This document shows, in pieces, positions 1 through 64,000 of a stretch of 64,000 bases of DNA. The notes beneath the pieces are model-generated. The model worked only from the letters and a program-made list of their open reading frames with translations. It was not told the DNA's origin and made no database searches. A program made the position numbers and the translations under genes. The stretch spans positions 38,571,691 to 38,635,690 of the forward strand of contig CM067346.1 in NCBI GenBank assembly GCA_034190875.2, in the 5' to 3' direction. Source of the DNA: Urechis unicinctus. Lineage: Eukaryota > Annelida > Polychaeta > Xenopneusta > Urechidae. Position 1 is the stretch's first letter. Every line of letters begins with the position of its first letter.

Positions 1-105
1 TACATACATACATACATACATACATACATACATACATACATACATACATACATACATACATACATACATACATACATACATACATACATACATACATACA
101 TACAT
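1..105. repeat. (TACA)n microsatellite at the left edge
   Basis: A pure run of the tetranucleotide TACA/CATA fills the first hundred bases and is cut by the window edge, so its true length is unknown. It decays into imperfect CATA units until about 165. The same motif makes a longer array at 14.18-14.43 kb. Confidence 0.97.
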
Positions 106-165
106 CCATATATACAAACATAAATGCATACATACATGCAAACATACATTCACACATTCCTATTT

Positions 166-2039
166 CACTGCTTATGCAGTATGATGTGCAGTATTCAAAT
201 CAGGCGCGTACCACGGATATTCAACTTTTTGTAATGTCTTCAGTGTCAACTAAGCAAGTCAGAGTTATTGCTGACCAAAGGGGGCATGCTCTAGTCGATA
301 GAAATAATCTATTTGACAAGCTTTTTATACAAGGTGCCAAAAAATTAGCTCACTTATCTTTTTTTGAGTGACGTGACATGACGACTGCGAATCATGTCGT
401 GTCTGATATTTGGCTCAGTATAAAACGACGTGTGCAAGCAGCGTGACAGAAAAAGGTGATCATCCAAAGGCGTGTTTTATAGTGTGTTTTTGTCAATACA
501 TTCGGCATAGCTCGCAATTCACACTAAGATGATGATGATGATGGGTACGTATTATCATCAAATGAAAATGTTAGCTCCTTATATTGACCCAAAGGTTTAC
601 ATTATATTTTCTAAGGCACTGCATTAAAAACATCATTGGCGTCCGAGGCTCGTGACGTCGTCTAGGCTCTTAATAATGAATTGTAAGAATTCAACTTGGG
701 AGCAGCGACCGAATGTTTAACACTTCAGCCGTCCGATCATTGTCCAAAAGTTGGTGATATGAATAAGTAAATACCGGCGGTAAATGTTTACAACAGATCA
801 ACGTCCAGTGTGACTATCCTCTCATCCATTATGAGAGGTTGTTGCTCAGTCGTCGCTATACATTGTAAGGCAGCGAGGCCTCAGTACGCTTGTAATATGA
901 ATGAACACCAACCATTGGGCAGTGATGATGGTAATGGGATTTCGTGTCTATTGGGATAAAGCGAGCTGTAGGCAGGTGATAATAGGTGATGGGTTCAGTG
1001 ACGTCATTCACAAATATCCATTGTACGCGGATAATGCAGGATGTGAGAACATGATGCGTGGTTGTATAGCGGCGACATGACAATCAGTAAAGAGATGCTT
1101 ATTACAGCTGGGCATCAAATCAAGCAGGAGATGCAATATCTACTTGTTTGTTTTGTCAACTGGTCACATGTTGTCAGGTGATGTGTTGACAGCGGCTACA
1201 GTTCGATATATTTCCATAAATGTTCACCAAAGAATGGGGCGTGCTCTTTTCTTCCTGCTCATTAAGTAACAATGTAGCTATAAATGTGTCGGACATGATG
1301 CCGTTCATACTGACACAGGGATGATGGCTACAGTCAGCTAGGTCTGGCCCCAGAACCTGATGATATATTGTAAGACTAATTATACAGAACGTTAATACCG
1401 CCAGGCAATTAGGATTCCATTGTTCTCGATCTGTAGTGACATAAGTATGGCAGCTTTATTGGTGATAATGGCACACAAGAGCATGCTTTATTTGCATTGT
1501 TGGGATACTCGTCTGACATATGAATTAATTAACATCGTATTTATCCATTATTTCCCTACTAAATAAGTCATATTACACGGGACAAACCAACGAGCCTCCA
1601 ATTTACTGTTTACTGAATTCGTTGTCAGTCTAAGTGCCCTAAAAGAGGGATGCAGATGAAACACAAAACTGTAGAGGATAGTTGTAGCATAATCATAACT
1701 AATATTTGTTTTACAGTTGGATACCTGGCATATAGACGAAGACAGCAGATTCAACGCTCGTATAGACTTCAGGTAATGAGTGTGTGCCTGGGAGTTGGGA
1801 GGGTGTGATTTTCCTACCAAGTATATTAACGTTAAGCGCTACGTTTCATTTCATTTATCATTTTGTTGGCCACTTAAATGCGAAACGTCATTGGGCGATG
1901 TTTCGTGGGTCGTACAACAACTTACACACAAGGTTATTCTGAATGCGGGTTGAAAAGTTCGTTGCATTGCAACGATGTTTTTGATATAAATGTCTTGATA
2001 AATTTCATAAGATTCGTATTATATTGCTTGTAACTTCCC
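166..2039. other. AT-rich stretch, no gene recognised
   Basis: Only short open frames occur (the longest is 90 codons, 1548-1820 on the minus strand) and none has a recognisable motif or a splice-consistent neighbour. A short GATGAT run lies near 528-544. I see no RNA gene, no terminal inverted repeats and no long tandem repeat. Confidence 0.6.
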
Positions 2040-3600
2040 ACATGTGGCGTGAAACAATTATTTGCTGCTCACGATGTGTGTAAATTAATTCCACAATACC
2101 TAGAACAGTGAAGTTAGTAGAGAATGCATTCAGCATTTGAATTCTATATTATGGTGAAGAGAAATCAAATCTAGTGGGTCTCCACTCGAATGCTACCGAC
2201 AAATACAATGTTTTTACATGGGTCTCAATTAGGGTAGGATATTGCAAAATCATTTTGGTGAAATATATATTCTTACCATCATTTAATTGAACAAATAATC
2301 CGTCAAATAATATAAACCCAGAATCAATGTAATTATTTCCAACAAATGACCGTTCATGGGATACTGTGGGTTCAACACTAGACCAGCAGCAACATTGCCC
2401 TGACAGATAGTGAATAGGAAACCACAGTGGCATCATGGTTATTGACATAACAGAAGAGGGTTAGCCGCATCTCAGGGCCATTTCAATAGAGCAGCATGTA
2501 TGTTAGAAAGATGAAAAGTACACCCGCCGAATAAAGATATCAGCCCCCTTTAATAGTCTACATTCATTTTTAAATCAACACGGTATAATTTAGCAACTTC
2601 TGCTGAACGCAATGGGCTGTGTAATTGGTAATTAATATGCTGCGTATGGTTTCTCCAGGGAAACACCAAGCGGAGTGCTAGATTGGAAGTGCGTCCTCAT
2701 AAGAGTTTTTTACGACCCCCACATAGACCAACACAACCTCTGCCAGCACCATACGTATCTTGTTAACTTCGGCAACAGTGATATCGTCCGTCTTACAGCA
2801 GAACGGTGGCCAGAAATCGCCCACTGTTTATGTTGGTTGTTCACCCATCATAATCTGTGAAAACATATAAAGGAACCTATTCAAACTTAGCAATGGCATC
2901 GTGATTCTCCAAGCATGTGGTTAATCATTTGCAGCAATACATGTTAGGCTTAATATATACATCTCTGATTCGCCGCAAAACCAGCTTACGATATGTGACT
3001 GGTGTGTTTGTACTGCCCATTAATTGAGAGTTGACAATGATATCAATGAAGATAAAGCCGAAAATCGCTGTAACGGATTGCATTGCAGAGCCCTGAGTAT
3101 AAAAGTGTATGGTAATCAAGCAGTGACCAGTACGCTTGCGACCATCTAGGGTTGAGCAATGTATCAGTCGGCTATTGTTCGCCACATGTTGTAAAGACGA
3201 TCTTCGTGAATAAACGTAATTCCACGCTCGCAAGCGACTTGCTTGCTTTCAGCAATAGTAATCTGCCTCTTGCTGTGGGTCTGACATAAGGGATATGGTC
3301 GCTATTAATTAGACCTTGCAAAGCCAGCTATAAGCAACCCAATAAATGTGCCATGTCTATATAGAATGTTGTCCTACATTTGAAAAATTTGAAATGTAAA
3401 TTTACGGAAGCATGGATATAGACGGTTGATAACTTCACGTAATCGTGTATTGTTAGAACGGACACAGAGGGGATGAAAATTTAAAACACCGTTGGTGTGA
3501 GTTAGTTCTTTAGGCTTATCTATTTGTTTGTGTTGTATGCCGGTGGTATGTGAATTCCAGCTTAGCTAAGAGCTCGCCACCCAAAGCAAATGGCGGTTAC
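2040..3600. repeat. Ancient dispersed repeat, partly shared with 47.2-48.5 kb and 55.8-56.0 kb
   Basis: Three short blocks here recur in the same order further right. The block around 2062 (TGCTCACGATGT...GTAAATTAATT) matches 55.81 kb and 47.23 kb. The block at 2650-2720 (CACCAAGCGG..GTGCTA..AAGTGCGT) matches 47.75-47.80 kb. The block near 3577 (GCCACCCAAAGCAAATGGCGGTT) resembles 48.51 kb. Identity is modest and interrupted, so this is an old copy. No protein is recognisable. It may be a remnant of a non-autonomous element or of an old segmental duplication. Confidence 0.4.
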
Positions 3601-4131
3601 TGACTGACACATCCGTTTACAATGGGAGGAAATCATTTCACCAATGCTTGGGGGCAAATCTTTGGCATAATGGGATGTAAGTGGCTCGTGTCGCGTAATT
3701 AGTATTTGTCAGACATACTACTTAGTGATGCCCACGCAAAGCTAAACCAATCATGTTACTGAGCATTATTACCAGGTAATATGCTGTTCAATGCATGCGG
3801 TTAGTATGACAAGAGCACAATACGTGGAGACATTTTCCTGCTGGCTATCACGAACTGCTCTATTGACCAAGCTTGTAAACGGCAACCCAAGAATTGAAAG
3901 CCAACAAGATAAGTGTAATTAATGCATTAACGGTAAATGCTTCCGATGGGAAATTGTTAGTTCGACTCTCTACAGAAAAAATATTACACTAATAAGGCAA
4001 GATAAGAGATATATATTGTCATGTACACTGCTTGCGCCTGAGGCACAAATGCATTGGGTTGCTGACTTCTTAGTTTTTATCACATAGCCATGGTGCTTTA
4101 TATGCTTAACCTTACAGGGAAAAAAATCCTT
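3601..4131. other. AT-rich stretch, no gene recognised
   Basis: No open frame above about 60 codons and no motif. It ends at the left arm of the fold-back hairpin described separately. Confidence 0.6.
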
Positions 4132-4182
4132 CGCAATGCATGTTCTCATCATACTATAAGTATGATGATAGCATGCATTGCG
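4132..4182. repeat. 51-nt near-perfect fold-back hairpin
   Basis: The left arm is CGCAATGCATG (4132-4142), TTCT, then CATCATACT (4147-4155). The loop is ATA. The right arm is AGTATGATG (4159-4167), ATAG, then CATGCATTGCG (4172-4182). All 20 arm positions pair, with one symmetric 4x4 internal loop. A stem this long is unlikely by chance in 64 kb. It could be the core of a fold-back element, the fused ends of an excised transposon, or a small structured RNA. Nothing next to it decides between these. Confidence 0.85.
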
Positions 4183-6639
4183 GAGGTAATTGCGTGATGC
4201 TGATCACGAACTTTCACGATCATATTTAACTGCCACCCACACCGTCAACCATGCCTGTAAATACCAGCATCTTTGTGCGTGATTCAGTCAGTCATAACCC
4301 ATTTATAGCGCAATCAGTTGCTAGTTAGAATTCTTCACGAATATGTGATAATACTCTGTAATTCAACTACTCCCATTATCGTTTCTGTAACGTTGCATAA
4401 CTAAGCTTGCCGTAATTGGTAATATTGAAGACGTAATTCACTCTTGTGTTAAAGGGTTTACACATCAGATAAGAACAATCAACATTAACCATGTTATAAT
4501 CGCATGAATTGCAACAACTTTATATGAGCAATGTAATGTTTATGATAACATGACGCAATGCTTCGGCCAGCATACATTGACGTTAACGATACTCAGTATC
4601 GACTTTTTAACTATTTTGTAATGGCGTTTAGACGAAATGACGGCCTGATGAACTCAGCAATAAATAACATTATATGTGGAACACATTCATGGCACCGGTC
4701 AAATAGCCTGTTTGTTGGAAATTTGACTTTGCTTTTATAGCATTGGTGTAAAGTCGGATAAACATCCCTGCTAAAAGATATTGTAATAATGTATTATTGG
4801 TAAATGGCAATATCACTCGCAATGGACTTCGTTGGCACCCTGTCTGGTGGTTAGACATATTTACAGAGCGCATACAACGATTGAATGATTCATTGACATT
4901 GATGGTTAATAGTTGAGCATACCCCGACCAGACGCCAGTGTCAGGGTTAATATTGTGTAAATCTAGTACTGATAGTTATAATCTACCTGATAACGTTGTA
5001 TGTACATACATTCTATGTTCAGCAACGTTTATTTGCATGAGTCAATAATCACCTGCAATAACGCCATCACCAGGTGCGAGGTTGATTGTCTAAACAGGAC
5101 CACTGGCGTGAGCTCTAGCCATTGACCTCTGCTTTTGAAATCCCACAATATACGCTTGAACTCACGCTATGTACATCTGGGCCAAAGTCGGAAAAGTCGT
5201 CATGTAGCATTATGTGGAAGGCCAAAGTACCCATTACTTCCTTTAATGATGCATTTGTTATGAGTTCTGTTATCAATGTGGTCTTGGAGGAGCATTATGT
5301 TCTCACTCATCTCGCCGCCACAGACTCGCCTTCGCTCGCTTGTTAACTAACACAGGAGCCATAGCAGATATTGAAAGAGTTGTAAATCATCGCTTTGAGG
5401 AGAGAAGCCGATTTCTCATCTCTCGCCAACAGCTTTACACTCGACGTAGATTTGCAGTCACTTCCAACAGCAAGTCCATAAGGTGAAGCGAAGCATAAAT
5501 TACATACTGGAGATCAGTTTGACGGCCGAATGAAAATTGTTTAGTTCAAACGCAAGGAGACGATGTATACATATTTTCCTTTCAATAATTAGATCATACT
5601 CAAATATCTTCTTAGTTGTAACATATAAATTTCCGTACATAGGCCCGTTGGATTTGTAATTTTTGATTCTTTGTTGTACGGCGTTGGATTGTTATTCGTC
5701 ATCGCGTTGACCGAAACAACAACTGAGAATTCTTAACTTCATCACTTAAATAATCATACTTGTATCTATCTTTAAGGGAAGATTTTGAATCTGCGGTTAT
5801 CATGAATATTTCCCACAAATCAAAGCATTTTTGGCCAAAATCAATTGAAAGATAAGAACAAACAGGTTTTTGCATATTCCATTAATACCCGAATATCTGT
5901 GGAATAACAAAGGTGCTACACCCTGATGGGTTCTATGAATTGGTAATGACAAGGCTAACCTTACCAGCTATCCGTAACGTTATCCACTTTGCTGCAGTTG
6001 CATTAAGGAAACATAAAGCTTAGAATACCATTATATATCGCAAAATTCAAAGAATTACAAAAACCATTTCTATGGGATTATTCATTGAAGTATCACATGT
6101 GTTGTGTGAATCACACTTTTATATGAAACAGTAAGAATATATCATCGCTATAGCATTGGTTATGTTACGTGCAATGTCATATTTGAGTTTTGAAGGATTT
6201 TATCGAAAGCAATTTGTGATGATTCGAACACAAAGGAGAAAATTGTTTCCAAAGTGTAACAGCTTGCCCAAAATGCTTGATAATAATCTGTTTGTGTATC
6301 CCTATTGTTGCATTCCTTGTACTGAAACGTCCCAAATATATTTTATGCACCCGGGGGGAATCATTTTGAGAATGAATTTTATGTATTCCTTTTGCCTAAG
6401 CGCATTTTGGACGCAAGTGTGCAATTGTGTGTGTTGCTCGGCTGCGTGCTGTTGCTTCTGGACTAAACAATGAGGTGAATTGCTTAACTATTAAAAAATA
6501 CTACGACCTTATAAGGGCAAAAGGAATTACACAAAATTCGTCCTCAGTGGTTTTGGGACGCTTGCTCGGACTCAAAGAGCTAACGCTTTCTCCTTGTGTT
6601 AGCGTTGGCTATCTCTACCTGCCGTCGTGTGACTGACTG
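4183..6639. other. AT-rich stretch, no gene recognised
   Basis: Short open frames only, the longest being 105 codons at 6156-6473 (+), with no recognisable domain. The 6.4-6.65 kb end starts to become more GC-rich and passes into the next feature. I see no repeats shared with the rest of the window. Confidence 0.55.
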
Positions 6640-7760
6640 ACATTTGTGGTCATTCAAGGACCATCCATTTGGACGCTCTGTCACTAACCCTAACGAGCCC
6701 GTGTCCTACTATTTGTTGGACGGGTCACTCCGTGACTTTGTCCGGGAAAAGCTGCTTGTGGTATCACCTATGACACCTTGCTGTCGCCAGTTTCTTACCC
6801 GCTGATGTTTGCCATGTTAACAACTGCAGCCCCTCCTTTTTGGTTGCTTTCTAGGCAGGTCAGCCGTACATTTTTGCGACAATGACGTCTGCTGTTGGCC
6901 AGCCGATTCACGCTGAACTGTTGTGTGTCTTTGTACTGGAAGGTCCAAAGCAGTTCGGTGTTGCATGCTGCGCCGTGGCTCTCCTGTGCGTCCCTAAGCT
7001 ACAGGATGTAGTCGACCTTCAACCCTTGTGTTGGTGCTTGCGGGCGACAAGCTTCTGCTGGATTGTCTTACGGTGCTGCTGTTTAGTTGGCCTCCTATCC
7101 TTAGTACCCTCCTCAAGTGAACATTTTGTTTTGGTGGCACTTGCTGCGACCTAAATGGTGACCTCTACGGTGTCGTTTTGGAAGTGCTCTTCGGTGCCAG
7201 GAATCCGGATATCAATGTTTTGTCCAGGCGGTCTTGGTAGCGTTTCATATGTCTCTGCACCTGCAGCTGTTTGTGATCTCATGAGGACCGCTGCTCCATG
7301 AACCGTTTCCGGTCCAGGAAGGCAGGCAGGGCTTTTAGCGTCGTCCGACACTGGACCTTGTCGGGCTTGAGGCAGATACGCTCCTTCAGAGCTTTGAGGG
7401 TGTTGTCCTTTGCCCTGTAATCGAAGTCGACTTCCTCGTAATGTGCCTTTTCCCCCAACTAGTCGTGTGGCAACCCTATTGCAATTGGTATTAGCTGACC
7501 CTGGTCGCCGCGTGATTCTAGCCAATCCAGAACAGTATGCAGGCTGGCGCACGATACTGTGCAGACTTCGTCCCATATGACCACGAGTGGGATCTACTTC
7601 TGGTCCACGCGCTCTGGCGCCCACCCTATCTGGCTGCTCCATTTGAAAAAAACCTACGACAGGAGCTTTGCCGGGAATAGCCTCCAGTCGTTCATTAACT
7701 TGGACACTAACGGTCCTGTCTTCTAAGGTTGCATCAACCAGCAAGGCAACCACCGGTATA
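6640..7760 (-). other. GC-richer island with coding-like open frames, product unknown
   Basis: This kilobase is clearly richer in G and C than its surroundings. On the minus strand a 200-codon frame is open over 7753-7151 (starting MVALLVDATLEDRTV). A second minus frame is also open over roughly 7450-7155, with protein-like text such as DFDYRAKDN, LKALKERICLKPDK and LDRKRFMEQRSS, broken by one stop. Two overlapping open frames plus the base composition suggest a decayed coding segment with frameshifts, perhaps gag-like retroelement DNA. I recognise no signature motif, and the long frame may simply reflect the GC content. No gene name is justified. Confidence 0.35.
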
Positions 7761-10700
7761 TGGTAGTCAATGCAACAACAATATTTGCATACGACTAAAT
7801 AACTGCATCACGATGTTGTAACTTAATACCTACACGAGGTTACAAATTGTAATGGCGAAAAGGTACATAATGTAGCTATAGCTCATGTTAGTATGACACA
7901 ACATTCAAGCCATCTCATGGCGTTTTGCTGACACCGTACATTAGCATCTACAGTTATAATGTTTATTTATTTTGAATTCCGATAGCGATATACCAATTTC
8001 ATTGGAAAGGCGGACCAATATTCATTTGCTTTTTACGATAAATGTATTATACCCATCCAAGCATTCATAAACGGCATCAGAAGAAAATGCTATGGATATT
8101 TGTTTTTAAAGCCTGACGTCAAATAAGTTATGTTCATTAAGCGATAAAAGCTGCTTCTCATATATTCAATGTTAAAGTAGCATGTATTAAATGAAGGCAT
8201 ATGATTATCTTAGTGGACCGATAGCAAGAATATTTAAACCTTTTGACGATGCATTCAAGGAAGTAGTATATCGGTGACGAACACTCACATTTATGCTGGT
8301 CTGTTATTCAGTAATCACTGGTTACCCACATAACTGAGTAGTTCTTTCTATTTGATCTGCATATAATGACATTCGGTTAATCTGATTGAATGCTGAAATC
8401 CTGACAAGACATTAGAGAAGAAGGCACGTAAAACGTCATGCCATAGTTTGGATAGGCCTATCCGCAATGGGACAAATCTAACTTACAAATTGCTTTATAC
8501 TTATTGGACTTCACATCCAATGTAATGCAAGAATGCGAGCGACACGGCGGTTCTAATCTCAGCCCAGAGCTTCTATACTAAAGGTTCATGCTGACTTTTG
8601 TGTATAGATCTCCAAGATCTATCAGAATATTATCTCCTAAATGTCATTAATACAACTTCTTTGATAAGTATTTCTTTTAAAGGGAGGACTTTACTTGCAA
8701 CTGTAAATTTATCTTAACAATACATAACTCTATAGCCTTCAATAAAACAACTTTTTTGAGGAGATAAGTTTATTATAATGGCTACTTCATGTCCTAGCGA
8801 CACATATATTCCCAAATGTCATAAAGTCTAGACACGTGAGAAGGTAAGTAATATTAGAACGTTTACAGGGCAAAGCCAGTGAGACGACTTTCGCGTCCAT
8901 TATTTGTTTCCCCATAACAATTTTAAGTGCGATGTACAAATAATCTGTTTCTCGTGTCAAAACATATGCAGCGAATCATGTCAAATTTTAATTCTATATG
9001 GGAACGGAGATTGAGAATTACACATGCCGACAAGAAATGTTGGCGAGCAAACACAGGACCATAAAGACAGGGACAAAATGATTCAGACACTTTCTAAAAA
9101 GAGGTGAATGCCTGACACGATATCGCTCGCGCATTCCAGCATACAGTTTATGAACATGCATAAATTTATCTTATGCAATGTACCTAAACTGACTAGCTTG
9201 TACACTTTTTGGCTCAATACACTTTTGAGCAACATAGCATTACGCAGAGATACATCAGATTTTATGGTTGGTTGAAAACTTTGGAAGCATGTACTTCAAA
9301 GTTATCTTGGGACCCATCCATCCCTGATCTAATTTATTATTGAAATGTATTCAAAATATATTCAATAGCAGAGCACTTGAGTGACAAACACAAAACATGA
9401 CTGTTGTCGACAATTGGACTGAACAAGAGTATCCTGAATTACAGGAATCAAGTTTTAAATCCGTTTTCACGTGATTGCAATTTATCACAAAGTCTCTTTA
9501 CTTAGGCTAGACGTTGCTACAAGTCGTATATAATAGGCTGATTGGTTCCCATCGAGTATCATCTAAATAGCACCTAGTACAATATTTAATAAGTCGATGC
9601 TAATCATATGTTGGCCTTAACAGGCATTGTTGATGTTGTGGCTGTCAGTGAAAATGATGGTGTAGGTTCTAGATATCATGGAATCATCTTAACAAAACGT
9701 GCGTTGAACAGATAATGACCTCGCACATTGGTGAGTTGATAACCTCTCACATTCAGTTTAAAGGGATGCATCAGAAACCGCCGTTTGCTATGCAAGGCGG
9801 GCTCTTAGGGGTTTTGAAAAGAACGCGCTATAAACATAACACCCGCATGGCTTTTTCCTTATGGCAACTTTACAAAACATGCAATTTAATCAGCACACAA
9901 CATCTTGCGATCAACAAATACCGGAGGTTGCCAAATTATACCGTGTTGATAACAGAGTAAATGGCTATTGATGGGAGGTGCTTTATGTTTAGTTATTCGC
10001 CGCCGCCACACTGCTTATATTATGATTTTACTTTCCTTACTTCAACATAACCATACACTTCTGTGGAAAATCATGATATCGTGAGTGCCGTCAGTATAAT
10101 TTGTTCGACAAATTATTTGTTGCATGCCTTTAAAATGAGTAATTGCAAGAGCACACCCGACACATATAGACAAACGCACACGTATCCATTGGTAGATCGA
10201 TATATTGTACATCGGGTGTGTATTTTTTTATACAAATGTGACGTGTCGACCTACACCGCACATTGTGGTAAATGCCATATATTGCTGGGACCAAAAACCC
10301 ATTCTATTACATACTTTTATCTATAGCAAATGTTTGCGGTATCTATGTACAGTGCTACAGCCACAAGTAGTCATTTCCTTCTGTTATTTACCTGTCCTGT
10401 AATTTGTGTAAGCATTTGGCAGGCGATCTTAAGTCAATGAAGATTACCATGCAGATAACAATGATGCACTCTCTTGAAATCCTGCAAGATCAAAGGAAAG
10501 AAAAACTGAGCCACGAATTAATAGTGACTCAATCTCTTGATCCTCACATGCATGCATCAGTAGTGACCATCTGGAAATGGAGGCTAACTATCATGAGTAT
10601 CTTACAATGTCATGTATTGGCGTATGAATTTCCAATGAAGATTAAGGTCCTACGAGAGGGTTGAAGCTTCTGTGCAATAAACAAACATAGTACCATGTTT

Positions 10701-13300
10701 TTCTATGTAGATCATAATGGAATATTTTAATGTGATAAGCGAATCATCAGATATAACTATTAAACTGCTATTTCGATGATATCCAAAATACATTGATCAG
10801 GGGATATATAAATCACTTGACGCAACAGCGTACGGACACCAACAGGAAAGAAGTGACATGCAAATTTGTTTCAAAAGTCTGCCGATGTCACATCTATGTC
10901 TTAATTTGGCACCATGGGCAATAATAAAATAATGGACTCTAATCAACTACAACCATCGCTCATCTAGCCCCCAGACGAAATGGCTGCACAATAGTTCTTT
11001 ATCATAGTAATGAACAAAGGCATAAGGCCATGGTATACACATTGCATTCCAGTTGATTGAGAAGATGTTATTGTTGGAAATATGTTTGTTGTTCGATTTT
11101 CATTCAATATATTAATATAATTCAATATGGAAATATATACTGCCCAAAGGTTAGTCTTGAGACGATTACATTCGAGTTCGACTATGGCTATCATATAGTT
11201 GAAGTATTTCTTGGTCCGAGAAAGGTGTAGTTCATTTCCATCCCATGCTCCATTAAATGTTGCCAAATAAATGCAGTGGCTCAAACATTAGCGATTTCTT
11301 TTGCATACCTTTTACCTCGGTTAATTGTAGACAACATTGCAGTTTTATAAAAAGGTGTGCTATGTATTTTGTATGTTCAACTTAAATAATTCCGGTAAGT
11401 TTGGCTTTCCCGCAAATAAGAAACAGGATTGTCAACTAAAAACCTCTTAAGCGAATAACATATTGAAGGTTTATCTGAGTGGAGTGATTGAGCCTTTTTT
11501 CTAATGTAATTAAGGAGGCAGTTGTGGGAATCACAGGTTATCTGTGTCAATGGTACTTATATTGCTCTGGGCTATTCAGTAATCAGCAATTATTGCTTCT
11601 GTGATGCAACCATCTATTCCAAATCAATGTGAAATGGGGCCTTGAACTATCAATTTTGAATACCATAACAACAGTGATTGGTTTGGTAATACAACTGCGC
11701 TAAATGCTGTTGTTGGTTTAGTCCATTTACATTCAGGTAATTGAATCAAAACCCTCGTTGCAATGCAATGCAACTTTGTTCAACCAGCACTTACAGATAC
11801 ATTTAGTTCAGTTTTTGGGGTTCTTGGCGTAATCACATTATGCTGATTCTTCTTTGCGATTAGGTTGGTCGGAATCGGTCAGTTTAACCATATTGCTCAT
11901 TGAATTACACTACAATTGAATCTAACTGAATATATTGGCACCTATATTGTGTATGTTAAGGGTAAAGCCGTGTTTATAAGAACATGTGAGTGATATAACA
12001 ATGGCACTATTATTAGATAATGGTTGACTGAATCGTATGTAAAGGGTTTCATATATTCATCAACATGGTTATTCGCGCACGTGTCAGAAAGGACCGCCGC
12101 ACAGCTCTTTTGAGCACGTCATCATCTACATGTAAGCGTAGTCATCACACTTAATGCGTATCTATTTTTGTGAATATCCCTTCAGTTACTATGTTTTACC
12201 TGCCTAATGTTTGCATATAATATATCTGCAGGGGCTTGAGAATGCACCACTTGTCTTAATGAACACGAGGGCATTTGTAAGCAATATCTACCTCCCGTAG
12301 ACAACCTACCTGAATGACCTCTGAACATTTACCACCGGCTGTGAGCGGCTTACTGTTTCTGCAAAGGAAACTTGTTCCAGTGTCTTAACTCCATTATTTC
12401 GTGTATGTTCACTTTTTATCTCCATTATATATCATTATTTTCAAGAAATCTTTAAAGACCAAGAGTTCTTGGGCTATTTTGTCTCAATATCCGATTAGGA
12501 TTGGTAAATAGAGCTGATGACATTTGCCCTGCCTTTCGGTCGATCAAATCATGTTATATCCGATTACCCAGACGCTGACCCGATTAAACCACTCAGCGGG
12601 TTGTATTATAATATCTCACACGAAGTCCACATTTCTTTGTCATTTCAAGCGAAATGAAAACTCCCATGAAAACTATTCAAATGAAATGTCGGCCACACGC
12701 GCGATGTCAGGATTCCAAACATCGGCCAACAAGTACTAAATGTCAAGAGCATGGCTGCTGCGATCGAAACAATGAGGCTATATATATTACATGATTCGTG
12801 CGTGATTCAACAAAATGGTCGGCAACAATGTGTTTAGTACGCCCTCATAGCATTTGATGATATATTTGCATTGATAGTCAATGCCGATTTGATTATAACA
12901 TTTGTAAAATAATGCTACTGCTAATCCTTAAAATCATTCTTCTCAGTTTATTACGGGGGTGTTATTATAGCACCCTTCTTTATTTACATCCTACAGCACA
13001 CTACAAGTAAAACACGGCACATCGAATGGAGTTTATGTCATGTAAATAAATCTTAAGTGTCCCTTATTCTAGTCCCGTCTGTTCTAATGGAAAACTATGT
13101 ATGCTGCAGACTTTGTGAATTGGGTGAACTTGCATCTCTGTAGCAAACTACCTCAACTGCCAGCTATCTACAATCATTCAAGTGGTTTAGGAAGCGTGCT
13201 TACAGTGTTTTAACCCTTCTCAAAAACCCAATTGTCCCAATATTGCCTATCGCGGAAGGTCTTCTTTCTCATAGCAAGTCACCAGTGCACGTAACATATG
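7761..13300. other. AT-rich stretch, no gene recognised
   Basis: About 5.5 kb in which no open frame exceeds about 106 codons and none has recognisable motifs. The part near 11.57-11.65 kb (TGATGCAACCATCTATTCC context) resembles 31.43-31.47 kb, which hints at an old dispersed repeat. I see no RNA gene. Confidence 0.55.
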
Positions 13301-13318
13301 TGCTGACATATATATATG

Positions 13319-13335
13319 TACACACACACACACAC

Positions 13336-13417
<82 letters not shown>

Positions 13418-13467
13418 CTAAATATATATATATATATGTATATATATGAATATATGCATATATAAAT

Positions 13468-13511
<44 letters not shown>

Positions 13512-13764
13512 TATATGTATACATATATATATATATTTATATAAATATAGATATAAATACAAATATATATATATGTATCTATATATATATAATATATATA
13601 TATATCAAAGCATCAGTACATGTTAAATATATATTTAAACATACATGTATTTATATATATATGTAACTATTCATGTATATATATATAGATACACAAATTT
13701 GTCACCATATGATATATATATAAATATATATATATATAATTATATATTTATATTTATATATATA

Positions 13765-13816
<52 letters not shown>

Positions 13817-13900
13817 CGTGTGTGTGTGTGTGAATACATATATGTATATATATATAAGTATATATTAAAACATACATATATATATGTACATATATAAATG
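13319..13900. repeat. Compound (CA)n/(TA)n microsatellite cluster
   Basis: (CA)n at 13319-13349 passes directly into (TA)n at 13349-13410. Interrupted TA, TATG and TATAAA units follow to about 13.76 kb, then a pure (TA)n run at 13766-13813 and (GT)n at 13814-13832. Degenerate TACA/TATG units continue to 13.9 kb. The open frames across it encode only alternating Tyr-Ile or Tyr-Val text and are not genes. Confidence 0.95.
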
Positions 13901-14175
13901 TGGCAGCACATATGTTCTTGTACACCTTCTCATTTACTATATTCTCTCGACCAATGTTAATTCAACCATCACTTATATGCTGTACTTATATACATATATA
14001 TGTGTATATATTCACTCCTTCTGTATCATCTCAAACTGATTCACTGTCTACAATTTGCGAATATACAGCCACCGGCGGCAAGGTTATAACCTGCTGACAT
14101 ATACTATGATCGCATATCACTAATTGGCTTTTATGGTTATTTGGACTGATAATTTTACGAGCCTGGTTCTTTTAT
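13901..14175. other. Spacer between microsatellites, no gene recognised
   Basis: Short AT-rich spacer with a small TATACATATATATG patch near 13.99 kb. Nothing else is visible. Confidence 0.6.
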
Positions 14176-14430
14176 ACATATTTACATACATACATAAATA
14201 CATACATACATACATACATACATACATACATACATACATACATACATACATACATACATACATACATACATACATACATACATACATACATACATACATA
14301 CATACATACATACATACATACATACATACATACATACATACATACATACATACATACATACATACATACATACATACATACATACATACATACATACATA
14401 CATACATACATACATACATACATACATGCA
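14176..14430. repeat. (CATA)n tetranucleotide microsatellite
   Basis: About 250 bp of nearly perfect CATA/TACA units with one early interruption (TAAATACA). The open frames on both strands (Ile-His-Thr-Tyr or Met-Tyr-Val-Cys repeats) are translation artefacts of the tetranucleotide. Degenerate CATA units continue to about 14.48 kb. Confidence 0.98.
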
Positions 14431-14479
14431 TGCATACATAATGGTATATATGCATTTTCATGCTTACATACATGCATTC

Positions 14480-15985
14480 CTACATGCTTATGCAACAATT
14501 GGATGCATAACGAATTATGCAATAACCCATCCATTAATATTATCATAGATTAAGATGTAACACAGTCGCACAGGAGAGTAATTGCTACATGAACCCCATT
14601 TGCAGGATTACTTAATTTTTGCCGCATAGATTGTCTCTATCAAATTTAACTCAAGTTTTCACAGAGATCTCGTACGAATTACCTCACAATATGAAATGGG
14701 GAGCACCCTCATGATACAAAATCATAATTGATAATTATCTTCGGACCTTTGTTTCCAGGTTTATCACAGGTATTCTGGTCGTTACCCCCGGTCGATTACA
14801 ATGAATAGTCCCCACCTGTTGATGAAACTCACCTGTGTCCGATTCTCTACAGCAGTAAAACGACCGCAAGAATAATACATGGGACGTGCGTCCACACAAC
14901 AAATAAATGATGATGTTGCACGACGAGTTGATGATGACCACTCACTGGCATAATGAGGCGGCTTGTTACCATTGCTATTTGCGTTTCCCTTTTCTCTGAC
15001 AGTAATCGTTGTTTTCATTATTGCCTCTGGATCACACGCTGCTGCTATATTGGTTGTGTCATGATCAACGTCAAGGCAAGATTTAGCGACTGCTACAGCC
15101 GACGTGTGCTGTACACAAATGCTTATTCATTATTCATGGTTCTGTGACATACAAAAAAAAAACTCACAGTCACAGCGACCCTACCATCACAAACATACCA
15201 AAATGTCTATCCGCTGTCGTTAACTTGCGGCCAGGCATCGGGTAAGGTTAAACCATATGCTGACCGGGTTTCATATGACACGGATCTAGCCTCTAATTAA
15301 GTTCACTATCCAACTCCGAGAGTAGAGCATATGTATTTTTATGTTCACCCCTGTCACATTGTCGCGGGAGGATAGGCTCTCACAGGTCTTAAATATATAT
15401 ATATATATGTAGCGCTTTCGAACAACTATAACTCATTGAAATACTACAAAACAAACATTATCTGTAAAAGCCAAACACAGAAAGTTCCTACACTGTTCAG
15501 TAGACAGATTTTCAAAACAAAGCAGTTTTGTAGTTAGTCATTTTGTCTTCGGTACTAGCCTGTATCGAGTCATCATTATCTGATTATCACTCCGACTTGG
15601 TGAGAGAGAAATTGTATGTCTTCTCATTTCACAGGCGAGAAGTCGATTATCGACGTTTCGGTTCGTTAATCACATAGAGAAGCAACTAGGATACTACTTT
15701 TTGCATCACCACTTCCGAAGCTAGAGTATAGATTGACATAGCTCTAACTGCTTCATCTGCGAATCGCTAGTTTTATACTAATAAAGAGAAATAGACGATA
15801 CGGTATATCGCTCATAATAAAACGGTGTTCAAGTGTAATTGAGGACATTAATTACGCTTTGCACGAAAGTTCATCGTTCATCTTAAGGTACTTGCGAGAG
15901 TGTCTATTTGGTTGAGGCAGATGGTTATTCGCCAGGAGCTATGAGCCACCAGATAACTGAGAAGTTGAGCTGGGCACTCATTCAT
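14480..15985. other. No gene recognised
   Basis: About 1.5 kb with only short frames. It contains a small (TA)9 run at 15391-15408 and an A9 run near 15153. No protein motif or RNA structure was found. Confidence 0.55.
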
Positions 15986-16072
15986 TCACACACGCACACT
16001 CACTCACTCACTCACTCACTCACTCACTCACTCACTCACTCACTCACTCACTCACTCACCCACTCACTCAGG
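15986..16072. repeat. (CACT)n tetranucleotide microsatellite
   Basis: Roughly 20 units of CACT, preceded by CACACGCA and containing one CACC variant near the right end. Tails of CTCA repeats are known at the 3' ends of some mollusc SINEs. I could not recognise a SINE body upstream, so this is reported only as a microsatellite. Confidence 0.95.
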
Positions 16073-16819
16073 AGGGTATATTACCATCAGAATGTGATGG
16101 ACCCAGTCAATCATGAATATTAATACATGTAGCATGGTAGGTACATTAACATCAAAATATGGTGAACAAATGTGTGTGTGCATGAAATTGTTTAGGCTCG
16201 GAAGGGGTCAGAGCATGTTACTCGTCTGTACTGATTTATTCAAATACTGCAACTGTAAATATGCCAGTAAACTGGACGCACACTTACAAAAAAATATTGC
16301 TTTCACATCATAAACATATTAGGTTGTGATGCGACGGCCAAGAGGACATTTGTCATTTCAGTTCAACATGGAGTGATATGCATGCAAGTGAGCTCGACCC
16401 ATTCCTCCATACTGGTGAGACAATTGGTCTAGAAATGAAAAGGGAAGCATTCATTGACTCCACAGGCGTATTGCCGAAAAAAGACAATTACCATGACCAA
16501 CTCAGCCTCTCCTGATCATCACTGACTTTCTCTTCTTTCCAGGGGAAAAGGTATGACATAGGTGGAATCAGGTACAGTTAAAGAAGTCATTTTCATCAGT
16601 TATTGTATTTATTTTGTAAGCTACCACTTCGTAGTTGACCGAGGCAGATACATCATGCACCTGGTAATATAAACCATAGAATCAGATTTGTATCTGTTAC
16701 CATCTGATCTACAATAAGAATACCTTTCGTCACAAAAGTGCTGCTACTGTCCATTTATTGACCAACTCCGTGTAATCGCACGGCTAGGTCTTATCACGGC
16801 ACATTTTTCCATATTATCA
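16073..16819. other. No gene recognised; precedes the LINE
   Basis: This interval has no clear coding sequence. Any 5' UTR of the LINE that starts at about 16.82 kb would lie in its right part, but no promoter-like feature is visible. Confidence 0.5.
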
Positions 16820-16823
16820 TTTT

Positions 16824-18070
16824 GTGTATTCATTTCTTACACCATATATTCCAATCCCCACTACCATGAACAGCCCTCTATCTATCAACAACCTAGAGCC
16901 CCGCTCTAACAACTCCCTGACTATAACTTCCCCTCAAAATCTCTATTCGTCTTGCTTGTCCTGGCCCAACATCTCAATGGAGGAGTCCTCGGAGAAACAA
17001 CAGCCCCTTGGAAGAAAACGACCCCATGAATCATCTCCCTCACTTCCTCACCAACAACAACAAAAGACACCCCCCCCCCTCTCCCTCTCTCACCCCACCC
17101 CAAACTGTAAAAGTCCATATATTTAGCAATAAACTTAACATAGTCCAAATCATTGTTCAAAAAGAGATCATCAACTTCATTGGTTCAGCTTTGATCAACA
17201 CCAAACAGGTTCTTCTATTACGCTAATAGCTTCAAAATCACAAGCCACCCTTTTGCAAAACACCCAATTCCTTGGAAAAATCCCGGTCCTGAAATAAGCA
17301 GAAAATAAAGGCATCATTCATGGTGTTACTACGATATTGGAAATTCTGACCTTCTTTTAGCACTCAAACAATTTGATGTTATCAATATCCGAAGGCTAGG
17401 AATAACCACCTACACAGAATTAGTTGAACTAACTTTTTCTACCCCTGACCACCCCACCAAAGTACAAATAGGCTTCTCCTTTTACAACGTTAAACTGTAC
17501 ATTCACAACCCCACGGATATGGTAATATTTCCCCTTTCTGCACGAATAACATCTCTTGTCCAAACTGTGGAGAACACAATCACCCCTTTACTCAATGTCA
17601 AACTAAAGAGAACAAATGTTTCGATGGTGATGGTGATCACAGCGCAGCCTATAAAGGGCGACGCACTTACAGTAAAGCTAAATCAATAAATCAAATCATA
17701 TTCACCAGAAACATTTCGAACACCCAAGCAGCATCCTTTGTTCCTCCTACTCCCCACTCTTGTATGCCCTCCCCCTTCCTCATTATCACCCCCTAGCCCC
17801 AAAACACAAACATCCTACCCCATTCATCTAAATCAACCAAACCATCATCGACCCCTCACCCTACTATACCCTCGGTTACTTCCACAACACCTTCCAAAAC
17901 TCAATCTCATTCTACACAACTCTCACCAACTATCAAATTATCGGACTTTGTATACCTCTTCACAGCTATTCTCTCATCTCACCTCTCACCCGACTCCAAT
18001 ATTCTCTCTGCATTTGCCCAAGAACTACTCAATGTCAAACTCCTTCCAGTACCCTTATTCAAGCAATAAA
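16824..18070 (+). pseudogene. LINE ORF1 (gag-like, zinc-knuckle protein), frameshifted
   Basis: ORF1 proteins of Jockey-type LINEs bind the element RNA. A first open piece (16824-17126) begins MYSFLTPYIP and is rich in Ser, Pro and Gln, like the disordered N-terminus of such proteins. After frame changes, a piece near 17.35-17.5 kb reads FDVINIRRLG, then VQIGFSFYNVKLYIHNP, which fits the part before the zinc knuckles. At 17557-17650 the text CPNCGEHNHPFTQC is followed by CFDGDGDHSAAYKGRR, giving one clear CCHC-like knuckle and a second with altered Cys spacing. The C-terminal piece reads LSDFVYLFTAILSS and ends at a TAA near 18069. At least two frameshifts are needed. The family assignment rests on the knuckles and on the position upstream of an endonuclease. 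Confidence 0.8.
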
Positions 18071-18260
18071 CCAACATTCTATCGTAACCAATCAATTACA
18101 GTATTATCTTAATCATCCTCCTTCATAAATCTGATGAATCCCTCTCATCCTCTCATCCTTTCTGATATCATCACTTCTCATCTTTCTTCTCCACTCCAAA
18201 TTCCCCCCTCCATATGACCCAAATAATTCAATTCACTCTTTTAACTCCTCTCATCAATCA

Positions 18261-18985
18261 AATATCACAATATGGTCTTGTAATTGCCGAGGCCTTCAAT
18301 CACAACAACCTGAATTTTCTCATTTCCTCCAAAATTTTTATCCCAAGGCAACAATAATCTGCCGACAAGAAGCTTTTCTTAAATCTATTCACAACCTAAA
18401 AATTCCAAATTATAATATCCTTCGCAATAATAGAACTACAGCAAATCACGGAGGACTAGCTATTCTAAAAGACAAAACATACCGTACAAAATTATTAAAT
18501 TAACTTCTGAAGTAGAACATCAAACCATTCAATTTAATATTTCTAACCAAATCTATCATATCGCAAAAATTTACGGCAATCTCAACTCCCTTGAACCAGA
18601 TCAATACCACCCTTTTCTCAATCTTCCTCAAAATATAACAGTTGGTGACTTTAATGCCCATCACCCCTTTTGCTATCAGCCCCCAGTCCCTTTTTAAAAT
18701 AATCCAAGACAACAATATTACTCTTCTCAACAATAGCTCTCCTACTCACTTCCATAATAACGGTTCAAATATCCTTGGTATAATTATCATTTTTCAAGAC
18801 ATTTTCCATAAACTCTTCTTTAAAAAAAACTTACAATACAATGGTAAGTGATCACTCTACTATCTCAATTACAAATAACCGTTCAATCTAATCCTCCTCC
18901 TCCACACCATCACCAAAATGGATTGTTAAAAAAGAAATTGGTCACTTTTTCAAAAACTCTATAACCAAAAATTACCCCTGAAATT
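18261..18985 (+). pseudogene. LINE ORF2 N-terminal part: APE-type endonuclease, degenerate
   Basis: The endonuclease nicks target DNA to prime reverse transcription. The start of the domain reads NITIWSCNCRGLQS (from 18261). It is followed by CRQEAFLKS, which contains the expected catalytic Glu, and by IPNYNILRNN with a GGLAILK motif. After a stop near 18500, the frame with IYHIAKIYGN leads to TVGDFNAHHPF at about 18638-18670, the Asp/Asn catalytic box. Another frame then gives ITLLNNSSPTHFHNNGSN, and near 18843 VSDHSTI supplies the final SDH motif. A tail reading KWIVKKEIGHFFKNS resembles the linker toward RT. All key boxes are present, but they lie in at least three frames with stops, so the copy is inactive. 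Confidence 0.87.
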
Positions 18986-19014
18986 CTATCAACAAATCCG
19001 CTTACCTCATATAA

Positions 19015-19512
19015 ACTTTTTACAACTCATAAAAATCACTCGTCGGATGGATAAGTTGACTTGGCAAGTCACTTGTCCGACATGACAAATCACTTGTCCC
19101 GGCAAGTGGGTAACCATTGGTGTCGAACCCTGACCCATTCCAATTATTGCATCGAGAGCAATAGCTAACAATGTGTAGCAAAATTTTTCCCCGTCTCAGC
19201 AGCCACATTCACAAAACATTTACGACCCATCAAGCAGCCGAGCGAACAAGTATTTCAAACGGAGCGTACCAAAACAAAGATGGCTCCGAATCTTTGGAAA
19301 ATGTGACGCTGACCAATGAGAGACAATGACTGAAAAGTACCCAAGAGTGACCGAAGAGAGACGGCTTGTGATTGGAGCATCCCAAATCTGGGATGCTGCA
19401 CCAGTTCAAGACGGTACAATATCCTAGACTGTTGGCAAGACTATTGAACATCATAAGTATGTTAGGGGCTAGGGCTAGGGGACCTTGACTACTTTCCTCT
19501 TCACTATGCACA
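19015..19512. mobile_element. About 0.5 kb foreign segment inside the LINE, with ACTTGTCC / GGCAAGT motifs
   Basis: Between the endonuclease linker and the RT palm the LINE reading is lost. The left part (19045-19112) packs GGCAAGT, ACTTGTCC, ACTTGTCC and GGCAAGTG in both orientations within about 65 bp. The same words cluster at 49.9-50.1 kb next to the transposase fragments, so this may be a non-autonomous relative of that DNA transposon. The rest contains a 93-codon minus-strand frame (19511-19230) with no recognised domain. No clean terminal inverted repeats or target-site duplication were found, so a replacement or rearrangement is also possible. Confidence 0.5.
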
Positions 19513-19845
19513 TATAATGGAGTACCTCAAGGTAGTGTACTATCCCCGACTCTCGTTAACATATTTATCGATGACATTCCCACCCCTAGTACTTCTTCTA
19601 TTTATGCCGATGACATTACCATATGGGCTAATGGTAAACTATCATCCAGACTCACCAAATCTTTACAAAACCACCTCTCCTTTTCCACATCAAAATAAAA
19701 TACTGTCCATTTTGGAACTAACAAAAAACATCTTCTCCCCACCTATTCCTAACCATGACTACAAAATATTATGGAATCATCCTCGACAAAGGACTAAACT
19801 GGAGAGACCACATCACAAACACAGTCGCGAAAAAATCACCATCCT
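19513..19845 (+). pseudogene. LINE ORF2 reverse transcriptase fragment (palm with YADD box and following part)
   Basis: Reverse transcriptase copies the element RNA at the nicked target. From about 19517 the text reads NGVPQGSVLSPTLVNIFIDD, the classic LINE box before the active site. It is followed by SSIYADDITIWANGK (YADD at about 19608-19619), which holds the catalytic Asp pair. A later piece in another frame (about 19755-19840) reads KYYGIILDKGLNWRDHI, matching the K-x-L-G-x-x-x-D and W-x-x-H-I text after the palm. The fingers part upstream is missing and a frameshift separates the two pieces, so this is a non-functional remnant. Confidence 0.9.
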
Positions 19846-19905
19846 TATGCGCACACTACAATACCAAGTATGAGTCATTTCTTCTAATCACGTATTCTTC
19901 AGCAA

Positions 19906-22900
19906 AAGACATTTCCTACACCCGCGTCATTCGTGTTGTACGCTTTCAAAGAAACCAATCCAAACCACTTTCACCAACGTCTTTCCACGCTAAACACAGC
20001 ATACTATATTGCATTAGCCTCATGGCCTTCATTTAAGGTGGACTATCGGATGTCGGAGTGCTTAGACCTAATGTTATTACTGCCTATTTCCGCTACGATA
20101 CATATCATGTTTGACAGACAAACGTGTACGACCTTTATCATATATCTCGTCACTACTACCAGATTTGTAACTGGCTCTCAAAATGTACGTGTACGTGAAA
20201 CCGTGTATTTTATAATCACGATGTGTCAACCTATTATCTGTTTTTAGGCATTCAGCATGTAAGCTTATTTAGATTAACCGTTTGCCCGTGTCAAACATGC
20301 CCGTCTTATGACCGTCAAAGTCGCATTTTTTTGTCCAATAACAATTACTTAGATGCAGTTATTTCAACCTTCGACAATTGGCCTGATCTCTCTTTTTAGA
20401 TTTGTCTTCAGCATTCATAAATCATTACCTTCCTCGTAAGATGCAGCGATCGTATCTTCATTACACGTTCGTTAAAAATGCTAAGATCATCCACGATCGC
20501 AATGCGGCACTGAATGATCGATGCAGACCAATAGCACACATATTCATGAAAACTTACACTAGTGCATTCCAGTATTGCAAGCATAAGGTCTTATTTGTTC
20601 CTAGTCAGTTAACAGATTTAATAACTTTTTCTTCCAAATATAACCTCTGGCGTATTCTTTCCAACAAGATCATTATGTTATCTGTTATACAATACACCGA
20701 TACTCCTACTGTCCAGCGTACATGACGCACAGCCGAGGTAACAGACCTGCAAAGCCCACACAATTATGCATTTCGAATGAAGTCAATTCAGGAAATACAA
20801 TCTGACGCTAACTTAAAGTTTCGGTCAAGCTTGACCGTGTTATGGTATGTCATGCACATTTAATGGGCTACGAACTGTGTCCGCCATTTGAAGTAACAAC
20901 GCATTGCACACGTTCACCAATGGGATAGATCGCTCGAATGACGCCCCAACATTAAAAAGATTGGATACATGGATCATGCTTTCCTGTGTCACGTGCGTTG
21001 CATCATATACCCTATACCCTCACAGTCAATTTCGTGGTTAAATATTCCAAATAAAAGCTTGAAATGCATTCTTAATGGACAGTGTGCATTCTCGGGTGGG
21101 AAACAATTCCTTCATACTAGCTGGGTGTCCGGAGCAGTCAATAAATGCTTTATAGCATGGTATTATTGTCGAAAATTAATTTGTCTGAATGCCACATATA
21201 GCATTCTGATAATTAATTGGGACAAGAATCCACCCTTAATGGTTCGCAGAAAAAGCCCACATGTCAGATTGACCCGCTAGATGTCAGCGTTAGTCGGTCT
21301 TGAATCTACAGCATTGTAAAGCGACCTTATCCACAATGTACACAATTGTACTGTAAGACACTAGGAGCTATGGTTCAGCTGGGATTGCTCGTCAGGTCAC
21401 GTTTCTACCCCGCCTCTCCTGTATTATGTATGAAATGGGCAACCTAACCATCTCGGGGTACGCATAGATTGCACACCGTCTTAAGTAAGTTACTAAAACA
21501 GTATCTGTCAACGTCAGGTTCTTATATGTCTTATGATGTCAGACTGAACAGATATCGCTTAAAGTAGCCTTCTGGATATTATTCAACCGTAAGCTTAACT
21601 TCACTTGCTCGGCAATATCATCGAAATTCTTGTCAAAACAGTACCAAACGGAGGATATCTATCGCCAGGAATATTGTGTTTGATACATAGATAAAGCATA
21701 CGTTTATATAGGTTTGCATATTGTACAGAAATCTGAGGTTTTTCTGGTGAATCAGATATATGTTGTGCAATAAAATAGCACCAGCCACAAGGAAAGAAAG
21801 CTAGCGAGGGATCAAGCCTCTTAAAGCCGGTCTCGTCCATTGTGGGTAATGCATCGCCATACATAACCAATTGAAGATGAACGGCGTTAAATTGAATAAA
21901 CAGCAACAACAACAATTGACGAATGCAGGATGTGGCGGGAGATAGGAATGGTGGAGTTAGCGGATGTCAGTCTAAATCGGACGTAATGTTTGCATGCGGT
22001 ACATGCAGAGAACCCACAGCCACCAGCGCTTTGACCACTGTGGTGAAGGGTGCAGATGGTTGCGGGTGAGCTGATATTGTGAAGAGGACGGAAGAGGAGG
22101 GCAAAAACAGCAGGGCAGGTGAAAAATAACACGATGGTCATGGAAGTTGGTGGGGGGTTGTTGTCGATAGAGTTAGGCGGAAGGTTGAGGCGATGAGCGA
22201 GAAGGGGGAGCAAGTAAAGCTGATGCTGTGGGTTGGGACGAACGCCATCGGGCGAGGTGTTATTCAGAATATTCGATTCAGGCGTAGTCATCATACCTTC
22301 AACATGACATATCAAAGAACCACGCCATCTGTGAGCATCTCGCTGCTTTGTCATGGCGTCTCTTAAAATCACAAGGAATTCGCTGATTAATTCAAAGGCG
22401 AAGTTGACGCCTCGACCAATCAGAGAACTCAAGGGGCAAACACAACAAACAAATATGCTTTTGTTGATTTCATGGTAGCGCCACCTGAGGACGGGCATGT
22501 GTTTCACTAATTTGCATACTCACCACATAGCTAGACGGAGGTTTGAATTTTGAGGACAAAGGTTTTGATGAATATTTTAACCCGGCTGGATTGTAATATT
22601 ATGTGAATATTGTAGTCAATTGTTGTTAGCAATCGGCAGGGCACTTATGGGCCAAACAGTCTTGGCCGTCCATCATTATGAAGTCTTGAGTGGCCATAAT
22701 TGTCAAATGTAAATCATTGTTGCCTAGTCAACAACATAATCGCTCCAATGTTTGGAGAGTGAACATAAACCGTGTTTTAATATTACGCAAGATGTATGTA
22801 TTATGTTAGAGAAAAATCATACGCCATTATTCGTTTGGTGTGGATAGTTCTGTGTGTTGGCTCGGATTCACCCCAGCTGCATTTGATGGAACAGTGATGT

Positions 22901-24340
22901 TTATAGCGGTGCAATCGTAATTTATAGTGGGACTATTTGCAGTCTTCTGGGACACGTGGCACTGTACTCTTGTCCTCCTTCGAGTCAATGCTTAAAACCT
23001 CAGTTCAAGATATATGGCACGAAACTTTGGTTAAAGACATAAAGTAATGGCTGGTTTCCCGAGTGAGAGACAGGGAGAATGGATAAACGGCTTGCAAACA
23101 GGAAAGAACATTTTGCCAACAGTGGAGGAGGAGGTATGGGAAATTTTGTGCAACGTGTAACACAGCATCACATATCGATGTTGACCTGTGAGGAGCTGTT
23201 AACAAAACAAATGAGGCAAGTTTATATGAATTCGATGTTATAAAAACTCAAGTGTCTGTTATTTCATAGTGGATCGTAGTACTGACGATTAACAAATGTC
23301 CGTCACGGTGAATAATGAATAATTGATGCCTGTCAGACAGAAGAATCCTGGAACGCGGTATTATCGTCAATAAATCATGGGATGTGATGACGGCTTAGCA
23401 AACCATATGATAACAAACGTTTTATGGAAGAGAGAAAACTGGCATTTCTGCTCCGCATGTAAATACATTTGGTTATTATTTACAAACGAAAGCATAGATC
23501 TCGCTGCCCCATCGGAATGTTTGTATTATTTGGGGGTGGGAAGTAGAGGGTACTCCGTCCAATGTTTCACTAGGAGTATACCACTGTTAACTTCCATTAC
23601 TATCTGTTCATTTGTAGTACATTAAGTCAACTCACAACTGCTTTAGACAGTTTGCTTCTTCATTAAGTAAACGTTCTGTCCAATGACGAATAAGCTTGAA
23701 TAACGGTTCATTTCTAATCTACGATCTACGGCGTGTGTGGTGGCGTTCACTGACCATTAGATGTCACGATCAAAGATCTTATTTTAATAAGATACCTGAC
23801 TTGGACGATTGCGCTGTGAAACTCGTGACCAGCGCGCTGCTTAGTTTTATGGAGACTAAAATGTAAACAAAAGCGCGTGGCTCAATGCTAAAAGATCGAT
23901 CGGCGATGGTATGTTCACAAAAATAACCATGGAAAAGCGCAGGTCGGACGGTTATATACTTATATACTCAGACGTCCCCTGTTTCAGCACCGGTCGGACG
24001 TCTAGACTACCCCTATTTAAATTGAAAAGATTAATCTGAATGCTCTTGCTTTTGTCATTAGTGCGGTCATCTTTGAGATGTAATATAATTTAAAGACATG
24101 CTCATATGATACTTTGATGATGTTTTCCTCTAATGAATGATATTTGGTTGGTCACCAAGACGTACCTCAACCGAATCATTAAGCTGCATTATCGGTTGAT
24201 GGGGTGCCCTGTGCAGACGTATTATGTGGTACTGTTGCATGTTTTCTTGGTCATTTTAATAATAATAAAATAATCCATTATTTTATGAAAAAGCATATAC
24301 TAAAAACATTGATGCGGCATGAATCTATTCATCAGCAACT
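19906..24340. other. No gene recognised
   Basis: About 4.4 kb without recognisable coding sequence. The longest frame is 206 codons on the minus strand (22507-21887). It has no motif, and its first bases (22452-22500) match in reverse a piece at 34.97-35.01 kb of the large repeat (GGCGCTACCA..AAATCAACAAAAGCA), so it is more likely repeat-derived than a gene. A stretch at 19.88-19.93 kb (TATTCTTCAGCAAAAGACATTTC) resembles the minus strand at 41.93-41.99 kb. No RNA genes were seen. Confidence 0.5.
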
Positions 24341-24835
<495 letters not shown>

Positions 24836-27800
24836 TATATACAGACATATCAATATGCCTCCATGTCTTATATATATAGACACACCAAATCAGCCAGAAA
24901 TATATAATCTAGCACGCCACATCTGATTCGAGTACCATGCAACCAAAAATTCTAACCATATATCCCGGGCACCTTTGTTCAACAAGCTCCACCCACCACC
25001 AGAATCAAAGGTTTCAAGGAACTAAATAAGCGTCAATATTTGATTTCACGGAAATCTACACATACAACAGCAATCAACAAATATAAGAGCACAGATTTCC
25101 ATGTGTGGGAAAATTTCCATGTCTAACGATTTTGTATTTCCTTATGGCCCCTAAATTTACGGTTAGCCTCTCTCAGGGAATGATGCTCCCGGAAGTTCAC
25201 AATTATGCATATTACGGCAACATGGCACTTGCATGATTCACATTTGAGTTGCTCTAATGGGAACTCTTCAGCCAGAACGGTTACAACCCTGGCTATCACT
25301 TGCACTTAAAATGCCGTGTCAATGATTATGCGGTAATGTTCCTCAAGCCTGCATAATGATTATACTAGTGATTTGCACTTTGCACTTTGATAATTCTTCT
25401 GATGAACAAAATCATATGCAGGGTCATGTATATTATTGACTACAGAAATTTTTTTTCTGCATGTTGCACCCAACTTTTCTCTTAATTGCAGCGCAGAAAT
25501 GCCCATTTGTTTTTGACTTCCAGTCAGAAATAAGCGCAAGTCATAACGAAGTTGGTTGGTTGCTGCGCCGTCGAGTAGTTTCCACAAAAGGAGGAGGCGC
25601 TGCCCACAAGGTGTCACGGAATTTGTCGGGCGAATTGCCGGGTCGGGTATCTTATCATAACAAGATCTTTGTCACGATCATGTGGTGGCGATAGATGCAA
25701 AAACATTCACGATCGCACTAAATTATATGCCGTGACATGTGGAAATTTGCCTCCATAAAGGCTGAATGAAGACTGAGAGAAAAAATATTTTAAACGTTGT
25801 TCAAGTATTGCTCACTATTGTTGCTATTATGGGCACATAATGTAGCGTGAATGGGCAACAGGCTCGGTGCCACTATTCGGATAGCTGGGCAGATCCCTTG
25901 TCAAATTGCTACACTAATAGATGTTAACTATAGTTGATATTTACATACTATTACATAATTAGTCTCTGTATTTTACACTGGTAATACATTACCGGTGTAC
26001 AAATGTACCAGTGTCTGTCTCGTTGCCTCTTAGGCAGATGTGTACCTTAATAATTCATCTCACAATTCATGCATTATTTTGACGGCTGTTATTCGAAATA
26101 TACGAGGTCATCTGTTGGATAGCTTCATGTGCTTTGGCAAACAAAGAACGTGTAGGCAACACAACGTATGTCTACTGTTGCTAACTGCAGTCACGAAAGC
26201 TATCGTCTAGCATTGCCCTTATCAAAGCCATGACGTCAAGCCCGGAGTATGTAGAGAACAATGCTCACGATACATTTCATAGACGTCCACTTGACGCAAG
26301 ATGTAACGGCGTTATGCGTCGGTATCCGTAATAAAGCTCCCAGTGGACCTAAGCTCAACGGTAATATACTCTAAGGATCAGGCAATATGCCGAATTATTC
26401 ATTGCAAACTGATGGTGCTCATCAACATTCCAAAGATTGTTCTAACGTTCATACATCATATATACTTGTACCATCATATAATGCAGTGCTGGGCGGCCAC
26501 CATGTCCTCTCTGTCGATAGAAGCAATTTCGTGATGCTAATTATAACTCTTTATGCCACAAATAGCAGTCTGATTGTGCAGCATGTATTCAAATGCATGA
26601 CAACGTAGCTTATATGTATTCAAACGTAGTACAGCAACGGGAAATACTAATATATAAACCACGCAATCAACTTAGTTGTATAATAAAGGAGTGCTATCGA
26701 TTGTGATCAAGATATTTCTGGGGTGAATGGAATGATATTCCTTCATGATGCAAGGTTATTACCGTCCTATCGTCGTTACATGCCACTGCTTTTAAATAAC
26801 CCAGTCGAAATCAGGGTGTTTGTTTGTACTCATCTTGTGACCAAACTTTGCAATAGAATGGTGCTATGCTCTACTTAGATATAATCTATATGGTGTGACA
26901 CCTGGGCAATAACAATACTGGCGTCGTCAGATGATGTTATCAAAGCAACAGTGAAAGCTGAACAAAATGATCAATGCATATAAGTGATTTTCTTGCGAAG
27001 TCAAGTGTAAGTGCTATTCCTAAGATCTTTTCCGACAGACTTTTGTGCTATCATCGGTCTAATAAACTGTCGTTATTATGATATATCATAGTTGTAAAAA
27101 TAAATATGTCATAACTTATACTTAAGCAAAAACTACCAGAGTGAATCGTAACATTAGTATAACATAAATAGTAAATGGAATAATTGGATAGCCATCTTGT
27201 GCCAACCATGATTGTGACATCCCTTATCAAACCAGCTGCTATAACACAAACATCATTAAGAAACATTAATACAATTGCCAAAATCCAAAATACCGCTGTA
27301 AAACTCATCTGGAATACGTGGATATTGAGAAGTGATTGTAAAGCTGAACTCAGACATTACTGATGGGAATGGGTTGGTATACGATACAGAAAGCGATATA
27401 GCTTCAAATGCAGCCACGTACTGGACGTGGACATACACCGGGACATGCACCATATGTGCCGACTACGGACTGTGATTTTACTTAAAACATATTCGGAGAC
27501 AACGAATTACTAGACAGTGACGTATATCGACCCGATTGTAATGCCTGGTATAACGACGTATAAACGATGCTGATAGGTTTAAGCATTCTGAAGAATGGAT
27601 AAATGTTTGCAATACAACCACGACATTAACTGTTTGGTGTTATTATTTCTTTATCAGCTAAAAATATGCCCAGCAAGATATGTATAAAACACAGTTATGC
27701 ATTAATTACATTGATACGCCTCCATCGAGGTTATAGTATTATTGTAATCCTCACATTTCTCGTAATAAATTATTTAAAATCTGCGCAGGATTTGTTTGAT

Positions 27801-28129
27801 TCATTCTGCTTCCGCGGTCTGAATATAAAATATAGATTTCTGCCCTTATGCATTCGTCGATGTCATTTTCTTCGAGCGTCTTATATCATTAGGATTTGTG
27901 CTCTCCCAATCGATGATGTGTAGCACTGAAGAATGATTTATTATGAATGTTTGCAATGACAAAACGACATTGCTGTTTGGTGTTATCGATGCTATGACTG
28001 TGCTAATGTCATGATTGCAATACCAAAATATGCAATAATTACAAGACACGTTCATCGGGTTACCATTCTCAGAATCACACCGAAAGCATTTTAGGATGTC
28101 GTGGATTTGTTTATCAAAGCTTCCCAATA
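24836..28129. other. No gene recognised
   Basis: Short frames only (maximum about 93 codons). The region 25.45-25.70 kb is slightly more GC-rich but shows no recognisable product. No tandem or inverted repeats stand out. Confidence 0.5.
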
Positions 28130-28567
28130 GAAAATCTTCCCTATCATTCCAACCAAACCAATAAAATTATGACCGAACCAAAACCCCCAGCCCTTATGTA
28201 TCCTGCTACTAATCTATACCATAATTTCTTGCCAACTGGAATCTCGAATCGCCAAATTGCTCCCGTGCCATGGCAAGCCAATGCAAATCCGGCGCACAGG
28301 AAACCAATCACAATAACACTGCCATATATATGCAAGTCATGATTGTCACAATACCAGTATACCACTTTTATCACATATAAGTAAGAAGAAGCAAAGAAGA
28401 CATATGAGATATGAAAAGGTATGTTACATGAGGATAAACGAGAACAACCGAGTCATTTAAACGAAGGGTGAATGCAAAATACAACGATTTAATGAAAGTG
28501 TTGGTGAATATTCACCTATATTCCCATAGAGTATGAAGAATGGTCGGTAAAAAAAAAAGCACATATT

Positions 28568-28885
<318 letters not shown>

Positions 28886-30248
28886 TGGATTGTACTGATT
28901 TTGCCGACCTAACGTAATATTCCCACCGCGATGAGAGGTATTAGGTCCTAGTTGTTCTGAGGCAGTTTTCAATGCTTCTGTATTGAAGAGTTAGAGATCC
29001 CAATTACGTGTAAGGATTACATCCGAGTCATATAAACATACGCAAAAACGGAAGCAAAATAAAATTACACACATTGACAAGTAACATGCGGGCCCAATTA
29101 GTAATAAGAACCTTTGATGTCTTAACTAATCACGACATGTTACCAACGAGGTGTAATTACCGGCCCATCTCATCACGAGTAAGCCCCTATTTAAGTCGGT
29201 CGCGGCTTCCATCGGGCATCTGGTCATACAGCACCAGCAGCAACGCGGTCACTATCGAATGGCATGAATTAGCTGGTTTTCGCTCCCAATCATAAAATGG
29301 TCTAACTTCACAATTACAATGAGTGTCTCATGTAATAACACCATACGTTACGTCATATCATTAATTTTATCATATTGTAATTTCCACGTATTTTGTTTTT
29401 AGTGATTTATCATTATTGACACAAGATTACTCAGGAATTTGGCATGATGGTGTGTCAACCTTTGTCACACGTTATGCAACAAAGACCATGCAGTTCTCCA
29501 CATATCGAGTTGATTTAGGAGCAAGAGGCTTCTCGAATAGCGGTCAGTCTCGAAGATGTCTGCCGCGTGATTTACAGCTGCATGTAGGCTCGAGAGATGT
29601 AGCACTTAAAAGGAGCTTTTCATAAATAAATATTCGGCTATTAGTAAGTCCGATTTCTTATTTTTGGTTAATAACCAAATATCGCACACAAGGTAGAAGC
29701 TACAATACATCATAAGCTGGAAAAGGGCAGATAACACCAGAAAAAGTTGGAGTTGAGCGTGTGTAGTTACTGATCTAGGTCGCTATTAATTTGGATATTT
29801 TTTTCAAAATAAGTTGTCAGTGCGCCTTTATCGATAAAATTATTGATGTTTGGTATTCGCAATAACATGAAAGGTCACAATCAAGTCTTATTGGCAACCA
29901 CTCATAAAACGGAAGCAAAAATACAAATGGCACCAAATCACACAACAATCCATCTTTAACAACAAACAAAATGCATTAATCACACCTAAATGTTTATTGA
30001 AGTTGATTTGCGACGGCAATCACAGATCAATGAAGCATATTTGGGCATGCAGGTTGCGCCGCGCAAGTAGGAATCATGATTTTTGATGGTACAAGCACAG
30101 GCACTCGATTCTTAAAACCCCCCTATTGTCTGACCTCGAATATGGGTGTTCTTTTCCATTAGATATGAGAGAGGAGTGGTCTTTAGTTTGTGGGTACCAA
30201 GGCATGGTCCCTAGCATTTAACCTCCTCGAACCTATTTTAGATGGAAG

Positions 30249-30268
30249 TTGGGGGGGGGGGGGGGGGG
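30249..30268. repeat. Poly-G run
   Basis: An uninterrupted run of about 19 G residues preceded by GGAAGTT. The younger copies have a shorter, interrupted G run at the equivalent place (36456-36468 and 40119-40131). Confidence 0.95.
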
Positions 30269-30385
30269 TTGACGGTTCGCATTCCGTTAAAAATTGCTGG
30301 AGACAAATGACTGATAGTGAGTATGAGCAGCATATACGTGATATGTGTGGCGTTATTAAGTGATAAGGTATTAAATACCAAGGTA

Positions 30386-30486
<101 letters not shown>

Positions 30487-30499
30487 GACACAAACACAA

Positions 30500-31660
30500 A
30501 CGCACACGCACATCCACACACATGTATATAGGGACGAACTGTTATACCATGACACAAGCCGAGAAAGTTGTTGTGATTCGTATAGACAATGCCACCGTCA
30601 CAGGGGGTCTATCAGAGTGAGATATTTGATAAATGTGATTAGTGCATTAGGTGAACCACCACTCACACGTACCCAAGGATGAGGTTTGTTTAGTCAGCTG
30701 ACTTTCCATCAGCCCATAAAACGTATATCTAGTATATATCTCTAAAACAAGTAGTCTTTTTATATCAGAGGTACGATCATCTCCTACATTGCTATTTCAA
30801 AATATGTTAACAGGTTTACAATTGTGCTCTCTGGATAAACATATTTTCATCACATGAAATCAAAGTAATGTTTGTTCTGTTTCTATTGTAAGAACTAATG
30901 CAGTTACGGACTATATAAATATCGAATATCATGCAACTAGGACGCGAGGAGGTTAGCAATGACTTTCTTCATGATACCTGACTGCTATTCAGCAAGATGC
31001 GTAAAAAATTAACTAACATCTGCATTTCAAAGGAAGTAATTAATACAGTCATATATAATGAAGATCGCCATGCAAGTGACGTCACAGCTATAATTATATA
31101 TTCATTTGTGTAATAAAACATCACATGGTACCAAGTATTTCTCTCGTGATTTTTCAAAGAAAGGCGGAATATTGAAGCACAATGTCCGTCTGCTATTCTG
31201 GGAATATCCATCCATGCATTGATTAAGCGACAAAATAATTTCGAGAAGTATGAATGTATTACATACAATATTTAAACACCAAATATAATTTACTTGCCCT
31301 GGATGAAAATGGTACTTAATCAAAGCAATGAACAAGAAATAGAGTGATAACTCTTTTCTGTAATGTGGAATCACCGTATATCTGCATCATCAGCTCTTGT
31401 ATTTCTCTAGGCTGATCATAAATCACCAATTACGCTGTCTGTGATGTAACCATCTATTCCGGATCTATCTCTTGAGCTGACAAATTTGCTGCCCTTAGGG
31501 CGCTATTTGGATGGCGGATTTGATACAGCTCTTCAATTAGTCAACACAATTTGGCATAAACCCTACAGCTCAATCAAAGGCGTTCCTGACCAAATATCAT
31601 CATATTTTCCCTGACATATCACCTTCCAGTCCTATAATGTTTATCATATTCATGAGCGTA
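30500..31660. other. No gene recognised
   Basis: AT-rich. A short word at 31124-31145 (ATGGTACCAAGTATTTCTCT) recurs at 36.75 kb and 40.41 kb in the repeat units, so this probably belongs to the old copy of the large repeat. The part near 31.43 kb resembles 11.6 kb. No coding signal. Confidence 0.5.
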
Positions 31661-31664
31661 ATTC

Positions 31665-31875
31665 CTCTACCACAAACGCTACCCCTGTGAGTCCCGGATT
31701 AGAATAGGCCCATAGTATCCTCCCACATGTCGTAAGAGGCGACTGATAGGGGGCAACCTGGTTACCGTGGGCTGAGAGTCGTGTCGGTGGACAATGGTAT
31801 CCTTCTGGTTGAGCGGAGATCCTGGTCCAGTCAATCGGCAGGTGGTGACATGCCCAAGGATATTCATTTTATCAT
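31665..31875 (+). mobile_element. SINE-like segment
   Basis: A GC-richer block of about 200 bp interrupts AT-rich DNA. It contains GTCCCGGATTAGAATAGG and GTCGTAAGAGGCGACT. From memory, similar words occur in the highly repeated SINE-type elements of molluscs and some other invertebrates. No A/B box pair could be placed with confidence, the ends are unclear, and there is no obvious target-site duplication. Orientation follows the remembered consensus and is uncertain. Confidence 0.5.
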
Positions 31876-32370
31876 TTTCATCTTTATCCTCGTGTATTTC
31901 CCTATGTTTTTTATCTATCTAGAGGGCCGCTGCTCAATCAGGTCAATGTTATCTCCTGATATTCATCCCACCTTTTGAGGCGCCATATAACAAATTAGTA
32001 TTTGTGTGCCGTTAAAACATATGCTTACATTCTTACTCTACCCTAAACGTTATGATTACTCGCCACAAATGCTTGGGGAAAATGGAGTAATGCATGGAGA
32101 GTTAAGTTACGATTATATCATGAAAATGTTAACTTGCGGATGCGAGGATCGAGAAACGATGATATTGCAAATGATAAACCAGTGTTAAAATTTAACAGAG
32201 TAACCTATACATTACGTTAACTGGCTACGCACAAAAGAATGCATTATTGATTGCGGTAATGGTAAGCACATGTGTAAGCTTTCATGATGTGTGCTATTGA
32301 TCTGCACCGATTGTTATGTCCGTGTCGGTGATATATTTGACTTAATTTCTATTGGTGGCGTAATCAGCCA
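31876..32370. other. No gene recognised
   Basis: AT-rich spacer between the SINE-like block and the 24-bp minisatellite. Nothing recognisable. Confidence 0.5.
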
Positions 32371-32504
32371 ATGCACAGTATTAACGTTAATAAAATGCAC
32401 AACATTAACGTTAACATAATGCGCAGTATTAACGTTTATATTATGCGCAGTATTAAAGTTAATATAATGCGCAGTATTAACGTTAATATAATGCGCAGTA
32501 TTAA
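32371..32504. repeat. 24-bp minisatellite with AACGTTAA palindromes
   Basis: Five to six tandem copies of a unit near ATGCGCAGTATTAACGTTAA plus four more bases. The first copies carry CAC or AAC in place of CGC. Because the period is a multiple of three, the array is open as a repetitive frame (MRSINVNI-like), which is an artefact. The central AACGTTAA is a perfect palindrome, so each unit can form a small inverted repeat. Confidence 0.93.
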
Positions 32505-32589
32505 CACAAATATAAATACGAATGACGGCAACACCACACCCACATTTTATTCAAACGATATGATACAAAATATAATCGTTTTCAACAGA

Positions 32590-33533
32590 TAATTCGTCAT
32601 TCTGTCTTATGAATAACACAAATATCTATATACTGAGTTTCGACAGCAAATGGATTTTTCCAACAGATGACCTCGTAAATACGTGTTTCGCCCGTCAGAA
32701 CAATACTTTGAATGGCAGATGAACAAATACCTGTCGCCGAAGAGGCAATCATATATTACCTGTGAACCATAAAGAGGCGAAATATGTAGCTGTATGTCAC
32801 TTACGACTTCTGTAAACATCAATAACTTGCTCATTATTATGCCACTGTGCTTCCCATTAACTGCGACCACCTGAGCAGGTACCTACCCAGCAATGGGAAC
32901 AGATACACATTCACACTTAATGATGTGACCATCGGGGATTCCATAACAATAATACATTTCCAGATAAATGGTCAGAACGCCACTTCATTGGTTCGCAATA
33001 GAACCACTTCATAATATGTTACATATGGTTTTTATTGTAGAAAAGCCAACAAATCACACAGCTAGCTTACAAACAAAGCATTGAATGGACCTTTCCAAAC
33101 AATGGCGAGGCAACATATCAAAATATCTTTATACAGGATATCTATCTACTATTAGCGAAGCGGTGCTTCTTGAATGGGAGAAATGTAAACAGATATTTGA
33201 CAAAATACGCTGAAATTTATTAGTAATGAATACGCAGTATCTTTTGAACTAATACAATTATCTTGGTCTTGGTAAATCTCGGGTGCCAATTAAGTCGTTT
33301 GAAGAGCAATATGAGCGCTGCCCTGGTAATAAATCTTTGGCAGACAAACGCGGTTTTGCAAATTACCTACTATAAGCAAGTCGTGACAACACAAAATGTA
33401 TCGGATTGATTTATATTGGATCCTGTAAAACAGTTATTTGCACATTTGTTGTTGAATCTTTATACACTATGCTCTATATAACAGTTGTTTCAAAGTAACA
33501 CCATCATTAATAAACATCGGCTTCTGTCAGACA
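32590..33533. repeat. Diverged copy of the large repeat (left flank and end of unit)
   Basis: 32.64-32.99 kb matches the ends of both younger units (36.86-37.19 kb and 40.52-40.86 kb), sharing TGACCTCGTAAATACGT and CATAAAGAGGCGAAATATGT. 33.0-33.2 kb matches 40.87-41.33 kb (CTTTCCAAACAATGGCGAGG). 33.26-33.53 kb matches 43.68-43.98 kb (GAAGAGCAATATGAGCGC). The order here therefore defines the older, longer unit from which the 3.66-kb tandem pair was cut. No protein is recognised. Confidence 0.85.
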
Positions 33534-33567
33534 GAAAGAGTTCTTGTTATTTGCTTTACCGTCATAT

Positions 33568-33741
<174 letters not shown>

Positions 33742-35091
33742 AAATAAGAGATATGAATATCAACACCCTTTTCGGTCCTAATTCATGTTCCGAGATGCAA
33801 GGGACAGGATGAGACCCATTTTCGAATACCTTTCCCCACCCTCTTCCGTGCCCACCGCGTTTGTGTACACATGATTTCTTTTGCTACAGTTTCTTCAACC
33901 CAACAGATAAATATGAATGCAAAGAACTCGAAATTTTACTAATATAAGCATAAGTCATTACAAGGTATTAGAGTCATATGAACAAAACTGTTTTCGCGGA
34001 CCTTGCAGCGTACTGATTGCAGTGTAAAACCACGTGCAGAATTTGACTCGAATCTTTACTTGTGTTGAGTAGTAATTTTTAGAACTATGCTTTTGGCGTA
34101 AGGAGACTCCCGATAATCTCGGGACTGGAGAATCAGTTATGAGAAAGGGGTATGCTGTAAGGGATAGGAAGTAGCCCTTTGCAGGAGATAATTTCATCCA
34201 CTACGCATTCATGCGTTGGTACAGGAAACCCAATTTTCATGGAAGTTTCGTCTATGCGAACGAATCAAGGGCAAGGTCATATAACGAATGAATCTGAAAC
34301 GGCATGAGTATTGAATGTTTACATTGGCATTGCCACTGAACCAGAGAGGGAAGATTTTCATAAAATCATTTTCATAAAATAGGCAGTACCGGCCCTCGTC
34401 TTATTTGGGTAAAGGTCCTTTAGTCGTTGTCTCTAAAGCTGTCGACTCACACGCATGTTTGATAGATGCATCTAAGAAATGCCGAAAAGGGTGTTTTATA
34501 ACACGGTTTACAGGTAATAAATGGCAATTAAGTGCCGACACCTCGCTAGATACACTGCAAGATTTCAACGAGGCGCCCGCTCGCAATATCTGACTAGATA
34601 GAATATGTGGTAAATTTGCTGTTTTCCCGACGCCGAATCCCTTCATCCATTTGCATGGATAACGTTAAATATGAAGGAATAATTCTGTCAATTCAATTTC
34701 ACAATGGCTGTTGATGTTTGTTTTCACTACGATCGTATGAAAACAGAGCTTTACTCTCATGCGGCACATGATAAGTCTTAAATGCCAACAAGACCGATTA
34801 TTAACCACCCACAAATGGCTCTATATAGTTGCTAATTGTCATCCTCATCATACTAACCCCTCCGTCTTACTGGGCATATAGTTTTACGATACGTCCAAAG
34901 AGCCTAAAGCTACACTAATAGGAATCACTCTAATTGGCTTATGCTGTGAGCATTTGCATCACTCCCACCGTCATGTGGCGCTACCACAAAATCAACAAAA
35001 GCACATGGGACTGTTGCGGTAATCGAGACATCCTATAAACGTCATTGCCAAATTTTTCAAGGCGACCGCCCGTCCAATTTCCCACGTGGCT

Positions 35092-35721
35092 TTAAAGAGA
35101 TTGTTCCGCCCCATATTTGTAACGAGGTTGCCTAGCTAGCTGCTTGGCTACCGCACCTGATTTACAGCTAACATTTGTTTGGTCCCCATGGTTTAAGGGA
35201 GGCATCGTAATCAATAGAACGACATAACCAAATAAAACAGATCTCCACAGTACATCATGAATATTTCCTGTATAAAGCCTCCCTATAAAATCCCCTATTA
35301 CCAACCAAACCAGGTTTGTGACCGAAGAAAACGCAGCCCTTATGTATCCTGCTACTAATCTATGCCATAATTTCTTGCCAACTGGAATCTCGAATCGCCC
35401 AATTGCTCCCGTGCCATGGTAACCCACTGCAGATCCGACACACAGGAAACCAATCACAATAACACTGTCATGTATATGCAAGCCATGATTGTCACGATAC
35501 CAGTAAACCACTTTTATCACATATAAGTAAGAAGAAGCAAAGAAGACATATGAGATATGAAAAGGTATGTCACCGAAAGATAAACGAGAAAAACAGAGTC
35601 GCTTATACGAAGGGTGAATGCCAAATACAAAGATGTAATGAAAGTGTGTGCTAATGTTTACCGATATTCCTATACAGTATGAAGAATGATTGGTTAAAAA
35701 ACATACGTGCGATACACACAC
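35092..35721 (-). other. Long frame in copy A, probably not a gene
   Basis: A 209-codon minus-strand frame with hydrophobic stretches (for example SVIVIGFLCVGSA and VLFGYVVLLI) that could be read as membrane segments. It recurs in copy B (39432-38836) and in part in the old copy (28374-28144). Between copy A and the old copy, over about 45 codons, I count roughly nine amino-acid-changing and two silent differences. That is what neutral drift gives, so selection for a protein is not supported. I do not recognise a family, and the start is arbitrary, next to a microsatellite. Confidence 0.3.
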
Positions 35722-35728
35722 ATGTATT

Positions 35729-35730
<2 letters not shown>

Positions 35731-35819
<89 letters not shown>

Positions 35820-35837
35820 ATATATGTGTGTGTGTTT

Positions 35838-35910
<73 letters not shown>

Positions 35911-35928
35911 CGTGTGTGTGTGTGTGTG
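35731..35928. repeat. (CA)n-(TA)n-(GT)n compound microsatellite in copy A
   Basis: (CA)n 35731-35767, (TA)n 35768-35825 with one CTAT interruption, and (GT)n 35826-35928 with a few TTTG and GCGTGC variants. The CA arm can pair with the GT arm around the TA centre, forming a very long potential hairpin or cruciform. Confidence 0.97.
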
Positions 35929-37223
35929 TATCTGTGTGTATCTTAATGTGAATTGTTCTGATTTTGCCGACCCAACGTAGTAGCCCAGCCGTGATGAGAA
36001 GTATCAAGTCCTGGTAGTTATTTCTGTATTGAAGTGTTACGTCATATCATTATTATTATCATATCATCTTTGGTCAGTCTTGAAGATGTCTGCTGGGTGA
36101 TTTTCAGCCGCATGTAGGCTCGAGTTTCATAAATAAATATTCGGCTATTTGTGAGTCTGATTTCTAAAGTACAAATGGCACCAAATCACTCATCAATCCA
36201 TCTTTAACAACAAACAAAATGCACTTAGCATACCTAAGCATTTATTGAAGATGATGAGCGACGGCAATCACAGATCGCCGCGCAAGTAGGAATCATGATT
36301 TATGATGGCATAGGCATAGGCTCAATTCTTAAACCACCTCGAATATCCATGTTCCTTTTCCATTAGAAGTGGGAGACGAGTGGCCCTTAGTTTGTGGGTA
36401 CCAAGGCATGCTCTCTAGCATCTAACCTCCTCGAACTTATGTTAGATGGAAGTTGGGGGGGGGAGGGGTCAAAGCGATAATGATATATTCTTGTAAAATC
36501 CCGCAGGATCGGAGGAACAAAAACCAAACCATGAGTTAATGGTGACTCAACCAGGCAACCCGTGTTTGTTCTCTTTCGGTCTGCTTTGACAACAACCATC
36601 TGAAAAACATTCACAAACTATCCCTATTATCCTAGAGAGACGTAATCAATATAAATTAGTTGAAGTTCTATTGTTGTGTATACGTTTATAATGAAGACTA
36701 ATGTTGTACGAGGCAGCTGACTTGACCATTTGTTAAATAAAAATAACATGGTACCAAGTATTTCTCTTGTTCTTCGTGCTTTAACTTAATTGGATCCCAT
36801 TCGGCAAATGTGTATTGTTTTATGTTTGACATTGCCCATAAATGAATGAGGTTCGACAGCAAGTGGAAATTTCCAACAAATGACCTCGTAAATACGTAAA
36901 TACGTTTCACCTGTCAGAACAATGTTGGAATGGCGACCACACCTGTGCTGAAGAAGCAATCATATATTACCTGTGAACCATAAAGAGGCGAAATATGTCA
37001 CTTACGACTTTTGTAAACATCAATATCTTGCTCATTATTATGCCACTGTGCTTCCCATTAACTGCGACCACCTGACCAGGTACATACCCAGCAATGGGAA
37101 GAGAGACATCGTGCTTGTTACCCATTCACACTTAATGATGTGACCATCGGAGATTCCATGACAACAATACATTTCCAGATAAATGGTTCAGAAAGAGTTC
37201 TTGTTATTTGCTTTACCGTCATA

Positions 37224-37407
<184 letters not shown>

Positions 37408-39395
37408 AAATAAGAGATATGATATCAACACCCTTTTCGGTCCTAATTCATGTTCCGAGATGCAAGGGACAGGATGAGACCCATTTTCGAATACCTTTCC
37501 CCACCCTCTTCCGTGCCCACCGCGTTTGTGTACACATGATTTCTTTTGCTACAGTTTCTTCAACCCAACAGATAAATATGAATGCAAAGAACTCGAAATT
37601 TTACTAATATAAGCATAAGTCATTACAAGGTATTAGAGTCATATGAACAAAACTGTTTTCGCGGACCTTGCAGCGTACTGATTGCAGTGTAAAACCACGT
37701 GCAGAATTTGACTCGAATCTTTACTTGTGTTGAGTAGTAATTTTTAGAACTATGCTTTTGGCGTAAGGAGACTCCCGATAATCTCGGGACTGGAGAATCA
37801 GTTATGAGAAAGGGGTATGCTGTAAGGGATAGGAAGTAGCCCTTTGCAGGAGATAATTTCATCCACTACGCATTCATGCGTTGGTACAGGAAACCCAATT
37901 TTCATGGAAGTTTCGTCTATGCGAACGAATCAAGGGCAAGGTCATATAACGAATGAATCTGAAACGGCATGAGTATTGAATGTTTACATTGGCATTGCCA
38001 CTGAACCAGAGAGGGAAGATTTTCATAAAATCATTTTCATAAAATAGGCAGTACCGGCCCTCGTCTTATTTGGGTAAAGGTCCTTTAGTCGTTGTCTCTA
38101 AAGCTGTCGACTCACACGCATGTTTGATAGATGCATCTAAGAAATGCCGAAAAGGGTGTTTTATAACACGGTTTACAGGTAATAAATGGCAATTAAGTGC
38201 CGACACCTCGCTAGATACACTGCAAGATTTCAACGAGGCGCCCGCTCGCAATATCTGACTAGATAGAATATGTGGTAAATTTGCTGTTTTCCCGACGCCG
38301 AATCCCTTCATCCATTTGCATGGATAACGTTAAATATGAAGGAATAATTCTGTCAATTCAATTTCACAATGGCTGTTGATGTTTGTTTTCACTACGATCG
38401 TATGAAAACAGAGCTTTACTCTCATGCGGCACATGATAAGTCTTAAATGCCAACAAGACCGATTATTAACCACCCACAAATGGCTCTATATAGTTGCTAA
38501 TTGTCATCCTCATCATACTAACCCCTCCGTCTTACTGGGCATATAGTTTTACGATACGTCCAAAGAGCCTAAAGCTACACTAATAGGAATCACTCTAATT
38601 GGCTTATGCTGTGAGCATTTGCATCATCACTCCCACCGTCATGTGGCGCTACCACAAAATCAACAAAAGCACATGGGACTGTTGCGGTAATCGAGACATC
38701 CTATAAACGTCATTGCCAAATTTTTCAAGGCGACCGCCCGTCCAATTTCCCACGTGGCTTTAAAGAGATTGTTCCGCCCCATATTTGTAACGAGGTTGCC
38801 TAGCTAGCTGCTTGGCTACCGCACCTGATTTACAGCTAACATTTGTTTGGTCCATGGTTTAAGGGAGGCATCGTAATCAATAGAACGACATAACCAAATA
38901 AAACAGATCTCCACAGTACATCATGAATATTTCCTGTATAAAGCCTCCCTATAAAATCCCCTATTACCAACCAAACCAGGTTTGTGACCGAAGAAAACGC
39001 AGCCCTTATGTATCCTGCTACTAATCTATGCCATAATTTCTTGCCAACTGGAATCTCGAATCGCCCAATTGCTCCCGTGCCATGGTAACCCACTGCAGAT
39101 CCGACACACAGGAAACCAATCACAATAACACTGTCATGTATATGCAAGCCATGATTGTCACGATACCAGTAAACCACTTTTATCACATATAAGTAAGAAG
39201 AAGCAAAGAAGACATATGAGATATGAAAAGGTATGTCACCGAAAGATAAACGAGAAAAACAGAGTCGCTTATACGAAGGGTGAATGCCAAATACAAAGAT
39301 GTAATGAAAGTGTGTGCTAATGTTTACCGATATTCCTATACAGTATGAAGAATGATTGGTTAAAAAAACATACGTGCGATACACACACATGTATT

Positions 39396-39592
<197 letters not shown>

Positions 39593-40851
39593 ATCTGTGT
39601 GTATCTTAATGTGAATTGTTCTGATTTTGCCGACCCAACGTAGTAGCCCAGCCGTGATGAGAAGTATCAAGTCCTGGTAGTTATTTCTGTATTGAAGTGT
39701 TACGTCATATCATTATTATTATCATATCATCTTTGGTCAGTCTTGAAGATGTCTGCTGGGTGATTTTCAGCCGCATGTAGGCTCGAGTTTCATAAATAAA
39801 TATTCGGCTATTTGTGAGTCTGATTTCTAAAGTACAAATGGCACCAAATCACTCATCAATCCATCTTTAACAACAAACAAAATGCACTTAGCATACCTAA
39901 GCATTTATTGAAGATGATGAGCGACGGCAATCACAGATCGCCGCGCAAGTAGGAATCATGATTTATGATGGCATAGGCATAGGCTCAATTCTTAAACCAC
40001 CTCGAATATCCATGTTCCTTTTCCATTAGAAGTGGGAGACGAGTGGCCCTTAGTTTGTGGGTACCAAGGCATGCTCTCTAGCATCTAACCTCCTCGAACT
40101 TATGTTAGATGGAAGTTGGGGGGGGGAGGGGTCAAAGCGATAATGATATATTCTTGTAAAATCCCGCAGGATCGGAGGAACAAAAACCAAACCATGAGTT
40201 AATGGTGACTCAACCAGGCAACCCGTGTTTGTTCTCTTTCGGTCTGCTTTGACAACAACCATCTGAAAAACATTCACAAACTATCCCTATTATCCTAGAG
40301 AGACGTAATCAATATAAATTAGTTGAAGTTCTATTGTTGTGTATACGTTTATAATGAAGACTAATGTTGTACGAGGCAGCTGACTTGACCATTTGTTAAA
40401 TAAAAATAACATGGTACCAAGTATTTCTCTTGTTCTTCGTGCTTTAACTTAATTGGATCCCATTCGGCAAATGTGTATTGTTTTATGTTTGACATTGCCC
40501 ATAAATGAATGAGGTTCGACAGCAAGTGGAAATTTCCAACAAATGACCTCGTAAATACGTAAATACGTTTCACCTGTCAGAACAATGTTGGAATGGCGAC
40601 CACACCTGTGCTGAAGAAGCAATCATATATTACCTGTGAACCATAAAGAGGCGAAATATGTCACTTACGACTTTTGTAAACATCAATATCTTGCTCATTA
40701 TTATGCCACTGTGCTTCCCATTAACTGCGACCACCTGACCAGGTACATACCCAGCAATGGGAAGAGAGACATCGTGCTTGTTACCCATTCACACTTAATG
40801 ATGTGACCATCGGAGATTCCATGACAACAATACATTTCCAGATAAATGGTT

Positions 40852-41335
40852 ACAGCGCCACTTCATTGGTTCGCGATAGAACCATTTCATAATATGTCAC
40901 ATATGTTTTTTATTACACAAATCACACAGCTAGCACAGATGGGGATGCGCAACAACGATGTTACATATTGTCTTGATTAGCCTTAAGTATGGTATATGTT
41001 ACAGAACCAATGATTATTAATTTTTTTAGACGTCTGAGGCATCATTCTTTGTTAGCCGTTTGTATAAACATTAGGTGCTTGCAGTTTGGCAGCTTTAACC
41101 AATGATTACCTGCCTCTTTATTGTATGGATCAGCCATATAAAGATATCATCGCATTGCACATGTCTTACATGTATGGCACATGTGTTACAAACAAAGCAT
41201 TGCACCAGGCTCCTTATTAATGTCACATTTGAATGGACCTTTCCAAACAATGGCGAGGCAACATATCAAAATATATTTATACAGAATATTTTTCTAATAT
41301 TAGCAAAGCGGTGCTCCTTGAGTGAGAGAAACGTC
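40852..41335. repeat. Continuation of the older large-repeat unit right of copy B
   Basis: 40.86-40.93 kb matches 32.98-33.06 kb (CACTTCATTGGTTCGC). 41.22-41.33 kb matches 33.08-33.19 kb (CTTTCCAAACAATGGCGAGG, then AGCGGTGCT). About 290 bp between these blocks is absent from the 33-kb copy. No coding signal. Confidence 0.8.
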
Positions 41336-43670
41336 TCCAAGAATTGGTACACGATACAAATTACTAATGCAGCAAGCAAATATGTAGTTTTTCGACGCGG
41401 ATCCAAATAACACTATAAAATTGTGAATTCATGTCTACTTCAACTTGACTGTTTTATAATCCCACATGTCTGCACGAAGTTGACAGAACGTGTTCTTGTT
41501 ATTTGCTTTGAAGTCAACATGATACCAACGCGCTTTTGATTGTGGCCATTCTATACAAGCCCCGAAATGGTTAAGTAACCCTCTCTTGACAGAATTCACG
41601 ATAAGCGTGGTAGAAAGATGATCTGACGAGCAATCACAGTGCAGCAGTGGTTCACAGTGCCATGCATAATAATCGTCTAAATTGCATCTAGCGTCGCTTA
41701 ACAATATTGTTCGACGGCCTAGATCCAAGTCCTTCTGCCGCTGGCACCGGACGGGCTAATCTGGTATATGGCCCCTTTGAACGAGCCATTACGTGTTGAT
41801 TTTCGCCCTAGTAAAGTCAGTATGCCACCGCTGAGATGCTGCCACAAAATGATAATATTTGTTTTTGTTTTTCCAAGTGATGATTGCGCACTAGTGAAAA
41901 ATAATTCCGCTATTCCATCAATTAATATACGTTTGAATGGCGAAGGGTTGCAAGAAATGTGTTTTGCTGAAGAATACGCAATAAAAATAAATGCCATTAA
42001 TTTCTTCCTCTTAACATTATGCAGTCTGTGTGAAATCGTCATTACGCTGTGCATGATTGGAAAATCCAAAGCGACATACACTAAAAAATTGGACAGCAAA
42101 TGACGAATGGTGAAAATACGTTAAACACTGGTATTTCAAAAACATGTCAAGCATCATCGAGGCCATAGATGATAATGGGATTTATTATCATAATTACAAG
42201 CATAAAAACAAGCATTGGTATCTAAGCGAGGCATATTTCGAAAAGTGCAACTAATAGGCTACCCACAAATGGTGATTCATTAGGATAATAAAGTGTCAGA
42301 AATATGATAAAGTAAAGCATGACAATAGCATGATAATAAGTGTCAGCGATCCCGTGCATCGTAGATTTGCAAATCGAGCCTGCTTACAATCATAGACAAG
42401 GACAGGCATATGTTTGTTATCGCTACCATAGTGAGTTGTTATTAAAATAACGATTCAAAAATAAATATCGCCGCATGCCACGATGGTTTGACCAATGGCA
42501 TACGCTTTATATTGTTGTGTCATATCATTCAGTGCCTCTTTGCGATGTGGATAACATTGTCATCTATAACGAATACATAATTAAGATACGATCGCAACTT
42601 CTTATGGGGTAGGTGATGATCAACTAATCGCATGCTAGAGATAATTCTTATCACAGACGGTGAAATCAGACCTACTCACAGTTGAAATTCGTGACTATTC
42701 ATTATAGGACAGAAAACGTACTGACTGAAGGACCAAATTGTATACAACAGTTGTGAGTTGACTTCATTCACTGGATCGGACGCTTAAATGGTATTGCTTA
42801 ACAAAACCTTGGTACTCCCAGTGAAGCATTGGACGGAGCCTCAAGGTATACCCAACGCTCACTTAATCCCCAACCACCCCCCCCCCTCCCACCCTCACAC
42901 GCTCAAACATTCCATAAAGCAGCGAATTTATGCGCTTTTTAAAAAAAAAAAACAACCCCAGAGACATTTACAAATTCCAATGCCACCTGCCTCACCTATA
43001 CGAATAATGTTTTTTAAGCCGTCAACGCCCAGCGCTAAACTGGTTACATCATATGATTCATGACAATTATTCCACATTCCGAGAAGGTATATATGTTCGT
43101 CGTCAGTGCTACTGCATTCGTTCCACTATAAACAATAACCTCAAGGACATCGATATATAAAGCTCAGTAACACGATGCACATAGTCTCTTTTAACAGCTC
43201 CTCGTCCACTTTCGGCAGTGTGTTCCTGCTAGATTGTATGCCGTTGATTTATCTGCTATGCTATCACTCGGGCAACCAGCCATTACTTTTGATATCCAGC
43301 CAATATTCTGTTCTAATTTCCTGTACTCCACTTGAAAATGACGTCATTGTCTCGACGTATGACAATAATAAATGTGTTAAGCATTGATTCTATTTCAAGA
43401 ATAATGTAAAACTCCACGTGTCCCAATTTCACATATAGATGTATTACGACAATGAAAATATGATTAAACTTCCCCGTTTTCATGGCCGCCATGATATGCG
43501 CGATTGGATACTGCAATCATTAACATAGCCTGTTAAAAGGCAGGTGTGTTTGACATGGTACCAACTGACAATCGTTAATCTAAATGAGCTTAAGGGCTGA
43601 AAGTTTAAAAACTGTTTATGATAATAAGTTCGCAAAGCATACTCATAAACTATACACTGAATGAATAAAC
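41336..43670. other. No gene recognised
   Basis: Overlapping frames of 126 codons (42099-41719, minus) and 111 codons (41768-42103, plus) lie here, but neither has a recognisable domain. Two overlapping antisense frames of similar length are expected by chance in this composition. A C9 run lies near 42.88 kb and an A12 run near 42.94 kb. The minus strand at 41.93-41.99 kb resembles 19.88-19.93 kb. Confidence 0.5.
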
Positions 43671-45639
<1,969 letters not shown>

Positions 45640-47190
45640 CAAATAATAATGTTGCGAATTAATCAACATGATTTTCGATCAAGTTAAGTTTGTGGCACAA
45701 ATTAAAAGATGGCATTATTTATGTCTGTGTTAAACGAAATGATCCCTGAGTGCACGACATGGGGCTGAACAGCCTCTTTAAGATGGACATTAATTCAAAG
45801 AGTGCGCTAATCACTATAAGCGTGTTAACATAATTTGTCGGGTGTGAGTCCTCTTAGCGTAGATAAGTGCTATTTGATGCATCCGTGAGATATAGACGGA
45901 GTAATATTGTAATATTGCAATGGGAGTATCTATTGTCACGGTTGAAACATCGCCTGACATAAGCCAAATCCTGCCAAACGTCGTTTTTCGTAGGTTGTGA
46001 GTGATATTTTGGGAACTATAGGTATGTCCAGATGATATTTGCATCATATATCACTTTCGTGATGAGGGATTGAAGCAAAACGTGTCCCTTAATCTTATTG
46101 ATTCTATCATAACAATTGTTATCTAAGGCGATCTTTCGTATTTATAAGATATGGAAACTTCTTTTCAGAGGTATATGTTTATCCATAGCTTAAGTTATAT
46201 GTTTGTTCTGTGTTTTGTTCTTTTCATTTATATTTCCATATCACTCATATCAATCGCATTCGCGGATAGTAATTTAGTTTCTTGAATTAACTTTTTGATG
46301 GTCCGGTCATTGATCATATTTTGAAAATGGCAATTCTTTTGAAATACAAACCCAACATCGGGAATTCATAGTAACTAATATCGAAGATTGCCTTGTAGGC
46401 CGACTAAGATAATGTGTTGGAGTCTCCATGGGGTCAACCTTGTTGCAGATGTAAAGAGAACTAACACGGACCGAGGGATTTCGTCACCATGAACCCACTC
46501 TTCTGATCCAGCAGAATTTTAAATAATGGATCGCTCTTTTGGATGGAAAATCTTTGTTGACCTTAAGTGGCCAGCCATTTTCTATTTACATGCTAACACA
46601 CAATGCTGGCCTATCGGCGGTCAAGCAACAAGTTAAAACTGGTGAAATTGTGAGTAATCATTGATTATCTCCTCACATTGTTATTGTAGGATGCGCCACA
46701 CTTACACGGACTGTCATTGCTTGAGGTCGTAGAATAGAAACGGAAGAATATTGTTATATACACCTATTATGTTATAACATTCACAACCAAACAAATTTTG
46801 CTTTCGCGCTGCCTCTAAAGTCGGAGGCAAAAGCTCATACAATTCCTGAAACTAATCTTACCTCTGATGGAAAAAGAACTACATGTGGCCGAAACATCGT
46901 ATACAAAAAACCTCGATAATTCATAGGTAATAATTAAATTATATAACATTTCATTTTTTGCCTCAAAAAGATATCAGGTCTATAACAAAGGCAACGATAT
47001 AATGCGCAGTAAATAAGACAAAATGGGCGCCTTGTTTACTCGATATCTGCCATGCTTGCATATGTGTGCATGTGTTTGCGTTGGTGTGTATTCTTGCAAT
47101 AAAATTATTATAAATATCGCAACATAATTATGTCACAAACTGCGGCAATATCTAATATAATAAATAATATATGATGTCGAGAAGTGCTAC
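45640..47190. other. No gene recognised
   Basis: AT-rich, with short frames (maximum 77 codons). Nothing recognisable after the breakpoint of copy C. Confidence 0.5.
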
Positions 47191-48540
47191 AGATTTGGCC
47201 CCATATGTCGTTGTCGAGCTCCTTTTTGCTCGCAATGTTGGTAAATTCGACGGTTGTTGCGTGGATTCCTGATTACCAAAACAGCTGCAGCAGAGTGTGT
47301 GGTAAATGTGTTCTGCATTTGAAATGCAATGTTATGCGAGGGAACTGTTACATCTAATGGGTACTTGCCTGTCGTCACACGACTATTAGCGAGAAAGGTA
47401 TTACATAAGGTCTCAGCGTTTAACTACTGATCCGTCCAAAAGAGCTCAAGATTTTCAACGCAAGAAGACAATGTGAGTTAAGTAGAAGAATAACAGCAAC
47501 AATTTTAGGACTAGCAGCGATAGCTGCCTAGTTTGCATTGTGGTCATTTACGTGGTAAGCAGTAGACGTAGACAGCTCAAGTTGACCAGACAAACATACA
47601 AATTAGAAAGAAAAAGCATACCTGAGCAGAATATAGATATCTACTCCCTTACACAGCTTATTACACTGTAAGTAACACAGTATAAATAAGCAACATTCAA
47701 GCAGAGGTTGGATTGCTTCATAAATATGATGTGCATAGTTGCCTCTGGGTAAGACCAAGCGGGGTGCTAACGCTAAGTGCGTTCTCCTAAAATTAGTTTT
47801 TCGATCCCCATCCCCACTTTTGATGTAGTCCGTCTTGTTGGATAAAAGCTGACCCGTGATATGAAAGCGCTTATTGTTAACGTTCGTTGTACAGTCACGG
47901 TAGTAACCACAATTTCTGGCTACTTGCTACGAATTCTGAACAGCGACATGGCGCTTCTTCAAGCATTCTGTGAATTCGTGACCATGTCTAATTTCTGGTT
48001 TGTTGCCACAATAAGTTCTTCCATCCGATAACTGCTTCTCGATGCATCGACGAGCCTTGGAAATATATTCAAATTTATTATGCATATAATCTAATTGTTT
48101 TCATGGCGGAGTTCATGTTTGTTGACATTTATCTCGCTTGCTATGCATTGTTCTCGTTTTAACATGTGTTTGTTGTATTGTTGGAAAAATAACTCAATGT
48201 TTTTGACATTCCCGAGCGCTCACTTCACTTGTTGCTAGCGTGATTGGTGTGGCCAATGGCTAACCATCCAGCATGGTGGTTACATTTCTTTTAAATTCCT
48301 CTTTGTGTTTATGGTAACGAGCAATTTGGAACCTCATTCATTAATCAAAGCCCAAATAATGTTATTGCCCTAGTGTTGGTATGGTGTAATAAAACTACGC
48401 GCGGCGATCTTATTATATCAATCTAGCTCTAGTCTGCTGGTGACATTTTGGTTTTGTTAATTGGTGTTAAGAGAATTTTAGCGTATCTACGAACCTACAA
48501 CCGCTACAAATTCGCCGCCCATAGCAAATAGTGGTTGCAC
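47191..48540. repeat. Ancient dispersed repeat related to 2.0-3.6 kb and 55.8-56.0 kb
   Basis: 47.22-47.40 kb resembles 55.80-55.99 kb: CAATGTTGGTAAATT, then CTGCATTTGAAATGC, then CTGTTACAT, then CGAGAAA in the same order. 47.75-47.81 kb resembles 2.66-2.72 kb. Together with the match near 48.51 kb this marks an old multi-copy sequence with no visible coding capacity. Confidence 0.5.
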
Positions 48541-49885
48541 TGTATGAGAGTAATCGCACTCTTCATAAACGATGATGCTTTGTCAATCAATGAAAAATAT
48601 TGCCCCTATATTTCTATGCTATATCAATGGCAAATGATGATTGTGTGTATCATAACAAACTCGGACCATTGGGATAGAAATAAGCTACAGAAATCGAACA
48701 AAATATCCTTAGCCTGTCTCTGGAAAGTGTCCTCTATAAGACAACCATTACCAATCCTATTCGTTAGGTAGTACAAATAACTGTCTGGCGACATATATGT
48801 GCAATATTGGAGAATAAGCAAATCGATTGAATGGGCACCGAACAGCAGATATAATATAGGAAATATCATACCTACCTTTGCCAGGTGTGAGTGTTGTAAC
48901 TCTGTTATGTCTGGGAACTAATTCCCATACAAATTAAAAACCTTGTTCCCTACCTAATCAGATGTGCAACCTTTCATTGCCCTCACCAACAACAACGATT
49001 TTACCTTTGATGAAACAACCATATCTCGCTTCCTCAAATCATTCACCGATGGTTTTTGTATGGTGATGTAATGTACAGTGGCTTTTATAAACCGCAGAAG
49101 GGTAAATGGACGGATGTTGGACATCTGAAATTGACAAAGTCGTAAAATAAGAACAGAGTGCCTTGCAGATGACACCGGAAACGAGATTGTTTCCAATTAT
49201 CCACATAAAACATAAAAGTAATGACTCAAGAGGGCCTCAACCAAAACTACTCGGCTGTTTCAAAACAACTGGCACTCCCCTCAGCGCGCACGGTTGGTAC
49301 TTTACATACGTTATACAAACAACCTTAAAGAGCAAGTATAGGTTGAAATATGATTTTTTGGGGATGATATTGTACGCGATTTTCTTATTAATAACTTGCC
49401 GTTCTATTTTCGATTCGACGCGAAGTAAACTAGAAATTGTTTGGACTGTCGGCTTAGGTACCTCTTCTATTTGAGGATAAGTCAACAAGAAATAAGCAAA
49501 AACAAACAAGACATTCCGGAACTTCCCGACCACACGCCGAAGACAAACGAGGGCGTTGTGACGTCATATGTCACCGGACGCCGTTTCTATTTGCGTGCTA
49601 GCTGCCGTTCTAATTATTCGTTATTTACAGACACTCCTCAGCGTTTTTTGATCCATGGTTTCGAGAGAATCTGCACGTATACTCATCCTTACATTTCCCA
49701 TATGACAGTTGAATTCATTAGTTTTGTTTCTGTTCTGATTTTGAAAACAAAATAAAAGTGAAAATTGTCGCAGCGATGGAAAGCTGCCCTTCGAGAGACG
49801 TTTCATCTGTGGTGGGAAAGAGATTTTAAGCTATTATCCTCTCTTGTAGACAATTGATTTAAGTCATTTACATATCCGTAATCTC
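48541..49885. other. No gene recognised
   Basis: Several short frames (up to 104 codons, 49441-49755) but none with a recognisable domain or with splice signals that link them. It could hold diverged upstream exons of the transposase copy at 50.1 kb, but I could not identify any. Confidence 0.45.
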
Positions 49886-49899
49886 CGGTACTGGAACTC

Positions 49900-50085
49900 T
49901 AGCTACCACTTGTCCGCTTTGGTAAGTGGCCAGATTTCGCACTTGCCAGTTGACAAAATTGACATGGCGGTAGTGATCCGTGTGGGGCGGTCCAATTTAA
50001 TAAGGCTGTTCCACAGATCTGACGTATAGACTTGTCCCGTCGGGACATGTAAATGTACGCTTGCCCATTAGTAATGGTATTTATG
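49900..50085. repeat. Cluster of ACTTGTCC / ACTTGCC motifs beside the transposase block
   Basis: Within about 185 bp the words ACCACTTGTCCGC, GCACTTGCCAG, GACTTGTCCCG and CGCTTGCCC occur, plus an inverted GTAAGTGGCC. A similar cluster lies at 19.05-19.11 kb in the LINE insertion. They may be terminal or subterminal repeats of a DNA transposon, where transposases often bind several short sites. GGCA-type cores are also seen in THAP-domain binding sites, but no THAP domain was found here. Confidence 0.5.
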
Positions 50086-50135
50086 CATTTTGACCAATTG
50101 AGGTATTTTGTAAGTAGTGTAAAACTTTTGTAGAG

Positions 50136-50580
50136 ACAGCAAAGCCAGTGAATCACTAGTAGATGTCAAAGACCTCATCAAAATGTCTTCACTATATGAA
50201 ACATCTACCATGGCTTTCCATGGCATAGTAATCAAATTCGCACCAAAACACACTGATTTCATTTGGCTCTGTCAGTATGCAAGGTGTGTTGGTTTGAAAA
50301 GCAATTATGTTCATAAAATTGTTTGTGCACCCTGGCCTGCCTTAATATATTTTGCATTGCACCTGTTCACTTGGTTCTTTGTTTGTGGTATTTGACCATT
50401 TATGTATTTAAAGATGGACATATATGAAACATTTTAACCTGCAAGACTATCAATTAAATTGTGAATTGCTCTACGGGCTATGTTTTCAAGGTATTGTCTG
50501 CCTGCACTACACTTCAACAACAACAGTGGTAGACTACAGGCTGTGGCCAGAAACGGAAGACCCTAGGTCACAGACAAGTG
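50136..50580 (+). pseudogene. DDE transposase-like gene, C-terminal exons, copy 1 (+)
   Basis: Two exons of a transposase family that I know as multicopy uncharacterised proteins in animals (D-x-x-H DDE group, possibly Kolobok). Exon 1 (50136-50283) reads DVKDLIKMSSLYETST, then FHGIVIKFAPKHTDFIW. This matches the family block 'LSP..QTS..E.FH..vi.FAPK', which is also present in copy 2 on the other strand. Exon 2 (50491-50566) reads YCLPALHFNNNSGRLQAVAR, the family 'LAALHFNENS.R.QA' block, then stops at TAG (50564). A GT at 50284 and an AG at 50490 give a 207-bp intron, and the frame joins in phase to make an Arg codon. Upstream exons with the catalytic residues are missing and the last exon ends early, so this is a fragment. 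Confidence 0.78.
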
Positions 50581-50902
50581 AATAAGAACTAGACATTATT
50601 GGTAGCTGTGAGCAGAATTGAAAAAGCATTACTTGTAAAACTTTGTTTATACGCCACCTTATATAATGTGCCAGCGAAGTTCAATCTTGATGATTGCTGT
50701 GCAATGACACAGGAAGGATCAAACAACCGGCCGAAAATATTAAATGACTTTTAACATACCGTTATTTTAGTAATATAACATCTTTTGTACATGATACAGG
50801 AACCTGCGGATATGTCATTATTTTGGAATTGATGATTCCTTCAGTACATGAATATTTGTCATCGGGTATCATCTGAACCAGACCATGTTTTAGTATACTT
50901 AC

Positions 50903-51109
50903 ATTTTTCTTCTTCTACTTCCGACAACAAGCACTGTATACAATTTCTAGGGTCCAGGGACACAGGCACCCAGAGACAAATCCTGGATGTGCTGTTATAC
51001 AGACTACACCTATAGCTTGCACTTTTACATGAACTTCTTGACAGCATTTGCTTTCTGCCACTAAAAGCATTGGACCAGATGAGCCACATGAGCACGTAGT
51101 ACAGTGCAC
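50903..51109 (-). pseudogene. P2X7-ballast-like Cys-rich domain exon, copy 1 (-)
   Basis: Read right to left, the text is CTTCSCGSSGPM, then ESKCCQEV, then VVCITAHPGFVSGCL, then WTLEIVYSACCRK. This pattern (CSCG..M...ES.CC.E, CIT.HPGF...CL..W.L..AY) is the signature of the cytoplasmic C-terminal ballast domain of the P2X7 receptor, in which the cysteines bind zinc. No channel domain is present. The frame hits a TAG at 50917-50915. A strong donor (GTAAGT) follows at 50902, so one small frameshift would let the exon run on to the splice site. The gene lies tail-to-tail with transposase copy 1, about 320 bp away. Similar stand-alone domains are annotated as P2X7-like in many animals. Confidence 0.72.
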
Positions 51110-51797
51110 AATTACAATGAATAACTAGTTTTTCATAACAAATTTAAATTGATATAAAACATGAATCAGGAGACGACTTCAAGCAAGACTTACAGACCCA
51201 AAACAAATTCGAAGGCGGTATTTCGGAAACTGAGAAAAATTATATGACCAGCGATTTTTTCCCGGCAACTTTCCTTCCTACTGATTGGTATCTATTAACA
51301 TGCCGTAATCGGATGAAGATTATGAAGCCTCATTAGGGTGAAATGAGGATTCCGATTCGGAAAATGAATGCAGCAAAGACGCTTTGACTTTCAGGCCAGT
51401 GGAAGTGTGGTTGATAGAAATATGTCATCTCTATTAGTCTAAATGGATTAGCACCGGTAGAAATAACAATTCCGTGTAATGGGGTCTATCTGGCCCACAC
51501 ACCCAAGTCAATAAATTCACCCAGCGCGTTCCCCGAGCGATAGTGACATGTATGATAATATATAGAATTGACTTGGGTGCCTGTGAACTGGCCCCTTTCA
51601 GAATTTAGAAGTCCTGTTAATATATCTCTCATAAGTGTATATTTAAAAGACTACTCTTTTGCTCTCAAATAAAGTCAGAATGCTCAGAAAAATTTGTGAA
51701 TCATGGACAAACATAGCCTGCTGGGTCAGCTTTTGTTATGTGATTGATCTAACTTGGAGTTCAAAATAGCTAAAGCTTGATTTAGACAACCTTTCAG
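51110..51797. other. Spacer between the two divergent P2X7-like genes
   Basis: The two P2X7-like genes point away from each other, so any shared promoter or upstream exons would lie here. A short acidic stretch is readable near 51.31-51.39 kb on the + strand (including DSDSENECSKD), but with stops. The first exons were not identified. Confidence 0.4.
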
Positions 51798-52460
51798 GTG
51801 TAGCTGTCACAACTGCGATCAGATGACCACATTGCGGGAATATGTTTGTTTTCGAAATTGCCCGAAGATTCTGGCAACAATGGAAGAGTGGTCATGTATG
51901 ACTGAGCATCCAAGTTCAACTGCTTGGATCATTATGTCCTGCTTGCATCTAAATTCGAGTACATACAGATCGATGGACCTATAGGGGATGATGTTAACAC
52001 AAATGAGTAAGTTATGTCTTTATTGAAGCACATATAAGACACACAGTCACTTCTGGACGTTCAGTGCTACATGACAACAAACAGCAAAACCAGCAATACA
52101 TTTAAATCTGGAGTACATAGTTGACAAAAAAGAGTTAAAAAAACATTATTTTCATATTTCCCTAAGAAATGATCAATTCTTTTTTGCTGCAGGTTATTCA
52201 GATATTTGGCCTATCGCCGTTTCATCTTCTGGGTGTGGCACAGATTAGGTAGACATAACAGAAAAGTATTGCCATCATGTGTCGTAAACAAAATAAACCT
52301 ATGTTTAGGTATCAGGTATTTGCAATATATACCACACTATAGTCACAGCAAAGCTCAATTAGATTACCTTGCTTCCATAGTGGCAAAGGGAAAGTGTACA
52401 CTCTTGGGTGCGAAGAAGATCACCACCTTGTGGAAAGATTCTAAGCTGGAAGTCTGCTAA
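51798..52460 (+). pseudogene. P2X7-ballast-like Cys-rich domain gene, copy 2 (+), two exons
   Basis: The first exon (51798-52006) follows a CTTTCAG acceptor and reads CSCHNCDQMTTLREYVC, then MEEWSCMTEHPS. After a shift of one base near 51913-51920 it continues CLDHYVLLASKFEYI and IGDDVNTNE. A GTAAGT donor (52007) and a pyrimidine-rich TTGCTGCAG acceptor (52192) give a 186-bp intron. Exon 2 (52193 onward) reads LFRYLAYRRFIFWVWHRLGR, then RKVLPSCVVNKI, the second half of the P2X7 ballast fold (AYR.F..W.W..LG..NR.VLPSCVV..IR). The splice joins in phase, making a Glu codon. The frame stays open to a TAA at 52458, running antisense over the end of transposase copy 2. The frameshift makes it a probable pseudogene unless it is an assembly error. 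Confidence 0.82.
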
Positions 52461-53332
52461 GACGGAGATAATCTGCCAATGTCTTTCAGAAGGTGTTTGC
52501 TGTTCACAATAAGCTCCATTTCCTTGAGTGGCTTTGATCCTTAATAAATGAACATAAAATACAAGATACTGTGTTATATATGGCCATGGGTAAAGATGAG
52601 TGCCCTTACAAACTCTGCCAAAACATTACCCCAGCTTTGTTTGCACACTGCATAAAAAAGCCAATGAATAACCTTCTCATGAATATGATTTGTACTTGCT
52701 TTTAATCAGAAATAAACGTAAACAAGCAATGGTGATTTATATTGGTGTTCGATTGCTTTTGCCCTACTCACCCTTCTTCACCCAGTTCCTATCTTCCAAT
52801 TGCTCATGTTCACATTCTGGGTAATCAGCTCCATGTCGACTGTGTTCATTGACCACATGTCTCGTCACTGACAGCCACTTTGCTCGAACCACAGCCTCGT
52901 CCCCATTGCTTGAAGCTGCGCACCAATATTTGACAGTCTTTCCGTTTTCCTTTGGCAAGCAACTTCTTCTTGACACCTGCCAATATTACTTTAATATTAC
53001 TTATAACTTGTAGTAGCAAGCATACATGTTGTTGCCTGTAATATGTGCACTTGTCAATTACCTATTTGGGTGGTCTTAAAGTATGAATATTCTATTATCT
53101 TTTACATTATATTCACTGCAATGCTACAATCAATAGAAAACTAACCTTTGGCAACATGCCATACATCAAACCAATAATGAATTTCAGGCTGCTCCTCCCT
53201 CAGGTATTTCTTGACACCTAAATGCCTGTCGGTGGTGATGGAACATATATCCAATCCTTTATCCGCCAGAGATGTCATGGCAAGTTTGAGTCCTGCCAAC
53301 TCCATTGCATTCGAGTTTTTCACTTGATTGCT
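52368..53332 (-). pseudogene. DDE transposase-like gene, copy 2 (-), three exons, degenerate
   Basis: Exon A (53332-53146) follows a TTTTCCAG acceptor and reads SNQVKNSNAMELAG, then ICSITTDRHLGVKKYLREE, then IHYWFDVWHVAKG. TDRH and the D-V-W-H motif fit the D(2)H group of DDE transposases. A GTTAGT donor and a GGCAG acceptor remove 169 bp. Exon B (52976-52772) starts VKKKLLAKGKRK, then is frameshifted near 52940 with loss of part of the family text, and continues VKYWCAASSNGDEAVVRAKW and HVVNEHSRHGADYPECEHEQ, up to a GTGAGT donor. Exon C (52539-52368) reads GSKPLKEMELIVNSKHLLKD, a TAG (52459-52457), then QTSSLESFHKVVIFFAPKS, and ends MEAR at GTAATC. All junctions keep phase. The N-terminus and last exon are absent. 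Confidence 0.82.
53146..53332 (-). CDS. Transposase copy 2, exon A with TDRH and D-V-W-H motifs
   Basis: This 187-bp exon is intact: no stop across 62 codons, a proper acceptor on its left and a donor on its right. TTDRH supplies a candidate catalytic Asp and FDVWH supplies the D-x-x-H motif seen in several DDE superfamilies (hAT, Kolobok, P, MULE types). It is the most useful query in this window for identifying the family. Confidence 0.75.
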
Positions 53333-53339
53333 CTGGAAA

Positions 53340-56044
53340 ATTGACATGCCATTAAGTTATCATTTATAGTGTGTCAATGCTTCCAGAGTCATCTGTATAT
53401 GAAGAAGATTAGTACATTTCGCTTCTATGACATAAAATAAAAGCAAAATATGATGGCAGTTATGCACTGAACAAGGTGTAAGTAACAAATATATACCTAA
53501 TTAGGACAAGATAAAGTATGTATTATTGAATTTGGTACCCTAGGTAAGACAAAAAACTAGTGTAAGACCTTGAACTCTTAAGAGGCCCATGACATATGTA
53601 GCCAGAAGTCCCTCTGTACCTCATTGGAGAGGTATATTTAATTGTAACAGGTACTACCTGAAAGGTCTCGGCTCCCAAAACCAGAGCAAACACTTTAATC
53701 AAATTAAAACTACCTGTCCGTAGACGAGGAAAATACACTTCATTGGAATTGTATTTGATTTATTGCAAAAACGAAATATCCATTGAAATCTCCATTGAAT
53801 GCGGTAGCAGTTTTCGTTTGCGGTAACGTTTTATAATCAAACCAAATAAAAGCCACGGAAAAAGATATTTCCATTGCAGGACGCAAATCGTAAATCAGTC
53901 ATTGATTACCATGAAACGGGCTTGGATTCGAGGTACATCGCTGTGTTCCAGCACTGCCTGTATTATCTCTTGGTCCGCTTTGGTTGACGTTTTCACACTA
54001 CATAATAGAAGTATGTCACAATATAATGTATTCTTGGCCAGCAAGTACTCCAAGGCACATGAAATGATATAATTCGTTGCGGTATATGATGTACGTACGG
54101 TGACAAATGACGTCACAAACTCAGGTGCCATTGGCCGTCGTTTTTTTTACCATATGCAAAAACGGTCCAACAAATCTGGGGAAATATTGAAAAAAAAAAT
54201 TATATCAATGGACGAAAATATTTTCGGAAACGTCTTTCACAGGCTGATATACATCTAATAAAACTTGGATTAAGGAGTCGAAAAAAGACGCTACTTGCAC
54301 TTTAATGAAATATGGACCGTCCCATTCGCTATGGCATATAAAGCAACCATACCGCATTCCCGGTAGAAAACGAGGACGCCGCATCGTATTTTGATTATAA
54401 CATTGGCGATACGTAGCATTTGTTGCCCGTTAGCGCAAGAAATAAAACGTGTTGTGCAAGTTATCCTGTAGTTCGGATTCATATAGTGGCACTGGTTTAT
54501 CACAAATCTGAGGAGATCATGCCATCGACTAATAACACGACGTCCCACCCAAACATCATTTTGTATGGCGAGTAATCAGAGAGGGAGTTTATTATCTCTT
54601 TCGTGCTGAGACATACTTAGACAGCATACAAAGCAGACGTATTTTGCCCATCAACTTGGCCAACTGATCATTCACATTGCGCCGCCCCATTCCATTAATC
54701 TTTTGGCTTCTTTGACTTGAAGCGGTCAACAGCCTATCTAACCTCAAGAAATCTGCGGACACAGACTCTTTACATGACAAATCATCAAAAAACTAGCGCC
54801 AAACTAGCGCTGTTCAGCTGCCAATGCATACACTAGCGTGCCCTATCCCCTATCTCATGCCTTGCAGATTGTCTCAATGAATTCGATCCCAAAGTCAAGG
54901 ACAACTTCACGGATCGCTTTCCCTAGGGCATACAAGAAATTGTAACTGATTAATGCGCCTCTTTTCGCAAATCACAACGAAACTGACATATATGCAAGTC
55001 AGGCTTTTCGTAATGTATCATGGGCTGATCCATCGTTTTTCTCTGACATGATAAAACATTATTTTGCAACTATAGCGCCTGGGGCACATATGTGCAATAG
55101 TGATATAAAGTGGTTTTAGCCTTGCACATGGCGTTGTATAGAGAAGAAGGCGATGTCATCGTCAGGATAGTGTAACAAATAATTACAACCTTTTGTCTTG
55201 TATGTGTTTACCGTCTAAGAATGATTAAGGGGCATAGAAACATATCATGAACAATCCGCTAGGAAATGGGTTTATTTGTTGACACAGAAAAAAACCTGGA
55301 TGTACAAATGTTCAATCTACTCCCCTATAGCATATTGATCATCATTTCAAAGATATGCACAGCAATAGGTTTTGATGTAAATTGATAATAATGACTTCTC
55401 CGTAAGATAATTAGGATAGCCTGCATATGTTTCCAAGTAGTCACCACTAATGCAAGTACAATGAGAACAAACACAGAATTCAATGTGTTGTCATCATTAC
55501 CATGTGATTATTCCAGCTTTTGATCTTGTAGGATTTAATGAGAATCGAACAATGTTACTTCGACGTCGGCTGCACGAGTTAAGTCAGATTGGCAATGAAG
55601 AGGGCAAGGTACAGTGTTAGCCACATGCGATATGGTAATATGACAAAAACCTGCAACACAATCATATCGCGCATATCATGAAAATTATACAAATAATTGA
55701 TTATTTGATTAATTATTAATAATTATCAGTTCCTCGTATTTAATGCTAATCCCTGATGTACAGCACGTTTATACGCACGTGCTTGCATAAAACATTGAGT
55801 GATTGGCTGCTCACGATGTTGGTAAATTAATTAGCGGTTGTTGCAGGCAATCCTTATGTTCAAAACAGTTGAGGTTGCAGATAATGCAATCTGCATTTGA
55901 AATGCCAGGCTATGTCAAAGGAGCTGTTACATGCAAAGGATATTAGTCTGTCGACACATGATTGCTACCGAGAAAAAACAATGCCATTCCATTAAGAAGA
56001 GATACGGAAAGTATGTTTTCACATTTCATGGTTTCACAAAGCTA

Positions 56045-56045
<1 letters not shown>
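53340..56045. other. No gene recognised
   Basis: This region should hold the upstream exons of the minus-strand transposase if they still exist, but I could not find the expected first catalytic block. Frames of 60-85 codons occur (for example 54548-54291, minus) without recognised motifs. 55.80-55.99 kb is the dispersed repeat shared with 47.2 kb. Confidence 0.45.
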
Positions 56046-56392
<347 letters not shown>

Positions 56393-56439
56393 CACATTTT
56401 ATAAGTATATGTTCTAATGCATTGTCTTTTTACCTCAGT

Positions 56440-57020
56440 GTATAATTATATCTATTTCGCAACGCATGTAAGCCTCTATTTGAAGGATGTATCAAATAAA
56501 TACAAAACCAGTCATGAATCATTGTTCATTGTTCACCTTGTCTGACTAAGATGATACCATAGCTTGACGGTTCCAAATCTGCTATCAAGGTGAAGGTAAT
56601 GAAACGTTTCGTGATTAGCGTCATAAACATGCTCCCCATATTTGCGTAATGGAATTCCATTAGTTCATTACAGACGGCAGCTGTCGTGTCCGTATCTATC
56701 TGCAACGGGCCCGTCAACGGGCCTCGGTAGCCAAGCATCCATCCCAAAAACATGCGGCCAATTTTGTTGAACCTGTGAATGAGCACGCCCGTGGGAAATT
56801 CTGTGAAGCTGATCCGGTATTATAGACAATGTTGCGAACAGTTATAGAATGGTGATATATCTTCTGTGACTGTTTGGCGATCTCACGGGCTTCCATGAAT
56901 ACTTTATTTTGATTTTTATATTGTATTTGTGCTGAAAACAAGCCATTACGGGATGATTCCTTTGTAATGATGTTAATGATCAGTATCAAGTTTGTAGTCT
57001 GTGTTAGTGTGCATGCAAAG
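56440..57020. other. No gene recognised
   Basis: Two minus-strand frames of 86 and 103 codons overlap here, without recognised motifs. Confidence 0.45.
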
Positions 57021-57023
57021 CAC

Positions 57024-57262
57024 AACTGCCACTAGCAACATATATCATATTAGGGTATGTGCTACGCACGTCTGCCATCAACAGCATATATCATATCAAG
57101 GTGTATGCTAAGCATATCTGCCATTAACAGCATATATCAAATTAGGGTGCATGCTAAGCACGTCTACCATTAACAACAGATATCATCTGCCATTAGCAAC
57201 ATATCAGGGGTAGTGCTGCGCACGTCTGCCATTATCATATCAGGGTGCATGCTAAAAACATA
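57024..57262. repeat. Imperfect minisatellite, period about 50-55 bp
   Basis: Four to five irregular copies of a unit of the form CTGCCATTAACAGCATATAT, then CAT(A)TCAGGGTG(C)ATGCTAAGCACGT. Several units lack internal parts, for example a shortened one around 57.18-57.21 kb. No coding sense. It probably arose by replication slippage of an AT-rich unit. Confidence 0.88.
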
Positions 57263-57983
57263 TAACAATAAACTCCTGCGAAATAAAAATGCCGCTATAT
57301 CAAAGGCTGTTTCCATGCCATAAAATGCCTTTTCTGTTTAATAAACCTAGTTCACGATAATGGTTACAATTATTATGTCACATATGATAAAATAACGGTA
57401 CTGTTGACTGAATCCATTAGTCGTGATTACGGCTAAGTACTTGGCGCAACATTTAATGTCGACTTGTTCATAAGTGCACTTATGTTATACATAACCACTC
57501 CAAGGAGCAGGTTACGTAAATTTGTGTAACACACCGCAAGCCATTATCTGAATGATTTATGAATGCTAGCAGTTGCATGAAAAGCAATGAAATATTACTC
57601 GGTAATCATACGAAGGTGAAATATGTAGTTGTATATCACTTGTAACTATGACAGGCATCGGTAACAAGCTCATTGGTCAGTCGCTGTAGCCGCCATAATC
57701 TGAGGTCACCTAAATAAGAACCAGCCTAGCAATTTGCAGTGACATCACGCTTGTAGGCCATCAAAAACGTTAAGTTATGGGGACTTCGTGGAATCCGTAT
57801 CAACGGTGCATCTCGCGATGAAACGCTACAGCGTCCAATCATTGGTTTGCCTCTAAGTCCATTTCACAACTGAGTATTGACACCGACATTTCGGATGATA
57901 GTGCATTAAACAGCTGCTGCAAATTGCATCGATGATTCTTATATGGAGTGATATCGATAGACAAGCCATCATTGAAATTATGT
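57263..57983. repeat. Contains a very old relative of the large-repeat end (57.6-57.85 kb)
   Basis: 57.60-57.85 kb keeps the order of words seen at 40.62-40.88 kb: a GAGGCGAAATATGT-like word, a TTGCTCATT-like word, GACCACCT, CCCAGCAATG, GACATCGTGCTTGT and CGCCACTTCATTGGTT. Each is altered by several bases. This shows that the family is old and dispersed. The rest has no recognised feature. Confidence 0.5.
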
Positions 57984-58262
57984 CTACCATTAACCATCAC
58001 CAAGCACCAAAACCAAGCATCATTACCAATAACAATCATCAAGTGCCAGTGCCAATAGCCATCACCCAGCACTATTTTTAAAAGCAATCACAAAGCATCA
58101 CTACCAATGACCACCACCAAGCACCATTACCAATAACCAACTCCAAGCACCAAAACCGAGCAACATTACCAAGCATCATTTCCAATAACCATCAGCATAC
58201 ATTATTACCAATAATCATCACTAAGCACCAAAACCAAGCACCTTAACCAAGCACCATGAACG
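57984..58262. repeat. Irregular CACCAAGCACCA minisatellite
   Basis: About 280 bp built from variants of CCAATAACCATCACCAAGCA and CACCAAAACCAAGCA, with unit spacing of roughly 12-36 bp and higher-order structure. The + strand is almost free of G except within AAGCA. It has several stops in each frame, so it is not a low-complexity protein gene. Confidence 0.9.
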
Positions 58263-59359
58263 AATCACCCTCTATCACATTTAATTCAGATTTAAGGGTG
58301 TCTGACATTAAATGATAAAATATGTGGCTCTACGACAAAGATACGATATCTGCAATCAGCGAATGCATCAGCATCGCACATCGTGTGCCATACTCCCTCA
58401 TATAGAAAGGGAGTGAGGAGTAGGTTGGTGTAGCACAGTTATTTGCAATATGTAAAAATGGTTTGACGAATTATATGCGTGATGCAATATGCTAACAAAC
58501 CAGTAAATTATTTACCGCGATTGTATAATATTTTGGATCCTCGGCATCTATTATAATCACATACCCATGATATGATAATGACACAGGTACATAAAAAGAA
58601 GTACCGCCATATGCAAGAAGCACTATTACCAATTGACGGCTAGGATCAAAACCTGCTCTTGTTGCTGATGCATGGGGGGAATCAATTATTTGCAGTAGCA
58701 TGATTAATTACAGCAAGGAAAAAATCAGTTGCCGCGTAATCACTGATTTTTGTTCTTCATCGAGAACTAAGCAGACAATATTGCATTCGGTTTAAACACA
58801 TTGATGGGTAAGAGTAACTGATGACCAAGTGAGGTCGTGCTCCAGTCAATATTTCCAATCTATTTAACCGCTGCACGTGACACGATGCAGAATAACCCGC
58901 GTTCATAATGTTTTTTTAATGATCTCTCAGGAAGCCCGCGTGTCGTGTCGTGTATTGTACTGTAGAATACTGTTAGATACAGCGTGAGTAATTAGAAATA
59001 GGTTTTATCCAAAGGGTGGAATAGGAAAGAGAGGTTCGTTTTGGTCAATACCTTCGTCATACTTAGCGAATTATACTAATATTACGAAGGATGAACGGTG
59101 ATAATGGGTACGTCTTGCGATATCATGATAATGTAAGCTTCCCTCCTGCGTATTTTAACAATATAGTTGTGGAAGAAACAGAAACATCATCGACGAATGA
59201 GGCAGGGGGCGTGGCCTAAGCTCTATATACGGAATTGTGAGAAGTTAACCAGGAAACAAATGGATCCCACGTAAATAGATGATAATAATGGGATTTGAGC
59301 CCGCTTAGATCTAGTGATGTGACAGCAAAAATAAAACGTCGGTCAAACTATACCGCGTT

Positions 59360-59360
<1 letters not shown>
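58263..59360. other. No gene recognised
   Basis: AT-rich, short frames only (maximum about 69 codons). Confidence 0.5.
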
Positions 59361-60686
<1,326 letters not shown>

Positions 60687-60689
<3 letters not shown>

Positions 60690-60920
60690 AAATATATAGC
60701 AACACCCCCAAAATCACTAATGCTGCTTTCGATACCCTTGATCGAGAAGTTGGAATGGATCCGCTGCAACAACATAGTCTGCTCACTGTAATTCAAGTTC
60801 AATCGGATAAAGTTCTTCATATTTTATTATATTGCAAAATGATTTAGGTCGAAAATGGGGTAAACGAAGTATTAATTACCAATACACTTGCACATTTTAG
60901 ACAAACATGGGACATAAGTT
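60687..60920. other. Unique spacer between two TA clusters
   Basis: A short region whose + strand reads [15 protein letters not shown] and [14 protein letters not shown], followed by an open run to about 60845. The text looks protein-like but is only about 50 codons long, with no recognised family. Confidence 0.35.
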
Positions 60921-60924
60921 TATA

Positions 60925-60930
60925 TATAAG

Positions 60931-60961
<31 letters not shown>

Positions 60962-60999
60962 GCATATATATATATACATATATATATACACATATATAC

Positions 61000-61031
<32 letters not shown>

Positions 61032-61045
61032 GTATATATATATAC

Positions 61046-61101
<56 letters not shown>

Positions 61102-61105
61102 TATA

Positions 61106-61164
<59 letters not shown>

Positions 61165-61169
61165 ATATA

Positions 61170-61202
<33 letters not shown>

Positions 61203-61206
61203 TTAT
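60925..61206. repeat. (TA)n microsatellite cluster with TACA/TGTA variants
   Basis: TA interspersed with TACATA and TGTATA units, then longer TA tracts with GATATATCTCTC and CTAT interruptions. Confidence 0.96.
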
Positions 61207-62853
61207 ACATCTCGTGAAGCACCTTCCGTTCTTCTGCCTAGTGTCACAATTAGCAGTAGGCGAGATGAAATTAGCAGGATTGAATGTTCTTTGAAGTGGA
61301 TCTCTTCAAAATGAAATTAGTTCGAGAGTAATGTGTGGAAGCGGTCGAGAGCATAGCGCTGAGTGGTTAATAAAACGCCTTGTTTGTTGGACGAAATTCA
61401 CAATAACGGCACATACTTCACTGTTGTAGGTGTTTATGCATGCATGAGGTAATGAGATAAGTGGGTTATTATTTTTTTCTTTTATCTATTAGAGATCAGT
61501 TATCTACAGCAAAACGAACATTTGTGAAATTCTGAACATATCAGAGACTTATTCATGTTTCCCATGGTCGCAAAACTCGCTTAATTTAGATGAAAATACT
61601 ACTTTCAACCAGCTGCGTGTTTTGTGGATGGATGGATATTGACTGAGGACCTCCAAAGCAATGAGACGTGGCAAATAAATGCTGTCACGAAAGCTGCCGT
61701 CTACAACATCCTAATAAACTCCCATTACGAAAACACGCGGAGCATGTTGATTACACTGATAAAGAGGCATATCCTGGCCTTGGCTTAAACCAAAGATTAA
61801 ATTTAATCAAAAAAAATCAGCTTAGTCAGGCAGATTGATACATTTTCAACGGACACAATGATTCAATCCATTAACATTACCATTGTGTTCTGTCATAACC
61901 CAAGAATAATACGCAGCACGTGCATTTTCGCGTGCAGTCTGTTAAAGGATCGTAAAAGTGGCGCCATCCATATAACCAGAGTTCGCGACTTTCCGTGATA
62001 GATGTACGCGCTGTATGGAATGTTATCAACAAGTACATTTCACTTCCTCAAACCTTCCTGTCCTAGAACAGGAACAAACAGTGGATAACTTCATTTATCA
62101 TAAATGTACGAGGCATTCTCGCCAGCAATTCCAAAGCTCTAACAGATAACAGATATTGACATCAATCTGACGTAAATCGAAGTGCAGTGGACTTCACCAT
62201 TGTTATCAATGAAAACTAATTTGTTCAAATGCAGATCTGTATACCTTGGAGGCATAAAGCTACCTAATTTTTTTAATTAAATGGGCGTACTATCGTGTTC
62301 AATGACTTTAACTAGAAATTAAAACGCTATGCACGGCGAATCCATATTCAGATTTTACCATAGATAACAAATGTACTTCTACACATGTCCCGTTTTTAGA
62401 TGGCATTAATCTATTACTATGTATAAGTTATCGCATGGTCACGTGGGTGATATGGAGAGAAAAACACCAAGACGCCGAGCGTCCAGGTGTGTTTTCAAAT
62501 ATCATCCACCAAGTGATACAATACTTATCGCGATGGAACCTACACGCGATAATCAAGCGCAACTTCACACCGTATGATCGCCGTGTATATTAAGCCACCG
62601 TGACGGAAATTACACAAGGGTTGTTTGTGTTTGGGTCGCTAGGGGGCTGTTGCTCTTTTCGTTTGGTGCCTCATTTGTGGTCGATAGTCTGACCAGGTTG
62701 GTACAAACACAATTTCAGTGAGCAGCATTTCTTTCAATGGTTGATTACAATTTTTGGGGGTCGGGTTTCGTTTTCGGTTATTCAGTATTGCCCAGGATAT
62801 AATTTTGTCAGTGTTTCCGTACTTGATCCTTGCCGAGTTTGTCGTCCTATAGA
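61207..62853. other. No gene recognised
   Basis: AT-rich, with no frame above about 60 codons, no domain and no repeat shared with the rest of the window. Confidence 0.5.
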
Positions 62854-62918
62854 CCAGACAACCCAGCGGTGTTGTCTGGCTTTACAGATGTCATGATTTC
62901 CCGTCTCAGCGGGAAATC
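62854..62918. repeat. Two adjacent perfect 9-bp-stem hairpins
   Basis: Hairpin 1: CCAGACAAC (62854-62862), loop CCAGCGGT, GTTGTCTGG (62871-62879). Hairpin 2: GATTTCCCG (62895-62903), loop TCTCAG, CGGGAAATC (62910-62918). Both stems are perfect and GC-containing and lie only 15 bases apart in otherwise AT-rich DNA. They could be structured RNA, or transposon or retrotransposon terminal structure. The Ty3-like pol begins about 0.4 kb to the right. No T-run follows, so a bacterial-type terminator is not implied. Confidence 0.75.
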
Positions 62919-63330
62919 GGAGAGATTGGTAATGCCGTGGCTAGCCGGCTATATGAGAAAAAGACCTAGACGATAAGCACGTTATACATAAGTGGTGTGG
63001 ATGCTTCTTAAGTCCGACGATGAAATCACTTTCATCTCTATATAACGCCATGATCAAGTAAAAAAAACACCTAATCTCACCGTAGCTCATCTGTGCCCCT
63101 GGCACATTGGTTGTAAAGTACAGTTAAATCATGACAGCGAAAAACTTTGGATAAGCCCAGATACATTGCGATAAACACGACTTGCATATATGTGTCAGTT
63201 TTGTTGTGATGTGCGATGAGACGAATGACTCAGTAGAATAGACCTGGCGCTTTACTGTTTCTTGGATGCCCTAGAATCAGTGATCCGTTGGAAAATGGAC
63301 AAAAAAGTAATGTGATGATTTGTTTGGTTG
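62919..63330. other. No gene recognised; precedes Ty3-like pol
   Basis: If the retrotransposon were complete, gag with its zinc knuckle should lie here, but I found no C-x2-C-x4-H-x4-C motif in any frame. The element is 5'-truncated or badly decayed. Confidence 0.5.
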
Positions 63331-63350
63331 GGGGGGGGGGGGGGTGGGGC
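63331..63350. repeat. Poly-G run
   Basis: About 15 G residues, then T, then GGGG, directly before the protease-like segment. Confidence 0.95.
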
Positions 63351-63374
63351 AGCCTGGTATTCGAAAATGGTGTA

Positions 63375-64000
63375 TGTTGGTGCCGCAGAAGGGAGGCTAA
63401 TATGCGCATGGATCAGTGCAAGGAGAGTCAGTGCAATTTCTGCTTGATACGGGATCTTATTTGACCGTGCTGTCCGAGCTAGCATACGGAAGGTTAAAGT
63501 TGAATAAGACGCCCTGAGATAAACCCCGTTTTGGTTTTGGTGTGTTCAGCTGTAGGAAAAGCCCCTTCAGTAAAGGGAGATGCTGAGTTGGCGATGCAAC
63601 TAGAAGGGAAGGAAGTGAAGCACCTGCTGCGGGCGCTACTGATGTGGACGCAGTTGTTCAAGCGGAATAAGGTGGGAACAATAGACATTATTCCTAATTT
63701 GTTTTACAAAGCTTAGTTTTCTTGCGCTTATTTGATTCATGAGCTAGTGTGGTTGAAAAGGGTCCATGGAACAAAAAGCAGATTATATGGTTTCTGGTGA
63801 CTAAGAATGTGGGTCGATTTTGCAAAACGATTTATCTCAGTATGGGTTAGTTCCTCTTCACTTGATTTTGCAGACGTACTGGGGGAAGGTTAAAACACGT
63901 CTTCGAGAACGAGAATAGTGGCGCTGTTCGAAAACCAGCAAGGCGTTTGGCACCAACACAATAAGCTGAACCTGAGAGCCAAGTGCAAAAATTGTGGAAT
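63375..64000 (+). pseudogene. Ty3/gypsy-like retrotransposon pol (protease to start of RT), frameshifted, cut by window edge
   Basis: The segment reads VYVGAAEGRLICAW. After a frame change it continues VQGESVQFLLDTGSYLTVLS (about 63418-63477), a retropepsin active site with D-T-G in FLLDTGS. It then hits a TGA. Another frame (about 63531-63715) gives VCSAVGKAPSVKGDAELAMQ and LEGKEVKHLL, which fits the second half of the protease (flap and VKG...L strands). Near the right edge (about 63885-63960) the text GRLKHVFENENSGAVRKPAR and RRLAPTQ matches the conserved pre-RT block of Ty3 elements (G.t.lv.H.I.tg...PvRkp.RRl). It is broken by a TAA and runs out of the window. At least two frameshifts and stops make it inactive. 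Protease followed by RT in this order is the Ty3/gypsy layout. Confidence 0.8.

Follow-up and report, generated by a model that had tools for sequence, protein, structure and literature searches.

The transposons that most closely resemble the locus described here belong to the Kolobok superfamily, whose members use TTAA target sites and have 5'-RR...YY-3' ends (Kojima and Bao 2022, PMC9587614). According to the passages of that study dealing with the Kol0 group, Kol0 Kolobok elements encode a transposase together with KolX, a protein that was named there, that has the ballast fold and that is similar to the region 476-595 of P2X7. In the same passages, P2X7 is derived from a P2X4-like gene that became fused to KolX, and Nanor is regarded as a likely domesticated KolX (Kojima and Bao 2022). 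KolobokP elements have been described as a further group, in which an accessory gene lies downstream of the transposase gene on the complementary strand, in a tail-to-tail arrangement like the one reported below. Unlike the KolX genes of this locus, however, the accessory gene of KolobokP encodes a His-Me finger nuclease (Kojima and Bao 2022). Moreover, ballast proteins without the P2X part have been reported across animals, and two linked markers were described in this context (Rump et al. 2020, PMC7016195); in the main text of the latter article, the string "transpos" occurs 0 times. Other papers on a link between the ballast domain and transposons were not found among the open-licence papers listed in the search.

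The DNA that was analysed, hereafter the window, is a 64-kb stretch from Urechis unicinctus, and all positions refer to it. Both the related proteins and the introns that were found suggest DNA of an animal. Its 2861 six-frame pieces of at least 15 aa were searched with a transposase profile built from 50 relative proteins and with a ballast (KolX) profile built from the 120 relatives listed of 332 hits. The query alignment of the ballast search included both copies from the window as rows; the profile consists of database proteins only. Ten of the pieces matched at E<1e-3, six with the transposase and four with the ballast profile, and all of them lie within 50.1-53.4 kb, the rest of the window giving no further match at this threshold. 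From left to right, the region carries the C-terminus of a transposase on the forward strand, a P2X7-ballast protein on the reverse strand, a second ballast protein on the forward strand and a longer transposase on the reverse strand (Table 1). The best pieces of the four genes reached E-values of 4.5e-29 (right transposase), 1.2e-19 (right ballast protein), 2.5e-11 (left ballast protein) and 2.3e-6 (left transposase). The arrangement of four remnants is real, and chance is an unlikely source of any of them. Gene order and strands had been proposed in the initial annotation and agree with the placement by homology and splice fit, as does the tail-to-tail layout of both pairs, in which the 3' ends of the transposase and ballast genes face each other. 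None of the four genes is intact, each being truncated or disrupted, and a complete element with clear ends was not found in the window. We consider it very probable that the region represents the remains of two different Kol0-type Kolobok DNA transposon families.

Table 1. Remnants of transposase and KolX genes, candidate element ends and inverted repeat arms in the window
Feature	Position	Strand	Evidence or remark
Candidate left element end	49325..49338	+	TTAA then AGAGCAAGTA
Subterminal inverted repeat, left arm	49556..49580	+	25 nt, 23/25 complementary
Left transposase, last-but-one recognisable exon	50136..50283	+	Profile 380-421 of 532; SLE(S/A)FH block without E
Left transposase, next exon	50491..50563	+	Reaches profile position 443; GT-AG intron joins it to exon 50136..50283
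Left KolX / P2X7-ballast remnant	50936..51094	-	Profile 90-149 of 251, E 2.5e-11; tblastn with P0081 1.5e-9
Probable right KolX exon 1	51300..51409	+	Acidic N-terminus, two stops, ends FRPVEVW
Right KolX exon 2	51798..52006	+	CSCHNC..., one frameshift near 51910; profile, splice fit
Right KolX exon 3	52193..52297	+	LFRYLAYRRFIFWVWHRLGRHNRKVLPSCVVNKI; 80% identity to P0052 over 35 aa
Right transposase, SLESFH exon	52368..52539	-	In-frame stop ahead of SLESFH; profile, splice fit
Right transposase exon with YWCAASS	52772..52976	-	Frameshift and small deletion relative to relatives; profile, splice fit
Right transposase exon A	53146..53332	-	TDRH and DVWH; profile E 4.5e-29, splice fit
Subterminal inverted repeat, right arm	54094..54118	-	Partner of 49556..49580
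Candidate right element end	54292..54305	-	Reverse strand: TTAA then AGTGCAAGTA

The right transposase is represented by three recognisable exons with GT donors and AG acceptors, which together span positions 214-420 of the 532-position profile. Neither the C-terminus nor the N-terminal part, in which the first conserved D is expected, was found in the profile search of the window, and no exon was found beyond the last donor of this gene. The blocks TDRH, DVWH and SLESFH follow one another in this order and are largely invariant in 20 relatives, among which D292, D313, H316 and E434 are invariant. If the catalytic residues are assigned by the signature that Kojima and Bao (2022) give for these elements, the right copy would retain the second D and the E of the DDD/E triad, and the missing N-terminal part would have held the first D (D225 in the relatives). 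The blocks fit this signature, and the right copy has the C/DxxH motif, which in Kolobok transposases is located after the second catalytic D and ahead of the last E. The initial annotation was exact in placing exon A at 53332-53146, and the stop that it had read as SPS-stop-QTSSL is present, within LSPS-stop-QTSSLESFH. The left transposase is truncated as well, no exon being found upstream of 50136, and its intron has the donor at the codon that also carries the last donor of the right transposase. Since it reads TSTM-AFH at the site where the relatives have SSLE(A/S)FH or SSVEAFH, the E of the triad is absent.

Pfam scans of ten transposase relatives matched the Mutator-like transposase in six of them, one above the cut-off; three had no hit, and P0040 gave a THAP match below the cut-off. 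The fold predicted for the relative P0001 (mean pLDDT 77) matched the ISCth4 transposase in all four PDB matches at E<=0.001, the best one at 3.2e-5. Within the window, none of the transposase pieces passed a Pfam cut-off, MULE at 0.1 being the best match of a single open reading frame, and both joined transposases were without a Pfam hit at E<=10. Searches of a collection of viral contigs and of a collection of genome contigs gave 26 and 24 pattern matches to the transposase, respectively, of which 0 were confirmed. Likewise, megablast of 49300-54330 against plasmids gave no match.

The right KolX gene can be followed over two exons and a probable third one upstream. Exons 2 and 3 are separated by an intron of the form GTAAGT...CTGCAG, and joining them gives the product NTNELFRYLAYRRF. 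The candidate for exon 1 aligned with P0077 at a score of 56, the best among the N-termini of 87 relatives; this score was reached by 0 of 200 shuffles (maximum 54), with the start of the exon picked by eye. With this exon included, FRPVEVW would precede CSCHNC, just as the Pinctada relative P0077 has LRPVEEW ahead of CSCGHC. The probable first intron also contains a perfect hairpin with 13-nt arms CACCCAAGTCAAT that are 54 nt apart (window 51500-51579). The initial annotation had extended the gene to 52.46 kb, an end that has to be withdrawn: the open frame merely continues there, while the homology stops near 52297, and the apparent overlap with the right transposase is therefore not real. 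Eight cysteines are invariant across 31 KolX relatives. The joined right KolX keeps seven of these eight cysteines in an ungapped comparison, or all eight when VCFRNC is aligned by MAFFT, and the left KolX keeps six of the seven that it covers. The remnants thus follow the conserved zinc-ligand cysteine pattern of the P2X7 ballast domain. In the viral contig collection, 19 pattern matches to KolX were obtained and 0 were confirmed.

Several results connect KolX to the C-terminal ballast domain of P2X7, which is homologous in sequence and alike in predicted fold and cysteine pattern; in P2X7 the domain is fused to an ion channel, whereas here it forms a small stand-alone protein. The joined right KolX passes the Pfam threshold for P2RX7_C (PF20478) with 31 bits (cut-off 23.5, E 3e-7), and the left KolX had no Pfam hit at E<=10. 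When six single open reading frames were scanned at E<=1, only P2RX7_C (0.0025, below the cut-off), MULE (0.1) and CheR (0.1) appeared; joining the exons and building profiles thus outperformed the scans of single frames. A profile of 31 KolX relatives detected P2X7, with matches to four distinct chain sequences around residues 470-594 and a best E-value of 1.4e-16, and P2X7 was absent when the joined right KolX alone was compared with the PDB by phmmer (best E 0.97). The ballast fold was predicted from the oyster relative P0051 (mean pLDDT 79); all 13 PDB matches of this model at E<=0.001 are P2X7 chains, though over the query their TM-scores reach only 0.46-0.51. KolX, for which this relative predicts the ballast fold and by which Kol0 elements are recognised, is therefore encoded at this locus. 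A 33-row KolX tree failed to place the P2X7 tail, whose end branch of 5.88 raised a long-branch warning, and the direction of the capture therefore rests on the study of Kojima and Bao (2022). In the same tree, a protein from the fish Kryptolebias, two coral proteins and one more were grouped (100/96; P0131, P0138, P0160 and P0168). This grouping contradicts the species tree and fits either mobile elements or old paralogues.

It had been suggested in the initial annotation that a transposon family carries the ballast protein as a second, convergent gene. This view is supported by the two divergent pairs and by the relative P0102, which its source labels "Kolobok-2 xt". Like the Kol0 elements of the Kolobok-1_XT type, the locus combines a DDE transposase that has a DxxH motif with a KolX that has the P2X7 ballast fold. 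It differs from them in that the copies are broken and that two divergent families stand head to head; a candidate TTAA end pair is described below. Alternatively, KolX could be taken for a gene of the host, with transposons landing next to it by chance, and Rump et al. (2020), in the part of their article concerned with the two linked invertebrate markers, take these as ancestral synteny. However, the pairing recurs in the same orientation in two different families, and Kol0 elements have been reported to encode KolX (Kojima and Bao 2022), so that a host gene with chance neighbours is barely credible. The further proposal of the initial annotation, that stand-alone ballast genes in animals may often be transposon passengers and that such a source could have given rise to the vertebrate P2X7 tail, is essentially right but had been published before, with ballast proteins across animals read as genes of transposons (Kojima and Bao 2022).

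Under the preferred reading of two Kol0-type families, each element would have had a DDE transposase gene with introns and a KolX gene in tail-to-tail orientation to it, the latter coding for a protein with the P2X7 ballast fold. With an intact transposase, the element would have been excised and pasted into TTAA sites, and we infer such mobility and TTAA targeting for the present copies. KolX most likely served as an accessory transposition protein, which would bind zinc and possibly a nucleotide or nucleic acid.

The two pairs differ strongly, as had been noticed in the initial annotation. The transposase blocks of the two copies share 43% identity over 30 aa, and the KolX copies share 31% identity. 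In a quick KolX tree of 48 rows, 46 of them relatives taken from the 120, a branch with an SH-aLRT support of 96 separates the two KolX copies, the left row filling 32% of the columns. The left transposase could not be placed in a tree of relatives found by search (support 37). A recent inverted duplication of one locus is rejected by these identities and by the separation of the KolX copies in the tree, in agreement with the earlier view that the copies are too divergent for such an event. An old inverted duplication of a single element, followed by long decay, would explain that the gene order is a mirror image. Yet fewer than half of the protein sites are identical and the KolX copies are split by the well-supported branch. 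Moreover, blastn between the two halves at E<=1 found, besides the arms of the 25-nt repeat, one match of 32 nt, which runs in the same direction in both halves rather than being inverted. Such an old duplication is very unlikely.

Candidate ends were found outside the four genes. The TTAA sites at 49325 and 54305 are followed by sequences in which 9 of 10 bases agree and which show the RR...YY form (AG...CT) reported for Kolobok. This pair ranks second by score among 377 TTAA pairs in the region, after the pair 50408/51646 with a score of 9 over 27 columns. In the whole window, five of 12221 TTAA pairs score at least 8, including 49325/54305, and the pair alone is thus not significant. An inverted repeat of 25 nt lies inside these ends and is the only arm pair not formed by dinucleotide arrays among 60 of the 94 pairs listed at a spacing of 1-7 kb; the remaining entries begin at 56.1 kb or beyond. 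Dinucleotide arrays are abundant in the window. Furthermore, an alignment of the terminal 316 bases with the terminal 296 bases scores 125.6, a value that two of 300 pairs drawn at random from the window also reached. It is plausible that 49325 and 54305 are the ends of one element, as candidate ends for either gene pair or for both. Inner ends between the two gene pairs were searched, and no convincing pair was obtained. Long direct repeats such as those described at the termini of KolobokP, which are about 450 or 660 bp long (Kojima and Bao 2022), were not found in 49.0-54.6 kb, where the longest reported repeat has 30 nt at 70%.

These ends raise the possibility that the TTAA-flanked segment 49325-54305 is one composite element, which encloses both convergent pairs and moved as a unit. 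The 25-nt repeat at 49556/54118, the agreement of the outer ends and the alignment of the terminal bases speak for it, and the gap between the left KolX and the probable right exon 1 is about 200 bp, which leaves little room for inner ends. However, two divergent families in one element require nesting or fusion, a second copy was not seen, and both halves are heavily deleted. We regard a composite that moved as a unit as unlikely, and its more specific form, a single TTAA-ended Kolobok composite in which two Kol0 families became nested first and then moved as one, as quite improbable. For two separate Kol0-type families, the position of the two broken copies head to head inside the candidate ends would most simply be explained by the insertion of one copy beside or into the other.

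The locus holds decayed copies of a known kind, with two families placed head to head within candidate shared ends. Nevertheless, a connection known from the literature, that of the P2X7 tail with an accessory protein of transposons, was recovered from raw sequence, and the pairing of transposase and KolX was shown in two divergent families at one locus. Animal genes that consist only of the ballast domain and are annotated as "P2X purinoceptor 7-like" should be checked for an adjoining Kolobok transposase before they are read as purinergic receptors.

Other parts of the window also contain repetitive sequences. The segment 16001-20000 has a strong GC skew (-0.34 and -0.39), and by eye its open reading frames resemble those of non-LTR retrotransposons; the three that were tried had no Pfam match at E<=0.01. 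A tandem duplication with a unit of 3.66 kb, 99.2% identical over 3676 columns, occupies 33532-40855 and 43673-45639 and includes a partial third copy at 93-95%. Finally, satellite-like arrays with periods of 46/92 bp and 13/26/78 bp are located at 57004-58257.
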